This document shows positions 1-64,000 of a DNA stretch of 64,000 nt, one piece after another. The stretch is taken from contig NZ_JAALCR010000019.1 in assembly GCF_011065895.1 (NCBI RefSeq), forward strand, positions 1 to 64,000, in the 5' to 3' direction. Source of the DNA: Paludisphaera rhizosphaerae (GTDB lineage: Bacteria > Planctomycetota > Planctomycetia > Isosphaerales > Isosphaeraceae). Each line of letters opens with the position of its first letter. Within the stretch, counting starts at the first letter, position 1. Below the pieces are notes generated by a model. The model made no database searches and was not told where the DNA came from. It saw only the letters and a program-made list of their open reading frames with translations. A program made the translations under genes and the position numbers.

Positions 1-43
1 CCCCCGCGAGGGGGGAAGGCCGTTGGGGTTCAGATCTCGACAT
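1..43 (-). CDS. Possible start of next operon gene (partial)
   Basis: The CheA stop codon and an ATG overlap as TGATG on the minus strand, so a further gene could begin here and run off the window edge. The readable start is MSRSEPQRPSPLAG, which I do not recognise. Tight overlaps (ATGA) join the neighbouring genes of this operon, which favours a real coupled start. Against it, the same bases contain a GC-rich run of C then G that could instead be a hairpin ending the operon. Confidence 0.25.
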   Translation of the reverse strand, partial: MSRSEPQRPSPLAG

Positions 44-2889
44 CAACCCCGCGCCTCACCGATGAGATCCACGACCGTGGCCAGGAACGTCTGGTCGTGG
101 AAGCTGCTCTTGGTCAGATAAAAATTCGCGCCGGCGTCGAGGCCGCGGATGCGGTCTTCTTCGCGGTCCTTGTAGCTGACGACGACGACGGGGATCGACC
201 GCAGGCGGGGGTCTTTCTTGATGAGGGAGACCAGCTCGATTCCGTCCATGCGGGGCATGTCGATGTCGCTGACGACGAGGTCGTATCGGCCGGAGCGCAC
301 CGCGTTCCAGCCGTCGACGCCGTCGACGGCGACGTCCACCTGATAGCCCTGGTTTTCCAGGAGCTGGCGTTCCAGCTCGCGGACGGTGATCGAGTCGTCC
401 ACCACCAGCACGCGGCGGGCTCGCTTCGATTCGCCGTCAGCGGCCGACGCGGCGGAATCGCCCCCCAGTCGACCCACGCGACGGCCCGTGAGCAGGTTGT
501 CGACCGATCGGATCAGGTCCTCGACGTCGATGATCAGGACCGGCCAGCCGTTCTCCAGGACGGAAGAGCTGTTGAGGTTGGGGACGCGTCCCAGCCGGCC
601 GTCCAGCGGCGCGACGCGGAGGTCGCGCTCGCCCAGGAACTTGTCGACGACCACGCCGAAGCGGTGGCTGCGGTCGCTGGCGATCACCACCGGCAGCCTT
701 CCCGCCGGCCTTGGGGTGGATTCCAACTCCAGGATCCGCGAGGCCTCCACCAGCCCCACCGGCTGGCCGTCGACCTTCATGTGCGGCTTCCCCTCCAGGT
801 CGACCAACTCCTCCGGGGCGACGGTCGCAATCCGGTCGATCCGATTCAGCGGGAACGCGAAGGGCTCGCCGGAGATCTCCACCAGCAGCGCCCGGATGAT
901 CGACATCGTCAACGGGAGCTGGAGCGTGAATTTGGTCCCCTTCCCCAGCCGCGTCGAGACGCGGACCGTCCCACGAACGGCTTGCACCATCGTCTGCACG
1001 ACGTCCAGGCCGACACCCCGGCCTGAGATCTCCGTCACCTTGTCCTTGGTGGAGAAGCCCGGCAGGAAGAGGAAGTCCAGCAGCTCCGCCTCGGTCATCC
1101 GCGCGGCCATCGGCTGCGTGGTGAGCCCCTTCTCCACGACCTTCTCCCGCAGCCGTTCCACGTCGATGCCGCGGCCGTCGTCTTCCAGGACGATCTGGAG
1201 CATGCCGGCCATGTGGCGGGCCTCCAGGCGGATCGAGCCGGTTGGGTCCTTGCCGGCGGCCTGACGCTCGTCGGGGGGCTCGATCCCGTGGTCGAGCGAG
1301 TTGCGGATCAGGTGGTTGAGCGGGGCGTCCAGGCCGTCGAGGATGTCGCGGTCCACGCCCACAGCCTCGCCGACGACCTCGAATTTTGCCTGCTTGCCCA
1401 TCTGGCGGGAGACGTCGCGGACCAGCCGGGGGAATCCGCGGACGCCGTCCGCCAGGGGCCGCATCCGGCTGGCCAGCACCTCGTGATGCAGCCGGCCGGA
1501 GATGTCCTCGCCGTTGCGCGCGAACTCCTCGATCGCCTCCAGCGAGCCCGTCAGCCCCTCCTGGCAACGCATGGCCTCGTCGCGGGCCCGCGAGAGCATG
1601 GCGCGCTCGACGCCCAGATCGCCGTCCGTCCCGGCGTCGGCGGTGAGACGGTTCTCCAGGGCCTGGAGCGTCTCCAGCAGGCCGGCCTGCCGCCGCTTGA
1701 GCGCCAGCAGGTCGTCGAGGAACGGCCGGAACCGCCTCGTCTGCACGAGCGACTCGCCCGCCAGCCCCATCAACCTCGTGAGGCTCTCGGCCGTGACTCG
1801 CACGACCCGATCCGCCCCCTCGGCCGACGCGGGGACTGGTGCGGCCGGCTTCGAAGGTCGCGCGGGCTCGCGCTCGACCGGCTTCGCGGGGGCCTTCGCC
1901 GCCGGCGCGGGGGCGGCCTCGGCGGGAGCCGGTTCCGGAGGCTTCTCGGCCGCCGGCTGTGGTTCGACGACCGGGGTGGCGGCGGGCGTCTTGCCGGCCT
2001 CGATCTCCGCCAGGGCGGCGGTCAGCGCCTCGACCTCGCCGGCCTTCGCCTCCTGCCACGCGGGCAGGTCGGGCTCGCGGACCTGCGAGACTTCGGTGAG
2101 GAAGTCGACCCCGCGCAGGAGGGCGTCGACGGCCCCCGTCGGCAGCGTGATCTTCCCCTTCTGCGCGGCGACGAGGACGTCCTCCATCGCGTGGGCGACC
2201 TTCACCCCGGCGTCCAGGTTGACGACCCGCGCGGCCCCCTTGATGGAGTGCGCGGCGCGCATGAGGGGCTCGATGGCGCTGGGAGAAGAATCCTGCTCCA
2301 GGCCCACCAGGCCCTGCGAGAGCACCGCCAGCCGTTCTTCCGCCTCCATGCGGAAGAGGTCCATCAGCGAGAACCCGCTGAGATCTTCGGGAGGCGGCGC
2401 GGGCTTCGCGGCGGGGGGCGGTGGAGGCGGCGGCGTGGGCTCTGGTTCTGGTTCAGCAGCGGGCGGCGGCGCAACCGCCGGGGCCTTGCCGGCCTCGACG
2501 TCGGCCAGCTCGGCGCACAGGGCGTCGACGTCGCCGGCGCGTTCGGCCTGCCAGGTTTCGAGGTCCGCGTCCTTCACCTTGGAGACGTCGGTGAGGAAGT
2601 CGACCCCGCGCAGGAGGACGTCGACGCCGGCCGACGAGAGCGTGAGCTTCTCCTTCTGGGCGGCGACGAGGACGTCCTCCATCGCGTGCGCGACGCGGAC
2701 GGCGGCGTCCAGGTTGACGACCCGCGCGGCCCCCTTGATGGAGTGCGCGGCGCGCATGAGGGGCTCGATCGCCGTGGGCGAGGCGTCCTGCTCCAGACCC
2801 ACCAGGCCTTGCGAGAGCACCGCCAGCCGTTCCTCCGCCTCCATGCGGAAGAGGTCCATCATCGAGAACCCGCTGAGGTCTTCGCTCAT
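43..2889 (-). CDS. wspE: WspE-like hybrid CheA histidine kinase with receiver and two HPt domains
   Basis: 948 residues. Order of domains: HPt 1 (about 1-110, phospho-acceptor H49 in AAHSIKGAARVV), proline-rich linker, HPt 2 (about 168-275, H214 in the identical motif), Pro/Ala linker (about 290-350), dimerisation region, HATPase (HLIRNSLDHG near 524, then DDGRGID and GRGVGLDVVQ), CheW-like domain (about 665-800) and a C-terminal receiver (acceptor D near 876 in VVSDIDMPRMDG). This is the WspE/hybrid-CheA layout. It would receive signals through two CheW proteins and phosphorylate a CheB and an output regulator. The start chosen (MSEDLSGF) overlaps the upstream cheW stop by 4 bp; the open frame extends further upstream but that part reads as antisense noise. 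The tandem HPt is unusual for WspE. Confidence 0.95.
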   Translation of the reverse strand: MSEDLSGFSMMDLFRMEAEERLAVLSQGLVGLEQDASPTAIEPLMRAAHSIKGAARVVNLDAAVRVAHAMEDVLVAAQKEKLTLSSAGVDVLLRGVDFLTDVSKVKDADLETWQAERAGDVDALCAELADVEAGKAPAVAPPPAAEPEPEPTPPPPPPPAAKPAPPPEDLSGFSLMDLFRMEAEERLAVLSQGLVGLEQDSSPSAIEPLMRAAHSIKGAARVVNLDAGVKVAHAMEDVLVAAQKGKITLPTGAVDALLRGVDFLTEVSQVREPDLPAWQEAKAGEVEALTAALAEIEAGKTPAATPVVEPQPAAEKPPEPAPAEAAPAPAAKAPAKPVEREPARPSKPAAPVPASAEGADRVVRVTAESLTRLMGLAGESLVQTRRFRPFLDDLLALKRRQAGLLETLQALENRLTADAGTDGDLGVERAMLSRARDEAMRCQEGLTGSLEAIEEFARNGEDISGRLHHEVLASRMRPLADGVRGFPRLVRDVSRQMGKQAKFEVVGEAVGVDRDILDGLDAPLNHLIRNSLDHGIEPPDERQAAGKDPTGSIRLEARHMAGMLQIVLEDDGRGIDVERLREKVVEKGLTTQPMAARMTEAELLDFLFLPGFSTKDKVTEISGRGVGLDVVQTMVQAVRGTVRVSTRLGKGTKFTLQLPLTMSIIRALLVEISGEPFAFPLNRIDRIATVAPEELVDLEGKPHMKVDGQPVGLVEASRILELESTPRPAGRLPVVIASDRSHRFGVVVDKFLGERDLRVAPLDGRLGRVPNLNSSSVLENGWPVLIIDVEDLIRSVDNLLTGRRVGRLGGDSAASAADGESKRARRVLVVDDSITVRELERQLLENQGYQVDVAVDGVDGWNAVRSGRYDLVVSDIDMPRMDGIELVSLIKKDPRLRSIPVVVVSYKDREEDRIRGLDAGANFYLTKSSFHDQTFLATVVDLIGEARG

Positions 2890-3635
2890 TGGCCGATACT
2901 CCGGAGCGCGGCGAAGACGCGGGTCTCGTCGAGGAAGCCCACTGTGCGGTCTTCCCAGGGGATGACGGCCTGGCTGAAGCTGACGGTCGGGTTGGCGAGC
3001 GTCGAGGGGACGGCCTGGAGCGAGCCTCGGGCGAAGTGCTCGACCCCAAGGACCTCGTCGGCCCCGAAGGCCCAGACCTCGGCCCGCTCTCGGTCGCGCA
3101 GGACGATCAGCCGCTCGCGCGACGAGGCGCCGTCGCCGCTGGGTTTCGGCTCGGGGAGGCCGAGCAGACCTTGCATGGAGAAGCAGAGCTGGAGCTGTCC
3201 CCGGAGGTTGACCAGTCCGCGGAGCACGGCGTTGGTCCGGTGCGGGACGCGGTGGATGGGCCGGGGGAGTGCGGCCTCGACGACCGTCGAGGTGCGAAAG
3301 GCCAGCCACTCGGAGCCCAGGCGGAAGATGAGGGCGCCCACGTCGTCGCGCCGGCCCTGCTCGTCGCGCGAGGCGGCCAGCTCCTTCTCATCGTTGCACT
3401 CGCTGTCCTCGCTCAGCCAGCGGGTCCACTCGTCGAGGTACCCGGAGGGCGCTGGACGGTCGAAGAAGGCCCGCGCGGCGGAGGCGAAGACGGGGCAGTT
3501 GCGGCAGTGGACGTGGGCCTTCAACTCCGGACAAGTCTGGTCGCCGCCGACGCCGATGGTGTTCCAGCAGTCGTCGAGCCCGGGAGCCCTGAAAATCGGC
3601 AGAGCTTCATCGTCGAGGCCGAGAGTGTGGTTCAT
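2886..3635 (-). CDS. wspD: WspD-like CheW adaptor with N-terminal Cys motif
   Basis: 249 residues. The N-terminal part has a cysteine set C23, C35, C44, C47 (CWNTIG, TCPEL, HCRNCPVF) of the kind found in WspD-type CheW proteins. The C-terminal CheW domain (about 98-249) reads VGALIFRLGSEWLAF, then RGLVNLRGQLQLCF, and ends in a strand-rich part. CheW couples a receptor to CheA. Its ends overlap the cheR stop and the cheA start by 4 bp each, so translation is probably coupled. A metal-binding role for the cysteines is inference. Confidence 0.92.
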   Translation of the reverse strand: MNHTLGLDDEALPIFRAPGLDDCWNTIGVGGDQTCPELKAHVHCRNCPVFASAARAFFDRPAPSGYLDEWTRWLSEDSECNDEKELAASRDEQGRRDDVGALIFRLGSEWLAFRTSTVVEAALPRPIHRVPHRTNAVLRGLVNLRGQLQLCFSMQGLLGLPEPKPSGDGASSRERLIVLRDRERAEVWAFGADEVLGVEHFARGSLQAVPSTLANPTVSFSQAVIPWEDRTVGFLDETRVFAALRSIGQ

Positions 3636-4960
3636 GCGTCGGGCCTCCGGTCGGGATCCGTCTTGTTATCGGCATGCGCGGCCCGGTTCCTCAAGGCTCG
3701 TTCGGCGCGTCGACGGAAACCGGCCGCGGCGGCGGAGTCTCCCCGACGCTCGGCCAGCAGGGCCAGCGCCAGCAGCGCCTCGTCGTGGTTGGGGTCCAGG
3801 TAGATCGCCTTGCCGAAGCACGTCTCGGCCTCCGACCGTCTCCCCGCCGCCTGATGAATCCCCCCCATCAAGGCGAAGACGACGGCCGACGGCCCCGCCC
3901 GCCGAAGTTCGCGCTCGCAACAGGCCAGGGCCTGGCCGTGCCGGCCTGCGTTGGCGTGCTCGATCGCCTGCTCCGTCAGCGGCCGCGCGTCCTCGGCCGG
4001 CGGACAAGGAGCGGGAGGCGGCGGGGGCTTCGGCGCGATTGGGATGGAGGGCTTCGGCCTCGGGGGCGGACTCAGCGACAGCGGCGGAGGTTTCGGCGGC
4101 GCGGGGAGGGCCAGCTCGATCGGGGCGTCGAACGACCGAGCGAGCGCCTCGCCGGGTCGACGACGGCGGTAGGCGAACGCGCCCCGCCCGGCGGCGGCGA
4201 CGAGGCTCCGGGCCTCGGCCGAGGCCCCCAGCGAATCGGCGTGGCCGACGATCAGGACGCCGTCGGGCGCCAGCATCCGCAGCAGGTTCAGCTCGGCCCG
4301 GGCGCGGGCCTCGCGGTCCAGGTAGATCAGCAGGTTGCGACAGAAGACGACGTCATACGGAGACCCCTCGTTCGCGATCGCCGGGTCCAGGACGTTCCCC
4401 AGGCGGAAGTGGACGCTCGGGCGAAGTCCCGGGACGATCTCGAAGGCCTCGCCGATGCAGCGGAACCAGCGGGCGACTCGTTCCGGCGACACGCCCCGCA
4501 CGGCGTTCCTCGAATAAATTCCGCGACGCGCGAACTCCAATCGCGCCGCGCTGACGTCGACGGCGTCGATATGCTTTCGCGACGCCGGCAGCCCCGCCTC
4601 GTCGAGCGTCGCGGCGATCGAGTACGGTTCCTCGCCCCCCGCGCAGGGGAGGCTCAAGACTCGCATCGGCTCGCGCGAGGGCCGGGACGTCCAGCCGGCG
4701 CGCGCCAGGTCGCGGAGGAAATCGAACGGGGCTCCGTCGCGGAAGAACCAGCTTTCCGGGACGACCACCTCGTCGATCAGGGCCTGCAACTCGGCCTCCG
4801 ACGAGGCGGCCAGCCGTGCGTACTCGTCGACGTTATGCACTCCCGTCGCCTTCATCCGCGTATTCGTCGCGCGCGGCACCACCCCCGAGCCGATCGAGGC
4901 TCGGTCCAGCCCCAGCCGCTCGTGCAGGATGGCGTCGAGGACGTGGTGGGGGGAGGACAT
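3632..4960 (-). CDS. wspC: WspC-like CheR methyltransferase with TPR tail
   Basis: 442 residues. Residues about 1-270 are a CheR methyltransferase, with SAM-site signatures LSLPCAGGEEPYSIA and VVFCRNLLIYLDREA and the N-terminal arginine-rich helix typical of the family. A long proline-rich linker (about 285-345) follows, then tetratricopeptide-like helices (about 350-425: GRHGQALACCERELRRAG, GRRSEAETCFGKAIYLDPN). CheR plus C-terminal TPRs is the WspC architecture. It methylates glutamates of the receptor for adaptation. It overlaps the next gene by 4 bp. The ATG lies about 90 bp beyond the preceding 110-residue gene. Confidence 0.93.
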   Translation of the reverse strand: MSSPHHVLDAILHERLGLDRASIGSGVVPRATNTRMKATGVHNVDEYARLAASSEAELQALIDEVVVPESWFFRDGAPFDFLRDLARAGWTSRPSREPMRVLSLPCAGGEEPYSIAATLDEAGLPASRKHIDAVDVSAARLEFARRGIYSRNAVRGVSPERVARWFRCIGEAFEIVPGLRPSVHFRLGNVLDPAIANEGSPYDVVFCRNLLIYLDREARARAELNLLRMLAPDGVLIVGHADSLGASAEARSLVAAAGRGAFAYRRRRPGEALARSFDAPIELALPAPPKPPPLSLSPPPRPKPSIPIAPKPPPPPAPCPPAEDARPLTEQAIEHANAGRHGQALACCERELRRAGPSAVVFALMGGIHQAAGRRSEAETCFGKAIYLDPNHDEALLALALLAERRGDSAAAAGFRRRAERALRNRAAHADNKTDPDRRPDA

Positions 4961-5050
4961 GGGATGGGCCTAGAGATCTTCTGCCATAAGGAGAGTTGAT
5001 TGCTCCGTAGATCTGGTGAGGACAGGCCGCGGCATGTCGGAACTCTCACC

Positions 5051-5383
5051 TTACGGACCATAAATGGAATCGCTGTCGATAAGTTGTTTGGGACAGACGA
5101 CGAATCGAGTCTCACCGCCGGTCGCCTCGACCCCCCAGGGCTGGGCGGTGTCGATCTCGACAATTTCTCGTCCGTCGGCATCTAACCGATGGCCGACGAC
5201 TAGGCAGGCGACAGCCCCCCAACAGGGGTAACGACTTCGGGCGTCAAGATCCTCGACCGTGACGACAGGTACCTTCTCCACGAACGACCAATCAACCCCG
5301 GCGGCGTCGGTCAAGCAGCACTCAACCCATCCCGGGTTCGACTCGTCTGTGAACCGGCGAATCTCAACTCTAACAGCGACCAT
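5051..5383 (-). CDS. Unknown 110-residue protein inside the Wsp-like operon
   Basis: I chose the ATG that follows GGGGGAG at a good distance (MVAVRVEIRRFTDE). An upstream in-frame start overlapping cheW is possible but lacks support. The product is small, acidic and soluble, with many short strands and aromatic residues; no signal peptide, membrane segment or catalytic motif is visible. It sits between the WspB-like and WspC-like genes, where Pseudomonas wsp operons have nothing. It may be a passenger gene or a system-specific accessory; its general style recalls small immunity-like planctomycete proteins, but that is only an impression. Confidence 0.7.
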   Translation of the reverse strand: MVAVRVEIRRFTDESNPGWVECCLTDAAGVDWSFVEKVPVVTVEDLDARSRYPCWGAVACLVVGHRLDADGREIVEIDTAQPWGVEATGGETRFVVCPKQLIDSDSIYGP

Positions 5384-5427
5384 GAGACTCCCCCGGAACC
5401 TCGGAGTAGATTCCCTTCCTTCGGCCT

Positions 5428-5883
5428 TCATTGTACCTCGCGGCGGTCGGAAGTCGTCGGGGCGTCGAGGACCTTGTCGACCAAGAGCAACTGGATCATC
5501 CCCGAGTTGGTTTCGGCGATGCCCCCCAGGTAGGGGGCGTTGGGGATCGTCGTGGGGATGGGGGCGAGGGCGGCGGGGTCGACGGGGGTCAGGTCGTCGA
5601 CGTGCTCGGCGACCAGGCCGAGAAGTTCGCGGCGATCGGGGGCTGCGCCGCCGCGGTCGATCAGGATGATCCGCGTGCTGAGGCGGTCGGGGGCGGCCGT
5701 GGAGCCGAGCAGCATCCCCAGATCGACGACGGTGACGACCTCGCCGCGGTACTCGAACACCCCCGTCAGATGCGCCGGGGCGTGCGGCAAGGGGCGGGCC
5801 CGAACCCGGGGGACGACTTCCACCACCCTCTTTGCGTCGACCGCATAGCGCTGGCCGGCGGCCTGGAACGTCAGGAGCAGCAC
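5428..5883 (-). CDS. wspB: WspB-like CheW coupling protein
   Basis: 151 residues, a single CheW domain of normal length: LLTFQAAGQRYAVDAKRVVEV at the N-terminus, the conserved GVFEYRGEVVTVVDLG core, and a C-terminal strand region. It would link the adjacent receptor to the CheA. Translation starts at GTG preceded by GGAGG six bases upstream. It lies 28 bp after the receptor gene, so the two are surely co-transcribed. Confidence 0.92.
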   Translation of the reverse strand: MLLLTFQAAGQRYAVDAKRVVEVVPRVRARPLPHAPAHLTGVFEYRGEVVTVVDLGMLLGSTAAPDRLSTRIILIDRGGAAPDRRELLGLVAEHVDDLTPVDPAALAPIPTTIPNAPYLGGIAETNSGMIQLLLVDKVLDAPTTSDRREVQ

Positions 5884-5911
5884 GCGGGCCTCCAGGGTCG
5901 TTCGAATGGGA

Positions 5912-7963
5912 TCAGGCGCCGGTCGTGTGAGCGGGCGGTTCCAGAGCGCCGACGGAGAACCGCGAGACCTCCTCCTTCAGGCCGCCGACGGCCTCGCGGA
6001 GATGCGCGGTGGCGCTGTTGAACTCGCGGATCGAGCTGCTCGTCTGGCCGGCGACCTCGCTCAGCCGATGCATGGCCTCGCGGATCTGGTCGGCCCCCTG
6101 AGACTGCACCCGCATCCCCTCGGTCACCTGTTCGAACCGTTCGTCGAGGCCCTGGACGCCGGCGATGACCTCGCCGAGCCGGCCGCCGATCTGCTGGACC
6201 TCGGTCACCACGGCGCGGACGTGCTCGCTGAATTTGTCCATCTCCATCACGCCGGCCGAGACGCTGTACTGCATCTCCTTGACCATCCGCTCGATGTCGA
6301 GCGTGGCCACGGCCGTCTGGTCGGCCAGGCGGCGGATCTCACGGGCGACGACCAGGAAGCCCAGGCCGTACTCGCCGGCCTTCTCGGCCTCGATCGCCGC
6401 GTTGATCGACAGCAGGTTCGTCTGGTCGGCGACCTTCGTGATGGTGGTGACCACCATGTTGATGTTGGCGGCGCGCTCGCTGATGACCGACAGCTTGGAG
6501 CTGATCGACCCGGTGCTCTCCGCGAGCTGCCGCATGGTGCCGTCCATGCCGGCCAGGCCGTCGCGACTCCCCGCCGCCTGCTGGGCCGTCTGGCGGGCGA
6601 CCGAGTTGACCTCGGTCATCGTCTTGAGCAGTTCCTGGCTCGTGGCCGAGATCTCGTTGACCGCCGCGGCGGCCTCATTGGTGCTGGCCCCGTACTCGTA
6701 GACGGACTGCTCCTGCTGCTTGGAAGTCGCCGCGATCTCCGTGGCCGTCGACAGCAGCGCGATGCTCGATTTCTGGATCTTGCCGATCAGCGATCGCAGG
6801 TCGCCGTTCATCTTGCGGATGGCCGTCAGCAGCAGGCCGACCTCGCCGGCGGCTTGCTCCTGGCAAGAGGCCGTCAGGTCGCCGGCCGCGACCCGCTCGG
6901 CCAGCGCGGCGGCCCCCCGGATCGGCCGGGTGATCGACCGGGCCATCCGCCAGGCGGCCAGGACGACCAGGGCCGTCGTCGCGGCCATCAGCGCGCCCAC
7001 CGCCCAGCGCTGGCGGTGAATCATGGCGAAGGCCTCGCCGTGGTCCTGTTTGACGATGAGCCCCCATCGGAAGGCTGGGATGTACGACCAGGAGGCGACG
7101 ACCGGCTGGTCGCGGTAGTCCATCACCTCGCCGTAGCCGTGGACCCCCCGAACGGCGTACTGGAGCGCCGTGCCGGCCATTCCTCCCATCGGCAGCCGAT
7201 GACGGAAGGCGGCGTCGGGCATGTGCCGCAGGGGTGAGACGTAGATGATCTCGTTCCCCTTGCGCATGCCGACGATCGCCTCGCCGGTTTCGCCGAGGCC
7301 GCTGTAGTCCAGGAAGCCGCGATACATCTCGCGGTTGCCGATGCGGAGGGCGACCATCCCCACCAGCAGACCGTCCTTGAGGACCGGCTGAGCCAGGAAC
7401 AGCGCGGGGTCGGCCAACCCGGGATAGGCCTGGAAGTCGGCCGTCTCACCTTGCAGGAGCGTCCGCGAGCGGCGGAAGACCTCGGCCAGCTCGGAGTCCC
7501 GCAGCGGGCCGGTCAGGAGGTTCTCGCCGAAGTCGAGGTCCTTCTTCCACTCCAGGAGCGGCCGGCCGGCGACGTCGAACAGGTAGAGGTTCTCATATCC
7601 GTAGGTGTCGCAGAAGAGCCGCATCGAGGGCTCGGACCGCCGCCGGACTGCCTCGGCCGCGGCCTCGTCGTTCGCCGCGAGCGCCTTCGACATGTCCTGC
7701 GCGGCCGTCTGGGTGGCGACGAGTTGGCCCAGGACTGTCAGGTTCCCCTGCCGCTCGCGGATGAAATTGTTCAGGTCCTGGGCCCGCGACGCGGCCACCG
7801 TCTGGAGCTGGTTCCGCAGGCCCTTCTCCAGCGATTCGGTCGCCAGCCCGTTGGCGATGTACGTCAGCAGGGCGCAGGGGATCAGCGAGATCGTCAGAAA
7901 GCCCAGCATCAGCCGGGGGCCGATCCCCATCCGCGAGAGCTTCGATCGGAGCGAGGTCGTCAT
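5912..7963 (-). CDS. wspA: WspA-like methyl-accepting chemotaxis protein
   Basis: 683 residues. A membrane segment near 17-38 ([20 protein letters not shown]), a large extracytoplasmic sensor of dCache type (about 40-308), a second membrane segment (about 309-330), HAMP (about 331-385) and a long signalling coiled coil (about 400-665). The hairpin tip reads [17 protein letters not shown] and [18 protein letters not shown], and then [12 protein letters not shown], which closely resembles WspA of Pseudomonas as I remember it. No CheR-docking pentapeptide is seen at the C-terminus. It follows the binding-protein gene by 69 bp. Confidence 0.94.
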
Positions 7964-8032
7964 GTCAGGCGTTCCAGCGTCTGAGTCAAAGCCGGGCGGA
8001 TGAGTGGGAGATGGGCGGTCTCGACGGTTCGC

Positions 8033-9397
8033 CTAACGCGGCGTCTCACGCGGGCCCGCCGCCGCCCTCACGGTCCCTCGAGGACCCCACACAACTGGAG
8101 GCGGCGGGGGAGCGGCGGCCTTCGCCGACGGCGAAGGCGCTGTGGTCGATGATTCAGGGAGGCCCGACTTGCCGTCGACCCGCCAGCGACGGAGGGCCGC
8201 CTCCCAGATCGACCGGGTGCGGAAGACCGGGAACGGCGTCGGCCGGATCGGCTGCTCCATCGCCCAGACCTGTTCGATCCGGCCGGCCAGGGTGATCTTG
8301 CCGACCCGGATCGGCCGCCAGACGTGGATCATGTCGATGTCCATTGCCACCACCCCCGCCCCGGTCTCCAAACTCTGCCGCGAGAGGTGGTCGCGAACCT
8401 CGGTCGACTCGATCGACTCCCCCTCGGCCACGGCCTGCGCCCACATTTTCACCGCGAAGTACATCGAGACAGACGGATCGCTGGTCGTCCGATCGCTTCC
8501 GAAACGGGCCTTGAACTTGTCGACGAGGCGCCGGGAGGCCTCGTCGCCGGCCGAATGGAAATAAGACCAGACCGCGTACCGACCCGCGGTCTGGTCGTGG
8601 GGGAGCCGTTGTAGATCGTCCTCGGAGACGCGGAGGCAGACCATCGGCAGCTTCTCGGCCGTCAGGCCGGCGGCCGTCGCCTGCTGAAAGAGGGCGCGGT
8701 TGGCGTCGCCCACGATTGAGCTGACCACTACGTCCGCGCCGGCGCTCTTCATCGCCGCGACCAGCTCCGTTACGCCCTTACCGTCGACCTTCACGAATTC
8801 CTCGCCGACCACCGAGCCCCCCAGCGCCTTGAGCTGGTCGCGGACGACGGCGTGGATTGCGTACGAGGAGACGTCCTCGATCCCGGCCAGGAAGAACTTC
8901 CGAGCCTTCAGCGAGTCCATGCACCACGAGACGGCCGGGACCGCCTGGTTGTTCGGCAGCGGGCCGAATCCGACCATGTCGCGGGCGTACTCGCAGCCCT
9001 CGTACTGGCCGGCGTTGAAGACCAGGATCTCCCTTGACTTCGCGGCGTCTTCCATCTCGCGGCGGCAGGCCGAGGTCAGGCCGCCGAAGAGGGCGCAGAC
9101 CTTGTCGGCGTCGACCAGCCGGCGAGCCTCGCTGCGGAACGTCTGGGGGTCGGATCGGCCGTCGCCGATCACCCACTTCACCTGCCGGCCGAGCAGCCCG
9201 CCCTGGGCGTTGATCTCCTCAAGGGCGAGCACCGCGGCGTCGAGCATCGGCTCCTCGACGACCGCCAGCGGTCCGGACTGCGAATGCAACAGCCCGACCA
9301 CGATCGGCGCTTCGGCCCGACGGAGCCACTGGGAACCCCCGTGCAGGGCCGCCGCCAGCAAGGCCGCCGCCAGCGCCCCGAGTACCCAACGCAGCAT
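8033..9397 (-). CDS. Periplasmic substrate-binding protein, urea/amide or branched-chain amino acid type
   Basis: 454 residues. An N-terminal membrane/signal segment (LGALAAALLAAALHGG) is followed by a type I periplasmic binding fold: IVVGLLHSQSGPLAVVEE, DAAVLALEEINAQGGLLGR and the downstream ALFGGLTSACRREMED stretch resemble the UrtA/FmdD/Leu-Ile-Val receptors. The last 50 residues are a proline/alanine-rich tail. No ABC permease or ATPase lies nearby; the gene leads the chemosensory operon. I infer that it acts as an anchored sensor that presents ligand to the WspA-like receptor rather than as a transporter part. Confidence 0.85.
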   Translation of the reverse strand: MLRWVLGALAAALLAAALHGGSQWLRRAEAPIVVGLLHSQSGPLAVVEEPMLDAAVLALEEINAQGGLLGRQVKWVIGDGRSDPQTFRSEARRLVDADKVCALFGGLTSACRREMEDAAKSREILVFNAGQYEGCEYARDMVGFGPLPNNQAVPAVSWCMDSLKARKFFLAGIEDVSSYAIHAVVRDQLKALGGSVVGEEFVKVDGKGVTELVAAMKSAGADVVVSSIVGDANRALFQQATAAGLTAEKLPMVCLRVSEDDLQRLPHDQTAGRYAVWSYFHSAGDEASRRLVDKFKARFGSDRTTSDPSVSMYFAVKMWAQAVAEGESIESTEVRDHLSRQSLETGAGVVAMDIDMIHVWRPIRVGKITLAGRIEQVWAMEQPIRPTPFPVFRTRSIWEAALRRWRVDGKSGLPESSTTAPSPSAKAAAPPPPPVVWGPRGTVRAAAGPRETPR

Positions 9398-9595
9398 CGC
9401 CGCGACCCCCCTGAGCCGATCGCCATCCCAAGACCGTCGCGCAGGCTAAAACCCGCATCGCATTGCACACATTATAACCCACCATCGCAACGCGGGCCGC
9501 CCTTGTCCGGCAATCTCTCTCTATTCCCCCGGCGCGACCGGAACCTCCCCAGGTTGACGCGTGTCTGTGAGTCGACCGGAAGGAGGGGTCGACGT

Positions 9596-9904
9596 ATGAT
9601 GACTGTGGCGGATTTGCCGAGGCCCTCTGGCCCATCCCATGGAAAAAGGAAACGCCCGATGGTCGTAACTCTGCGCCGGGTCGGCGACGAATGGAGCTTC
9701 ACGGTGGACGACCAGCTCATCAAGAAGCTCGGCTGGTCCGCCGACACGTCGTTCAAGGTAGACCCGACGCCCGACGGCCGGGGCGTGACTCTCTCCCCGG
9801 CCAACGATGACGTGGCGGTCGACGACCGCGCGGAACGCATTCGTCGGATTGGAAAGGGGATCGCCGACCGCCATGACAGCGTTCTGAGGAAGCTCGCCGA
9901 ATGA
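9596..9904 (+). CDS. AbrB/MazE-type antitoxin of a Doc module
   Basis: 102 residues. The central part, MVVTLRRVGDEWSFTVDDQL then KKLGWSADTSFKV, fits the swapped-hairpin AbrB/MazE DNA-binding fold; the acidic helical tail (about 70-102) would bind the toxin. The ATG at 9596 is preceded by AAGGAGGGG about 9 bases upstream; a second ATG at 9659 could give a shorter form. The stop overlaps the toxin start (ATGA), typical of type II toxin-antitoxin operons. Confidence 0.85.
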   Translation: MMTVADLPRPSGPSHGKRKRPMVVTLRRVGDEWSFTVDDQLIKKLGWSADTSFKVDPTPDGRGVTLSPANDDVAVDDRAERIRRIGKGIADRHDSVLRKLAE

Positions 9905-10305
9905 GCCCGGATTTCCTCAGCGTCGTCGACATCCTCGAACTGCACCGGATCGAGGTTGAGCGACACGGCGGATCGGACGGAGTCCGCGACCCCGGGCTGC
10001 TGGCTTCGGCCGTCGCGCAACCATCCGCGGGGTTCGGCGGCGAGTTCCTCCATGAGGATCTCTTCGCGATGGCGGCGGCCTACCTTTTCCACATCGTCAA
10101 GAACCACCCCTTCATCGACGGCAACAAGCGGACCGGCTTCGTCGCCGCCCTGGCGTTCCTCGAACTCAACGGCCTGATGCTTCAGGAAGCCCCCAGCGAG
10201 ATTCTCTACGAAGCCACGATGGCCGTCGCCGAGGGCCGGATGTCGAAGGCCGAGCTGACCGAGGCGCTTCGGGCTCTCCCCTGGGGGCCGACGGCGTCGG
10301 GCTGA
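9901..10305 (+). CDS. doc: Doc-type Fic toxin
   Basis: 134 residues, the usual length of Doc. It has the Fic core motif at 69-79 (HPFIDGNKRTG) with catalytic H69 and the N75-K76-R77 anion site, plus helical flanks. Doc-family toxins phosphorylate elongation factor Tu; other Fic proteins AMPylate. The position corresponding to the Doc-specific replacement residue is glycine here (DGNKR), so activity (kinase or AMPylase) should not be assumed. Co-transcribed with the antitoxin by a 4-bp overlap. Confidence 0.9.
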   Translation: MSPDFLSVVDILELHRIEVERHGGSDGVRDPGLLASAVAQPSAGFGGEFLHEDLFAMAAAYLFHIVKNHPFIDGNKRTGFVAALAFLELNGLMLQEAPSEILYEATMAVAEGRMSKAELTEALRALPWGPTASG

Positions 10306-10319
10306 CGTCTGACGGGCCG

Positions 10320-11744
10320 TTAAACGGGCTCCTCGGCGATTGGGATTCGACCGGCGTCGGCGGCTCGGCGAAGCTCCTGGTAGTCGCGTTCGGTCTGGTC
10401 GGCGTAGGCGACGGCGAAATCGGCGACGGCTTCGTCGAAGGCGTCGGAAGACCCGAGATAGCCGCTGATCGCGGCGGGCTCTCCGGAGCGGGCGTGCGCC
10501 CTTGCCAGGCACCAGCCGCAGAGTTCGGCGTACTGGCGCATGACGCCGGGGGGGTAAACTTCCACGCGCATCTTGATCTTCATGTCGCGAAGCTGGCGGA
10601 CGTGGAAATGCCGGCCCGTGATTCCCTCCGACCACCCCAGGAACAGGTCGCTCGCCGACTGCATGAGCTGGCACCCCACCACCACGCGCTGGCCATGGTT
10701 GGGATGGACGCTCGGGCCGGCGTACCGTTCCAGGACCGAGGGGCCGGCTTCCTTCACCTGGAGGAACAGCGGATCCGCGTCGCCGGCTGTCAGCAGCAGC
10801 ACGGCGCAAAGCGTTCCGACGCTCCCCACGCCCACGACCTTGATGGCGACGTCCTGAAGTTGGAATCGATCCAGGAGGACGCGGCGATGCTCCGGCAGGG
10901 TCTCTCGGTAGGCGACGAACGCCTTGCCGACCCGCTCCATCACCTCCTCGCGTCCTTCCTCGCGCCAGTGGAAGATCAGCGGCGGGTCGTCGCGGATCGT
11001 GGGCGTCAGCGCCTCGGTCAGGGCCAGTTCGGGATGGGCGTGGTCGCGCACGCTCCGCTCGCGCGCCCGATCCAACCGCTTCCGAGCCCGCTTGCGGGCC
11101 TCCTCGTCGTGGACCGATTCGATCAACCGCTCGACGTCGATCGCCGCGTACCAGACGTCCAGCTTGCGCATCTCGCTGAACTCGGCCATGCGCTCGCGGT
11201 AAGAGCGCACGCAGGCGAGGGCCGAGTCGCGGGCCGTATCCTCGTGGAAGCCGTTCTCGCGGCCGGCCAGGATGAAGCTGGCGGCGAGGCGTTTGACGTC
11301 CCATTCCCAGGGGGCGGGCAACGTCTCGTCGAAGTCGTTGATGTCGAAGATCACGCGGCGCTCGGGCGTGGCGAACGCCCCGAAGTTGCCGAGGTGGCAG
11401 TCGCCGCAGGCCTGCACGCGCAGGCCGGTCATCGGCGTCCCGGCCAGGTCGGCCGCCATGCCCAGGGCCGACCCCCGATACCACGCGAACGGCGACTTCA
11501 ACATCCGCGCGTTGCGGATCGGAATGAGATTCGGCAGCCGCCCGACGCTCGACTCTTCCAGCAGACGAACCGGGTCCGCGCGATCGTCCGCCGGCCGCCA
11601 GGCCGCATGAGCCCTGCGCGGGCACGACTCGCGCAGGCCCTTCCCCTGCTCCCGGAGCTTTTTTCGAGCGGGATCCCGCCCGAGGGCTTTCGCTTCCAGT
11701 GACGGAGCGGTTTTCCTACGCGAACTCTGCGCGGAAATCGCCAT
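10320..11744 (-). CDS. DUF2252 family protein
   Basis: 474 residues. Recognised from the family signatures FAWYRGSALGMAADLAGTP, GDCHLGNFG, FDINDFDE and WDVKRLAAS, which resemble a kinase/aminoglycoside-phosphotransferase-like core (CGDCHLGN ... INDFD). The biochemical role of DUF2252 is not established. The start at MAISAQSSRRK is chosen because the longer open frame upstream lacks family similarity. It is convergent with the Doc operon, with only 14 bp between stops. Confidence 0.9.
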   Translation of the reverse strand: MAISAQSSRRKTAPSLEAKALGRDPARKKLREQGKGLRESCPRRAHAAWRPADDRADPVRLLEESSVGRLPNLIPIRNARMLKSPFAWYRGSALGMAADLAGTPMTGLRVQACGDCHLGNFGAFATPERRVIFDINDFDETLPAPWEWDVKRLAASFILAGRENGFHEDTARDSALACVRSYRERMAEFSEMRKLDVWYAAIDVERLIESVHDEEARKRARKRLDRARERSVRDHAHPELALTEALTPTIRDDPPLIFHWREEGREEVMERVGKAFVAYRETLPEHRRVLLDRFQLQDVAIKVVGVGSVGTLCAVLLLTAGDADPLFLQVKEAGPSVLERYAGPSVHPNHGQRVVVGCQLMQSASDLFLGWSEGITGRHFHVRQLRDMKIKMRVEVYPPGVMRQYAELCGWCLARAHARSGEPAAISGYLGSSDAFDEAVADFAVAYADQTERDYQELRRAADAGRIPIAEEPV

Positions 11745-11933
11745 GACCTGACCGCGCCTTCCGGACGAGGGACGCCGAACGACTTCACCCCGAGGAATCC
11801 GATCGCGAACGACCGACGACGTGCCGTCACTCCAGCATATAACACACGCCCCGCCCTCGCGAGGGGCCGCGCCGGCGTTTGCGAATATCGCCGACCCTTT
11901 CATGGCCGTCGATCAAGCGGCCGACGCCGGCCT

Positions 11934-12878
11934 TCAAGGATCGTTGCTCCGACGCCCGCCTCTCGGTCGGAATTCTCTCATGGACCCTGGATCGAGGCTC
12001 AGATGATTCTCGATTTCCACGGCCCTGCAATAGACCGTCCCCAGAATCTCGTCGTCGGTCATCGCCCGCATGTTCTTCATGACCTTGACCCCGGCTTCCA
12101 GCAGCGCGGCCGGAATCCTTCCTCGGAGGTTGCCTCCTCTGGGAATGCTGATGCGCAGCCAGGATTCGTCGTTGCGCCGGATCGGTGCCACGTCCAGGGA
12201 GGCGACCGCATCGACCGCGAAGCCCCGATTGGTCAGGTAAAACCGAATCAACGCGGCATGCTGGGGCGCCGCTCGGTCGAGGCGGCTCGTCGACCGGTCG
12301 TCCGGGCGTGAGAGGTCCGGCGAGAGTTGCTGGAGCGCCTGCTCCCAATCCGCGGGGACGCCGATCGTGGCCTGGTCGATCTCTCCTTCCGCCGCCGAGA
12401 CCAAGGATGCGGCGACAGGGCGGATTTCTTCCTCCAGAAACCGAAGCGACTCGCGCAACCGCGATACGTCTCGCTCGACCTTGGTGCTCAGCGTCTCCGG
12501 GAGCAGGCGAAGGTAGCTGTAAGGCCCGTTGAAGTTCGCATCCGCCGCCATGTTCATTCGCTTGCCCGAGGCGATCTCCGGGCCTAGCGTATCGGTGATC
12601 GTTCCGCGATCCCGACTCCCCCCTTTGTTCGAGCGTTTGTAGCCCAGAGGAAAGGCGAGATGGATCATCGGACGGCCGCCCGCCTCCATGTCCTCCTTCA
12701 CCAGCCGGATTCCGAGGACGTTGGGATCCAGCCCGCGCAGCCATCGCACGATATGATGAAGGAACCCGGCCGCACCGTCATCGGCCCCAGCCGTGCTCGG
12801 GTCTTCCGGCTTGATGAATCGACCATACGCATGACGGTTGTCGATCTGGTCGTTCAAGGCATGTCCCTTGTGCAGCAT
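11934..12878 (-). CDS. Unknown 314-residue protein
   Basis: I do not recognise this gene. The minus frame reads with natural protein composition (MLHKGHALNDQIDNRHAYG at the start, a helix-rich middle around SRLRESLRFLEEEIRPVAAS, and an Arg-rich C-terminus) while the overlapping frames are Arg/Pro noise. A GTG 18 bases further upstream (12896) is an alternative start. No signal peptide, membrane helix or catalytic motif stands out. It stands alone between DUF2252 and a gene-poor stretch. Confidence 0.6.
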   Translation of the reverse strand: MLHKGHALNDQIDNRHAYGRFIKPEDPSTAGADDGAAGFLHHIVRWLRGLDPNVLGIRLVKEDMEAGGRPMIHLAFPLGYKRSNKGGSRDRGTITDTLGPEIASGKRMNMAADANFNGPYSYLRLLPETLSTKVERDVSRLRESLRFLEEEIRPVAASLVSAAEGEIDQATIGVPADWEQALQQLSPDLSRPDDRSTSRLDRAAPQHAALIRFYLTNRGFAVDAVASLDVAPIRRNDESWLRISIPRGGNLRGRIPAALLEAGVKVMKNMRAMTDDEILGTVYCRAVEIENHLSLDPGSMREFRPRGGRRSNDP

Positions 12879-13377
12879 CAAACACCAGCCGTTCACTGGG
12901 AATGCTCACGCAAAGGCTGTCGACGACCTCGCTTCTTCCGCCAGGACAGAGGAGGTCCCGAAGGCGTCGTCAACCGCGGGCCGTCGGCAATTTCGGTGCT
13001 AACGGCTGGGGATCGTCTTCGATGGATCGGGAATCGTCTGGCCGGGTTTCTGCCTCCGGTCGCCAACTTGATGCATGCAGCGGCGGTTCCCGTCGATACG
13101 CGTCGCATCTCGTCCAGGAAGTAATCCGCGGGCGTCTGACACACGCTCGAAGTTTTCCTGAAATCGCCGAGCCGGCAAGGACGTGGCCGCGGAAGGCTCG
13201 CCGGCCGCTGGTTGCGAGCCCGAGCGGCGGCTTGAGTCGCTTGTAGGGGTATGGGATCATCGTGACGGCCGTCGGTCGACGGACCTCCCTCGCTTCGCAA
13301 GTCTCTCCTCGGTCGCCAGGCGTTCGCCCGTGCCTGGTCAGGTCGAATCAGCCCTGGGCCGTGGATCATCGCCGGAA
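12879..13377. other. About 500 bp without a convincing gene
   Basis: Several open frames cross this stretch on both strands, but all are Arg/Pro/Ser-rich and mutually antisense. I see no recognisable RNA or repeat. It may contain the promoter of the downstream kinase-like gene or decayed coding sequence. Confidence 0.4.
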
Positions 13378-14328
13378 TTGAAGACGACAACGATCTCGAT
13401 CGACCAGGTCATCGACCGGATCCCCGCCTGGTCGGACCGCTCTCCCGTCGTGACGCCGCTCGTCGGGGGGCTGACGAACCGGGCCTATCGCGTGGACGTG
13501 GGGGGCGAGGCGTTCGTCGTGCGCATCCCGGGCGCGGGGACCGAATGGCTGGCGATCGATCGCGGCAATGAGCTTTACAACACCCGAGCCGCCGCCGAGG
13601 CGGGGGTCTGTCCGCGAGTCGTCCACCACTTCGACGACGTCAACGTCATGGTCCTGGAATTCATCCCCTCCGAGACGATGACCTCGGAGTCGATGCGACG
13701 CCCCGGGATGCCGACCAGGCTCGCCCAGGTCCTCAAGAAGCTGCACGCGGGGCCTCGCTTCTTGCACGATTTCGACATGTTCGCGCTGACCCGGCGCTAC
13801 CTTCGGATCACGCAGGAGCTGGCGATCCCGATCCCGGACGACTACATCGGCTACCTGCCGGAGGTCGATCGGATCGAGGCGGCCTTCGCCCGGCGGCCCG
13901 TCCCGACGGTCCCCTGTCACAACGACCTGCTGGCGGGAAACATCCTGGACGACGGCCGCCGACTCTGGCTGATCGACTTTGAATACAGCGGCAACAACGA
14001 CCCGACGTTCGAGCTGGGCAACACATGCCAGGAGCTGGAATACGACGAGCCGCGCGTCGAGGAGATGTGCGCTGCGTATTTCGGCGACGCCTACCCGGAC
14101 AAGCTCGCCCGGATGAGGCTCAACATCCTGCTGTCGGACGTCGGCTGGACGCTCTGGGCCGCGATCCAGTGGAAGGTCTCGACGATCGACTTCGACTTCT
14201 GGAGTTGGGTCGACCAGCGCTGGAACCGAGCCCGCGCCGCCCTGAACTCGCCCGAGTACCGCCAGTGGCTTCACGTGCTCGAAAGCACCGAGCCGACGAC
14301 CCCGCCCGGGTTTGGCTTCGAGGTCTGA
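13378..14328 (+). CDS. Choline/aminoglycoside kinase-like phosphotransferase
   Basis: About 316 residues. Protein-kinase-like small-molecule kinase: substrate-lobe GGLTNRAYRVDVGGEAFVVR, hinge VMVLEFIPSE, catalytic loop PCHNDLLAGNIL (near residue 180) and metal-binding LIDFEYSGNN (near 200), the classic choline/ethanolamine kinase signature. Likely phosphorylates choline, ethanolamine or a sugar; substrate cannot be told. The start is uncertain: homology begins around TTG at 13378 (LKTTTISID); the frame stays open upstream but is not protein-like and no clear ribosome site is seen. Appears monocistronic. Confidence 0.85.
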   Translation: MKTTTISIDQVIDRIPAWSDRSPVVTPLVGGLTNRAYRVDVGGEAFVVRIPGAGTEWLAIDRGNELYNTRAAAEAGVCPRVVHHFDDVNVMVLEFIPSETMTSESMRRPGMPTRLAQVLKKLHAGPRFLHDFDMFALTRRYLRITQELAIPIPDDYIGYLPEVDRIEAAFARRPVPTVPCHNDLLAGNILDDGRRLWLIDFEYSGNNDPTFELGNTCQELEYDEPRVEEMCAAYFGDAYPDKLARMRLNILLSDVGWTLWAAIQWKVSTIDFDFWSWVDQRWNRARAALNSPEYRQWLHVLESTEPTTPPGFGFEV

Positions 14329-14396
14329 AAAGCTCGGCAGTCGTGGGGGAAAGCTTTCGGGGCCAGGATGGTTTCCTGGAGGCGCTCCAGGAGAGG

Positions 14397-14843
14397 CTAG
14401 GGCGTCCCCTGTTGAGGGGCTTTCAGCAGGTCGCGGATCTCGGTGAGGAGTTCCTCCTGACGGCTCAGGACGGGGATGGCTTCGTCCGGTCGCTTGGGGC
14501 GGATCAGCCAGCCCAGGAATTTCACGAGGAAGAGGAAGAGGATCGAGGACATCAGCAGGAAGTGGATGATGTCGCCCAGCAGCAAGCCGATATGGACCGT
14601 GCTCCCCCGGGCCGTGAACTGCCAGTGGGTGTAAGGCCGCTCGCCCGGGATCAGGATGGCGATCACGGGCATGATCAGGTTCTGGACCAGGGAATCGATG
14701 ATTTTGTGGAACGCGCTGCCGATCATGACCCCGATCGCCAGGTCGACGACGTTCCCCTTGAAGGCGAACGCCTTGAACTCGTCGAAGAGGGTCCACGCTT
14801 TGCCGGCGGCGTGGTCCAGGGTGGACTTGGTGTCGAGCGGCAT
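14397..14843 (-). CDS. mscL: Large-conductance mechanosensitive channel MscL
   Basis: 148 residues, normal for MscL. The first transmembrane helix carries the hallmark FKGNVVDLAIGVMIGSAFHK with the pore-lining glycines, followed by the periplasmic loop, a second helix (about 82-108) and the C-terminal cytoplasmic helix (PVLSRQEELLTEIRDLL). Opens under membrane tension to release solutes in hypo-osmotic shock. Convergent with the kinase-like gene. Confidence 0.97.
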   Translation of the reverse strand: MPLDTKSTLDHAAGKAWTLFDEFKAFAFKGNVVDLAIGVMIGSAFHKIIDSLVQNLIMPVIAILIPGERPYTHWQFTARGSTVHIGLLLGDIIHFLLMSSILFLFLVKFLGWLIRPKRPDEAIPVLSRQEELLTEIRDLLKAPQQGTP

Positions 14844-15075
14844 CGGCGATGAGCTCCCGACTGTGGCGACTCGGTCGTGGACCGTCGCCCGGTGATCCTG
14901 CTGTCTTGCTGGATGGGGGCCGGGGCCGCAGCGCCCCGGCTCGCCTCAGTCTACCCGTACGGACTCCGCCTGGAATAGCGCCGGGTTGCCGGGGAGAACA
15001 GGGCCGAGATCGACTTTCCCCGGCCTGGTCACGCGGTTCGACCGGTCGGGGATGGACTCGACTTCGGAGGCGGCG

Positions 15076-15750
15076 TCATCCTCTGCGCCACCAGGGCTTG
15101 CGCTTGAGTCGGAAAGGCCGAAGGTCGCGTGCGACCCGAGCGTCGAACTCCGCCGTGGCGATGATCTCAATCATCCGCCGCCGGACCAGCGAGAGCGGAT
15201 GGTCCGGGAATTTCTCGTCGTACTTCGGATCGTCCGAAGGGATGGAGCGTATGGGCTTGCGGCGAACGAACGTCGTGTAGTCGACTCCCGGGGGGATCAA
15301 CTCGGGCTCGCCCTCGGGCGTCGGCCAGGCGTCACGGTCCAGCATCATCACCGCGGCCTCGCGGATCCCGGTCGTGCCCCGTTCCACCGCCTCGATGTTG
15401 ACCTGGAACCAGCAGTCGCGGAACGGCAGCCAGAGGATCGCGACGTAATAGATGCCCAGACTGTTCGGGTCGGGCGACCGGTACTTGAACACGCCGCCCA
15501 GCGTCTCGAATCCGGCGACTTCGATGACCTCGACGGCGATCATCGCCCCGCCGTTGGCTTCGCATTGCCGCCGGTAGAACTCGCGAGCCTCGCCCGGCTG
15601 GGTCAGGTCGAAAGGCCAGTCGATCGCGTCCGAGCCGTGCTGAACCGTCTGGGCTATCCCGCGAGGGCTCATCCAGGCCGCCCTGATCAGCCCGCCTTCT
15701 CGCAGCTCAAAATCGGACGGGTAGAACCGGAGCGATTCGACCGTAAGCAT
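15076..15750 (-). CDS. Unknown 224-residue protein
   Basis: Well-formed coding frame with GGGGAGAGG upstream of the ATG. The product is soluble, with a strand-rich N-terminal half (SLRFYPSDFELREGG, then YRSPDPNSLGIYYVAILWLP) and a basic C-terminal tail (RLKRKPWWRRG). It lacks signal or membrane segments. The regular strands and the conserved-looking WFQVNIEA resemble proteins of unknown function common in planctomycetes; I cannot name the family. About 95 bp separate it from the next gene on the same strand. Confidence 0.75.
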   Translation of the reverse strand: MLTVESLRFYPSDFELREGGLIRAAWMSPRGIAQTVQHGSDAIDWPFDLTQPGEAREFYRRQCEANGGAMIAVEVIEVAGFETLGGVFKYRSPDPNSLGIYYVAILWLPFRDCWFQVNIEAVERGTTGIREAAVMMLDRDAWPTPEGEPELIPPGVDYTTFVRRKPIRSIPSDDPKYDEKFPDHPLSLVRRRMIEIIATAEFDARVARDLRPFRLKRKPWWRRG

Positions 15751-15845
15751 GCCGCCTCTCCCCTCAGTGATTTCGATGCCAGACCTCTACCCCACCCTCG
15801 CCGTCCGTTCGCCGACATCGGGAGTCTTGGTCGGATAATCCCGGG

Positions 15846-16250
15846 TCAGAGTTCGTCGATGCTTTCATCGACGACTTCGTCGATCCCGGCGGCCCGGTCG
15901 CGGGCCAATCGGTAGATGCTCTCGTACCTCGGCTTGAAGAGCACGATCTTCTTTTCAAGCTCCTCCGGCGTCTCGACACCAATCAGAAAGGCGTACGGCA
16001 CCGGCCTGAAATCGACCGGTTCAAGCATGTCCCTCACCGCCTCGAACAGATCATGAGCGATTCGCCGATCGAGAGAGGCGATGAAATCCCTTCTGCACGG
16101 ATCGCATAAAACTAATAAGTCGATGAGAAGAAGACGGTTGGCCAGTTCGCTGAAATTGATCTTTCTGGATGTGTACAAAGATAGCAGCCAGCGGCACGTT
16201 TTCAGGTCATGCTCGCAACGGCCGATAGGATCCGACGTGGGGTTCATCAT
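15846..16250 (-). CDS. Unknown 134-residue helical protein
   Basis: Start taken at the tandem ATGATG (MMNPTSDPIG); the frame upstream is antisense noise. The product is largely helical and acidic at the C-terminus (DEVVDESIDEL), with cysteines at CEHD, TCRW and LCDPC. No motif recognised. Base use is more AT-rich than the neighbours around 16.08-16.20 kb, which may mean recent acquisition. Confidence 0.6.
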   Translation of the reverse strand: MMNPTSDPIGRCEHDLKTCRWLLSLYTSRKINFSELANRLLLIDLLVLCDPCRRDFIASLDRRIAHDLFEAVRDMLEPVDFRPVPYAFLIGVETPEELEKKIVLFKPRYESIYRLARDRAAGIDEVVDESIDEL

Positions 16251-16463
16251 CCTACCCGCCCCAAGGCCCGGAGTTGGCCAGGCATCCCAAGAGAGGGAGT
16301 CTCGGCAGACTCGGGAAGTCTTGGAGGGAGCCAACTGTTTCTTTTCCGCCACATGGTGGGCAACCTGCGACCAGCTTTCTGGGGTCGAATGTGCTGGAGG
16401 TCGTCGAATCCGTGGCCACGCCCCTTCGCGGCTCGTCGACGAGGCCGTGACGACCCGGAACAT

Positions 16464-16838
16464 TCGCCTTTGGGGCGGACTTCGGGCTTATCGCTTCTTG
16501 CCCCCGACGCCGGGCACGGACGCGACTTGTTTCATCCACGCCGCGATCTGGCGTTCGTCGAGGTCGTCCACGGATTGGAGCTCCACGCCCCGCGTCGACC
16601 TGCCCATTCCCACGGGCGTCACCGGTGGTACGGGCTCGAGCGCTGCGCCGTTGATGAACATGAGTTTGACGTGGCCGGCGAAGCCGCCGCAACAGAAACA
16701 CCAGCCGTCGCCGACCCCATAGTACGACATGCCCCACTTCACGGAGCGCTGCAAGCCGGGCGGCGTCTCGGCCGCCAGGGCGTCGACCCTTTCGGCGATG
16801 CCGCGCTGCGGTTGCGGCAGGCTGGCGATGTAGGCGAA
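16464..16838 (-). pseudogene. 5'-truncated duplicate of a DUF1801 gene
   Basis: Bases 16488-16838 match the complete DUF1801 gene at 19617-19967 with only three differences (one changes Pro to Leu). The match ends abruptly within FAYIASLPQPQRG, so this copy lacks the first 50 or so residues (Lys/Ala-rich N-terminus). A frame continues upstream to 16955 through unrelated sequence, so a hybrid protein is conceivable, but no ribosome site was seen. The stop position is conserved. Probably a recent duplication remnant. Confidence 0.8.
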
Positions 16839-17253
16839 AGCGGTGGCCTGTTGCCAGGCACCCAGAGTTGGTTGAATAGGTGGCCCAGGAAATGGGTGAC
16901 TGGCCACACATGGCTCACTTCGGGGGTTCTCGACCCAATCGCCGGAAAGTTGCAACCGAGGCGGCCGCTCATCACATTACAAATCGTCGGGAGGGGGGAA
17001 CCACGGCGGCTCACGGAGGATCGGCATGGCGATCGGGAAGAAAACGGCCCTGGCGGGGCTGGGCGCTCTCCAGGAGTTCGGCGCATTCGGCGGCCTGACC
17101 GACGGGCAATTGCTGGAGCGGTTCGGCGCGGGATGGGGGGCCGGCGCTTCGACGGCGTTCGAGGTCCTCGTGGCCCGGCACGGGCCGATGGTCCTCCGGG
17201 TCTGCTCCTCGTGTCTGGACGACCACCATGAGGTTCAGGACGCCTTCCAGGCC

Positions 17254-17558
17254 AATACTGTTCGGCACGGGAATTGAGCTTCAGAAGAAGCGATGGAAAC
17301 CTCCCTTCTCCCCTGGTGGGAGAAGGTGGCCGAAGGCCGGATGAGGGGGCTCCCAACGTCCGCCGACGGTTATGACCCCCCTCATCCGCCCCTATGGGGC
17401 ACCTTCTCCCACCAGGGGAGAAGGGAGGCAATCGCCTCCGATGGCTTCTATGCAAGTCGTGCCGAACAGTATTGCCCTACGGGGCACCTTCTCCCACCAG
17501 GGGAGAAGGGAGGCAATCGCCTCCGATGGCTTATATGCAAGTCGTGCCGAACAGTATT
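17254..17558. mobile_element. 305-bp MITE/REP-like palindromic element
   Basis: The ends are perfect 16-base inverted repeats (AATACTGTTCGGCACG, at 17254-17269 and 17543-17558), flanked by 12-bp direct copies of GCCTTCCAGGCC at 17242-17253 and 17559-17570. Inside are arms built on CCCTTCTCCCCTGGTGGG and its complement, able to fold into a long hairpin around a short AT-richer centre near 17356-17376. It has no coding capacity, so it must be moved by a transposase elsewhere. It interrupts the sigma-fusion gene. Confidence 0.85.
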
Positions 17559-17560
17559 GC
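17391..17560. repeat. 85-bp module in tandem duplicate inside the element
   Basis: 17391-17475 and 17476-17560 are nearly identical (a few differences such as CTATGGGG/CTACGGGG and GCTTCTATG/GCTTATATG). Each module ends in the terminal inverted repeat, so the element carries one extra internal copy of its own right end. Confidence 0.85.
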
Positions 17561-19592
17561 CTTCCAGGCCACGTTTCTCGTCTTGTTGAAGAAGGCTCGG
17601 CGGCTCTGGGTTCGCGACTCGCTGGGGCCCTGGCTGCATCAGGTCGCCATGCGGACCGCCCTGTGCGCCCGGGCGAACGCCGCGAGACGGAGGAAGCTCG
17701 CGCAGGCCGTCGCCGACCGAGCGGACGCCGCGGCGGGCGAGGACCGCCGGATCGGCTTCGAGCTGGAGGCGGTCCTCCACGCCGAGATCGATCGGCTCCC
17801 GGAACGCTATCGGGCGCCGATCGTCCTCTGCGACCTGGAAGGGCTCACCTGCGAGGAGGCGGCGCACCGGTTGGGGCGGCCGGTCGGCACGGTCAAGAGC
17901 TGGCGCTCGCGAGGCCGCGACCGCCTCCGCTCGCGACTGCTCAAACGGGGCTTCGCACCCGCCGCCTTCCCGCTCCTCGCGATCAACGGCGAAACCGCCC
18001 GCGCCGCGATGGCGCTCGCCCGATCTCTCCCCGCCGAGTGGACGTCCGGGAAGGTCTCGGCGTCCGTCCAGGGCCTCGTGCAAGGAGCGCTCAAGTCCAT
18101 GCTCGTCCTCAAGCTGAACGCCGCCGTCGCCCCAGCCCTTTTGCTGACGTTCGTCACCACCGGCCTCGCCGCCTGGGGCTTCGATCGAGAGGCCGGGCCG
18201 AAACGCGACGAGAACCGGAACCAACCGGCGGCCGTCACTCCGACGTCGGCCCCCGTCCCGATCGCTCCTCATGCCGTGGCCGGCGAGGGCCGTCCGGCCG
18301 TCGAATGGCCGCTCACCCTGCGGGAGGCCCTCCGGATCGGGCTCGAAAGCTCCGACCGAATCGACTCGGTCGCCGTCGAGGGGTCCGAGACGATCGTCAG
18401 GCCCCGTCGCGTCGGCAATCCCCTGGTCTTCAAGGCTGAGTCCGAGGTTCACGTGAGGAGTATCGAGACCCAGTACTGGCATCTTCTGGCCTCTCGTCGG
18501 GCGGCCGAAGGCTGGGAACGGGCCTCGGAGCTCGGCCGAGAACTGAAGAATCGCGAGGTCGCCAGGGTCGCCGCCGGCGAGAAGGATCTCGAAGGGCTGG
18601 AGCAGACGATCCGCGTCCTGGATCGAGCACGAACCGAGGCCGACGGCGCCCAGCGAGACGCGAAGGCCGCCGAGCAGACGCTCCGCAGCCTCCTCAAGAC
18701 GTCGGAGACCGACGACAGGCGGATCGTCCCCACCACGCCCCCGAGGACGGAGGAACGGAAGCTGGATTGGGAGGTCGCCCTGCGGGACATGGGCCGCAAC
18801 CACGCCGGAATCCTGCGGGCCGAGGCCGTGGTCAGGGGGCCGGAGGCACGGCGTCAGGTCGTCCACGAAGCGACGCACGCGCTGAGCCGAATCTGGTTGG
18901 AGCTGGATGCCAATTACAAACAACTTCAAACGGCCTCGAAACGCCGCGAGGCCGCGTCCGCCGCCGCACAAGCCCGGCGCGCCGCGTATGAGCAGGGGCA
19001 GGTCGCCGGCGCGGCTTACGGCGAGGCGATCATCCAGGCCGCCGAAGCCGCCGCCCTGGAGATGCAGTACCTGGCCACGTTCAACACCGCGATCGCGAAT
19101 CTTGAAGAGGCCAAGGGGACCCTCCTGGCGTATCAAGGGGTCCGGATCGTGGACGCGAAGCCCGACGCTTCGCAGGGTGTCCCGTCCGTCGCCTCCGCCA
19201 ACCCTCACACGCCCGAGGCCGGGCCGAATCCCCCGACTGAGATTCGCCCGAGCGTCCACCCCGATGGCCGCGTCGAGCCCGTGGCGATCGCGCCGGAACT
19301 CCTCCGGGGCGCGACGTACTCCTTCAACGTTTCCTTCGGCGCCGGCCCGAACCCCTATGAAATCCGGGGCTCGTTCACGGTCACGCCACCGGCCGCAGGC
19401 CGCTGAGTCGGCCTCTACGGTTAGGCTCGGGTCAGACAGACCCTGGCCACGCAGACCGAGTTTGGCGAGGCACGTCGACCGACCTTGGCCAGGGCCCGGA
19501 GTTGGCCATGGCCCGAATTTGGTCAGACACCCCAAAGGGGGATGGTCTGGCTGGATCCGGGAAGCTTTGGAGGGAGGCAACAGTGCGGACAT

Positions 19593-19967
19593 CCGCCTTC
19601 GGGGCGGACTTCGGGCTTATCGCTTCTTGCCCCCGACGCCGGGCACGGACGCGACTTGTTTCATCCACGCCGCGATCTGGCGTTCGTCAAGGTCGTCCAC
19701 GGATTGGAGCTCCACGCCCCGCGTCGACCTGCCCATTCCCACGGGCGTCACCGGCGGTACGGGCTCGAGCGCTGCGCCGTTGATGAACATGAGTTTGACG
19801 TGGCCGGCGAAGCCGCCGCAACAGAAACACCAGCCGTCGCCGACCCCATAGTACGACATGCCCCACTTCACGGAGCGCTGCAAGCCGGGCAGCGTCTCGG
19901 CCGCCAGGGCGTCGACCCTTTCGGCGATGCCGCGCTGCGGTTGCGGCAGGCTGGCGATGTAGGCGAA
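19593..19967. repeat. Second copy of the 375-bp duplication
   Basis: Matches 16464-16838 in direct orientation, offset 3129 bp. From the stop codon inwards 351 bp differ at three positions; identity weakens just outside the stop. Similar but degraded sequence (CGGAGTTGGCCA, GGAAG..TTGGAGGGAG) precedes both copies at about 16.27-16.34 and 19.49-19.58 kb, so the duplicated unit was longer. Confidence 0.85.
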
Positions 19968-20120
19968 GACCGGCTTGTCGCCGACCGCAGCCTTGGCGGG
20001 GCTTGCCCTGCCGGTCATGGCTTCCGGCAGCGTCGTGGCGGCTTCGCCTTGCGCTTTCGTGCGTTCCGCCGTTTTCCGGACTGCGGATTTGGAAGTCTCG
20101 TCGGCCTTGCGGGCGGGCAT
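19617..20120 (-). CDS. DUF1801 domain protein (complete copy)
   Basis: 167 residues. An Ala/Lys-rich N-terminus (MPARKADETSKSAVRKTAER) precedes a DUF1801/YdhG-like domain from about 51: IASLPQPQRGIAERVDALA, VKWGMSYYGVGDGWCFCCGG, KLMFINGAALEPVP, ending VASVPGVGGKKR. The family resembles frataxin-fold and YdhG proteins of unknown function. AGGA precedes the ATG at a suitable distance. A truncated near-identical copy lies 3.1 kb away on the same strand. Confidence 0.85.
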   Translation of the reverse strand: MPARKADETSKSAVRKTAERTKAQGEAATTLPEAMTGRASPAKAAVGDKPVFAYIASLPQPQRGIAERVDALAAETLPGLQRSVKWGMSYYGVGDGWCFCCGGFAGHVKLMFINGAALEPVPPVTPVGMGRSTRGVELQSVDDLDERQIAAWMKQVASVPGVGGKKR

Positions 20121-20373
20121 GGTGGGATCCTCGAAACCCCGAACATTTTCGCCGTGCTCCCTACTCGACGGTACGAAGTCATACTTGCCGCCGACGAGGG
20201 CGTCAATCTCGTCGACCTTTCGAAGGCAAACCGCTTCAAGACCGCCTGGCCACGAACCGATAAACCTCTTGTGCTTTGCCAGTGCTCTGCGCCAAAACCT
20301 TATGCTACTCGGCGGTTCGCCGCCCAGTATTGCACCCGCCGCGAGCGGCAGGCGAGGCACCCACAATCGAAGG

Positions 20374-20404
20374 CCGGGTAGGTTATGCCTGCCCGGCCTT
20401 CGGT
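20374..20404. terminator. Strong GC hairpin
   Basis: GAAGGCCGGGTAGG and CCTGCCCGGCCTTC are inverted repeats (one mismatch) around a 4-base loop. There is no T run on the plus strand. It could end transcription on either strand or be a repeat. Confidence 0.45.
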
Positions 20405-20515
20405 GTTTCCTGGGCTCACTGGCCGCCCATCATCTCTTCGAGGCGCAGCACTCATCGGGCCGAGACACCGGCCACCGGCTGTGAGACGGGTCACGCCCGT
20501 GGACCAGGCAACCCA

Positions 20516-20542
20516 GGCGGACGCCGTAAATCCGCCCTTTTT
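20516..20542 (+). terminator. Terminator-like hairpin with T run
   Basis: GGCGGA and TCCGCC form a 6-bp stem around nine bases, followed by CTTTTT. No plus-strand gene ends here, so it might belong to an unrecognised RNA or be chance. Confidence 0.4.
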
Positions 20543-21079
20543 CGCACGACCCCTTCCACCCGCCGTCGTCCCCACAATGGTGTTGAATCGGCGGCGCGGA
20601 AGGACGAGACCGAAACCATATTGAAGGTGAGGGTTCTGGTTCGCACCGTTCCTTGGCAGGCCGGATGTGGTGGAGAAGCCGTCGCGGGACTTGCGGAAGT
20701 GCGCGAACGAAGCCGCGCGATGAGAAAGGCAAATCCTTGGCTGACAAGGAGTTGTCTTCGGGAAGCCGGTTGGCTCCGTTTGCGAGCGAAGCCGATTTCG
20801 GGTTCGCTCGGTTCGGCGGCTCGCGGATTGGCCCGAGTTATTCGCCGCGGGAGGCAGGACGATGATACCCTGGCTGCACCCGTTGCGATGCGGAGGTGGA
20901 GACGCTGGGTTTCGGGAAATCGCGTCGGAGGTCACACTGGAGGGGGTCTCGCGTCGGAGGCCGACTCGGAGCTGGGCGTCCTGTCATCGCCTGGTCGTTT
21001 TGTGGGATGGGCTTCAACCCGCCCTGTGCGAGAGAATCTCGATCGAGTCCCTGTCCACCTGCCTGGGAGAATGCGGCTG

Positions 21080-23365
21080 ATGACGTTGGAGATTCCGACG
21101 CGCGAAGAGTTGTACGTGCGGTATGTGGACCAGTTGCCCTACACGCCCTACCCCGTCCAGGACCTTGCGCTGGCGGCCTGGTTCGAGTCCGAGGAAGGCG
21201 TCCTCGTCTGCGCGCCGACGGGTACGGGCAAGACCCTGATCGCCGAGGCGGCCCTCTTCGAGGCGCTCCATACGGGGAAGGTCGCCTACTACACGACGCC
21301 CCTGATCGCGCTGACGGAGCAGAAATTCCAGGAGATGCAGGATCGCGCGGTCGAGTGGGGGTTCCGTCGCGAGGACGTGGGGCTGGTCACCGGCAGTCGC
21401 AAGGTCAACCCGGACGCCTCGGTGCTCATCGTCGTGGCGGAGATCCTCCTGAACCGGCTGCTCAACCGGGCCGACTTCTCCAACGTGACGGCCTGCGTCA
21501 TGGACGAGTTCCACAACTTCGCCGAGATCGATCGCGGGATCGTCTGGGAGCTGTCGCTCGGCATGCTCCCCAAGCACGTCCGCCTGCTGCTGCTCTCGGC
21601 GACGGTCGGAAATGCGGGCGAGTTCGTCGGCTGGCTGGCGACCCAACACGACCGCAAGATCAGGGTGGTGGAGGGCACAGAGCGTAAAGTGCCGCTGACC
21701 TACGAGTGGGTCCCCGACAAGTTCCTCAACGAGCACCTCGTCGTGATGGCGGGGGGCGACGAGGAAGGCCCCCGGACGCCCGCCCTGGTCTTCTGCTTCG
21801 ACCGCGAGGAGTGCTGGAGCGTCGCCGAGAACGTCATGGGCAAGGACCTCAACCTGTCCGACGAGCAGAAGAAGGAACTCCACGACCGGGTCAACGCGAT
21901 CGACTTCAGCCAGGGGGCCGGCCCCAAGCTCAAGCGACTGCTCCACCGAGGCGTCGGAGTCCACCACGCCGGGCTGCTGCCGAAGTATCGCCTGGCCGTC
22001 GAGGACCTCTTCCAGCGCAAGCTTCTCCCCGTGGTCGTCTGCACCGAGACCCTGGCGGCCGGCATCAACCTTCCGGCGCGTTCGGTGGTGCTCTCGTCGC
22101 TGGTGAAGGGCCCCTTCGGCGAGAAGAAGCTGATCTACTCCAGCATCGCCCACCAGATCTTCGGCCGGGCCGGCCGGCCGCAGTTCGACGACCGAGGGTT
22201 CGTCTACGCCCTGGCCCACCCCGACGACGTCGACATCGCGCGGTGGAAGGTGAAGTACGACGCCATCCCCGAGGACACTCGCGACCCGGGCCTGCAGAAG
22301 GCGAAGAAGGCCCTCAAGAAGAAGAAGCCGAAGCGCCGCGAGACCGAGCAATACTGGGTCGAGGGGCACTTCAACCAGCTCCAGTCCGCCCCGCCGGGCA
22401 AGCTCTACAGCAAGGGGCCGCTCCCCTGGCGGCTGCTGGCGTATTTGCTCGAAGTCTCGCCGGAAGTGGAAGGCATCCGCGTCGCGGTCCGCAAGCGGCT
22501 GATGGACGACCCGCGGATCGCCGCGGGCGAGAAGGCGCTCGACCGGATGCTGCTGGCGCTACAGGCCGGCGGGTTCGTGACCCTGAGCCCCGAGCCGCCC
22601 CCCCCGCCGGAGGACGGCCAGCCCCCGACCCCCTACACGCCGACCCTGGCCCAGCCGACCCCCGCGCTGGGGAAACTGCTGGCCTTCCGGAGCATCCATC
22701 CCCTCTACGGCGCCTTCCTGACCGAGATGCTGATCGAGGCCGACGCCGAGGAGCGCATCCAGGCGATGGAGAGCGCTCTGGAGATGCCCGGCCCGGTCCG
22801 GAAGCGTCTCCGAGTCCCGCTCAAGATGCTGGAGTCGGGCGCCCTCGCCACCTCGAAGCTCGACGCCGAGCTGATCCAGCGCGGGCTCATGATCGCGAAG
22901 GTCGAGAAAGAAGAGGAGGAAGAGGACGACGACGACGCCTGGGAAGAGCGGCCGCCGAGCTTCGCGGACAAGCTCCGGTCGTACTTCGACCACGTCTACC
23001 CCGAGGTCACCGACGTCCGCACGCACCCGCTCTGGTGCGCCGGCGAGCTGATCGAGTTCGGCGGCAACTTCAACAAGTTCGTGACGAGCCTCGACCTGAC
23101 CAAGCAGGAGGGGATCGTCTTCCGCCACGTCCAGCGGATGATCATGCTCTGCGGCGAGTTTGAAAGGGCCCTCGCCCTCGAAGTCGACGCCGACGCCAAC
23201 CCCGCCAACCTCGCCTGGCGGGCCGAGCTGCACGAACTGGCCACGAAGCTGACCGAGAGCTGCCGGGTCGTCGACCCCACCAGCACCGATCACCTCATCG
23301 AGCGGATCGCCGAGCCCGACATGATCGACGCCGAAGCCGCGAAGCTCGCCGGCGGGGCGACCTGA
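21080..23365 (+). CDS. Ski2/Mtr4-like DExH box RNA/DNA helicase
   Basis: 761 residues. Superfamily 2 helicase: Q-tip region YTPYPVQDLALAAW, Walker A CAPTGTGKT (near 50), motif II DEFHNF, motif III LLSATVGN, and C-terminal motifs VGVHHAGLLPKYR, VVVCTETLAAGINLPAR and QIFGRAGRPQFDDRG. These are the Ski2-like family hallmarks. A Lys/Arg-rich insertion (AKKALKKKKPKRRE, near 417) and an acidic stretch (EKEEEEEDDDDAWEE, near 620) follow, then a helical C-terminal domain. Probably unwinds structured RNA or DNA. I prefer the ATG at 21080 because GGGAGA lies about ten bases upstream; the ATG at 21071 is too close to it. Confidence 0.93.
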   Translation: MTLEIPTREELYVRYVDQLPYTPYPVQDLALAAWFESEEGVLVCAPTGTGKTLIAEAALFEALHTGKVAYYTTPLIALTEQKFQEMQDRAVEWGFRREDVGLVTGSRKVNPDASVLIVVAEILLNRLLNRADFSNVTACVMDEFHNFAEIDRGIVWELSLGMLPKHVRLLLLSATVGNAGEFVGWLATQHDRKIRVVEGTERKVPLTYEWVPDKFLNEHLVVMAGGDEEGPRTPALVFCFDREECWSVAENVMGKDLNLSDEQKKELHDRVNAIDFSQGAGPKLKRLLHRGVGVHHAGLLPKYRLAVEDLFQRKLLPVVVCTETLAAGINLPARSVVLSSLVKGPFGEKKLIYSSIAHQIFGRAGRPQFDDRGFVYALAHPDDVDIARWKVKYDAIPEDTRDPGLQKAKKALKKKKPKRRETEQYWVEGHFNQLQSAPPGKLYSKGPLPWRLLAYLLEVSPEVEGIRVAVRKRLMDDPRIAAGEKALDRMLLALQAGGFVTLSPEPPPPPEDGQPPTPYTPTLAQPTPALGKLLAFRSIHPLYGAFLTEMLIEADAEERIQAMESALEMPGPVRKRLRVPLKMLESGALATSKLDAELIQRGLMIAKVEKEEEEEDDDDAWEERPPSFADKLRSYFDHVYPEVTDVRTHPLWCAGELIEFGGNFNKFVTSLDLTKQEGIVFRHVQRMIMLCGEFERALALEVDADANPANLAWRAELHELATKLTESCRVVDPTSTDHLIERIAEPDMIDAEAAKLAGGAT

Positions 23366-23536
23366 CGTTCGGACTCGTTGGGGTCAACAACGACTTACAA
23401 CTCGGTGTCGCCGAGGTGAAAGCTCGGCGAGCCGGGGCTGCTTGCGAGGGATATCAGGACGCTGACGTCTGCCTCCCCAGGAGCCTTGAGGAACTCATAC
23501 CTAATTCGGGTATCATCCCTGACCCATCGGGCGCGA

Positions 23537-24019
23537 ATGATCATCTTCCTTCGACGTTTGCTGCTGCTGTTGTCGCTGATGTTCTGGCAGGGCGGATTCA
23601 CGTTCTACGGGGCGGTCGTCGTTCCCATCGGGAGTTCCCTGCTCGGCTCTGGAACAGAGCAGGGATTCATCACCCGCTCCGTAACGAACTACCTCAACCT
23701 GGCAGGTGTGGTGGCCCTGGCGATCTGGGCCTGGGAACTCGCGGCGGTGCGGGGTACTTCCTCCGGCGGCCGGCGGCTTCGCTTCTCGATCTGGACTGGT
23801 TGCGCGCTCTGTCAAGTCGCGCTGATCTGGATGCATTGGAAGCTCGATCAATTCCTGGTTCCAGAGGACGCGACGATACTCGATCCGCAGCGATTCCATT
23901 CGCTGCACGAGACCTACCTCACGATCAGCGGCGTCCAATGGGGAGGATGTCTCGTTCTCACGGCGCTGACCCTCTGGTCGTGGCGAGTCGAGGATAGCGC
24001 CCCTGTTTCTCCGTCCTGA
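23537..24019 (+). CDS. Small four-helix membrane protein
   Basis: 160 residues from MIIFLRRLLLLLSLMFW. Hydrophobic segments lie near 3-30, 50-70, 88-110 and 130-150; the aromatic-rich first segments (GGFTFYGAVVVPIG) resemble DUF4149-like membrane proteins. A 17-residue longer form starting at 23486 is possible. Function unknown; no operon partner. Confidence 0.7.
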   Translation: MIIFLRRLLLLLSLMFWQGGFTFYGAVVVPIGSSLLGSGTEQGFITRSVTNYLNLAGVVALAIWAWELAAVRGTSSGGRRLRFSIWTGCALCQVALIWMHWKLDQFLVPEDATILDPQRFHSLHETYLTISGVQWGGCLVLTALTLWSWRVEDSAPVSPS

Positions 24020-24112
24020 AGACTGGTCCGCTCGGCCGGACGTGAAGGCTCGGCGAAACAACTTATCGGTCAAATTGCTAAGCGTATGCTTGCGCGAGTA
24101 TGACTTGAGACG

Positions 24113-24484
24113 TCAGCCCTTCTCCTTTTTCTTCCTTGCGTCGCCTTTGTCGCCCCGCCTGCTCCGCTTGTCCGTCGCCGCTCGTTCTCGAAGCTCCAGG
24201 GCAGAGACCTGGAGCGCATCGCAGTTGCGAACGAGAAAGCCCACGATGAGCGCAAGCTCCCTCTGGGTGTAGCCCGCCGCGATCTCGTCCAACCTCGACG
24301 AGAAGCCCTCGAACAGCCTGGACATCGCGCCAAGGCGCGAAAGCACGACCCGGACGACGACCCGCCGGCGATCTTCGGATCGTCCTCGCGCTTCACGAAG
24401 CCGCAACGCTCCAGCCGGTCGACGGCGGCCGTGATCGCCCCGGTCGTGATCGCGGTCATCCGGGCCAGAAGGCCGGGTTGCGCG
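24113..24484 (-). pseudogene. MarR-type regulator, 5'-deleted and frameshifted
   Basis: One frame gives the recognition-helix part MTAITTGAITAAVDRLERCG and VKREDDPKIAGG; a shifted frame continues with VVVRVVLSRLGAMSRLFEGF, RLDEIAAGYTQRELALIVGF and a Lys/Arg-rich end. This is the second half of a MarR winged-helix protein broken by a frameshift near the wing. The first half is absent: the sequence changes at about 24.48 kb into the truncated methyltransferase on the other strand. Confidence 0.75.
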
Positions 24485-25078
24485 GTGGTACGCCCGGAAC
24501 ACGATCAGTACCAGCAGGCGGCTCGTGAGATCGCCCCCACGCTCCAGGGCGGCAGCCAGGTCCTCGAAGTGGCCCCCGGGCCGGGGTACTTCGCCATCGC
24601 CCTGGCCGAGTTGGGCTCGTTCCGCATCGTCGGCCTGGACATCAGCCGCTCGTTCGTCGAGATCGCCGCCGCCAATGCGGAGAAGGCGGGCGTCGATGTC
24701 GAGTTCCGGCAGGGCGACGCCTCGGCGGCCCCGTTCGAGGATGATTCGTTCGACCTCATCTACTGCCGAGCGGCCTTCAAGAACTTCTCGGATCCGGTCG
24801 GCGTGCTCAAGGAGATGCACCGCATGCTGAAGCCGGGCGGGAGGGCGGTCATCTCCGACCTGCGGAAGGACGCCTCCGCCGCCGACATCCAGGCCGCCGT
24901 CGAAGGGATGCACCTGGGAGCGATCAACTCCGTGCTGACCCAGTGGATCTTCCGGCATTCTCTGCTCAAGCGAGCCTACCTGCCCGACGACCCCCGACGC
25001 ATGGCCTCGCAAACTCCCTTCGGCTCTTGCGAAATCGAGCCGGAATCCATCGGCATGAAGGTCTCGTTCCGCAAGTGA
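24485..25078 (+). CDS. SAM-dependent methyltransferase, probably N-terminally truncated
   Basis: From the GTG (VVRPEHDQYQ) 197 residues. Class I methyltransferase: motif I VLEVAPGPGYFAIALAELG, VGLDISRSFVEIAAANA, motif for acidic SAM contact FRQGDASAAPF, and SFDLIYCRAAFKNFSDPVG; C-terminus complete (IEPESIGMKVSFRK). The members of this family that I know have several more residues before motif I, here replaced by antisense marR sequence. Likely product of a deletion that removed the shared promoter region of a divergent marR/methyltransferase pair; expression is doubtful. Confidence 0.75.
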   Translation: MVRPEHDQYQQAAREIAPTLQGGSQVLEVAPGPGYFAIALAELGSFRIVGLDISRSFVEIAAANAEKAGVDVEFRQGDASAAPFEDDSFDLIYCRAAFKNFSDPVGVLKEMHRMLKPGGRAVISDLRKDASAADIQAAVEGMHLGAINSVLTQWIFRHSLLKRAYLPDDPRRMASQTPFGSCEIEPESIGMKVSFRK

Positions 25079-25296
25079 TCCCCGCCGGGCCGCCCGGGCG
25101 TCGGGCGTCCCCGCCGACCGATGCCCCGACACCTCAGGTCAAGCGGTCGATGAGGGTGGGCGTCGCTCGATTCTCGAACATCGTGATGATGTAAGCCGTG
25201 GGTCGAAAATCGAGCGGTCGAGCGAGATTCTTGAGCGCGCCGGGGACGCTGCCCCCTCAAATAGGGTGGTGACACGCGGCCGGGAGCGTCGGGAAT

Positions 25297-27144
25297 ATGC
25301 CGGACAAACAACCTGGGCGAGTCCTCAAGGACATCGAATCGCTGTTCGGCGGGGGGATCGTCGCGGGGAAGGACGACGATCAGCTCCTGGAGCGGTTCGC
25401 GTCGCGACGCGACGAGGCGGCTTTCGACGCCATCGTGGCGGCGCACGGCCCGATGGTCCTGGCCGTCTGCCGACGCGTCCTGGCCAACCCCAGCGACGTC
25501 GAGGACGCCTTCCAGGCGACGTTCCTGGTCCTGGCCCGCAAGGCTCGCTCGATCCGCGCGGGGACGAGCCTGGGCGGATGGCTTCGCCGGGTGGCGCACC
25601 GGGTCGCGGTCGAGGTGAACCGAGACGCGATCCGGCGTCGGGTCCGCGAGGCGACGGCCGCGGCCTTGTCGTCCGCCGATCGCCACGGCCACGTCCCGGA
25701 CGACTTCCGGCCGGCCCTCCACGAGGAGATCGGCCGCCTCCCTGAGAGGCTCCGCCGGCCCGTCGTCCTCTGCTATCTGGAGGGGATGACGCAGGAGGAC
25801 GCCGCCGCCGAACTCCGTTGGAGCGGCGCGACGCTGCGACGGCGGCTGGCCGCGGCCCGGGAGCGGCTTCGCTCGCGGCTGGAACGCCGGGGGCTCTCGC
25901 CGTCGTCGTCGCCCCTCGCAGCGCCGCTCGCCGACCACGTCACGACGGTCGTACCGCAGGCCTTGGCGAGGGCCACCACCAGGGCCGCTTCCGCTCTCAT
26001 CCTGGGAAGAACCGCCACCGCCCCCGTCGCGCTGATGCTCAGCCGGCGCGTGCTGAGGATCCTGCTCATGACGCAGCTCAAGGCCATCGCCAAGATCGTC
26101 CCGACGAGCGTCGCCGCCGCCTGCTTCGCCACGGGGCTCGTCGCGGCCCTGCACGGCGGGGCCGACGCCCCGGGGATCAAGCGGGCGCAAGCCGCCGCCC
26201 GAAACCTCACGGTCGCCGAGGTCCGGTCGAAGGCCGTCACACTCACCCAGTCTTTCGCCTGCCAGATTCATGCCAATCGGCACATCGGTTTCCGCTCCCT
26301 GGAGGATGGAGACCTCCGCGAGATTCGGGTCAAGGAGGGACAGAAGGTGAAGCAGGGCGAGCTGATGTTCAAGCTCGACCCGGCCCCCTTCCAGGCTCGC
26401 TTGGACACGGCGTCGGCCGACGTCAAGCTGGCGCAGGCGGAGTTGGACAAGGTCAAAAAGCTGTTCGAGAACAAGGCGGCCGCCGAGGCCGAGGTTCGGA
26501 CTTCCGAGACGAAGCTGGCCGAGGCCGAAGCCAGGGAGAAGTCGGCGAAGGCCGACCTGGAATACACCGATTTGAAGGCGCCGTTCGAGGGCGTCATCGG
26601 GCGACTCGATCGCGAGAAGTTAGGCCCCGTTCGTGAGGGCGAGCCCCTCACAACCCTGACCGACAACACCGTGATGTGGGTCTATTTCAATCTGCCTGAA
26701 GAACTCTATCGCCAATACATGGCCGACCGGGATCGGAATCGACTGAAACCTTCCTTCGAGCTGATGCCGGCTGGCGAGAAGAAGTTTCCCCAGGCCGGCA
26801 AGCTCGGCGCGATCGAGCCCGAGGCCGCCAAGAAGACCGGGCCCATCGCGTTCCGCGTCGATTTCCCGAACCCGGACGGCACCCTGCATCACGGCCAGAC
26901 CGGCACGATCCTTTACAGCCGGGTGGAGGACGACGCGATCGTCGTGCCCCGGCGAGCGACCCTCGAAGTCTCGGGCAAGCGGTATGTCTACGTCGTGGCC
27001 AAGGACGGCGTCGCGCATCGCCGCGAGATCACCGTCCGGGCCGAGGTGGACGACCTGTTCGTCATCAAGGATGGAGTCGCCGTGGGCGAAAGCATCGTCG
27101 TGGACGGGGTCAAACAGGTCCATGATGGAGAGAAGGTGAAGTGA
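25297..27144 (+). CDS. ECF sigma factor fused to RND-type periplasmic adaptor
   Basis: 615 residues, one intact frame. Residues about 25-205 are an ECF sigma factor (QLLERFASRRDEAAF, DVEDAFQATFLVLARKARS in region 2; LPERLRRPVVLCYLEGMTQE and LRWSGATLRRRLAAARERL in region 4). A hydrophobic segment near 265-285 (VPTSVAAACFATGLVAALHG) would span the membrane. Residues about 315-615 are a membrane-fusion (HlyD/AcrA) domain: DLREIRVKEGQKVKQGELMF and FKLDPAPFQARLDTA (lipoyl), a coiled-coil hairpin, then YTDLKAPFEGVIGRL and a beta-barrel end. So a transcription factor is tethered to an envelope-spanning adaptor. No RND pump or anti-sigma gene lies next to it. Confidence 0.9.
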   Translation: MPDKQPGRVLKDIESLFGGGIVAGKDDDQLLERFASRRDEAAFDAIVAAHGPMVLAVCRRVLANPSDVEDAFQATFLVLARKARSIRAGTSLGGWLRRVAHRVAVEVNRDAIRRRVREATAAALSSADRHGHVPDDFRPALHEEIGRLPERLRRPVVLCYLEGMTQEDAAAELRWSGATLRRRLAAARERLRSRLERRGLSPSSSPLAAPLADHVTTVVPQALARATTRAASALILGRTATAPVALMLSRRVLRILLMTQLKAIAKIVPTSVAAACFATGLVAALHGGADAPGIKRAQAAARNLTVAEVRSKAVTLTQSFACQIHANRHIGFRSLEDGDLREIRVKEGQKVKQGELMFKLDPAPFQARLDTASADVKLAQAELDKVKKLFENKAAAEAEVRTSETKLAEAEAREKSAKADLEYTDLKAPFEGVIGRLDREKLGPVREGEPLTTLTDNTVMWVYFNLPEELYRQYMADRDRNRLKPSFELMPAGEKKFPQAGKLGAIEPEAAKKTGPIAFRVDFPNPDGTLHHGQTGTILYSRVEDDAIVVPRRATLEVSGKRYVYVVAKDGVAHRREITVRAEVDDLFVIKDGVAVGESIVVDGVKQVHDGEKVK

Positions 27145-27157
27145 GGTCGGCCGATGT

Positions 27158-27174
27158 CACCGGCTTTGCCGGTG
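27158..27174 (+). terminator. Short hairpin after the sigma-adaptor gene
   Basis: CACCGGC and GCCGGTG pair around TTT, 14 bp after the stop. There is no clear T run, so termination is plausible, not certain. Confidence 0.4.
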
Positions 27175-27229
27175 GTGCCGACGCTGAAGCGATCCGTCGA
27201 CGCGCCATCGTCACAAGATCGAACGACAT

Positions 27230-27320
27230 GGCTCCTCCCCTGCCCCAACTCAAGCTCGATCTCCTGCAGGCGATCGACGACCCGCGATCGAACGCCCCGC
27301 GCCTGACCTACGCCGGCTGA
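27230..27320 (+). pseudogene. Possible relic of a TIGR02996-type repeat-companion domain
   Basis: The 30-codon frame ATG..TGA reads LKLDLLQAIDDPRSNAPR then LTYAG. This resembles the start of the TIGR02996 domain common in planctomycetes (LL..I..P.DD.PRL.YADWL). A stop replaces the expected DWL part. Weak similarity by eye only. Confidence 0.3.
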
Positions 27321-27369
27321 CCGACCGAGAACGGCCATGAACTGCTGACCCGGTTCATGAAATGGTATA

Positions 27370-27638
27370 GACGTCTCGTAGACCGCCGGCCTTATCAAGT
27401 CGGCCTCGGCGATCCGCTCGACATCGAAGCCGGCGGCGCGGACGTCGCGGATCGCGGACAGGATCGCGGTTACGGCGGACTCGGCTTCGCGGCCGAAGAT
27501 GACGCTGAGGCGGCATTCGCTGACGCCGGTCGTCCCGTCGTCGCAGCCGGCTTCCGGGAACCTCCCCACCATCTCGTCCGTCAGGTCCTCCTTGTCCCAG
27601 GCGCTGCGAAGGACCAGCGTGAATTCGTAGGTGTTCAT
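27370..27638 (-). pseudogene. Small DNA-binding-partner-like protein, 3' end lost
   Basis: Starts MNTYEFTLVLRSAWDKEDL and continues AGCDDGTTGVSECRLSVIF, REAESAVTAILSAIRDVRAA and VERIAEADLI. The first 85 residues look like a small family in which an antitoxin-like N-terminal domain is followed by a helix-turn-helix. Here the frame passes into unrelated sequence and reads antisense into the sigma-adaptor gene to 26988, so the natural C-terminus is probably gone. Confidence 0.5.
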
Positions 27639-27876
27639 GAGATTCCACCTGCCGGGCCGAGGTCCTGCTCCCTTCCGGTGTGCGTGCAGCGGTCGACGTG
27701 CTTGCAGATTTCCCGAGCGTGCCTGAACGAGTCGCGCGGTGTGGAATAGATCGCAACCCGACAACCGTCGCGTTCCTCGTGGGAGTAGTCTGGTAGGGTG
27801 GACACCGCCCACCAACCACGAGTCGTTATTCGACCGTATATTCAACCACCGAGGTCTTAATGCCGAGGAACCGCTT

Positions 27877-28935
27877 TCAAGCGGGTAGGGACACGCCGGT
27901 ACTCGCCTTGAATTCGTCGTTGTCGATGACCTCGCCACTCTCGTTGGTCATCTCCGCCGTGAACACGAACTCCTTTTCAAGCCCCGTGTCACGCATGTTT
28001 ATGTGGATCCAGTTGGGGAAGGACCATCCGGCCTGCTCGGTGAGGTCTGGAACCGGGAGGATGACCTCCTTGCCGATCCTGGTAAGCTCGCCCGGGACTG
28101 GTGGCATAGGAAACACGAAGGACAAGTGCGGCAGCACGAGTTCTACAACGAACCTCGGACAGGGGATTCCTGACCGCCTCTGATGCCAAAGGCGGATGGT
28201 GGGGTGTCTGGCGGCTGTAAAACTTGTGGCGATGTTCCCCATGGCGAAGCCGCCGATAATTCCTTCCATGGTCGCTTGTTTCTCGATCAGCCAACGACGG
28301 ACATGGCCGTATCGAAATAGCTCTCCTGGAGGAAGGATCGAGAAGCCAATCTTCACCAGTGCTCGATAAACCTCAAGCCACTTGAAGGGCTCTGCGCGGA
28401 GATGATACGAATGCTTCCCGAGTTCTTCATCCCTTTGAACGTTCCCCGAGCCAGCCTTATCGAGGATGACGAAGCAGCCTTTGCCCCGATTGAACCAGAT
28501 CTGGGTGGCCTTGTCTTTCGACTTGAACTTAGGCGACCCTTGCTTACCCCTAATCCCGAGGAAGGATCGCATCGGGAGCGTCATTCGGGCAAGATGGTCC
28601 TCGAAACTGGCGCTAAAGGCCTGGTTGCACTTGTCGCACTCGTCGAAGGAGAGCAGGTATCGACTGCCCAGGCATTCCGGTATGGCATGTGACCTGTGTG
28701 AGAATTTGACGTCTGGCCGCGAGCGAAGGCAGTACCGGCAAACGCGTCCGGACGAAGGTATAGGTCGTGAATTCGTCCGTTTCGACAGGTCGATGCTCAG
28801 GACCGCCCTGTAGTTCAGCTTGAGGATCAAGCTATGGTGGGCTTGCTGAATGTCTTCTGGCGTCACGATGAGACGTCGCGACCGATGCGCGCGAGCCTGG
28901 GCTTCAAATTGAACCTGCTCGTGAGTCGGAATCAC
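27877..28935 (-). CDS. HNH-type endonuclease-like protein
   Basis: 352 residues from GTG, with AGGAG six bases upstream. A zinc/HNH-like core lies near 66-112: CRYCLRSRPDVKFSHRSH, AIPECLGSRYLLSFDECD and KCNQAF, i.e. CxxC, a His-rich turn HAIPE, and CDKC, matching HNH_5-type nucleases. The remainder has no recognised domain. Codons and AT content differ from the neighbours, suggesting transfer. Such stand-alone HNH proteins are often defence or restriction related, which is inference here. Confidence 0.75.
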   Translation of the reverse strand: MIPTHEQVQFEAQARAHRSRRLIVTPEDIQQAHHSLILKLNYRAVLSIDLSKRTNSRPIPSSGRVCRYCLRSRPDVKFSHRSHAIPECLGSRYLLSFDECDKCNQAFSASFEDHLARMTLPMRSFLGIRGKQGSPKFKSKDKATQIWFNRGKGCFVILDKAGSGNVQRDEELGKHSYHLRAEPFKWLEVYRALVKIGFSILPPGELFRYGHVRRWLIEKQATMEGIIGGFAMGNIATSFTAARHPTIRLWHQRRSGIPCPRFVVELVLPHLSFVFPMPPVPGELTRIGKEVILPVPDLTEQAGWSFPNWIHINMRDTGLEKEFVFTAEMTNESGEVIDNDEFKASTGVSLPA

Positions 28936-29032
28936 GGGTGTCTCCTCATCGGCTTGGGGTTCTCCTTCATTTTACACCAAGACGGGGTCTAGGAGACGTA
29001 GGTTCACTGCATTGGAATCGCCGGAGGCCGCC

Positions 29033-29617
29033 ATGGACCCTATCTTCTTCGAGACCCCCGCCGCCTTCCGGGCATGGCTCGCGGAGCACCACGCCACGGC
29101 TGACTTCCTCTGGGTCGGCTTTCACAGGAAGGGCTCCCAAAGGGACGGCATCACCTGGCCCGAGTCCGTGGACGAGGCGTTGTGCTTCGGCTGGATCGAC
29201 GGCGTCCGCAAGACCATCGACGCCCAGAGCTACATGATCCGTTTCACGCGACGGAAATCGGGCAGCGTCTGGAGCAACGTAAACGTGAGCCGGGTCCAGG
29301 CCCTGGATGAACTCGGGAGGATGCGGCCCGAAGGGCTCGCCGCATTCCAGGCCCGTAAGGAAGCCCGGTCGGGCATCTACTCTCACGAGCAGAAGGACGT
29401 CGACCTGCCCGAGCCCTACCAGGGGCTCCTGCGGGAGAATGCGGCGGCCTTCGGATTCCTCGAGCGCCAGGCGCCCTCGTACCGGAAGGCCGCCCTCTGG
29501 TGGGTGGCCGGCGCCAAGAAGGAAGAGACCAGGCGCAGGCGGTTCGACTCGCTGATCGAGCATTCAGCCTGGGGCGAAAAACTGCCGCACCTCCTGTGGA
29601 AGAAGGCCTCGGACTGA
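29033..29617 (+). CDS. YdeI/OmpD-associated family protein
   Basis: 194 residues from MDPIFFETPAAFRAWLAEHH; GGAGG lies upstream of this ATG. Family signatures: FLWVGFHRKGS, VDEALCFGWIDGVRKTID, MIRFTRRKSGSVWSNVN, and a C-terminal helical part ending LWKKASD. YdeI-type proteins are linked in the literature to protection against cationic peptides/bacteriocins; the mechanism is unclear. Monocistronic. Confidence 0.9.
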   Translation: MDPIFFETPAAFRAWLAEHHATADFLWVGFHRKGSQRDGITWPESVDEALCFGWIDGVRKTIDAQSYMIRFTRRKSGSVWSNVNVSRVQALDELGRMRPEGLAAFQARKEARSGIYSHEQKDVDLPEPYQGLLRENAAAFGFLERQAPSYRKAALWWVAGAKKEETRRRRFDSLIEHSAWGEKLPHLLWKKASD

Positions 29618-30299
29618 AGTGAGAGTTTGTTGGTACGGAGCGACCGACGAGGTCCATCAAAGGCCGGTCCCGCGCCGGTGGGAGAGACGGGCAAGTCAGT
29701 GTCAGGTCGAACGCCACGAAGGTGAGACGCAGACACCTTGAGAATCGTGCCCTGCGAGCGATTCTCCCGAAGGCGACCCTTCTGCTCTCGAAGCTGTTTT
29801 TCCGGAAAACCCGGGGATTAACACAGCCAAGCGATTCCCCGCCTCAGAGGCGGTCTTGTCGCAACGACTGAATACCAAAGATTTGTGGCTTGGCTTCGTG
29901 GCTTTCAGGAGCGACCTCTTACCCCTTCATCCTCGGCCCCGTCATCGCCGCCTCAACCGGCCGGTCGTGGGAGTTTCCCGAGATTTCCGCTGGGGGCGAT
30001 CGGGTGGCAGGACGCCCCGATCGGCGGTCAGGAGTCCGCACGGCATTTGCCCGCGACTCGCACGGGCCATGGACCGTCTGACCCGCCGTCCGTGACCTCG
30101 CCGATCGGGCGGATCCGCGATCGCGAGGCCCGACCGTGGACGCTCGCTCGATCATTCGGCGGGAAGTTCACGTCTCCGCCGGGTGTGTCCTATGTTGGCT
30201 AGAGTCGGCCGCGGAACCGCGCCTGCCGAGAACCGCCGCGACTTTCACCCCAGATCTCCGCGCGTACCGACGCGCTTCTCCGAACGAGGATCGACCCTG
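29618..30299. other. 680 bp without a gene
   Basis: Only short frames without protein character. It contains the hairpin at 29740-29766 and presumably the promoter of the repeat protein that follows. Confidence 0.5.
29740..29766. terminator. Hairpin, possible terminator of the ydeI-like gene
   Basis: GAGAATCG and CGATTCTC form a perfect 8-bp stem around 11 bases. No T run follows. Confidence 0.35.
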
Positions 30300-33200
30300 A
30301 TGTGGCGCATCGGCACGTTCGTCGACCAGTGGTTGCTGTCCGGCCGATCGATCCGGCTCGTCTCGAAGCGTAGGCCGCCGAGGCGCGCGCCGATCGGCAA
30401 GCGGCCCGAGCTGGAGGCGGTCGAAGCGCGAATCCTCCTTAGCGCGGCGGATGTCGCGATGATCCGGGCGACGCCGTTCGAAGTCCATCGACTCGCGAAG
30501 TCTTCGGTCCAGATCACCGAGGTCCACGGCGTCATGATCGGAAACCGTCGGGCCGTGCTGATGGCGACGCTCACATCGAACGGCGGACCTCTGGTCGGTC
30601 AGACGGTCGCTTTCCGGCTCGGTGATCGCATCGTCGGCCGGGCGAAGACCGACTCCCACGGTGTGGCGACGCTGACGAACGTCCAGTTCGGTCGCCTGAA
30701 GTTCAACAATTCTCTCGCCAATACGGTCGTCGCCGTCTTCAGGGGGAACGCCAACCTGAGGCCGGCCGTCCGACGCGGGGCGCTGACGATCGGTCAGGCG
30801 ACCTCGACCCTGGCCGACGTGACGGGGACCGGCGTCTACGGGGGGACGGCGACGTTCTCGACCACCCTCAGCTCCAACGGCGCGGCGGTCTCCGGCAAGG
30901 TGGTCAGCTTCGTGCTCGACGGGAGGACCGTCGGCGCAGCCACGACCGACGCGAAGGGCGTGGCGACCCTTTCCGGCGTCGGCCTTGCCGGCCTGGACGC
31001 CGGGACCTACGGCATCACGGCCAGGTTCGCCGGTGACGCTGATTCCCCCCAGGCGATCGCCTCCGGCTCGCTGACGATCGCCAAGGCCGCCGCATCGATC
31101 ACCCTGGGCGGCCTGTCGCGGACATACCAGGGGGCCGGCGAGGTCACGGCCACGACCTTACCGGCCGGGCTGCCGATCTCCCTCTCCTACACCGACGCCA
31201 GCGGCAACGCGGTCGCCCGGCCGGTGGGGGTGGGCGCCTATACCGTCACGGCGACGATCACCGACAAGAACTACAGCGGCACGGCCGTCGGCACATTGGT
31301 CGTCTCGCCCGCGGTGCTGAGCGTCTCCGGCGTCGTCGCCATGAACAAGACGTATGACGGAACGACCGCGGCGACGATCGACGCCGGGCATGCCGTGCTC
31401 GCGGGCCTGGCCGCGGGCGACTCGGTCGCGATCGACGCGTCGCACGTCGTGGCTAGCTTCGACGGCGCGGGCGTCGGCGTGAATCGGCCCGTCGCGATCA
31501 CCGGCCTGATGCTGACCGGCCCTGACGCGAGCAACTACGTCCTCTCGAATGCGGCGACCACCGCCCTCGCCTCCATCACGCCGAAGGCCCTGACCGTCTC
31601 GGGGATCACGGCGAATGGCAAGGTCTACGACGGCACGACCGCCGCGGCTATCGACGCGAGCGGCGCGAGCCTCACCGGCGTGGTCGCGGGCGATTCCGTG
31701 GCCCTTGCCGGCCATGACGCCGTCGGATTCTTCTCCTCGAAGTCGGCGGGCGTGAACAAGACGGTGGTGATCGCCGGCCTCTCCCTCTCGGGCTCCGACG
31801 CGAGCAATTACACCATCGGCACGCCCACGGCGACCGCGACGATCGCGCCGAAGGCGCTGGCCGTCGCCGGGATCACGGCCCAGGACAAGGTCTACGACGG
31901 CGCGACCGCCGCAACGCTCGACACAACCGGCGCGAGCCTCACCGGCGTGATCGCGGGCGACTCGGTGGGGATCGACGACTCCGCCTCGATCGGAAGCTTC
32001 GCTGACAAGAACGTCGGCGGGGCCAAGACGGTGGTGATCGACGGCCTGGTCCTTACCGGGGCCGACGCCGGCAACTACGTCCCGGTCTCCACGTCGGCGA
32101 CCAGCGCGAGCATCACGCCGAAGGCCCTGACCGTCTCGGGGATCACGGCGTCTGACAAGGTGTATGACGGCACGACGGCCGCCATGTTCGACGCCTCGGC
32201 CGCCTCGCTCAACGGCATGGTCGCGGGCGACGTCGTGACGATTGACGCCTCGGGCGTCTCCGCCGCGTTCGCCGACAAGAACGTCGGCAACGGCAAGGCG
32301 GTCACGGTCGCCGGCCTGGCCCTCAACGGAGTCGCCGCGAGCAACTACACCATCACGGCCCCCTCCATCACCGCCAGCATCACGCCCAGGGCGCTCGGCG
32401 TCACCGGCGTCACGGCGTACTCGAAGGTCTATAACGGCACCACGAACGCGACCTACTTCACGAATATGCCGCATGTGACCGGCGCAGTCGGCGGGGACAG
32501 CGTGACCCTCACGGGCCTGGGGGCCGCCTCGTTCGCCGATAAGAACGTCGGCAACGGCAAGGCGATCACGTTCGCCACCCCGAGCATCGGCGGGTTGGAC
32601 GCGGGCAACTACACGTTCCATCCGACGATCACGGGCAACATCACGCCGGCCGAGATCACCGTCTCGGGGATCACTGCGAGTAACAAGGTCTACGACGGCA
32701 CGACCGACGCTGACCTGGACCTCGGCGGCGTGTCCTACACCGGCGTCGTCGTCGGCGACGATGTGACGATCGACGATTCTTCGGCCGTCGGCCGATTCGA
32801 CGACAAGAACGTCGGCGCCGGCAAGGCCGTCTCCATCGACGGGCTGACCAAGGTCGGGGCCGACGCCGGCAACTACATCTTCCAGTTCTCGCCAGGGGTC
32901 ACGGCCGACGTCACGCCGAAGACCGTACACGCCAACGGTTTCACCGCGACGAATCGGGCCTACAACGGCGCCGTCGGCGTCGCGGTCGGGGCCGGGACGA
33001 TCTCCCTCGACGCGAGCGACGTCGTCGTGGGCGACCAGGTCTCCTTCGATGCCTCGACGGCGGGCTCCGGCGTCGGCGTGATGGCCGACGCGAACGCCGG
33101 CGCCGGCAAGACCGTGACGATCACCGGCCTTGGACTGACCGGGGCCGACGCCGGCAACTACACGATCGTCGCGAGCACGACCGTCGACATCGCCAGGGCG

Positions 33201-34013
33201 ACGCTCACGCTCTCGGGCGTGACGGCGAGCAAGGTTTACGACGGCACGACCGCCGCGACGCTCGACACGGACGGCGCATCGCTCTCGGGCGTGATCGGCT
33301 CGGATGATGTGATGCTGGACGCCTCGACGGCGACCGGCTCGTTCGCCGACAAGAACGTCGGCGCCGGCAAGGCGCTCACGGTCGCCGGCTTCAATCTGTC
33401 TGGCGCCGACGCGGCAAACTATACGCTCGCCGTCTCGCCGCTCATGGGAAGCATCGAATCGAGGGTGCTGCACATCGACGGCTTCACCGCGACCGACCGG
33501 ACTTACGACGGAACGAGCGCCGTCAGCGTGGAGGCCGATGGGATCGGCTTCGAAATGGGTGACCTCGTTGTCGGCGACGACGTCTCCCTCGACGCCTCGT
33601 CGCTCAGCTCCATCGTCGGCGCGATGGCCAACAAGAACGCAGGCAGTAACAAGACGGTAACGATCACCGGCCTGGCAATCACCGGCGCGGACGCGGGCAA
33701 CTATACCATCGTGGCAACGACCCTCGTGAACATTTCCAAGGCGACCCTCACGGTCACGGGGATCCCGAACCTCACCAAGAACTACGACGGCAACCAGTAT
33801 TTCGTCTCGATCAACACGTCTGGCGCGTCGCTCAATGGGATCATCGGCGGCGACAGCGTCATGCTCAATACGTCGGGAGTGTTCGGCGTCTCCACCTCGG
33901 CGAACGTCGGCACCTGGAACGTGTTTATCAACGGTTTGGCGCTCGGCGGCATGGATGCGGGAAATTACAACTTCGGCACCGTCATCGTGAGCGGCACAAT
34001 CGTCGGCCCGTGA
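30300..34013 (+). CDS. Large secreted YDG/MBG-repeat protein with LEPR-XLL-like N-terminus
   Basis: 1237 residues from the ATG after CGAGGA. The N-terminus carries LEAVEARILLSAAD, a variant of the planctomycete LEPR-XLL motif found at the start of exported giant proteins. Two Ig-like (Big-type) domains follow (about 70-265), then an MBG-type segment, then ten copies of an approximately 85-residue YDG repeat. Each starts K.YDGTTAA (variants YNGTTNA, YDGNQYF) and ends with LSGADAGNYT-like words. The repeats end within a few residues of the stop. Probably a cell-surface adhesin or matrix protein. Repeat copies differ in sequence, so they are not a fresh expansion. Confidence 0.9.
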   Translation: MWRIGTFVDQWLLSGRSIRLVSKRRPPRRAPIGKRPELEAVEARILLSAADVAMIRATPFEVHRLAKSSVQITEVHGVMIGNRRAVLMATLTSNGGPLVGQTVAFRLGDRIVGRAKTDSHGVATLTNVQFGRLKFNNSLANTVVAVFRGNANLRPAVRRGALTIGQATSTLADVTGTGVYGGTATFSTTLSSNGAAVSGKVVSFVLDGRTVGAATTDAKGVATLSGVGLAGLDAGTYGITARFAGDADSPQAIASGSLTIAKAAASITLGGLSRTYQGAGEVTATTLPAGLPISLSYTDASGNAVARPVGVGAYTVTATITDKNYSGTAVGTLVVSPAVLSVSGVVAMNKTYDGTTAATIDAGHAVLAGLAAGDSVAIDASHVVASFDGAGVGVNRPVAITGLMLTGPDASNYVLSNAATTALASITPKALTVSGITANGKVYDGTTAAAIDASGASLTGVVAGDSVALAGHDAVGFFSSKSAGVNKTVVIAGLSLSGSDASNYTIGTPTATATIAPKALAVAGITAQDKVYDGATAATLDTTGASLTGVIAGDSVGIDDSASIGSFADKNVGGAKTVVIDGLVLTGADAGNYVPVSTSATSASITPKALTVSGITASDKVYDGTTAAMFDASAASLNGMVAGDVVTIDASGVSAAFADKNVGNGKAVTVAGLALNGVAASNYTITAPSITASITPRALGVTGVTAYSKVYNGTTNATYFTNMPHVTGAVGGDSVTLTGLGAASFADKNVGNGKAITFATPSIGGLDAGNYTFHPTITGNITPAEITVSGITASNKVYDGTTDADLDLGGVSYTGVVVGDDVTIDDSSAVGRFDDKNVGAGKAVSIDGLTKVGADAGNYIFQFSPGVTADVTPKTVHANGFTATNRAYNGAVGVAVGAGTISLDASDVVVGDQVSFDASTAGSGVGVMADANAGAGKTVTITGLGLTGADAGNYTIVASTTVDIARATLTLSGVTASKVYDGTTAATLDTDGASLSGVIGSDDVMLDASTATGSFADKNVGAGKALTVAGFNLSGADAANYTLAVSPLMGSIESRVLHIDGFTATDRTYDGTSAVSVEADGIGFEMGDLVVGDDVSLDASSLSSIVGAMANKNAGSNKTVTITGLAITGADAGNYTIVATTLVNISKATLTVTGIPNLTKNYDGNQYFVSINTSGASLNGIIGGDSVMLNTSGVFGVSTSANVGTWNVFINGLALGGMDAGNYNFGTVIVSGTIVGP

Positions 34014-35234
34014 GCCCGAGCCTCGATCGCGACGGCCCGGACGTGAGGATTCGCGGGCGGGCCGTCGCTGCAACGCCGGCGCGAGACCGTGGAGGAGCTT
34101 GTCGAGCCCCCGAGCGTCGCCTAGGTGACGATCCCTCACGCCGGCCGACCGGTGGGCGAACCGGCCCGCCGGCCGTACGAGTATCTTCGCGATGGCACGG
34201 CCGAGGTCCTGGCTTTGTTCCGTCCGGCCGACGGGTCGGTCCGGATTGAGGGTGCGTGGACGCGAGCGGTACCGCCTCGGCGGCTCCGGGGCCTATGCCC
34301 GCGGGCCTCCGCGCAGGGGCGGAAGCCGAAGTTTTGGCCACGCCCGAGCCAAGTGACCCACGAACGCCGCCAAATGAATAGTCGACAGCCTGGACGTCTC
34401 GGCGGCGATCCGCCTTCGGCCCTCCCCGATCCTTGGACGGATGATCGGCTCCATCGCTGTCACCTCGGTTCTCCGCTCCTCTGGACTACCGCCTCCTGGC
34501 AAAACCAAGTGCGGCTGTCCCGGGCGTTGGCCAGGGCTCAAACCGTGCCGAAGTAAGAAACCTGGGGAGCTGAGGGCTGATGGTTCTGATTCGAGTGGAT
34601 GCGCGAGGGTGATCGGCGACGTTTCTCCGCCAGAAATCGGCGGTCGGAGGCCATCCTATGAATTAGAGAGGCCGAAGGTCTCTTGCGTGGCGATCGTCTG
34701 GAGGGCGGTCGACCAGCCGAAGGTGATCGAGAAAGGCGACGGAAAATGGCCGAACGAAGCCAATGCCGAGGGCCTGTGTTTCGATTCAAGTGTTCTGTGG
34801 TAATGAGTTTGCGTTGTTGTTGCGGTGCCTCTCTGGCTCGCGAGCGAACCCAATCAGAGCTGTCAGGTCGCGCAGCGGGGCGCGAGGGAAAGAGCATTTG
34901 GGGACGCGGGGGCGTCCCGGCGAAGGGTCGGCGGCTCGACCAGGAGCACGTGGTAGGAAGCCTGGCGAAAGTGGGCGAACGAAGCCACCGTCGCGAGCTG
35001 GATAGCGCGCGTAAGGCACGTTCAGGACGATGGTTGCGATTTTCGGAGAGCGATCGTGCGGGGGGCGAGCGAACCCAAACAGAGCCAAACGCGGGAGCGG
35101 TCTCGCCGGTCAGCGGGGTGGATGTGGCGGTGGATATCGGCGGTTTTCCCGCGTATCCGGGGATAGACGGGTCGCGTAGAATGAGGTACGTCTTCGAAGG
35201 CGAGGCACGCTCATGTCGTCCGGGGCCTCCATTC
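34014..35234. other. 1.2 kb gene desert with dispersed repeat words
   Basis: Frames are open but read as noise. Words of the type CGAACGAAGCCA (about 34.75 and 34.98 kb) and GCGAGCGAACCCAA (about 34.84 and 35.07 kb) recur, alternating with stretches of different composition. Similar words lie at 20.70-20.80 kb. This looks like a family of non-coding interspersed repeats. Confidence 0.5.
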
Positions 35235-36278
35235 ATGCGGATAGGGATCGTCAACGATTCGGTGATGGCGCGCGAGGCGCTTCGACGCGTCGTGACGTCG
35301 GCCGAGGGGCTGCAGGTGGCCTGGACGGCCCGCGACGGCGCTGAGGGGGTGGACATGGTTCGGGCCGACATGCCCGACCTCGTCCTGATGGACCTCTTCA
35401 TGCCCAAGATGGACGGCGTCGACTCCACCCGGCGGATCATGAAGGAGACCCCCTGTCCCATCCTGGTGGTCACCGCCACGGTCAGTGGGCAGATCGACAA
35501 GGTCTATCAGGCCATGGGCTTCGGCGCGCTCGACGCCGTCGACACGCCCGTCCTGGGCGCCTGTGGCAACTGCTCGGGCGGGGCCGACCTTCTCAAGAAG
35601 ATCCACACGATCGGCAAGCTGGTCGGCAAGTATCAGCCGAAGTGCCCGGCCTGGACGCCCCCGCTCGCACCGCCGCCGGGACAGGGGCTTGAGCCGCTCG
35701 TCGTGATTGGGGCCTCGACCGGGGGCCCGTTCGCGGTGGCGGAGGTCCTCAAGGGGCTCCCCCGCGACTGGTCGGTCGCCACGGTGATCGTCCAGCACGT
35801 CGACGCCTTCTTCGTCGCCGGCCTGGCGGACTGGCTTCGCGACCACTCCGGGCGCCGCGTTCAGCTCGTCGCCGACGGCCACAGGCCGGCCCCGGGCGAC
35901 TTCCTGCTGGCCGCCACGGGGGACCACCTCGTGATGGACCCGGACGGTCGGCTTCGCTACTCGGCGGAGCCGAAGTCCGCCTGTTATCGGCCCTCGGTCG
36001 ACGTCTTCTTCCAGAGCGTCGCCCGGAACCGCCCCGGCCCCGGCGCAGCGGCCCTGTTGACCGGGATGGGTCGCGACGGCGCCGAGGGGCTGCTCGCCCT
36101 GAAGCGTCGGGGGTGGCGGACCGTCGCCCAGGACGAGGCCTCGTCGGTCGTCTGGGGGATGCCCCGCGCGGCCTTTGAGATCGGCGCCGCTGAGATCGTC
36201 GCCCCGCTCGACGAGGTGGCGGACGCTCTCGTTCAGGGGCTCGCCGCCGCTCGCGCGGGGGTCTCCGTCGCCAAGTGA
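35235..36278 (+). CDS. wspF: WspF-like CheB methylesterase
   Basis: 347 residues. Receiver (1-120) with acceptor D53 in LMDLFMPKMDGV, then a linker and a CheB esterase domain (about 155-347) with the catalytic start GASTGGPFA, IVQHVDAFF, and LLTGMGRDGAEGL. The receiver contains RIMKETPCPILVV and MGFGALDAVDTP, which resemble WspF rather than chemotaxis CheB. It would remove methyl groups from the WspA-like receptor and compete for phosphate from WspE. It lies 32 kb from the rest of the cluster, transcribed the other way. Confidence 0.9.
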   Translation: MRIGIVNDSVMAREALRRVVTSAEGLQVAWTARDGAEGVDMVRADMPDLVLMDLFMPKMDGVDSTRRIMKETPCPILVVTATVSGQIDKVYQAMGFGALDAVDTPVLGACGNCSGGADLLKKIHTIGKLVGKYQPKCPAWTPPLAPPPGQGLEPLVVIGASTGGPFAVAEVLKGLPRDWSVATVIVQHVDAFFVAGLADWLRDHSGRRVQLVADGHRPAPGDFLLAATGDHLVMDPDGRLRYSAEPKSACYRPSVDVFFQSVARNRPGPGAAALLTGMGRDGAEGLLALKRRGWRTVAQDEASSVVWGMPRAAFEIGAAEIVAPLDEVADALVQGLAAARAGVSVAK

Positions 36279-36373
36279 TCGGGCCTTCGAAGCGACTCGG
36301 CCCTCGCCGGCCCCGGGCCTTTCGACCCGGAGCCTGCGAAGGCCTGTGAGGGTTTACGACGATGCCGACCCGA

Positions 36374-37036
36374 TCAGCGGACTCGGCGGCGGAGGCGACG
36401 GCCGGCCGCCAGGCCGACCACGCCCAGTCCCAGCATGGCGATCGAGGCCGGCTCGGGGACCGCGTTGTAGGAGCCGACCAGGCCGTCGACGATCAGGCCG
36501 GTGGAGGTGTAGTTGAAGTTGCTCGTCTCAAAGGTCAGCGTGTTGGCGCCGAGCTGGAAGTACGCCGAACTCGTGATCGCAAACGATGCGAACGTGCCGA
36601 ACTGCAGCAGGCCCGTGCTCAGACCCAGGGAATGACCGTTCAAAAGGACGTCCGTGATCCGATCGTCCGACGCATACTTGCCGGAGATCGAGACCGTGGA
36701 GAGGTCCGCGTTCGCCCCAATCGTGAAGGTCGTCGTGTAGTCGTAGGACGACGCGCTGCCGATCGTGGAGTACGCCGGGGAGATCCACTGGGCGGTCGAC
36801 GTGTTGGGCACCCACGCCGGCGACCAGCTCGGCACGTAGATCGTGTACGGTCCGCCTCCCGCCGAGACCGTGTAATGGGGGTCGTCCGCAAAGGTCGGCA
36901 GCAGGTTGTGGGAGGCGTTCACGCCCGTGTTGAACAGGTCGGCGATCGCGATGCTCCCCGCCGCGAGGGATTCCGAGGGGGCCGTCGCCAGAGCGAGGCC
37001 GAGGGCCAGGGTCGGGATGGTCTTGGACAGCTTCAT
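36374..37036 (-). CDS. PEP-CTERM anchored exported protein
   Basis: 220 residues. N-terminal signal peptide (TIPTLALGLALATAPSESLAA), a beta-rich body, and the C-terminal sorting signal VPEPASIAMLGLGVVGLAAG followed by RRLRRRVR. PEP-CTERM proteins are processed by exosortase and usually belong to surface polysaccharide/matrix functions. No exosortase gene is in the window. It sits convergent with wspF. Confidence 0.93.
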   Translation of the reverse strand: MKLSKTIPTLALGLALATAPSESLAAGSIAIADLFNTGVNASHNLLPTFADDPHYTVSAGGGPYTIYVPSWSPAWVPNTSTAQWISPAYSTIGSASSYDYTTTFTIGANADLSTVSISGKYASDDRITDVLLNGHSLGLSTGLLQFGTFASFAITSSAYFQLGANTLTFETSNFNYTSTGLIVDGLVGSYNAVPEPASIAMLGLGVVGLAAGRRLRRRVR

Positions 37037-37627
37037 CGATGCTCACCTCTTCTGTCAGGGTCGTCCGGCTCATCCCCTGAGAGGGCGTCTCGGGCGGGCC
37101 GCCGACACGAGCCGGCGGCCGAAGGGGTTTGTGCTGCGGGCTTCGCCGTTAGGCCGCCCGACGCGCCATCCAACTGCCCGCCGCGTGGGCCCGACGCGGA
37201 GGGCTCGACTCCTAAAAACGGCTTAACATTTCAGGACGCCTCTGTTCCGACAGGTCGTCCTTTCGCCGTCGTCCGGATTATTTAGGAGGGCCTAGGTGGT
37301 GGGAAGGTCGACCGGACGATCGTTGAGCCGAATCAACGGGGAGGGACCTGCGCGTCGGTTGGCCGCCTCAATGAGGTTGGAGGGCGTGGGCCGTTGGGAA
37401 CGTCGGCTCTTCACGCGTCGATTCGAGGCGTCGTCGCGAGGTTCCTGGGCGACGGACGCTGGGGCTGAGTTTCGCCGCCGGCGGTTGCGGAACCTGCGCA
37501 CGGCTCTGTACAGTGGGGTTCGCCCGGCGGCGTTCGGCCGGGTCCGCGTCGCGCGGCCGGAAAACGATCGGTCTGATCAGGTCGCAGGAAACCAGAGCGG
37601 CCCCCGCGCGGGGGTTCGGAAGGGTTT
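37037..37627. other. 590-bp divergent intergenic region
   Basis: Lies between the PEP-CTERM gene and the receiver-phosphatase gene, so it should hold both promoters. I find no convincing sigma-54 or sigma-70 pair and no gene. Confidence 0.4.
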
Positions 37628-38830
37628 ATGAGCACCGACGCCCATTTCACCGAGCACAAGATCACCGTCCTCCTGATCGACGATCAGGCGATGATCGGCG
37701 AGGCCGTGCGGCGGATGCTCGCCGGCGAGTCCGACATCGAGTTCCACGCCTGCCGAGACGCCACCATCGCGCTCGACGAGGCGCTCCGGATCAAGCCCAC
37801 GGTCATCCTTCAGGACCTGGTCATGCCCGACGTCGACGGCCTGACCCTGGTCAAGAACTTCCGCGCCCGGGAAGAGACCCACGACGTGCCGATGATCGTG
37901 CTCTCCACCAAGGAGGAGCCGGCCGTCAAGGCGGAGGCCTTCGCCCTGGGCGCCAACGACTACGTCGTCAAGCTCCCCGACCGCCTGGAGCTGATCGCCC
38001 GGATCCGCTACCACTCGCGGGGGTACATCGCCCTTCTTCAGAGGAACGAAGCTTACAAGGCCCTGGAAGAGAGCCAGAAGCGGCTCGCCGCCGAGGTCCG
38101 CCAGGCCGAGCGCTACGTCTACTCGCTCTTGCCCGACAAGCTGAAGAAGGGGGAGATCCTGACCGACTGGCGGTTCGTCCCCTCGGCCGAGTTGGGGGGG
38201 GACTCGTTCGGCTATCACTGGCTGGACGACGACCACTTCGCCTTCTACCTGCTGGACGTCAGCGGCCACGGCGTCGGCGCGGCGTTGCTCTCGGTCTCGG
38301 CGATGAACGCGCTGCGGTCGCAGGCCCTGCCGAACGCCGACTTCCGCAACCCCAGCCAGGTCCTCTTCGCGCTCAACAACGCCTTCCAGATGGACCAGCA
38401 GAACGGGCTCTACTTCACGATCTGGTACGGCGTCTTCCACAAGCCGACGCGGACCGTCCACTACGCGGGGGGCGGCCACCCGCCGGCCATCCTCATCGAC
38501 GGCCCCTCGCGCGACGACGTCAAGCTGACGATGCTGGAGTCGAGCGGCCCGATGATCGGCGCGATGACCGACATGGAGTACGCCTCGGCCGAGGCGACCC
38601 TGGGCGCCTTCGCCAAGATCTACCTCTTCAGCGACGGCGCCTACGAGATCGAGAAGGCCGACGGCGTCCTCTGGCCCTTCTCCGAGTTCATCGCCTTCAT
38701 GGGCAAAGGCCCCTTCGACGACCCGGCCGCCCCCAAGATGGACGCCCTCGTCGCCCACGACCGCGACCTCATGGGCCAGGACGACTTCGCCGACGACCTG
38801 TCGATGGTCGAGCTGACGTTTCTACCGTGA
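37628..38830 (+). CDS. WspR-type receiver fused to SpoIIE/PP2C phosphatase
   Basis: 400 residues; GGAAGGG precedes the ATG. Residues about 10-135 are a receiver (acceptor D63) whose text DDQAMIGEAVRRMLA, PTVILQDLVMPDVDGLTL, IVLSTKEEPAVK and GANDYVVKLPDRLELIARIR is strikingly close to WspR. After a coiled-coil linker (about 145-170), residues about 185-400 are a SpoIIE/RsbU PP2C phosphatase: ELGGDSFGYHWLDDDH, YLLDVSGHGVGAALLS, YAGGGHPPAIL and LFSDGAYEI carry the metal-binding acidic residues. Phosphorylation would probably switch on dephosphorylation of an anti-anti-sigma protein. WspR normally has GGDEF here. Confidence 0.92.
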   Translation: MSTDAHFTEHKITVLLIDDQAMIGEAVRRMLAGESDIEFHACRDATIALDEALRIKPTVILQDLVMPDVDGLTLVKNFRAREETHDVPMIVLSTKEEPAVKAEAFALGANDYVVKLPDRLELIARIRYHSRGYIALLQRNEAYKALEESQKRLAAEVRQAERYVYSLLPDKLKKGEILTDWRFVPSAELGGDSFGYHWLDDDHFAFYLLDVSGHGVGAALLSVSAMNALRSQALPNADFRNPSQVLFALNNAFQMDQQNGLYFTIWYGVFHKPTRTVHYAGGGHPPAILIDGPSRDDVKLTMLESSGPMIGAMTDMEYASAEATLGAFAKIYLFSDGAYEIEKADGVLWPFSEFIAFMGKGPFDDPAAPKMDALVAHDRDLMGQDDFADDLSMVELTFLP

Positions 38831-38867
38831 GACTCGCCGGCCGGGTTCGGTTCGTCGAGGGCGTGCC

Positions 38868-39575
38868 ATGACGTATGATCCGGCCAGGCATCACCGACGG
38901 TCGATCCGCCTGAAGGAGGCCGACTACGCGGCGAGCGGTTCGTACTTCGTAACGATCTGCGTCCAGGATCAGGTGGACCTGTTCGGCGAGGTGGTCGACG
39001 GAGAAATGCGGCTCAACGCCGCAGGGGCCATGGTTGCGGAAACGTGGCGGGCGCTAGCCCAGAGGTTCCCGCGGGTGGCGCCCGATACATTCATCGTGAT
39101 GCCGAACCATTTCCACGGGATCTTGTTCCTGGGCGGCGGCGATCCGGATTCCGACGGCGATTCGGCATCGGTAGGGGCACCCCTTGTGGGTGCCCGAATT
39201 CCGGATGCGCCAACCACGCCGGGATCGAAATCCGACGCCGATCGGGCGCCCACAAGGGGCGCCCCTACAGCCGCCCGAATTCCGGACGTCCCAACGTCGA
39301 AAAGAATCGCGGTGGGGGACGTGGTGGGGGCTTTCAAATCCTTGACGACGCTCGAATACACGCGCGGCGTCAAGGCTTTGGGCTGGGCTCGTTTCCGCGG
39401 CTCGCTTTGGCAACGGAACTATTTCGAGCACATCATCCGTGACGAGGAACCCCTGGCGGCGATTCGCGGCTACATCCTCGACAATCCGCGCCGCTGGACC
39501 TCCGACCGGGAAAACCACGACACATCGCGGGAGGAACCGAAGGCCCCGGCGTGGGTCGCCGGGGTCTCGGGCTGA
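38868..39575 (+). CDS. REP-associated tyrosine transposase (RAYT)
   Basis: 235 residues, TnpA_REP/Y1 family: HHRRSIRLKEADYAASGSY and FVTICVQ at the start, the metal-binding motif MPNHFHGIL (near 80), and the catalytic region AFKSLTTLEYTRGV followed by LWQRNYFEHIIRDE. Members nick and move REP palindromes. A 50-residue insertion (about 100-150) encoded by two inverted palindromes separates the halves; the reading frame is kept. A hairpin (39544-39564) overlaps its last codons. Confidence 0.9.
   Translation: MTYDPARHHRRSIRLKEADYAASGSYFVTICVQDQVDLFGEVVDGEMRLNAAGAMVAETWRALAQRFPRVAPDTFIVMPNHFHGILFLGGGDPDSDGDSASVGAPLVGARIPDAPTTPGSKSDADRAPTRGAPTAARIPDVPTSKRIAVGDVVGAFKSLTTLEYTRGVKALGWARFRGSLWQRNYFEHIIRDEEPLAAIRGYILDNPRRWTSDRENHDTSREEPKAPAWVAGVSG
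39171..39268. repeat. Inverted REP-like palindromes inside the RAYT gene
   Basis: GTAGGGGCACCCCTTGTGGG (39171-39190, continuing TGCCC) recurs inverted at 39244-39268 with two changes. Each carries an internal palindrome around TTGTGGG. The words CGAATTCCGGA and CCAAC recur after both, so the encoded peptide ARIPDAPT repeats as ARIPDVPT 27 residues later. Pattern of a BIME-like pair. Confidence 0.8.
39544..39564. terminator. Hairpin at the end of the RAYT gene
   Basis: CCCCGGCG and CGCCGGGG pair around five bases. It lies just before the stop and 26 bp from the convergent gene end; it could serve both directions. Confidence 0.4.
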
Positions 39576-39590
39576 TCGCGGGTGAGCGGA

Positions 39591-40595
39591 TCAGTCGTCG
39601 TCCTTGTCCTTCTTCTTTTCGGACTTCAGGTCCCCCAGCGATTCGAGGAGCCTGTCCAGCTTGGCCTCGAGGGCGTCGAGGCGTCGGTCGGCGTCGGTGG
39701 TGGGGGCGGCTTTCGTCTCAGGCTCGGGGGTGGGAGCAGGAGCGGGCTGGGCTTCGGGGGCCGGGGTCGGCCGGGGGCCGGGGCCTCGCATCATGCCGGG
39801 GCCTCGCATGCCCGGGCCGCCGGGACCGGGGCCAGGGCCGATGCGGTCGCGGAGGGGCATCGGGCGGCGGGGGCCGCGATCGCGGCTGTCGCGCTCGGAC
39901 TGCTGGAGGTTGCGCTGGGCTTCGCGGAGCTGCTCCTGAAGCTCGCGGACGTGCTGGCGGGCCTTGGAGACGTCGGGGTCGTCGGCTTCGGGCTTGGTCT
40001 CTTCGGCTTCGGGCTTGAGCTTCTCGTTCAGCTCTTCCTTGGCCTTGTCGAGACCCTCGCGGAGGCGTTCGCGTTCGACGTCGTAGCGCTTGCGGAAGGC
40101 GTCGCGGGCTTCGCGGCGGGACTTGTCGAGACCTTCGCGCAGCTCTTCCTGGGCCTCGCGGAAGGCGTCGCGGGCCTCACGGTCGATCGGACCGCCTTCC
40201 TGGAAGGCGCGGTGCAGCTCGTCGCGGGCCTGTTCGAGGGCCGCCTTGAGGTCGTCGGACGAGACGTCTTCCTGTTCCAGGGCCTGGCCGACGGCCTTGG
40301 CGGCCTGGCCCAGCGCCTTGCGGATCTGGTCGGCGACCGGCTCAGCGCGACGGCCCAGGCGATCAGCGAGGTCCTGGAGGTCCTTCGCCAACTCGTCGGC
40401 GGCCTTTTCGGCGTCCTTCTCATCGACGTTGGGGGCCGGAGGGGGATCGGAGGGAGCCGGGGGCTCGGGACGCTCGCGAGGAGGGGCCTCTTGAGCGACC
40501 GCGGCGGCGATGGCCGGGCCCAGCAGAACAGCCAGGCCGAGCAGGCCGGCTCCGCTGGCCGTCATCATTGCCGCGAACGTCGAACGGGCGTACAT
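39591..40595 (-). CDS. Exported coiled-coil protein with Pro/Gly-rich tail
   Basis: 334 residues from MYARSTFAAMMTASG (AGGAG eight bases upstream). Signal peptide to about 35, a Pro-rich stretch, then charged helices (about 55-225: LAKDLQDLADRLGRR, DAFREAQEELREGLDKSRRE) with coiled-coil character, a Gly/Pro/Met/Arg-rich part, and a second short coiled coil (DALEAKLDRLLESL). Ends in a Lys/Asp tail. Function unknown; convergent with the RAYT gene. Confidence 0.75.
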   Translation of the reverse strand: MYARSTFAAMMTASGAGLLGLAVLLGPAIAAAVAQEAPPRERPEPPAPSDPPPAPNVDEKDAEKAADELAKDLQDLADRLGRRAEPVADQIRKALGQAAKAVGQALEQEDVSSDDLKAALEQARDELHRAFQEGGPIDREARDAFREAQEELREGLDKSRREARDAFRKRYDVERERLREGLDKAKEELNEKLKPEAEETKPEADDPDVSKARQHVRELQEQLREAQRNLQQSERDSRDRGPRRPMPLRDRIGPGPGPGGPGMRGPGMMRGPGPRPTPAPEAQPAPAPTPEPETKAAPTTDADRRLDALEAKLDRLLESLGDLKSEKKKDKDDD

Positions 40596-40743
40596 GGTCG
40601 TCTTCTCCTGGGTGTCCAACCGTTGGGGAGCGGGGCCGACCGCTTCGGGGCGCGGAGACCCCTTCATCCGTTGTAGTGCATTCGCCAGGGCGTTTCCCTT
40701 ATTATCGTCGGATTCCGCGGCGAGGGCGCGCACGACCCGTCGT

Positions 40744-41571
40744 TCAGGAGGCCGTTTCCGGGGCCAGGCCCATCAGCCGCTCGACGGCCAGCCCGACGTC
40801 GGGCGAGCGCATCAGCGATTCGCCGACGAGAATGGCGTGCACGCCGGCCTTCTCCAACTGGGCGACCTGGGCGTGCGAGTGGATGCCGCTCTCGCTGACG
40901 AGGAGCACGTCGTCGGGGATCTGGTCGCGGACCCGCATGGTTCGCTCCAGGTCGGTGGTGAAGGTGTGGAGGTCGCGGTTGTTGACCCCGATCAGATCCG
41001 CGCCGGCGGCCAGCACGCGGGGAAGGTTGGCCGGGTCGTGGAACTCCACCAATGCGGCCATGCCCAGCCCTCGGGCCCGCTCCAGAAGCGCGGCCATCGT
41101 GGCGTCGTCGAGGATCTCGGCGATCAAGAGGATCGCGTCGGCCCCAGCGACGCGGGCCTCGACCACCTGGTACTCGTCGATCAGGAAGTCCTTGCGCAAG
41201 AGCGGGATGGCCGTCGCGGCGCGGATCCGGGCCAGGTAGGACAGGTGGCCCTGGAAATAGGGGACGTCCGTCAACACGCTCATGCAGGCGGCGCCGTGGT
41301 CCTGGTAGGCGCGGGCGATCGCCACCGGCTCGAAGTCCTCGCGGATCACCTTCACCGACGGACTGGCCTTCTTGACCTCGGCGATCAGCGAGATCGCCCC
41401 CCGACCGTCGAGCGCGGCGCGGAAGTCGCGGACCGGAGGGGCCTCGGCGGCCTGGGCCTCAAGCTCCTCCAACGGCATGCGAAGGCGGTCGCGCGCCACC
41501 TCCCGGCGCTTCGATTGGACGATTTCGGTGAGGATGCTCGGGGGCTTCGGTCCGTTTGGATTTTCAGACAT
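40744..41571 (-). CDS. trpC: Indole-3-glycerol phosphate synthase
   Basis: 275 residues. TIM-barrel enzyme of tryptophan synthesis that closes CdRP to indole-3-glycerol phosphate. Family text: ILTEIVQSKRREVARDR, ISLIAEVKKASPS, CMSVLTDVPYFQG, PLLRKDFLIDEYQV, DLIGVNNRDLHTF and LVSESGIHS, all in order with the catalytic Lys and Glu residues. The start MSENPNGPKP is chosen over an upstream TTG/ATG without similarity. No other trp gene is in the window. Confidence 0.97.
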   Translation of the reverse strand: MSENPNGPKPPSILTEIVQSKRREVARDRLRMPLEELEAQAAEAPPVRDFRAALDGRGAISLIAEVKKASPSVKVIREDFEPVAIARAYQDHGAACMSVLTDVPYFQGHLSYLARIRAATAIPLLRKDFLIDEYQVVEARVAGADAILLIAEILDDATMAALLERARGLGMAALVEFHDPANLPRVLAAGADLIGVNNRDLHTFTTDLERTMRVRDQIPDDVLLVSESGIHSHAQVAQLEKAGVHAILVGESLMRSPDVGLAVERLMGLAPETAS

Positions 41572-41920
41572 CGATCGCGTTCCGATTCGAGAATCCGTCG
41601 TTGCGATGAAAAGCGACCGCGTCGAAATGGGCAAGACGCGGGCGTGAGGGGAAGCCTGACGGTCCTGCGGAGGATTCTACAAGAAAGTTCGACTTGACGT
41701 CTTGCACAGTCGGAGAAGGCCCCGCTAAAGTCGGCTGAATCATCAGAAGACGCGAGATCAGGGCGCTTTCCTTTCCTCAAAAGTCGTCGGCTCAGTGACG
41801 GCAGGCCAGCTTAGTCGATCGCGAGGGTTCCAGCAAACAGGGATGTGATCGGGACGTCGGGCCGGGGGGCCGCCATCGCGCGGAGAGGCCTCGGGCCGAG
41901 GGCGAGATAAGGAGATCAAG

Positions 41921-43264
41921 ATGACCACCATCGCGCATTGCCCCAACCCCTCCTGCGGACGTATCAACCACCTGGGGGACGACTCCCTGGGTCGGATCTT
42001 CCGATGCCCGCGGTGTCGGACCAAGCTCCGTCCGGTCGAGCCCTGCGTCGGCTCGGGGTCGGACTCAGGATGGACGGCGGCCGCGTCGCCCCGGTTCGGT
42101 TCCGCCAGGTCGGCGGCGAAGGGGTTTGGGGTTGGCTCCGGCTCCGGCGGGGTGGCCGTGCTGGCTCCTCCCAACTCGGCCCGATCGGCTGCGGCGATGA
42201 CGGATAGCGGCGAGTTCCGCGCCGCCGCGTTCGGTCCCGGCGACTGGGACGAGCCGTGGGACCATCTGGTTGAGGAAGCCTCGGGCTTCGGATTCGCCTG
42301 GAACGAAAGTTCATACACCGTCCCCGCTTTGGGTCCGGCGGACGCCTCGCGCACAGGGGTTCTGGCGGCGATTCGCCCGGAACGGATTCCCGGCGTCGAG
42401 GGGGGCGAGCGCGGGCTGGGGCGGTTCCGAATCATGGGCCTGCTGGGCGAGGGCCGCCACGCCACGGTCTACCGCGCGTTCGACCCGACCCTGGAACGAC
42501 AGGTCGCCCTCAAGCTGCTGCGTGACGAGGCCCCGCGGTCGTCGCGGGCTCAGGAGCGGTTCCTGGGAGAGGCCCGCGCCCTGGCCCGGCTGAAGCATCC
42601 CGGCATCGTCTCGATCTTCGAGGCCGGCCGCGACGGCGACCGGCTCTACCTGGCTCTCGACCTGATCGAGGGCCGCAGCCTGGACGTGGTGCTCGCCGAG
42701 GGTCGGCCGGCCCCCCGTCGCGCCGCGGAGATCGTGGCCGACCTGGCCGAGGCCCTGGCGTACGCCCACGGTCTGGGGATCGTTCATCGCGACGTCAAGC
42801 CGGCGAACGTCCGGATCGACGCCCGGGGCGGCGTCCACCTGATGGACTTCGGCATCGCCTACCGCCCGGATTCGCCCGACCCGGCCGCGGCCGACGCCCT
42901 CGACGTGATCATCGGCACGCCGGCGTACCTCGCCCCCGAACAGGTGGGCGAAGGCCGAGGCGAGGTCCTCCCGGCCAGCGACCAGTACAGCCTGGGCGCC
43001 TTGCTGTTCGAGCTGCTTTGCGGCCGGCCGCCGTTCGAGGGCGGTCCCGCGGCGGTCATGGCCCAGGCCGCCGCCGCCGTCGAGCCCCCCTGCCCCTCGA
43101 CCGTGGACCCGCGCGTGCCGCGTCCCCTGGCCGAGGTTTGCCGCAGGGCGACCGCCCGTCGGCCCGAACACCGATACGCCTCGTGCCAGGACTTCGCCGA
43201 CGACCTTCGCCGCTGGCTCCGCGGCGAACGCCCTCAAGGCCGTCGCCGCGCCTGGTTTTCCTGA
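41921..43264 (+). CDS. Hanks-type serine/threonine kinase with N-terminal zinc ribbon
   Basis: 447 residues. A zinc ribbon with C7, C12, C29, C32 opens the protein, a Ser/Ala-rich linker follows, then a protein kinase (about 168-440): glycine loop LLGEGRHATVYRAF, lysine in QVALKLL (near 198), catalytic IVHRDVKPANV (near 290), DFGIAYR and GTPAYLAPEQ. No membrane segment, so it is cytosolic, unlike many bacterial kinases. It precedes the receiver-HATPase gene by 177 bp on the same strand, suggesting a shared signalling role. Confidence 0.93.
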   Translation: MTTIAHCPNPSCGRINHLGDDSLGRIFRCPRCRTKLRPVEPCVGSGSDSGWTAAASPRFGSARSAAKGFGVGSGSGGVAVLAPPNSARSAAAMTDSGEFRAAAFGPGDWDEPWDHLVEEASGFGFAWNESSYTVPALGPADASRTGVLAAIRPERIPGVEGGERGLGRFRIMGLLGEGRHATVYRAFDPTLERQVALKLLRDEAPRSSRAQERFLGEARALARLKHPGIVSIFEAGRDGDRLYLALDLIEGRSLDVVLAEGRPAPRRAAEIVADLAEALAYAHGLGIVHRDVKPANVRIDARGGVHLMDFGIAYRPDSPDPAAADALDVIIGTPAYLAPEQVGEGRGEVLPASDQYSLGALLFELLCGRPPFEGGPAAVMAQAAAAVEPPCPSTVDPRVPRPLAEVCRRATARRPEHRYASCQDFADDLRRWLRGERPQGRRRAWFS

Positions 43265-43441
43265 AATCGTCGTTGCATGACGGGCGTTGCGACGGCCGTT
43301 CGGCCGGTTCGCAGCCCCCGGGAGTTGCGCGGTCGGGCTCCGATCTGGGAGTCCGGCGGCGGACCTGGATACAATCCGTAAGGAAAAAGTTGCCGGACCA
43401 GCCTCCATCGTCGATGTTTCTGGCAAGGAGGATGCATCGCT

Positions 43442-44416
43442 ATGCTGACCGTAAAGGGTCGGCCGGTATCCATGGATCAGGATGCGAAGTTGCCCCGACT
43501 CCTGATCGTTGACGATTCTGATTTCGAACGCGGTTTCATCGCCCGCTTGCTCGCCGGATTCGAGGGCCTGACCGTTGAATTCGCCTCCAGCGGCGCCGAA
43601 GCGCTGGAGGTCGTTCAAGCCGACGCCCCGGATCTGATTTTGACCGATCTGGTTATGCCCGGGGTCGATGGTCTGGAGTTGGTCCGTCGGATTCGAGGGC
43701 CCCATCCCGGTCTGCCCATCATTCTGATGACCGCTTTTGGGGGCGAGGACGAAGCCGTTGCCGCTCTTCGCGCCGGAGCCGCGGACTATCTGACCAAGTC
43801 CCGTCTGGAGAAAGACCTCGTGCCCACGTTGCGTCGCGCCCTGGACGCATTCCGCGTCGATCGCCGTCGCCAGGGCTTGAACCGTCGCCTTCGGTCGCGA
43901 ACGTCCGAGTACGAGCTGGGCTGCGAACCCGACCTCGTCTGGACCCTCGGCCACGTCCTGGTCGAGGAGGTCGCCGCCCTCGGCTTGCTCGAACATCCCG
44001 AGCGCATTCGGCTGCACGTCGCCTTGCAAGAAGCTCTGGCCAACGCGCTCTACCACGGCAACCTGGAGTTGGACTCCGAACTCCGGCAGGAGGACGAGAC
44101 CGTCTTTTACCTGCTGGGAGAGACCCGGCGGGTGCAGGAGCCCTATCGATCGCGCCGGCTTCGCGTAAAGGCGGCGCTCGACCATCATTCCGCCGTCTTC
44201 GTCATCGCCGACGACGGGCCCGGCTTCGACCACGGCCGCCTGACTCGCCCCGTCGCGGACGAGGACCTCGCCCGCATCGGCGGCCGGGGTCTGCTGCTGA
44301 TGCGGACGTTCATGGACGAGGTGAAATACAACGCCCGGGGGAACGTCGTCACCCTGGTCAAACGGCTGGGGCCTCGGCCGGCGCATGACGAGGCGAGCCG
44401 TACCGGCGGATCCTAG
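43442..44416 (+). CDS. Receiver fused to RsbW-like anti-sigma HATPase
   Basis: 324 residues; AAGGAGG lies ten bases before the ATG. Receiver (about 15-140) with D69 in LILTDLVMPGVDG; then an HATPase_c_2 domain (about 165-310) with N-box LQEALANALYHGNLE, DDGPGFDHGRL and GRGLLLMRTFMDEV. This is the RsbW/SpoIIAB class, kinases that sequester sigma factors or phosphorylate anti-anti-sigma proteins. Phosphorylation at the receiver would control it. The stop TAG lies inside the CTAG end of a miniature element, so the C-terminus may be altered. Confidence 0.9.
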   Translation: MLTVKGRPVSMDQDAKLPRLLIVDDSDFERGFIARLLAGFEGLTVEFASSGAEALEVVQADAPDLILTDLVMPGVDGLELVRRIRGPHPGLPIILMTAFGGEDEAVAALRAGAADYLTKSRLEKDLVPTLRRALDAFRVDRRRQGLNRRLRSRTSEYELGCEPDLVWTLGHVLVEEVAALGLLEHPERIRLHVALQEALANALYHGNLELDSELRQEDETVFYLLGETRRVQEPYRSRRLRVKAALDHHSAVFVIADDGPGFDHGRLTRPVADEDLARIGGRGLLLMRTFMDEVKYNARGNVVTLVKRLGPRPAHDEASRTGGS

Positions 44417-44643
44417 AGCGCCGACCGCTTGAATTGCACACGGCGGAGGAGAAAGGGGACTGGCTCCCGGCGCGAACGCCTCGGCCCTTGGTATCGACCT
44501 GGCGGCCGGGTGCCTGTCCCCTTTCTCCGGGCATCCCCGAGGCCGCTTCGGAGTCAAGGGGGACAGGCACCTCCGCTGCGCTGCGGAGCCAGTCCCCCTT
44601 GACTCCTCCGCTCCGTGTGCAACCCGATCGTTCGTTGCTCTAG
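44413..44643. mobile_element. 231-bp miniature inverted-repeat element
   Basis: The ends are CTAGAGC (44413) and GCTCTAG (44637-44643). Each is followed inwards by 14 partly matching bases and then TTGCACACGG / its complement and arms of GGAGGAG and GGGGACTGGCTCC. Internal repeats GACAGGCACC/GGTGCCTGTCCCC give further pairing. No coding capacity. It lies between the receiver-HATPase gene, whose stop it supplies, and the convergent unknown gene. Confidence 0.75.
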
Positions 44644-44650
44644 ATAGGTG

Positions 44651-44681
44651 ATAGGTCCCCTCTCCCGACGGGAGAAGGGAC
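44651..44681. terminator. Bidirectional hairpin between convergent genes
   Basis: AGGTCCCCTCTCCCG and CGGGAGAAGGGACCT pair nearly perfectly around a tiny loop. It separates two convergent genes; the words are also typical of REP-like repeats. Confidence 0.55.
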
Positions 44682-44708
44682 CTGAGGGTTGCCGGCTCCC
44701 GGGGTCGG

Positions 44709-45221
44709 TCAGGCCGGCAACGAATCGTCGGCCTGAGGTTCGATCTCGGCGGCGGCGACGGTGAGTTCGGCCGGGGCGTCGGCTTCGATGAAGTCGTTGA
44801 AGGGCTCTTCGATGGCTTCGTGGAGCTTCTGCTTGGTCGGGTCGCCCATGGCTTCGGGCCAGATGTAGAAGCCGCCCTTCCACGACGGGGGGATCTCCCA
44901 GGTGCCCCAGATCCCCTTGCCTTCGTTATAACCCTGGTAGGCGACGTCGTGCTTGCCGATGAACCGTTTGGTCCACCAGCACTTGCCGTCCTCGACCTGA
45001 TACTTGCCTCGGATGATGAAGTCGCCGATCATGTCGCGGCCTTCGCCGGTGATGACGCCGCGTTTGAAGGTCAGGCGCAGCTCCATCCCGTGCTTGCCGG
45101 GGGGGAGTTCAGCCTGGAGGAAATAGCCGACCCAGGGCCCGGAAGGGAACCGCGAGTCGGTCTCCAGTTCGAGGTCGTTTTCGTCCGGCGTCGGCTTCCG
45201 GGTGCGGGGGTCGCTGCTCAT
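44709..45221 (-). CDS. Unknown 170-residue beta-rich protein
   Basis: Start at MSSDPRTRKPTPDENDLE. The central part reads PWVGYFLQAELPPGKHGME, LRLTFKRGVITGEGRD, IGDFIIRGKYQVEDGKCWWT, KHDVAYQGYNEGKGIWGTWE, strongly strand-rich with conserved aromatic and glycine residues, reminiscent of an avidin/lipocalin-like barrel. The acidic C-terminus (PFNDFIEADAPAE) is disordered. No signal peptide. I recognise the type as widespread in planctomycetes but no function. Confidence 0.75.
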   Translation of the reverse strand: MSSDPRTRKPTPDENDLELETDSRFPSGPWVGYFLQAELPPGKHGMELRLTFKRGVITGEGRDMIGDFIIRGKYQVEDGKCWWTKRFIGKHDVAYQGYNEGKGIWGTWEIPPSWKGGFYIWPEAMGDPTKQKLHEAIEEPFNDFIEADAPAELTVAAAEIEPQADDSLPA

Positions 45222-45461
45222 GATCGGGGCATCCTCGTTGCGTGCAAGGCAAGGCCGGGCGAATCGTGCTCGGGGCGTAGCGCCCACCTCCGTCCGTGCA
45301 AGGTTCGGGCCGTAAGGGGGCGTCGCGGGGGAGTCGGCCGGGGGACGGTTGCCCCGACGTCGTCCGCGTCCCTATCATTTTAGTCGGTCGTACACCCGCG
45401 ATAAGGTGCGATCCCGACGGATCGCGCGGGATTTCCACGGCCTCGGTTTGGCGGGCCGGCG

Positions 45462-46325
45462 ATGCACGAGCCGACGGGCGTCCACCTCCCCGACGTCAAC
45501 GTCCCTCACCCCGCGCGGGCGGTGGCGAGGGTTAGCGTGCGCGTGCGGGGGACTTCGGGCGCAGACGACCACTACGACTGGGTGGCCGTCGAGGAGCCGC
45601 TGGAGATCCGAGTCGCCGGCCCCGACCAGGAGCCGGTGAGCGTCGCCGTGACGATGCGGACGCCCGGCAGCGACGTTGAACTCGCCGTCGGCTTCCTCTA
45701 CACCGAGGGGCTCATCGACCGGGACGACCGGATCTCAACCTCCGACGCACCCGCGCCGTGGCACTCGCAGGTCGTCTCGATCGCACTGGCGCGGCCGTTC
45801 GACGGCTCGGCCCTGAAGCGGAACTTCTTCGCCTCGTCCAGTTGCGGCGTCTGCGGCAAGGCGACGCTCGACCAGGCGTTCATTCGTTGCGGCGCCGTCG
45901 CGCCGGGGCCGGTCGTGCGGGCCTCGACGCTCGCCGGTCTGCCCGACGCCCTTCGCCCCGCCCAGCGCGGGTTCGACCGGACCGGGGGCCTGCACGCCGC
46001 CGGCCTGTTCGACGCCGACGGCCGCCTGCTGGCCGTCCGCGAGGATGTGGGACGGCACAACGCCGTCGACAAGATCGTCGGCCGGGCGTTTCTCGACGGC
46101 GGGCTGCCGCTGTCGGACCGGATTCTGCTGGCCTCTGGTCGCGCGGGGTTCGAGATCCTGCAAAAGGCGGCCGTCGCCGGCGTGCCGATCGTCTGCGCCG
46201 TGTCGGCTCCGTCGAGCCTGGCGGTGGAGACGGCCGACCGACTGGGGATCACCCTGGTCGGCTTCCTCCGCGGCGACCGATTCAATATTTATACAAACCC
46301 CGGGCGCATCGACGTCGGGGCCTGA
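45462..46325 (+). CDS. fdhD: Formate dehydrogenase sulfurtransferase FdhD
   Basis: 287 residues. FdhD moves sulfur from IscS to the molybdenum cofactor of formate dehydrogenase. Seen: VAVEEPLEIRVAG, ELAVGFLYTEGLI, the redox motif SSCGVCGKATLD, TGGLHAAGLFDADGRLLAVR, EDVGRHNAVDKIVG, and LLASGRAGFEILQKAAVAG. The downstream oxidoreductase starts 40 bp later, so the pair is an operon. Confidence 0.96.
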   Translation: MHEPTGVHLPDVNVPHPARAVARVSVRVRGTSGADDHYDWVAVEEPLEIRVAGPDQEPVSVAVTMRTPGSDVELAVGFLYTEGLIDRDDRISTSDAPAPWHSQVVSIALARPFDGSALKRNFFASSSCGVCGKATLDQAFIRCGAVAPGPVVRASTLAGLPDALRPAQRGFDRTGGLHAAGLFDADGRLLAVREDVGRHNAVDKIVGRAFLDGGLPLSDRILLASGRAGFEILQKAAVAGVPIVCAVSAPSSLAVETADRLGITLVGFLRGDRFNIYTNPGRIDVGA

Positions 46326-46365
46326 GCCGAGCGAGCCTCTCCAATTTCGACGACGGGAGACGATC

Positions 46366-48750
46366 ATGGCCGAACACGAAGCGACGTCGCCGGAAGCGAC
46401 TGAGGCTGTCAACGAGGACGCATCCTCGACTTCGGAGCCTGCGTCCCCCTCCTCCTCTTCGCCCTTGCCCGTCGAACTGGCGACGGTGGACGTTCAGCCT
46501 TACCACCACGCGGCGGCGGGGTTCGGCGCGATCGTCAACTCGATGAAGAAGGCGCTCCCGCAGATGGGGCCGCTGCGGTCGGCCGACATGTTCCTGAAGA
46601 TCAACCAGGTGAAGGGCTTCGACTGCCCAAGCTGCGCCTGGACGGAGTCGGGGTCGGACCGTCGCGAGACGTTCGAGTTCTGCGAGAACGGCGTCAAGGC
46701 GGTCTCGGCTGAGGCGACGGTCTGGCGGGTCCGCCCGGCCTTCTTCCGGAAGTGGTCGGTGCCGCAGCTTCGGGAGCACGACGACCACTGGCTGGAGAAC
46801 CAGGGCCGCTTGACGCAGCCGATGCACCTCGCCTCAGGGGCCGACCATTACGAGCCGATCTCGTGGGAGGACGCCTTCGCTCTGATCGGTCGCGAACTGA
46901 AGGGGCTGGGGTCGCCGAACGAGGCGGTCTTCTACACTTCGGGCCGCACCAGCAACGAGGCCGCGTTCCTGTACCAGTTGTTCGCCCGCCTGTTCGGCAC
47001 CAACAACCTGCCGGACTGCTCGAACATGTGCCACGAGTCGACGAGCTTTGGGCTCCAGGAGCAGCTTGGGGTCGGCAAGGGGATGGTGACGCTCGACGAT
47101 TTCGAGCTGGCCGACGCCATGTTCCTCTTCGGTCACAATCCGGGGACGAACCACCCTCGGATGCTGACGACCCTCGCCAACGCCGCCGAACGCGGCTGCA
47201 AGATCGTGGCCGTCAACCCCCTGCGCGAGCGTGGGCTGGAGCGGTTCGCGCACCCGCAGCACCCCATCGACATGCTCAAGGGAGGCCGGTCGATCGCCTC
47301 GATGTACATCCCGGTGCGGATCGGCGGCGACCTCGCGCTGTTGAAGGGGATCATGAAGGAGATTGTCGACGCCGAGCGTCGGAATCCCGGCCAGGTGCTC
47401 GACCTGCCGTTCATCCGCGACCACACGTCGGGCTTCGACGAGTTCGCCGCCGACCTGGACGCGACCTCGTGGGACGCGATCGTCGCATCCTCGGGCGTCG
47501 GCCGCGAGATGATCCGCGCGGCGGCCGACGTGTACGCGAAGGCCGACCGCGTGATCGCCTGCTGGGGGATGGGGATCACCCAGCATCGCTGGGGCGTGGC
47601 GAACGTCCAGGCGATCGGCGACCTGCTTCTGCTCCGGGGCAACATCGGCCGCCCGGGTGCGGGGGCCTGTCCGGTCCGGGGGCACAGCAACGTACAGGGC
47701 GATCGGACGATGGGGATCTTTGAGCGTCCCTCGGCCGGGTTCCTGGACCGGCTTGGCAAGGTCTTCGGCTTCGAGCCTCCGCGCGAGCACGGTTACAGCG
47801 TGGTCGAGGCGATCAAGGCGATGCACGAGGGGAAGGTCGGCGTCTTCTTCGCGATGGGGGGGAACTTCGCGGTCGCGTCGCCCGACACCGCCTACACGGC
47901 CGAGGCCCTCTCGCGATGCCGGCTGACGGTCTCCGTGGCCACCAAGCTGAATCGAGGCCATCTGACGGTCGGCCGCGAGGCCCTGATCCTCCCCTGTCTC
48001 GGCCGCACCGAGCTGGACGTGCAGGCGTCCGGCACTCAGTTCGTCACGGTGGAGGATTCGATGTCGGTGATCCACGCCTCGCACGGGAGCCTGAAGCCGG
48101 GCTCGCCGATGCTCCGGAGCGAGCCGTGGATCGTCACTCGCCTGGCCATGGCGGCGCTAGGGGCGTCGTCGCCCGTCGACTGGGAATCGCTGGCCGACGA
48201 CTACGACCGGATCCGCGACCTGATCGAAAAGACGGTCCCCGGCTTCCACGAGTATAACGAGCGCGTCCGTCATCCCGGCGGCTTCACGCTGGTCAACCCG
48301 GCGGCGGAGCGACGGTTCGTCACGGCGACGGGCAAGGCCCGGTTCATGGCCCATCCAATCCCGGCCGACCCCTGCGGCCCCGGCCGCCTGCTGCTGGCGA
48401 CGATCCGCAGCCACGACCAGTTCAACACCACGATCTACGGCTACGACGACCGCTATCGAGGCGTCTACAACACGCGCCGAATCGTCTTCATGAACGCCCG
48501 CGACGTCGACCGCCTGGGCCTGGTCGACCGCCAGGTCGTCGACATCCTCGGCGAACACAAGGGCGAGACCCGCGTCTGCCCCCGGTTCATCGTCGTCGCC
48601 CACGACGTCCCCGAAGGCTCCTGCGCCGCCTACTACCCCGAGACCAACCCCCTCGTCCCCCTCGACGACGTCGACGCCCGCAGCCTGACCCCCTCGTCCA
48701 AGTCGGTCGTCGTCCGCATCGTGGCGACACGGCATGGGAAGAGCGTTTGA
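46366..48750 (+). CDS. FdhF/YdeP-type molybdopterin oxidoreductase alpha subunit
   Basis: 794 residues; GGGAGA precedes the ATG. An acidic/Ser-rich N-terminus (about 1-45), a Cys pair PSCAWTE with CENG (cofactor/cluster region), then the molybdopterin core: ISWEDAFALIGREL, FYTSGRTSNEAAFLYQL, NLPDCSNMCHESTSFGL (possible cysteine ligand), MFLFGHNPGTNHPRM, GACPVRGHSNVQGDRTMG, FFAMGGNFAVASPD, and the C-terminal dinucleotide-binding domain RSHDQFNTTIYGYDDRYRG. No iron-sulfur or cytochrome partner is adjacent, as usual for YdeP. Likely cytosolic formate or related oxidoreductase; substrate unknown. Confidence 0.93.
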   Translation: MAEHEATSPEATEAVNEDASSTSEPASPSSSSPLPVELATVDVQPYHHAAAGFGAIVNSMKKALPQMGPLRSADMFLKINQVKGFDCPSCAWTESGSDRRETFEFCENGVKAVSAEATVWRVRPAFFRKWSVPQLREHDDHWLENQGRLTQPMHLASGADHYEPISWEDAFALIGRELKGLGSPNEAVFYTSGRTSNEAAFLYQLFARLFGTNNLPDCSNMCHESTSFGLQEQLGVGKGMVTLDDFELADAMFLFGHNPGTNHPRMLTTLANAAERGCKIVAVNPLRERGLERFAHPQHPIDMLKGGRSIASMYIPVRIGGDLALLKGIMKEIVDAERRNPGQVLDLPFIRDHTSGFDEFAADLDATSWDAIVASSGVGREMIRAAADVYAKADRVIACWGMGITQHRWGVANVQAIGDLLLLRGNIGRPGAGACPVRGHSNVQGDRTMGIFERPSAGFLDRLGKVFGFEPPREHGYSVVEAIKAMHEGKVGVFFAMGGNFAVASPDTAYTAEALSRCRLTVSVATKLNRGHLTVGREALILPCLGRTELDVQASGTQFVTVEDSMSVIHASHGSLKPGSPMLRSEPWIVTRLAMAALGASSPVDWESLADDYDRIRDLIEKTVPGFHEYNERVRHPGGFTLVNPAAERRFVTATGKARFMAHPIPADPCGPGRLLLATIRSHDQFNTTIYGYDDRYRGVYNTRRIVFMNARDVDRLGLVDRQVVDILGEHKGETRVCPRFIVVAHDVPEGSCAAYYPETNPLVPLDDVDARSLTPSSKSVVVRIVATRHGKSV

Positions 48751-48814
48751 GCGAGGCTTTTATGTTCTGTAAGTCGTTTTCATTCATCGATTTGCCGCTG
48801 GTTTATTGGGCGTG

Positions 48815-48843
48815 TTGACTTACAGCAAGTTCGTGCCTATCCT
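48815..48843 (+). promoter_or_regulatory. Sigma-70-type promoter of the MqsRA-like pair
   Basis: TTGACT (48815-48820) and TATCCT (48838-48843) are separated by exactly 17 bases, 46 bp upstream of the first start codon. A good housekeeping-type promoter by eye. Confidence 0.65.
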
Positions 48844-48888
48844 AATTGATGTGACGAGTTTCGAACCGTCGAGGAAGGCCCTGTCTGT

Positions 48889-49248
48889 ATGCTGAGCCCT
48901 GAAGAGCATGCTCTCGTCTGCAAGTCAATATGTGCAGGCATCAGCAACTGCTTCTTTTGGGATGAAGGGGCGGCCCTTCGAGTCAGGAACGATCCCGACC
49001 TCAAGGGGCTGACTCCGAGATTTATCCGGGAAGCGGTCCGCGATTATGTTCGCGAAACCGGCGATCACGTCGTCGTCGAGGTCGTTGAGACTCGCGAACG
49101 TTGGCGGGACGATTTCAAATTTTACTACAAAGTTATATTGCCCGTGGATGAGTTCCTGTACGGGATCTTCGTTGAGATGAGGCTGACGGATAACGATCCG
49201 GACGTACCAATGGTGCTGATCGTCAACGCCCATCCCCAGCGCAAATGA
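48889..49248 (+). CDS. Putative toxin of an MqsRA-like pair
   Basis: 119 residues of mixed alpha/beta: helices LTPRFIREAVRDYVRE, then strands VVVEVVETRERW, KFYYKVILPVDEFLYGIFVE and DVPMVLIVNAHPQRK. No named motif, but the size, the order (upstream of a YgiT/MqsA-type antitoxin, 10-bp gap) and promoter fit a toxin gene of MqsR/RelE-like style. Identity is inference. Confidence 0.55.
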   Translation: MLSPEEHALVCKSICAGISNCFFWDEGAALRVRNDPDLKGLTPRFIREAVRDYVRETGDHVVVEVVETRERWRDDFKFYYKVILPVDEFLYGIFVEMRLTDNDPDVPMVLIVNAHPQRK

Positions 49249-49258
49249 GGGCTAGTTT

Positions 49259-49714
49259 ATGTCTTCCGCGCTTCGACGATGTATGAACTGCCGCGAACGC
49301 CAGATGCGTCGTACGACGATTGATCGTTACGAGACGACTGTTGATCACGACGGCCGGAGTTACTCGTTGACATTGAAGGATTTCGAGGTCCTTCAGTGTG
49401 CGAACTGCGGCGCGATCGCCCTCGACGACTCGGCCGATGATCGGATCAGCGCGGCGCTTCGCGAGGCGGCCGGCCTCCTTCAACCAGCCGAGATCGTCGA
49501 GAACCGTAAGCGCCTTGGGCTCACCCAGAAGCAACTGGCCTATCATCTTCGGATCGCCGAATCGACGCTTTCCCGCTGGGAAACGGGGGGCCAAATCCAG
49601 CAGCGCGCGATGGACGCCTTGCTGAGGGTCTTCTTTGAGAGCCCCCACGCGCGTTCGATCCTGGGAGCGTCGGAACGATCCGAGCCACTTCAAGTCGCCG
49701 TCGCCGACGATTGA
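49259..49714 (+). CDS. MqsA/YgiT-type antitoxin (zinc finger plus HTH)
   Basis: 151 residues. N-terminal zinc site with C8, C11, C47, C50 (CMNC and CANC), then a helix-turn-helix (about 75-125: IVENRKRLGLTQKQLAYHL, RIAESTLSRWETGGQIQQR). This two-domain layout is MqsA, which neutralises the toxin and autorepresses the operon by binding a palindrome near the promoter. Confidence 0.85.
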   Translation: MSSALRRCMNCRERQMRRTTIDRYETTVDHDGRSYSLTLKDFEVLQCANCGAIALDDSADDRISAALREAAGLLQPAEIVENRKRLGLTQKQLAYHLRIAESTLSRWETGGQIQQRAMDALLRVFFESPHARSILGASERSEPLQVAVADD

Positions 49715-49745
49715 TCGGCTTCCCGTTGTTCAACGAGTTCGGCGC

Positions 49746-50210
49746 ATGCTGCCCCCACCAGGCCTATTGAGCGTGAACTATCTCGCCTTCGCCCGCCAGG
49801 TCCGTGAACTCCACCGCCTGGAAGTCGCCGGCCTGGGCGATTCCGCAGAGGCCGACGCCGTTCGCGAGGCTTCCGACGCCCCCTGGTACGCACTCACCAA
49901 GGACGAGAAGGATCGGGCGGGCTGCCTTTCGGGCGACCTGTATTCCATCTCCGACCCCGTCCCTGACAGGAGGGCGGTCGGCCCGCTGTTCGAGGCGCGT
50001 CTGACCGTCGTCAACGAAGCCTGCGGACGTGGCGACTGGGACGGTGTGCTGGCCCTCTTGAGGGATTGGGAATCAGACTTCCCTCCGCACATGCTGGCTC
50101 ATCTGCGCGGAACAGCCTGGCAGGGTCTGGGCGATGTGGAGTCGGCTGCCCTGTTCTTCGAACACGCGCGGCGTCTGCGAGAAGCGGCCGGCGATGATCG
50201 ATCCGCATGA
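49746..50210 (+). CDS. Unknown 154-residue TPR-like protein
   Basis: Start MLPPPGLLSVNYLAF; an internal GTG (VNYLAFARQVREL) is possible. Helical, with a C-terminal pair of helices (GRGDWDGVLALLRDWE, LAHLRGTAWQGLGDVESAALFFEHARRL shortened here) that look like TPR units. No function recognised. Lies 31 bp after the antitoxin and may be in its transcript. Confidence 0.65.
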   Translation: MLPPPGLLSVNYLAFARQVRELHRLEVAGLGDSAEADAVREASDAPWYALTKDEKDRAGCLSGDLYSISDPVPDRRAVGPLFEARLTVVNEACGRGDWDGVLALLRDWESDFPPHMLAHLRGTAWQGLGDVESAALFFEHARRLREAAGDDRSA

Positions 50211-50352
50211 AAGCTCGATCCGAGACGGTCGCTTCGATCCCGTTCATGGCATCGATTCTGCATTTGGAGATTAGCGCCCTTTCATTGGGCGGGCGGGCCG
50301 ATCAGGAGGCCCGTCCTTCTCTCCACCTCTCCAACAAAGGAGTGCGGAAATC

Positions 50353-50562
50353 ATGGCGGAATCGACCAAGCATTCGGGCGTCGAGGCTCATCAGCTGGCG
50401 GCGGCGCATCACCATGCGGCGGCGCATCATCATGAGCAGGCGGCGCATCACCATGCCCACGGCGAGCACGAGCACGCCAAGAAGCATGCGACGACGGCCC
50501 ACGAGCACAGCGAGCATAGCCACAAGCATTCGAAGACCGCGCACGGTCATTCTCATAAATGA
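50353..50562 (+). CDS. Histidine-rich 69-residue protein
   Basis: 23 of 69 residues are histidine, arranged AHHHAAAHHHEQAAHHH and then HEHSEHSHKHSK with Ala, Glu and Lys between. AAAGGAG lies about nine bases before the ATG, and a strong terminator follows, so this is a real gene. No signal peptide. Probably a metal (nickel, zinc, cobalt or copper) buffer or storage protein; no metal enzyme assembly gene is next to it. Confidence 0.85.
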   Translation: MAESTKHSGVEAHQLAAAHHHAAAHHHEQAAHHHAHGEHEHAKKHATTAHEHSEHSHKHSKTAHGHSHK

Positions 50563-50572
50563 TTGAAGGGAG

Positions 50573-50604
50573 GCCGGCGGCGACTTTGGTCGCCGCCGGC
50601 TTTG
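50573..50604 (+). terminator. Strong intrinsic terminator
   Basis: GCCGGCGGCGAC and GTCGCCGCCGGC form a perfect 12-bp stem with loop TTTG, followed by TTTGCC, 11 bp after the His-rich gene. It also faces the convergent PepSY gene end. Confidence 0.8.
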
Positions 50605-50614
50605 CCTTCGCGGC

Positions 50615-51976
50615 TTATCGTCCCCCGTTGACGAAGTAGCCGTGCATTCCCACGCCGATCCAGACGGCGGCGGCGGTGCTCAGCGACAGGGCGATCGCCC
50701 CGATGCGGCGGGTCCGCTTGATCTGCCACCACATGATGATGCCCGAGAGGCCCCAGAAGACCATCAGGAAGGCCATGCAGTCCACGATCAACGCCCAGAT
50801 CCAGCGCTGGCCGAACTCCGACGGATAGCCGTGGATCGTGTGCAGCCGGAGCAGGAACCGGCGGGTGGTCAACTCGGCCTGCGAGGCGGGATCGTCGATC
50901 GACCGGCCGGCGACGGCGCCGGTCTCCTGGCTCCAGTTCGCCAGCCAGGGACGCCCTTCGGCCTCCATCTGGAACGACAGCGGGGCGACGCGAAGGTCGG
51001 CCACCGTGGCCCCAGTCAGGCCGACGCGAGCCAGCACCGTCGGCAGCGCTTCGCGGATCTCCTCCAGCGGCAGGCCGTCGATCGACAGGCCAGTGGTTGC
51101 GAAGGGAGCCGGCGGCCCCTCGGCACCCCGTCCTCCAGGACCGCCTTCGCCGCGCCCGCGGCCTCCGAAGCCGCCCTCGCCGCCTCGGCCTCCTTCACCG
51201 CGTCCCCGGCCTTCAGCTCCCCCCTCGCCACGTCCGCGTCCCGTGCCGCCCTCGCCGCCGCGTCCTTCGGCTCCCGCTTCGCCGCGGCCGCGGCCCATGC
51301 CGCCCTCGCCGCGACCTTCGAAGCCACCCTCGCCGCCGCGTCCCCCTCCGCGACGGGCTCCCTTCGCTTCAGGGCCGCCCATGCCGCCTTCGACGGCCGC
51401 GCCGGCGGGGGTCAGTCGGATCATGCCGCCGTTGCCGTCGCCGTCGATGGAGACCGTGTAGAACTTGCCGTCGGCTCCTTTGACGCTCGCGCTCACGCCG
51501 CCGCGCTCGAACCGCGCGGCCTCGGGCTTGAGCAGCCGGTACGACGCCCCCTCCTTCTTCGCGTTCAGGGCGGCCACCACCTTCGAGGCGAGTTCAACCG
51601 GCGCGGGGAGCTTCTCCAGCGCCGTCCCCTTCATCTGGTCACGGCCGAACTGGATCATCGTCTGATCCGAAAAGGCCCCCGGGTGGTTGAACAGGAAGGC
51701 CGTCACCCCGTAAAGCAGCACCCAGGGATACAGCAGCAGCCCCGCATACAGGTGCGACCTCCGCACCACCATCAACGCGTCCCGCCCCCAGGCTCGCGAC
51801 TTCGCCTCGGGAGCCGCCGCCTCCGCCTGCGCCGCTCGCTCGGCCGCCGCCCGAGCCATCGCCAGCGCCGGACTGACCTTCCTCGGCGACTCTTCTTCCC
51901 CGACGCCCTCGACCTCGATCACCTCGCTCGCCTCGTCGACGCTCGGCTCCGCAACCTCGCGGTACGCTTGATCCAT
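50615..51976 (-). CDS. PepSY-associated membrane protein with Gly-Arg-Glu-rich insert
   Basis: 453 residues. A charged N-terminus, a membrane helix near 78-98 (LYAGLLLYPWVLLYGVTAFL), a PepSY-like region, then a 115-residue low-complexity insert (about 190-300) made of GRGEGG, GGEGGFGGRG and similar, a second PepSY-like stretch (LPLEEIREALPTVLARVG), and three C-terminal helices (near 370-450) of PepSY_TM type. Family members act in iron-siderophore reduction or protease control. A Fur-like palindrome lies 34 bp upstream, supporting an iron role. Confidence 0.85.
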   Translation of the reverse strand: MDQAYREVAEPSVDEASEVIEVEGVGEEESPRKVSPALAMARAAAERAAQAEAAAPEAKSRAWGRDALMVVRRSHLYAGLLLYPWVLLYGVTAFLFNHPGAFSDQTMIQFGRDQMKGTALEKLPAPVELASKVVAALNAKKEGASYRLLKPEAARFERGGVSASVKGADGKFYTVSIDGDGNGGMIRLTPAGAAVEGGMGGPEAKGARRGGGRGGEGGFEGRGEGGMGRGRGEAGAEGRGGEGGTGRGRGEGGAEGRGRGEGGRGGEGGFGGRGRGEGGPGGRGAEGPPAPFATTGLSIDGLPLEEIREALPTVLARVGLTGATVADLRVAPLSFQMEAEGRPWLANWSQETGAVAGRSIDDPASQAELTTRRFLLRLHTIHGYPSEFGQRWIWALIVDCMAFLMVFWGLSGIIMWWQIKRTRRIGAIALSLSTAAAVWIGVGMHGYFVNGGR

Positions 51977-52009
51977 GGGGGTCGTCTCAGAATGTTTTCA
52001 TGGTGGTGT

Positions 52010-52024
52010 TGAGACTCAGTCTCA
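52010..52024. promoter_or_regulatory. Fur-type 7-1-7 operator
   Basis: TGAGACTCAGTCTCA is a perfect inverted repeat of 7 bp around one base, the classic 7-1-7 layout of the Fur box. It lies 34 bp upstream of the PepSY gene start (minus strand). A further related half, TTGAGGTCTC, follows. Confidence 0.6.
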
Positions 52025-52104
52025 GTTGAGGTCTCGACTATATCCGAGCGTGAGGTCCCCGGTCAATCGTTTGGGATGGGGGAATCGGCGGTCGCTCGGG
52101 CCTT

Positions 52105-53445
52105 TCAGATCAGCTCGGCGATCGGCTCGTTCTCGGGGGGGAGGATGTTGACGGGGCGGTTGCCCTTGTCGTGGAGGACGGCGTGGGGGTCGAGGCCGAG
52201 GTTGTGGTAGACGGTGGCCAGGACGTCGCGGAAGTGGACGGGGCGAGCGGCGGCGTGGGCTCCGATCTTGTCGGTCGAGCCGATCACCTGGCCGACCTTC
52301 ATGCCGCCGCCGGCGAGGATCGCCGAGTTCACGGGGGCCCAGTGGTCGCGGCCGGCCTGGGCGTTGATCTTCGGCGTCCGGCCGAACTCGCCCCAGACGA
52401 CTAGCGTGCAATCGCGGTCGAGGCCCCGCGCGTGGAGGTCCTGCACCAGGGCGGAGACTCCCTGATCGAAGAGCGGCATCACGTTGCGCAGGTGGTTGAA
52501 GTTGTTGCCGTGGGTGTCCCAGAAGCCGTATGAGAGGGTCACGCAGCGTGCGCCGGCCTCGACGAGTCGCCGGGCGATGAGGAACTGGTCGTTCCACATG
52601 GGGCCGCCGTCGCCCAGGTGCTTGGGCGAGCCGATGCCGTAGCGGGCGCGGAGGGTCGGGTCCTCGCGCTCGACGTCGAGGGCCTTCGCCAGGGCGTCGG
52701 ACGTGAGCACGTCGAACGCCTGCTTGTAGCACGAGCCCATTCCTTCGACGGCCGAGCCGTCGACGGAGTTGCGAAAGGCGTCGAACCGGCCGAGGAGGTC
52801 GCGACGGCCGGCGAAGCGGTCGGGGGCCATGTCGGCGGGAGGTTTCAGGAGGGCCAGATCGTCCCCCTCCATCTTCGCCCCCTTGTGCGACGTGCCGGCC
52901 ATCCCCGGGCCGGGCGTGTTATAAGGGCGGTGCTGCATCACCGGGGCCAGGTCGACGAACGGCGGGACCACGGGGTTCACCGGCCCCTGGATCTTCGAAA
53001 CGATCGACCCGAAGTGCGGCCTCCCCTCGCGCTGGGAGATCCCCATGGGGAAGCCGGTCATGCTCTGGAAGCTGGAGTGCTCGTCCACCTGGCCGACCAG
53101 CGACCGGATGATCGCGACCTTGTCCATGATCGCGGCCGTGCGGGGCATCAACTCGCTGAGGAAGACGCCGGGGAGGCTCGTCGCGATGGGCTTGAACTCG
53201 CCCCGGACGCCTTCGGGGGCGTCGGGCTTGGGGTCGACGGTGTCCTGATGGGCCAGCCCGCCCGTCAGGTAGATCATGATGACCGACTTGCGAGCGTCGA
53301 GCGCGGAATCGCCGCGAGCCCCCGCCGCGAACATCTGCGGCAGCGAGAGCCCCCCCATCGCCAGCCCGCCAACCTGGATGAACGAGCGCCGCGACATCCC
53401 GTCGCAATACCGCCCTTTCCCGCCCGGTCCCCAGAGAGTCAACAT
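52105..53445 (-). CDS. DUF1501 protein with Tat signal
   Basis: 446 residues. Twin-arginine signal near 17-45 (MSRRSFIQVGGLAMGGLSLP), then a sulfatase-like core: VIMIYLTGGLAHQDTVDPKP, FDVLTSDALAKALDVERED, VTLSYGFWDTHGNNFNHL, and TLVVWGEFGRTPKIN. DUF1501 proteins are alkaline-phosphatase-fold enzymes often paired with cytochrome-like DUF1549/DUF1553 genes; none is adjacent. Exported folded to the periplasm. Substrate unknown. Confidence 0.93.
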   Translation of the reverse strand: MLTLWGPGGKGRYCDGMSRRSFIQVGGLAMGGLSLPQMFAAGARGDSALDARKSVIMIYLTGGLAHQDTVDPKPDAPEGVRGEFKPIATSLPGVFLSELMPRTAAIMDKVAIIRSLVGQVDEHSSFQSMTGFPMGISQREGRPHFGSIVSKIQGPVNPVVPPFVDLAPVMQHRPYNTPGPGMAGTSHKGAKMEGDDLALLKPPADMAPDRFAGRRDLLGRFDAFRNSVDGSAVEGMGSCYKQAFDVLTSDALAKALDVEREDPTLRARYGIGSPKHLGDGGPMWNDQFLIARRLVEAGARCVTLSYGFWDTHGNNFNHLRNVMPLFDQGVSALVQDLHARGLDRDCTLVVWGEFGRTPKINAQAGRDHWAPVNSAILAGGGMKVGQVIGSTDKIGAHAAARPVHFRDVLATVYHNLGLDPHAVLHDKGNRPVNILPPENEPIAELI

Positions 53446-53785
53446 CGACCTCGCCTCCCTCTGTCCGACGATTGTTTAACAACAGTCTAGCGGCCGAACG
53501 TCCCCGGAGCAAGCCGGCGCGGTTTGTAAACGACGCCCGTCGGCGCTTTCGGATTCGAGAACAATTCCGGTCCGGAACACGCCCGAGAGCCTGAGATCGA
53601 TTCGATCCCATTCAGACGTCCCGAATTGAGTCCTCTGGACGGCCGCAGTCGACGGCGTCGAATTCGGTTTTTTCTTGACCGGTGTCGGCGGCGAGAGTGA
53701 AATTCCGTTAATCGTTTGATGTTAGTGGTTTTTGGACGTTTTTGGTTCCAGGTCGTTTAACTGATCTCTGTTTGGGGGTTGGATT
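53446..53785. other. 340-bp divergent intergenic region
   Basis: Between the DUF1501 gene and the phosphoesterase gene; should hold both promoters. The plus side is AT-richer near 53.70-53.77 kb. Nothing else recognised. Confidence 0.4.
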
Positions 53786-54949
53786 ATGAGCAACCAACGT
53801 CGTTTCGGAAATTCTCGTCCGCCCGGAGATCGTCCGCATCCGATTCGACAGGCCCACGCAGGCGGCAACGAACGCTTTTTCAAGCTGCCTGCACCCACGG
53901 GGGCCCCGCCCTACCGGATGGACTTGGCCGACGCCATCGGCACGACGAAGACGGACGCCATCACGAGGTCCGGGCGTCTCGTCTTCCACATGGTCGGGGA
54001 TACGGGCGGCGTCAAGGATCCGGTCCCGCAGACGATCGTGGCGAGCAAGCTGGAGGCTCAGCTTCAGGGGGACGCCGCGTCGCAGACGCCGACCTTCTTC
54101 TATCATCTGGGGGACGTGGTCTACTTCAACGGCGAGGCCGGCCAGTATTTCTCCCAGTTCTATCACCCTTACGAATTCTACGACGCGCCGATTCTCGCCA
54201 TCCCGGGCAACCACGACGGTTTCGCGCTCGATGAGACGCGGGAGCCCTCGCTCGCTGCGTTCATGAGGAACTTTTGCAGCCCATCGCCGGTGATCACGCC
54301 TGATAACCAGGACACCGTCCGCCATGCGATGACCCAGCCGAACTGCTATTTCACCCTTGAGGCTCCATTTCTGACGCTGATCGGCCTCTACAGCAACGTG
54401 CCGGAAGGCGGCGAGATCCACAAAGATCAGATCGATTGGTTCGTCGACGAGTTGAAGGCCGCCCCCACCGACAAGGCGCTCATCGTGGCCGTGCATCATC
54501 CGGTCTTTTCGTTCGACGCGTTCCACAGCGGCAGCGAGAAGATGCGCCAGATCCTCGACGACGCCTTCGCCGCCTCGGGCAGGCATGCCGACGCTGTCTT
54601 TACGGGCCACGTCCACAACTATCAGCGGTTCACCAGGCGGGTGGCCGGGCGTGACGTCCCGTACATCGTGGCTGGCGCGGGCGGTTACCACAACCTTCAC
54701 AGGATGCAGAAAGCCTCCGACGGCGGATCGCTGCAAGTACCGCTCGTCGTACCCGAGGAGCATCTCACGCTCGAGGATTATTTCGACGACCGCTTTGGTT
54801 TCCTCAAGGTGATGGTCGACGCCCAGAACCTCTCCGCGGAATACTACACGGTTCCGCGCCCGCAAGAGGCGTGGAGCCATCCCGAAGATCGCTACGATTC
54901 GTTCACCCTGGATTGGAAGAACGGTCGTCTCGTCCCTCGGCATCCCTGA
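53786..54949 (+). CDS. Calcineurin-like metallophosphoesterase
   Basis: 387 residues. Metal-binding motifs in order: VFHMVGDTGG (DxG), FYHLGDVVYFNG (GDxxx), ILAIPGNHDG (GNHD, near 135), LIVAVHHPVFSF and VFTGHVHNYQRF (GHxH). No signal peptide; the N-terminus is basic and disordered. Resembles purple acid phosphatase-like single-domain enzymes. Substrate not clear. Followed by an Arg-rich non-coding stretch. Confidence 0.93.
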   Translation: MSNQRRFGNSRPPGDRPHPIRQAHAGGNERFFKLPAPTGAPPYRMDLADAIGTTKTDAITRSGRLVFHMVGDTGGVKDPVPQTIVASKLEAQLQGDAASQTPTFFYHLGDVVYFNGEAGQYFSQFYHPYEFYDAPILAIPGNHDGFALDETREPSLAAFMRNFCSPSPVITPDNQDTVRHAMTQPNCYFTLEAPFLTLIGLYSNVPEGGEIHKDQIDWFVDELKAAPTDKALIVAVHHPVFSFDAFHSGSEKMRQILDDAFAASGRHADAVFTGHVHNYQRFTRRVAGRDVPYIVAGAGGYHNLHRMQKASDGGSLQVPLVVPEEHLTLEDYFDDRFGFLKVMVDAQNLSAEYYTVPRPQEAWSHPEDRYDSFTLDWKNGRLVPRHP

Positions 54950-55135
54950 GGTCGACGCTGGCTGTCGCCGGTTTGCTCGTCGCCGACTGCTGGCGCCGTT
55001 CGCGACGATCCGGCAGACGGCTTGAGCGCACCCGGGGGGAACAAGGCGTCGAGGGACAGCCGGTGGGGCCGTCATCGAGGCCTTGATCCGCGCGCGTCCG
55101 GGAGGGGTGCGTCAACCACGAGTCCGGCTGGATCG

Positions 55136-55744
55136 TCACTCGCGCGGTACGGGCCCTGGCTCGTCCGGGGATTCGACCGCGCGCTTGAGTCGGCCGAAGG
55201 CATGAGCCAGGTCCGGGAGTTGATAGTGGGCGTTGAGCCCGCTGGGGTTGGGCAGCACCCAGAGCCGTGCGCCGGCGAGTGCGTCCGGCTGTCGCCCGAG
55301 GGTTGCATGTCGGCGACCGAACGCCGATCGATAGGCCGTCACCCCCAGCACCGCGACGAAGGCCGGATGGTATCGCCGGATCTTCGCCTCCAGAATCTCG
55401 CCCCCTGCGACGAGTTCCTCGGTGGTTAGCTCGTCGGCCGCGGCGGTCGCCCGGGCCACGAGGTTCGTGATCCCCAGGCCGAGGCCGAGCAACTGGCGCT
55501 GTTCGGAGGGATGCAGGAGCCGGTCGGTGAAGCCGGCCGCGTGCAGGGTCGGCCAGAAGCGGTTGCCCGGACGGGCGAAGTGGTGGCCGACCGCCGCGGA
55601 GTAAAGGCTGGGATTGATCCCGCAGAACAGGATGTCCAGGTCCGGCGCGATCAGGTCGGGCAACGTCTTGCCGTACGCCGCCGCGACTTCCTCTCGCGTC
55701 GGCCGTCCGTCCCTCGGTTTCGACCCGTCTGACCTCGCGGGCAT
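55136..55744 (-). CDS. mug: G/U mismatch-specific uracil-DNA glycosylase
   Basis: 202 residues from MPARSDGSKPRDG; a TTG 36 bases upstream is an alternative. Uracil glycosylase fold: motif 1 DILFCGINPSLYSAAVG (GINPS), HHFARPGNRFWPTLHAAGF, LGLGITNLVARATA, FVAVLGVTAYRSAFG, and motif 2 WVLPNPSGLNAHYQLP. Removes uracil opposite guanine and ethenocytosine. Divergent from the methyltransferase gene. Confidence 0.94.
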   Translation of the reverse strand: MPARSDGSKPRDGRPTREEVAAAYGKTLPDLIAPDLDILFCGINPSLYSAAVGHHFARPGNRFWPTLHAAGFTDRLLHPSEQRQLLGLGLGITNLVARATAAADELTTEELVAGGEILEAKIRRYHPAFVAVLGVTAYRSAFGRRHATLGRQPDALAGARLWVLPNPSGLNAHYQLPDLAHAFGRLKRAVESPDEPGPVPRE

Positions 55745-55914
55745 CTCCGATTCCCCAATCAGAAAGGCGATGGGCGTCAATCCAGGGAGGAAGCCGCGCC
55801 CGCGGGCGACGCTTCCCCTGACGTCCTCGTCGGCGCGAGCGTCGGCCGGGAGTAAGATCGATCATGACGACGCGATCGATCGTTGGGGAGGGTTGGCCAG
55901 GAAGGAGCACGCCG

Positions 55915-56688
55915 ATGTCGAAGGAAGACCCGATCCATCGCGCGGCCGCCGAGGGCTTCGCCCAGGGGGCGGAGGCTTACATGCGAGGGCGGCCGGATTA
56001 CCCGGCGGAGGTCGTCGGCTGGCTCCGGGATCGGCTGAGGCTCGGTCCGGAGGCGACCGTCGTGGAGCTGGGGGCGGGGACGGGGAAATTCACCCCGCGC
56101 CTGCTGGAGACGGGCGCGAAGGTGGTCGCCGTCGAGCCGGTCGCGCCCATGCTCGCGAAGTTGACCGCCGCGTGGCCGCAAGTTGAGGCTCGCAGCGGGT
56201 CGGCGACCTCGATCCCGCTCGGCGACGAATCGGCCGACGCCGTCGTCTGCGCCCAGTCGTTCCACTGGTTCGCGACGCCGGAGGCGCTGGCGGAGATTCG
56301 CCGCGTCCTCAAGCCGGGGGGACGGCTCGGGCTGGTCTGGAACGTCAAGGACTCCCGCGTCGACTGGGTGGCGAAACTCGATCGGATCGTCGAACGCCAC
56401 GAGGGAGGCGCACCTCAGTATCGGACCGGCGCGTGGCGCAGGGCCTTCCCGGCGCGGGGATTCGGCCCCCTGCATGAGGACCGCTTCCCCCACGGCCATA
56501 CCGGGCCTCCCGAGGTCGTCGTCCTGGATCGCGTGCGGTCGACCAGCTACATCGCCGCCCTCCCCTCCAAGGAGCGGGCGAAGGTCGAAGACGAGGTGCG
56601 AGCCTTGATCGCGGAAGAGTTCCCCAACGCGGAACGGGTGGCCGTCCCCTACGAAACGAACGCCTTCTGGACCGAGAAAGGGGAGTGA
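55915..56688 (+). CDS. Class I SAM-dependent methyltransferase
   Basis: 257 residues from MSKEDPIHRAAAEGF; AAGGAG lies eight bases upstream of this ATG. Motif I VVELGAGTGKFTPRLLETG, then KVVAVEPVAPMLAKLTA, SATSIPLGDESADAVVCAQS and LKPGGRLGLVWNVKDSR. Generic type 11 methyltransferase of full length; substrate unknown. It ends 39 bp before the convergent DUF4239 gene. Confidence 0.92.
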   Translation: MSKEDPIHRAAAEGFAQGAEAYMRGRPDYPAEVVGWLRDRLRLGPEATVVELGAGTGKFTPRLLETGAKVVAVEPVAPMLAKLTAAWPQVEARSGSATSIPLGDESADAVVCAQSFHWFATPEALAEIRRVLKPGGRLGLVWNVKDSRVDWVAKLDRIVERHEGGAPQYRTGAWRRAFPARGFGPLHEDRFPHGHTGPPEVVVLDRVRSTSYIAALPSKERAKVEDEVRALIAEEFPNAERVAVPYETNAFWTEKGE

Positions 56689-56726
56689 GCCGCGTCAAGG
56701 CGGTCGAAGGGTCGACGGTCCGACCG

Positions 56727-57539
56727 CTACGGGTTTGCGCCCTCGCCGATCGGCCTGGACGACATCACGTCGGAGACGAGCCGGAAGGGATCCGCCGAGA
56801 GGGCTTGCGGCCCGCGCAGGGGACGGTCGAGCACGACGATCAGGCCGATCACCGTGGCGATGAAGAAGGCGAGGATCCCCCCGAGCAAAAGGACGTTCAT
56901 GAATCGAAGGTCGAACAGGTAGATGAACAGGATGTTGATCGCGGCGCCGATGATCACCACGTACCACAGCACGCCCGGCAGCCCGATCGTCACGCTGTAG
57001 AGCCGCGTGCGGCGGAAGCTCCTGGCGACCTCCAGAAGGTCCAGGACCTTCTCGTGCAGGATCGTCTCACGCTCGTTCGTCGGCGTGAAGGTGCGGAGCC
57101 GCTTCAAGAGCTTGCGAAGAGCGTTGGATCCGGCCGTGGGGATGCGGCCCGCCTGCTGTTCGGGCCAGTCCTCTTCGATGGTGACCCGGAGGTACTCCTG
57201 AAGGTCGCTCTTGATGTTGGAGGCGAGCTCGACCGGATAGACGTCCTCGAATTCATCGAGGAGCCCCGCCCATGTGAGGGCCTCGCCGGCGACGCTGTCG
57301 CCGACGTCGGAACGGTTCTGATAGGCGGCCACGGCGAGAAGTCCGAGAAGCAACCCGTAGAAGACGCCGAAGCACGAAAGCGCCGCACTGACGAGCCCGT
57401 TCCACTCCGGCTGCTTGAGAGCGAGGAGCCGCAGGAGCGGCCGGATCAGAATCGCTCCCAGCCAGGTTCCCCCAACGAACACCACCATCATCAGGAGCAT
57501 GATCGTCCCGACGTGATGGTCGAACAGCCAGTCTGGCAT
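56727..57539 (-). CDS. DUF4239 membrane protein
   Basis: 270 residues from MPDWLFDHHVGTIMLL. Two membrane helices near the N-terminus (about 10-32 and 48-72: FGVFYGLLLGLLAVAAYQNR), a soluble helical middle (about 75-185), and two C-terminal helices (WYVVIIGAAINILFIYLF; GGILAFFIATVIGLIVVLD). This is the DUF4239 (bestrophin-like) layout, of unknown function. The longer frame upstream of the ATG has no similarity. Confidence 0.88.
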   Translation of the reverse strand: MPDWLFDHHVGTIMLLMMVVFVGGTWLGAILIRPLLRLLALKQPEWNGLVSAALSCFGVFYGLLLGLLAVAAYQNRSDVGDSVAGEALTWAGLLDEFEDVYPVELASNIKSDLQEYLRVTIEEDWPEQQAGRIPTAGSNALRKLLKRLRTFTPTNERETILHEKVLDLLEVARSFRRTRLYSVTIGLPGVLWYVVIIGAAINILFIYLFDLRFMNVLLLGGILAFFIATVIGLIVVLDRPLRGPQALSADPFRLVSDVMSSRPIGEGANP

Positions 57540-57818
57540 CGCTGCGGGTCCTGCATGCGGATCGAGCCGCGTCGCCGTCGGGCACCCTCGCCGTTGGCCG
57601 GGCACCTAAGGGAGAGTAACGCCGAGGCGGCGAGGAGTCCATGCCCCGCCCGAAGTCGTCGTCCTGGATCGTGGGGACGGACCGGCGGTCGGGTCGCGAT
57701 GCGGTCTCCGATCACAGAGAAGCAGGCTCCCAAAGTGAATCAGACGACCGCCCCTTGCGAGACGGCCGTCCGATGGACCGAGGGGGAAGGCGATGCAGCG
57801 TCGACGGCCGCGGGGCGG

Positions 57819-58259
57819 TCACTTCAGGTTGATTTCGATCGGCGTCTGCCCCTTGGCGACGGTCGCCTCCACGCCTGAGGTCGCGGCGTCGCTGTACTTC
57901 TTGGGGACGAGGTCCTTGGTCGGCTTGTAGCCGGGAGAGGAGCCCGGCATCACGTCGACCGGCTGGTTGTTGGCGACGACTCGCACCCGGTGGTGGCCGA
58001 GCACGGCTCCGTCGCCCTCTCCGAAGGTGCTCAGGCCGAAGGTGCCGTCGGATTTGATGGCGCCCGACGCCGTGTGACCGCCGTCGGAGACGAAGCTGAT
58101 CGTCCCGGAGTCCAGCGGCTTGCCCTTGTAAGAGACGGTGCCCGTGACGGGGGTCGTCTCGGGATGTTCGACGTCGGTCCCGCCGCAGCCCGGCCCCGCC
58201 GCGAGGCCGAGAGAGCATGCGATGGCGAACGCGACGGGCCTGCGCCATTTCGCTTTCAT
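57819..58259 (-). CDS. Lipoprotein with carboxypeptidase-regulatory-like fold
   Basis: 146 residues; GAGGA upstream of the ATG. A signal peptide with lipobox-like LAAGPGCGG makes this a lipoprotein (Cys near 25). The body reads VTGTVSYKGKPLDSGTISF, GAIKSDGTFGLSTFGEGDGA and HHRVRVVANNQPVDV, the Ig-like transthyretin/CarboxypepD_reg fold very common in planctomycetes, often next to DUF1559 pseudopilins as here. Same strand as the pseudopilin gene, 33 bp apart. Confidence 0.9.
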   Translation of the reverse strand: MKAKWRRPVAFAIACSLGLAAGPGCGGTDVEHPETTPVTGTVSYKGKPLDSGTISFVSDGGHTASGAIKSDGTFGLSTFGEGDGAVLGHHRVRVVANNQPVDVMPGSSPGYKPTKDLVPKKYSDAATSGVEATVAKGQTPIEINLK

Positions 58260-58292
58260 CGTGGTGGTCCTCGTGAGGATCGGCGTCCCGGG

Positions 58293-59222
58293 TCAGTAAG
58301 CGTCGGAGCTGACGACCTCGCCGGCCGCCCTCGTGGAGAGCGCCCAGTAGACGGGAGGCGCGATCGACTCTTTGAGGAATCGGACGGAGCCGTCGGCGAA
58401 GCCCACGTTGATGCCGCCGGGGTGCTTGCTTCGGAAACCGAAGCAGTAGGCCCAGTTCGCGCGATCGAGGTTCGCCTTCTGGTTCATCGGGATGCTGGTG
58501 ACGGCCACCGACGAGTTGCTCTCGGACCAGGCGTTCCAGTTGCAGGTGTTGGGGAGGGCTTCTCCGGCGAGCATCGTGTTGCTTGTACCGTCGACGACGC
58601 CCGCGATGGTGACGGCCATCTGGGCCCGCCAGAACATGCCTCGGGCCGTCGGCTGGCCGTTGACGAGGTCGCCCAGCGTGGCCGCCGCGCCGGGGTAGGC
58701 GCTCGTCATGTTGTCGCCCAGGTTCCCCTTGTAGCAGGTGCCGCCGATCCACCACAGCTTCATCTCGGCCCCGATCGTGCCGGCGTAGCCGTTCCAGTCG
58801 GACTGGCCCTGTTGCACGGCCGGTCCATCGTAGCTGGGGCAGATGTACGAGGAGATCTGCAGGGCCATCACCGTCGTGTTGTTGAACGAGTAGGCGGCCC
58901 GGTCGGCGGCGAAGTTGTACGCGTTGAAGGCCTGCATCTGCTCGATCTGCGGCAGGATCTGAACCATCCAGCTCGTCCGATAGTCGGAGTTGCCGAACCA
59001 GTTCGGGACGCCGCCGATCTGCGTCGGGAACACCCCGTTGACGTCCTCGTAATTGTGGCAGGCCAGGCCGATCTGCTTGAGGTTGTTGACGCACTGGGCC
59101 CTGCGGGCGGCCTCGCGCGCCGCCTGAACCGCGGGGAGCAACAAGGCGATGAGCACGGCGATGATCGCGATCACCACCAACAACTCGATGAGCGTGAAGG
59201 CGCGACGACGGTTACGCAACAT
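58293..59222 (-). CDS. DUF1559 type II pseudopilin-like protein
   Basis: 309 residues. A prepilin leader and hydrophobic N-terminus [20 protein letters not shown] (cleaved before F, then N-methylated), followed by [20 protein letters not shown] and the C-terminal H-X9-DG type ending [20 protein letters not shown]. These define the planctomycete DUF1559 family, which forms large paralogous sets. Likely exported to the envelope. Confidence 0.96.
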
Positions 59223-59600
59223 GGCACGACCCTGCTGGTGAAGTGAGGTGAGGAAGTGGCAGATGTGATGTTCTTTAATAAATCCTCTGGTCCAGGTGTG
59301 CAAGGAAAAAGATGCATGAATCCCATGGATTTCGCGAGAGCCATGGATCGCGGCGATTGGCGCGCGATTCGCTTTGTCGGCCCGGGAAAACGAAAAAGTT
59401 AAGAATCCAGATGTAAGTGGTAAGCGATTCGTCATGGTCGCTCCCTGCTCATCAGTCATGCTGCCCGTTCCTGGCTGGTAAGTGCATACAATGGCGATGG
59501 TTGGGCGGCGCGCACTCTCGCGTGGTCGTGGCGGCGGCGTCCGCCGCGTGGTAACTTCCGGAGTGCGTCGATCGGGGACGGAGGACGACGGGAGGGGCCC
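59223..59600. other. 378-bp divergent intergenic region
   Basis: Between the pseudopilin and esterase genes; AT-rich stretches near 59.27-59.28 and 59.39-59.44 kb. No repeat or RNA recognised. Confidence 0.4.
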
Positions 59601-61205
59601 ATGCGAAGTCGAGTGGCGAGGATCGGCTCGGCGTTGGCGATCATCGGATTCATCGGAGCGGCCGCGGCGGACGATCGGGTGCAGACGAAGCTGGGGACCG
59701 TCGAGGGGACGACGCGGCCGAACGGCGTTCGGGCGTTCCTGGGGATCCCGTTCGCCGAGCCTCCCCTGGGCGACCTGCGCTGGAAGCCTCCTCAGCCGGC
59801 GAAGCCGTGGGAAGGCGTTCGATCGGCCAGGGCGTTCGCGCCGGCGCCGGTCCAGAACCGGGGCGTCGCCCTGATCACCGGGGCCTCCAATCTCAGCGAA
59901 GATTGCTTGTACTTGAACGTGTGGACGCCTGCGAAGGACTCCGGCGACAGGCTGCCGGTGATGGTCTGGATCTACGGCGGGGCGTTCATGATGGGGGCCA
60001 CGAGCACGCCGGCCTACGAGGGCGCGCGGCTGGCCGAGAAGGGGGTCGTGGTCGTCTCGGTCGCCTATCGCGTGGGGCCGCTGGGGTTCCTGGCGCATCC
60101 GGATCTGAGCAAGGAGGCCGGCGGCGTCTCAGGCAACTACGGGCTCCGCGATCAGGTCGCCGGGCTGGAGTGGGTCCGCGACAACATCGAGGCCTTCGGC
60201 GGCGACCCCAAGAACGTGACGATCTTCGGCGAATCGGCCGGGGGGATCTCGGTCAGCATGCTGGCGGCCTCGCCGAAGGCCCGAGGGCTGTTTCACCGGG
60301 CGATCTCGCAGAGCGGCGGCTCGTTCGGCCCCCCCAAGTCGGCGAACGAGGGAGGCCAGAACGGCCGTCCGCTGCGGCTGGCCGAGTCCGAGGGCGTCCG
60401 CTACCTCGAAGACCTGGAGGTCGCCGACCTCGCCGCCGCGCGGGCCTTGCCGGCGGCCGATCTCCTGAAACTCCAGCGCTGGTGGTGGCCGAACTTCGAC
60501 GGCGACGTCCTCCCCGGCGACCAGTACGAGCTGTACCGCGCGGGCAAGTTCAACGACACGCCCGTCCTGGTCGGCTGGAACTCCGACGAAGGGGCGATGT
60601 TCGTCCAGCCCAACGGACCGGCGACGACCCCCGAGGGCTTCGCGGCGGTCGTCCGAGCCGGCTACGGCGAGCACGCCGACCGCATCCTGTCCGCCTATCC
60701 CCACGCCAACGCCGATGAGGCTTTCCGATCGGCCAAGGCTCTGTTCCGCGACGCCGCCTTCGGCTGGCACACCTGGACCTGGGCCCGGCTCCAATCCGAG
60801 AAGGGGGACGGCAAGGCGTTCGTCTACTACTTCGACCTGCACGCCCCGGGTGCCGACGGGGCCTCGCACGCGGCGGAGATCCCCTTCGTCTTCCGTCGCC
60901 TGAACATCCTGGGCGGCCTCCTGCGCAAGACCCGTCCCGAGGACGAGGCCGCGTCCGATCTGATGAGCGACTACTGGGTCCAGTTCGCCAGGACTGGAGA
61001 CCCCAACCGCCCCGGTCTTCCTCGGTGGCCCGCCTTTGACGCGGCCGACGCCAAGCTCATGACCTTCGACGCGACCCCATCCGCCCGAGGCGTCCCGAAC
61101 GTGCCCCAGTTGGAGGCGCTTGAGGCTTATTACGCCTGGCGTCGCGAACGGGCTCGCAAGCCGAAAGCCGCCGCGCCCGTCGGAGCCGTTCCGGCCACGC
61201 CGTGA
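59601..61205 (+). CDS. Type B carboxylesterase, exported
   Basis: 534 residues; GAGGGG upstream of the ATG. Signal peptide ([18 protein letters not shown]). Esterase signatures: [52 protein letters not shown] (oxyanion), and the nucleophile elbow [16 protein letters not shown] (Ser near 212); the acid and His parts are expected near NSDEG and HAAEIPFVF. Cleaves carboxylic esters; substrate unknown. Confidence 0.94.
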
Positions 61206-61226
61206 GTCGTGGTCCGATCCCGTCGA

Positions 61227-63086
61227 TCACGTCCGCGGGTCGCCGCCGATCCAGAAGCGGCCCATCGGGGTCATGGAGACGATGGCGTAGGCCGGGCGGG
61301 TGTGGTGGTCGGGGGAGTAGGCCATGGCGACGGCTCGGTAGCGGCCGTTGGCGAGGGCCTGGTCGGTGGAGACGCTCCAGTGGCCGGTGGCGTCGGCTGT
61401 GACGACGTCGTAGACGTTGATCCTGGTCAGGTCGGACGTCGGGCCGATGTAGACGCGGACCTTGGCGTTGGGGGCGGCCGTTCCGGAGAACGTCGGCGAG
61501 TCTCCCTGAACGACCATGTCCGGGCCGAAGTTCTCAAGCTGCCGCTGGCCGCTGGCGGTGGTCGGCGTGTAGGTCGAAGGGGTCCCGTTGGTCAGGTTCC
61601 CTTCCGTCGCCAGGTCGTAGACCAGCGGCGTCTGATCGGCGAGCGTCGTCGCGATGAAGTTCCGATACCAGAGGGCCACGCCCGTCACGCCGCTGTGGGT
61701 GGCGTTGGTCGCCGTCAGGTTGTAGTAGTGGATCGGCGAATCGCTCTGGTTGGGGATTGGAACCTGTCCCCAGAGGTTGTAGCCGCTGGCTGTGATCTTG
61801 GTCACGTCCTGAATCTTGGTGTGCTGGTAGAAGACCTCGGCCTCGTCGACGTCGGCCGGGACGGTCACGGTCGGGTCCTTGGCCCGAGCCTGGTAGTTGT
61901 TCACGATCATCCGCGCCAGGACGCCGACCGGGTTGCTGGCGGTGCTCATCTGGCCGGGGACGTAGTTGTTGGCCGCGTGGGGGTCCAGCATCGTGTCCTT
62001 GATCCAGCCCCCCTTGAGCTGCGCCGGGGCGTCCTTTTCAAGCTGCTGGAGCGCGACCATGTTGACCACGGTCCCCTGGCTGTGGCCGACCATGTGGAGG
62101 TCGACCACCGTGTCGGCGGGAAGCTGATCGAGGATCTTCTCGATCTGGTTGGCCAGCTTGAAGCCCTGGGGCGCGGCGTGCCCCGGCTGGTTGCTTTCGT
62201 CGATCCAGTTGAACGGGATGACGGCGTCGTAGCCCCCCTGCTCCATCAGTTTGCCGATCTGGAGCTGCCAAGGCGCGCCGTAGGTCCAGCTCTGGTTGAT
62301 GATGCCGCCGTGCGAGACCACGCCGATGGTGAACTTGCGGAACTCGGCCGTGCGCGTCGGGTCGGTGGTCGCGCCGGCGGTATATTCCGGATTCGAGACG
62401 ACCAGCACGTAGGGCCTGGCCGGGTCGATCGTCAGGCCGTCGTCGACGGGGATCGTCAGGTCGTGCTCGCCGACCGTCTTGGCCGAGTCGGGCGCCGTAT
62501 AGGTCGTGACGAGTTGGTCGGACGCGTCGAAGGTGGGGTCGGCCGATCGGTAGACGCCGAACGTCAGGCCGGCGGCGGGCTCCGTGGCCTTGTAGTGGAT
62601 TGTGACCGACTTCGAGTCCGTGGTTGTGGCCGATTGCATCTCGACCGCCGAGGCCGCCACAACCTGCTTGGCCGGCTGGCTCGTCGCCGAGGCCGTCGCG
62701 GACGCCGTGGCCGTCGCGACGGCCGGGATCGCCGCGGCGATTTCGGATGCGGTCGTTGACGCCTGGGTCGTGACCGAGGAGATCGCCGCGCGCAGGGCGG
62801 CCGTCGCCGAGGCCGCCTCGGCCTTCAACGTCGTCGCGGAATCGGTTGCGCTTGCGGACGAGGACGAGGACGAGGACGAAGATGTCTCGGCGCTCCTCAT
62901 GGTGGCCGGGTCCTCGGCGGTCCACGAGGAGGTTTCAGCGGGCGCGAGGGTGGGGCTCACCTGGGCCAGCAGCGCCGAGGCCGTCGAGAGGGCCAGCCGG
63001 GTTTCCAGCGCCTCGGGCGAACCAGGGCGCAGGGACGAAGAACGTCGCCGGCCTATTTCTCGATCGTTTCTCAGGAACGCGAACAT
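61227..63086 (-). CDS. Exported lipase-like alpha/beta hydrolase with LEPR-XLL-like N-terminus
   Basis: 619 residues from MFAFLRNDREIGRR. The start PEALETRLALSTAS is a LEPR-XLL variant; a Ser run and a long Ala/Thr/Ser-rich helix (about 60-150) follow. A strand domain (about 160-245) precedes the hydrolase: VVDLHMVGHSQGTVVNMVAL carries GHSQG, the serine nucleophile, and the substrate chamber DPHAANNYVPGQ. The C-terminal part (about 520-610) is an Ig-like domain. Probably a surface or secreted lipase. Confidence 0.85.
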   Translation of the reverse strand: MFAFLRNDREIGRRRSSSLRPGSPEALETRLALSTASALLAQVSPTLAPAETSSWTAEDPATMRSAETSSSSSSSSSASATDSATTLKAEAASATAALRAAISSVTTQASTTASEIAAAIPAVATATASATASATSQPAKQVVAASAVEMQSATTTDSKSVTIHYKATEPAAGLTFGVYRSADPTFDASDQLVTTYTAPDSAKTVGEHDLTIPVDDGLTIDPARPYVLVVSNPEYTAGATTDPTRTAEFRKFTIGVVSHGGIINQSWTYGAPWQLQIGKLMEQGGYDAVIPFNWIDESNQPGHAAPQGFKLANQIEKILDQLPADTVVDLHMVGHSQGTVVNMVALQQLEKDAPAQLKGGWIKDTMLDPHAANNYVPGQMSTASNPVGVLARMIVNNYQARAKDPTVTVPADVDEAEVFYQHTKIQDVTKITASGYNLWGQVPIPNQSDSPIHYYNLTATNATHSGVTGVALWYRNFIATTLADQTPLVYDLATEGNLTNGTPSTYTPTTASGQRQLENFGPDMVVQGDSPTFSGTAAPNAKVRVYIGPTSDLTRINVYDVVTADATGHWSVSTDQALANGRYRAVAMAYSPDHHTRPAYAIVSMTPMGRFWIGGDPRT

Positions 63087-63121
63087 CGACGGACACTCCC
63101 CAGGATCGGGTCGGACGCTGG

Positions 63122-63469
63122 TCAGCCCCGCGAGACGGCCGGCTCGGGCTCGGCTGCGTCGACGCGGAGGTGGGGCGGCGGGACGGCGGCCCGCTTCGGG
63201 GCGTTGCGGCCCCTCGACCCGATCATCAGGTTTCGTATGTAGATGAAAACGCCCATCGACTGGCCCACGGCGAAGACCGGATCGCCGCGGGAGATTGCGT
63301 AGAAGAGAAGCGCGACCGCCCCGATGATGCTCAACCACCAGAAGGCGGCGGGGACCACCACGGCGCCCTCGCGCTCGGACGCCAGCCACTGCACGAGGAA
63401 CCGCGCGGTGAAGACCCCCTGCCCCACGAAGCCGACGACCAGCCAGAAGTGCGTAGATGACAGGGACAT
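63122..63469 (-). CDS. LAB_N (lipid-A-disaccharide synthase N-terminal) membrane protein
   Basis: 115 residues with three membrane segments: FWLVVGFVGQGVFTARFLVQ (with WLASE), PAAFWWLSIIGAVALLFYAI, and DPVFAVGQSMGVFIYIRNLM. The pattern QWLASER and PAAFWWLS is that of the small LAB_N proteins that accompany GT2 glycosyltransferases in envelope glycolipid loci. Its start lies 4 bp after the glycosyltransferase stop, so they form one operon. Confidence 0.9.
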   Translation of the reverse strand: MSLSSTHFWLVVGFVGQGVFTARFLVQWLASEREGAVVVPAAFWWLSIIGAVALLFYAISRGDPVFAVGQSMGVFIYIRNLMIGSRGRNAPKRAAVPPPHLRVDAAEPEPAVSRG

Positions 63470-63473
63470 GACC

Positions 63474-64000
63474 TCAGCCGGCCCTCCGGCCGGCGACCTG
63501 CCGGGAGGGGACGGCCGCGACCGCCGATTCGCCCGACGCGACGTTCGGGTCGACGCCTCGGGGCTCGAAGGCGTCGTAACGGACCGAGCGCCGCATCAGC
63601 CAGGCGACGCCCAGCAGGTCGACGACCACGCCGAACGATCGGTTGCGGAAGTTGTAGTGCGACGCCCCGTGCGGCCGGGCGCGATGGTTCACGGGGACCT
63701 GAACGATCCGGGCCCCTTCGCGGAGCAGGAGCGGACCCAGGAACCGGTGCGATCCCCGGAACATCGGCAGCCGCAGGGCCAGGTCGCGGCGGAAGATGCG
63801 GGTCGAACAGCCGGTGTCGCGGACGTCCTGCCCGAGCGCCGCGTTGCGGACCCGGTTGGCCCATCGACTGACGATCCGGCGGCTCCATTTATCCTGACGC
63901 TCGCGACGCCAGCCCAGGGCGGCGTCGTGGCCGGGGATCGCCCGCCAGAGGGTCGCCAGGTCGGCCGGGTCGTTTTGCAGGTCGGCGTCGAGGGTGGCGA
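63474..64000 (-). CDS. GT2 family glycosyltransferase (C-terminal part)
   Basis: Partial; the 5' end lies beyond the window. The readable part begins ATLDADLQNDPADLATLW, the DxDLQ.dP motif of dolichyl-phosphate mannosyltransferase-type GT2 enzymes, and continues RRERQDKWSRRIVSRWANR, DTGCSTRIFRRDLALRLP and PVNHRARPHGASHYNFRN. These conserved stretches mark polyprenol-phosphate sugar transferases; the adjacent LAB_N gene fits an undecaprenyl-phosphate sugar or lipid glycosylation role. Confidence 0.93.
   Translation of the reverse strand, partial: ATLDADLQNDPADLATLWRAIPGHDAALGWRRERQDKWSRRIVSRWANRVRNAALGQDVRDTGCSTRIFRRDLALRLPMFRGSHRFLGPLLLREGARIVQVPVNHRARPHGASHYNFRNRSFGVVVDLLGVAWLMRRSVRYDAFEPRGVDPNVASGESAVAAVPSRQVAGRRAG

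Follow-up and report, generated by a model that had tools for sequence, protein, structure and literature searches.

A WspR-type receiver and stalk joined to a PP2C phosphatase beside a Wsp-type gene set of Paludisphaera rhizosphaerae

In the window (the whole 64,000-nucleotide stretch of Paludisphaera rhizosphaerae DNA analysed here) a Wsp-type chemosensory gene set is accompanied by a response regulator in which a receiver and helical stalk closely akin to those of Pseudomonas WspR carry a PP2C phosphatase of the SpoIIE/RsbU type. The whole is a variant of the Wsp pathway, and its regulator protein is not a WspR. In the reading that we favour, and consider likely, the regulator is a PP2C Ser/Thr phosphatase that serves a Wsp-type pathway and acts on a STAS-domain partner; the signal probably exits by partner-protein switching and not by c-di-GMP synthesis, in P. 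rhizosphaerae and across several further phyla alike. Domain content, the kinship of receiver and stalk with WspR, the catalytic residues, the gene set, its synteny and the stalk length were all computed.

The phosphatase protein

The phosphatase gene (Table 1) opens with ATG and encodes 400 amino acids. Among PDB sequences its best match is P. aeruginosa WspR (3bre; E 6e-57, aa 11-156), nearly equalled by P. syringae WspR (3i5a; E 7.6e-57, aa 9-154), and both matches span the receiver and the stalk; the depositors' names for these entries say only that they are response regulators, and the Foldseek titles give PA3702 and full-length WspR. Third comes P. aeruginosa RssB (3eq2; E 1.2e-24), which spans both domains, and the remaining PDB receivers follow at E 5.7e-13 and weaker. 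Receiver and stalk are 68.3% identical over 142 aa to WspR of P. aeruginosa PA7 (L092), thus bearing out the closeness to Pseudomonas WspR that a preliminary description of this DNA had claimed. That description's assignment of the output domain to the SpoIIE/RsbU phosphatases likewise holds by the Pfam match.

A conserved GGD motif (aa 190-192) lies immediately N-terminal to the Pfam SpoIIE span. In an alignment of 48 of the 59 full-length candidates (the 11 omitted are mostly near-copies), receiver residues D18, D19, D63 and K115 and phosphatase residues G191, D192, D210, D336, D389 and D390 are invariant in all 48 proteins; we take D192, D210, D336, D389 and D390 to be the metal-binding aspartates of PP2C. 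By its domain match and conserved aspartates the protein is thus a PP2C of the SpoIIE (RsbU) type. Pfam finds no GGDEF output domain in it, the SpoIIE/PP2C domain standing in that place, and it is for lack of GGDEF that the protein is not called a WspR. No second WspR-type receiver was found in the P. rhizosphaerae genome (8.0 Mb, 110 contigs, 99.99% complete), and since the runner-up is only 35% identical (E 5.1e-12), no GGDEF-bearing WspR was found there either.

The AlphaFold2 monomer model of the protein has a mean pLDDT of 93.0 and a pTM of 0.70. When it was searched with Foldseek, four P. aeruginosa RssB chains came out on top (best E 1.2e-26), WspR appeared from rank 6, and the PP2C domain of SiaA (6k4e) was also among the top matches.

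Table 1. Features of the window discussed in the text (PA7, P. aeruginosa PA7).
Feature	Position	Strand	Basis or remark
WspE-like hybrid CheA (Hpt, HATPase, CheW, receiver)	43..2889	-	Pfam; PA7 WspE E 1e-213, 47.2% over 803 aa
WspD-like CheW	2886..3635	-	Pfam; 31.1% over 244 aa to PA7 WspD
WspC-like CheR with C-terminal TPR-like repeats	3632..4960	-	37.6% over 442 aa to PA7 WspC
WspB-like CheW	5428..5883	-	Pfam; 37.0% over 138 aa to PA7 WspB
WspA-like chemoreceptor	5912..7963	-	PA7 WspA similarity in signalling half only (aa 335-671)
UrtA-like solute-binding protein	8033..9397	-	directly upstream of wspA
WspF-like CheB methylesterase with receiver	35235..36278	+	Pfam; 48.7% over 337 aa to PA7 WspF
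Receiver, stalk and PP2C (SpoIIE/RsbU-type) phosphatase	37628..38830	+	Pfam, PDB matches, trees, model
Receiver domain, aa 14-127	37667..38008	+	Pfam Response_reg, E 3.6e-19
Continuous helix, aa 119-167 (last receiver helix and stalk into phosphatase)	37982..38128	+	AlphaFold2 model
PP2C/SpoIIE domain, aa 200-397	38225..38818	+	Pfam SpoIIE, E 1.2e-35
Receiver and HATPase_c_2 (RsbW-like kinase)	43442..44416	+	Pfam; 4.6 kb downstream of phosphatase gene

The Wsp genes of the window

The presence of a full WspA-E set and a WspF-like CheB in the window, as had been described, is confirmed: genes on the minus strand between 43 and 7963, together with the plus-strand CheB gene, match wspA to wspF of PA7 one to one with their order kept. 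With a receptor, two CheW proteins, a CheR with TPR, a hybrid CheA and a CheB, all similar to WspA-F, the set is a Wsp-type system. Its wspE gene runs up to the contig edge. The sensor of the window WspA is dCache-like, by a match that falls short of the Pfam cut-off; in PA7 WspA its place is taken by 4HB_MCP_1. Immediately upstream of wspA, 12 of the 13 wspA-bearing stretches from the order have an UrtA-like gene (L197 is the one without), and with such a gene beside wspA the pathway here may respond to a small ligand instead of to contact.

The contiguous ABCDEF-R order is present in relatives and absent from the window, where A-E (minus strand) lie ~27 kb from F and R (plus strand); this split on opposite strands was counted against the favoured explanation, as it bears on co-regulation. 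The gap between wspF and the phosphatase gene is 1353 bp in the window, and 30-221 bp in the 25 further genomes of this order where the two are linked. A PEP-CTERM reading frame (36374-37036, minus strand) lies within the window's gap, and the reading frame just 3' of the phosphatase gene (38868-39575) has no Pfam match and presumably resembles a REP-associated transposase.

The stalk

The modelled helix that leaves the receiver is matched by a conserved spacing. From the receiver lysine to the first output motif, 52 residues are counted in 56 of 61 PP2C proteins and in all 45 GGDEF proteins; the other five PP2C proteins have 45, exactly seven fewer. The motif used first left four of the 61 PP2C rows unplaced and put one at 60; with a wider motif, sought over a shorter segment, every one of the 61 was placed. 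On a tree from which the stalk had been excluded, the 45-residue state needs four changes, at least three of them forced by the starred branches, and one of its five bearers (L207) is a long branch. That the shorter phosphatases have lost exactly seven residues agrees with a stalk that forms a coiled coil and would relay the signal by phase.

Spacing in the cyclase forms is 49, 49, 49, 42, 42 and 52, and in the three of seven histidine-kinase forms that were measured it is 59, 60 and 67; because of these last counts heptad steps are not valid for every output. Four control REC-PP2C proteins have 55, 45, 48 and 60, one thus sharing the value of 45.

Proposed mechanism and partner genes

In the proposed pathway a cue would be sensed by the solute-binding protein together with the membrane receptor WspA, and the WspE kinase, anchored in the array by WspB and WspD, would phosphorylate Asp63 of the receiver, while WspC and WspF would adapt the receptor via methylation and demethylation. 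Phosphorylation would alter the receiver dimer, the helical stalk of fixed length would relay the change so as to turn the phosphatase on, and the phosphatase would remove phosphate from a STAS-domain partner, whose binding would change in consequence (partner switching). We infer three of these steps, namely phosphotransfer from WspE, activation through the stalk and the STAS protein as substrate.

The last of them draws on two distant loci. In L058 (labelled Candidatus Anammoxibacter) genes for a STAS and then a HATPase_c_2 protein come after wspF and the receiver-PP2C gene; in L100 wspB-F and the receiver-PP2C gene are followed by genes for a HATPase_c_2 protein, a GPP34-domain protein and a STAS protein. 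These are the two loci, among those read, in which a STAS and HATPase_c_2 pair adjoins the phosphatase gene. RsbV is the classic member of the STAS family, and RsbW that of the HATPase_c_2 family. Since the neighbours in L058 and L100 belong to these families, partner switching is the best reading of the downstream genes. A STAS gene alone lies 1.2 kb downstream in L069, beside a different chemosensory cluster. As a separate observation, L100 also encodes a STAS domain fused to an APH-family phosphotransferase (2459-3658), directly upstream of wspB.

No STAS gene was found in the window, and no STAS and HATPase_c_2 pair in it or in the other Isosphaeraceae stretches read. The P. rhizosphaerae genome as a whole has 13 STAS matches, 11 of which lie in frames no longer than 165 aa, and eight HATPase_c_2 matches over the cut-off, of which three are strong, all in frames with a receiver. 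The receiver-HATPase_c_2 protein encoded downstream of the phosphatase gene (Table 1) is a possible, weakly indicated candidate for the opposing kinase. Its gene is near the phosphatase gene in three of six genomes of the genus (that of the window, G032 and G029); the ~17 kb downstream lack it in G028, G030 and G031, as well as in G001 and G002 of another genus, and the idea of a conserved kinase neighbour was dropped on this count.

What the switch would govern is a further matter. The preliminary description had envisaged partner switching on a sigma factor; the switching agrees with L058 and L100, and nothing shows the sigma end point. When reading frames beside the STAS and HATPase_c_2 genes were read by eye (L058, 1500-7000; L100, 11100-16500), no sigma factor was recognised. 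The window itself encodes a 615-aa protein in which ECF-type sigma regions are fused to a HlyD-like membrane-fusion domain (25297-27144); it was considered as a target and dropped, as nothing links it to the phosphatase.

A different end point must therefore be weighed, in which the same phosphatase acts on a STAS partner whose target is not a sigma factor but an enzyme of c-di-GMP metabolism or some other effector, along the lines proposed for SiaA-SiaB-SiaC and SiaD of P. aeruginosa; c-di-GMP would then remain part of the pathway's output. We regard this as an appreciable possibility that falls clearly short of even. It gains from the place of SiaA among the best fold matches, from the sigma factor that was not recognised in L058 and L100, and from the accessible text of PMC7647112, according to which SiaA dephosphorylates SiaC and the state of SiaC is speculated to set the activity of SiaD, but the kinase genes downstream in both loci are of the HATPase_c_2 family, which argues against it.

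Conservation and synteny in the order

The WspR-type receiver is present (E <= 1e-20) in 35 of the 45 genomes of the order, and all 32 of these receiver proteins that were read (35 less G035, G036 and G042) carry PP2C. WspF is found in 30 of the 45 genomes (E <= 1e-90) and WspA in 28 (E <= 1e-150), in every case together with the receiver; the hypergeometric p for WspA and receiver is 6e-6 over the 45 genomes, uncorrected for shared ancestry. The co-occurrence in related genomes on which the preliminary description had staked its case thus stands, for WspA and WspF over the order and for WspA-F in the gene runs of relatives. Conservation in 35 of 45 genomes speaks against chance and, together with the gene runs in relatives and elsewhere, rules out a one-off fusion or an assembly artefact.

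Linkage is close in most of these genomes. The gap between wspF and the phosphatase gene is under 200 bp in 24 of the 45 (24 of the 30 with WspF) and 221 bp in G018; in 10 genomes WspA lies within 15 kb of the receiver gene and shares its strand, and complete runs of the solute-binding protein gene followed by A-B-C-D-E-F-R occur in Isosphaeraceae stretches. In all four genomes of genus g20 the phosphatase gene stands apart from wspA-F. Of the 35 receiver-bearing genomes, five are without a WspF at E <= 1e-90 and seven without a WspA at E <= 1e-150 (G017 has a piece of WspA at a contig end); the assemblies of some of these are incomplete. A second WspA-like receptor gene was seen directly 3' of the phosphatase gene in L202 (5378-7045, identical to L041 11408-13075) and in L051 (11659-13458).

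Distribution beyond the order

In the wider phylum, with up to 15 candidates scored per genome, the receiver (E <= 1e-30) is present in 14 of 244 sampled genomes, two of them of the family of P. rhizosphaerae. The 12 from other families answer the question of which architectures share this receiver in Planctomycetota: 11 have PP2C and one (L215) a histidine kinase. At 10 of the 11 PP2C loci wspE and wspF lie directly upstream, the flank of L214 being the one where they do not.

Across phyla the loci are the best 80 of 564 matches, a sample that for this reason favours relatives of the query, and organism names are those of the record titles. Within it, 13 of 23 PP2C loci have Wsp-type genes in the fetched flanks. 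Complete A-F-R runs occur in records labelled Isosphaeraceae (L041), Verrucomicrobia (L043), uncultured bacterium (L049), Desulfovibrio (L051) and Lentisphaerae (L060, L062); L100 (an uncultured proteobacterium) has a B-F-R run in which WspA was not detected, and the rest of the 13 have partial sets or a different order. At the other 10 no Wsp-type gene was found in the flanks. Two of these, L048 and L052, are on contigs of ~3 kb; for the other eight WspF was sought genome-wide, and it was found elsewhere in the genome at E < 1e-90 for L044, L045, L053, L054, L057 and L073, as a partial match (1.8e-58) for L056, and at no better than E 9.5e-37 for L069.

These loci bear on a further explanation, that other kinases are the main drivers of the phosphatase, which would share no more than its genome with Wsp, the kinship of its receiver being a leftover. 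Such a state of affairs is suggested by the 10 unflanked loci (two of them on the short contigs), by the poor WspF match in the genome of L069, and by G005, G008, G033, G035 and G036, which are without strong WspA and WspF. We nevertheless hold it to be unlikely, as six of the unlinked loci have a strong WspF elsewhere in the genome and the phosphatase gene stands beside wspF in 24 of the 45 genomes of the order and at 10 of 11 loci of other families.

Wsp-type receivers carry several outputs. In 122 rows (171 minus copies, the counts not being natural frequencies) PP2C is found 61 times, GGDEF 45, histidine kinase seven, adenylate/guanylate-type cyclase six, and three rows are unclassified. 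Among the matches listed, the PP2C form occurs in more phyla than the GGDEF form, which is seen there in Pseudomonas and a few other Pseudomonadota only. In L047 (7567-11191) and L055 (9959-12800) a wspABCDEF run is followed by adenylate/guanylate cyclase and PP2C regulators in tandem, the cyclase domain of L047 being backed by Pfam. WspR-like receivers on GAF and HD domains (assigned by Pfam in L222 and L224, by eye in L223) were seen in planctomycete genomes that also bear the Wsp-PP2C protein, and histidine kinase modules on WspR-type receivers in L064, L066, L072, L116 and L215, from records labelled cyanobacteria, Verrucomicrobia and Dichelobacter and from one planctomycete genome.

Trees and the origin of the outputs

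In the careful receiver tree (42 rows, GGDEF thinned to four, bootstrap short of settling at 0.970) the 33 Wsp-type receivers form one clade with support 100/98, and nine others fall outside it, including four REC-PP2C proteins, namely RssB and three planctomycete ones; the mutual order of the outside rows is unsure because of long branches. The receiver therefore groups with WspR and not with general REC-PP2C proteins, the point on which a tree had been proposed as a check, and together with the PDB E-values this rules out chance similarity or a general RsbU receiver. In a larger quick tree, with GGDEF rows thinned to 14, the 91 Wsp-type rows come together at 93, or at 98 without L223, and in a quick tree of the PP2C domain 24 Wsp-type rows form one clade (99) against 37 others.

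RssB thus lies outside the Wsp-type clade in the receiver and PP2C trees alike. That the protein works as an RssB-like adaptor, whose PP2C fold binds a client (e.g. a sigma factor) with phosphorylation shifting the binding and catalysis secondary, is very improbable: RssB chains are its nearest folds, but their placement outside both clades and the invariance of the catalytic positions in 48 of 48 aligned rows go against it.

An AU test rejects a single clade of all PP2C-bearing receivers (p 0.0014) and does not reject a single clade of the Wsp-PP2C receivers (p 0.384). The simplest reading of the trees would be a single fusion, inherited or transferred as a unit. The pathway had been described as rewired, with a phosphatase instead of GGDEF. 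The PP2C output stands, but the implied direction does not: the trees show none and PP2C is the form found in more phyla. A wording such as "rewired from GGDEF" was rejected as too strong, since the receiver tree does not fix its inner branching order and a clade made up of the Wsp-PP2C receivers alone stands unrejected (p 0.384).

Relation to known systems

The pathway shares with Pseudomonas Wsp (WspABCDEF-WspR) the gene set and, in relatives, the gene order, the receiver and the length of the stalk; it differs in having PP2C where Pseudomonas has GGDEF, in its dCache-like WspA sensor and in the solute-binding protein gene that precedes wspA in most Isosphaeraceae stretches. With RssB/RsbU-type regulators it has in common the REC-helix-PP2C layout and the fold, but both the receiver and the PP2C domain belong to other clades.

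SiaA is not known to serve a chemosensory array as its response regulator. In SiaA-SiaB-SiaC, as here, a PP2C is paired with a STAS-like partner on which it acts and with an opposing kinase (accessible text of PMC7647112); the substrate of SiaA has been shown experimentally, whereas the STAS substrate here is put forward as the probable one.

That REC-PP2C regulators belong to chemosensory clusters is already known: a 2012 census counted Ser/Thr phosphatase 2C and mononucleotidyl cyclases among the outputs of clusters with CheR-TPR (Munoz-Martinez et al. 2012; accessible text of PMC3447774), so that REC-phosphatase 2C and REC-cyclase regulators of alternative-cellular-function (ACF) clusters were on record. 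Unlike the present work, that text does not treat the identity of the WspR receiver or the length of the stalk, and the string "planctomyc" is absent from its main text. A model of RsbU published in eLife in 2025 places receivers among the N-terminal domains that can be exchanged between PPM phosphatases, GGDEF proteins and kinases, the exchange running through dimeric helical linkers (accessible text of PMC12143880, in the main text of which "WspR" does not occur); the present family differs in being a natural case, with one receiver and an equal stalk on a phosphatase and a cyclase.

No publication describing a wsp operon whose WspR carries PP2C was found among the titles and abstracts searched, a coverage outside which lie preprints, most subscription journals and supplements. 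As far as the literature found goes, the WspR receiver on PP2C in complete wsp runs across phyla is new, and so, within the same bounds, are the equality of stalk length, the pairing of outputs and the adjoining STAS and kinase genes.

Implications

A broader view may be taken, for which we would claim somewhat less than an even chance: that Wsp is an old front end for surface or ligand sensing, not essentially tied to c-di-GMP, whose one receiver-stalk carries various enzymes. Under it the mounts would be PP2C, GGDEF (in Pseudomonadota), adenylate/guanylate-type cyclase, histidine kinase and GAF-HD, with PP2C as the mount in most phyla of the sample (among the matches listed), and PP2C and GGDEF would sit at equal stalk length and in equal helical phase. 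A cyclase and a PP2C behind one array may fire in parallel, the phosphatase output may predate the GGDEF one, and the array of planctomycetes and allied bacteria would govern gene expression or development by partner switching.

The equal stalk of PP2C and GGDEF proteins, together with the seven-residue deletions, provides a natural test of how one receiver-stalk drives unlike enzymes. For planctomycetes the matter is also practical, as their Wsp genes, "WspR" included, have been interpreted on the Pseudomonas model as surface or biofilm genes (accessible text of PMC6461901 and PMC9119077); if the planctomycete "WspR" is a phosphatase, the c-di-GMP control inferred from such annotations may be wrong.
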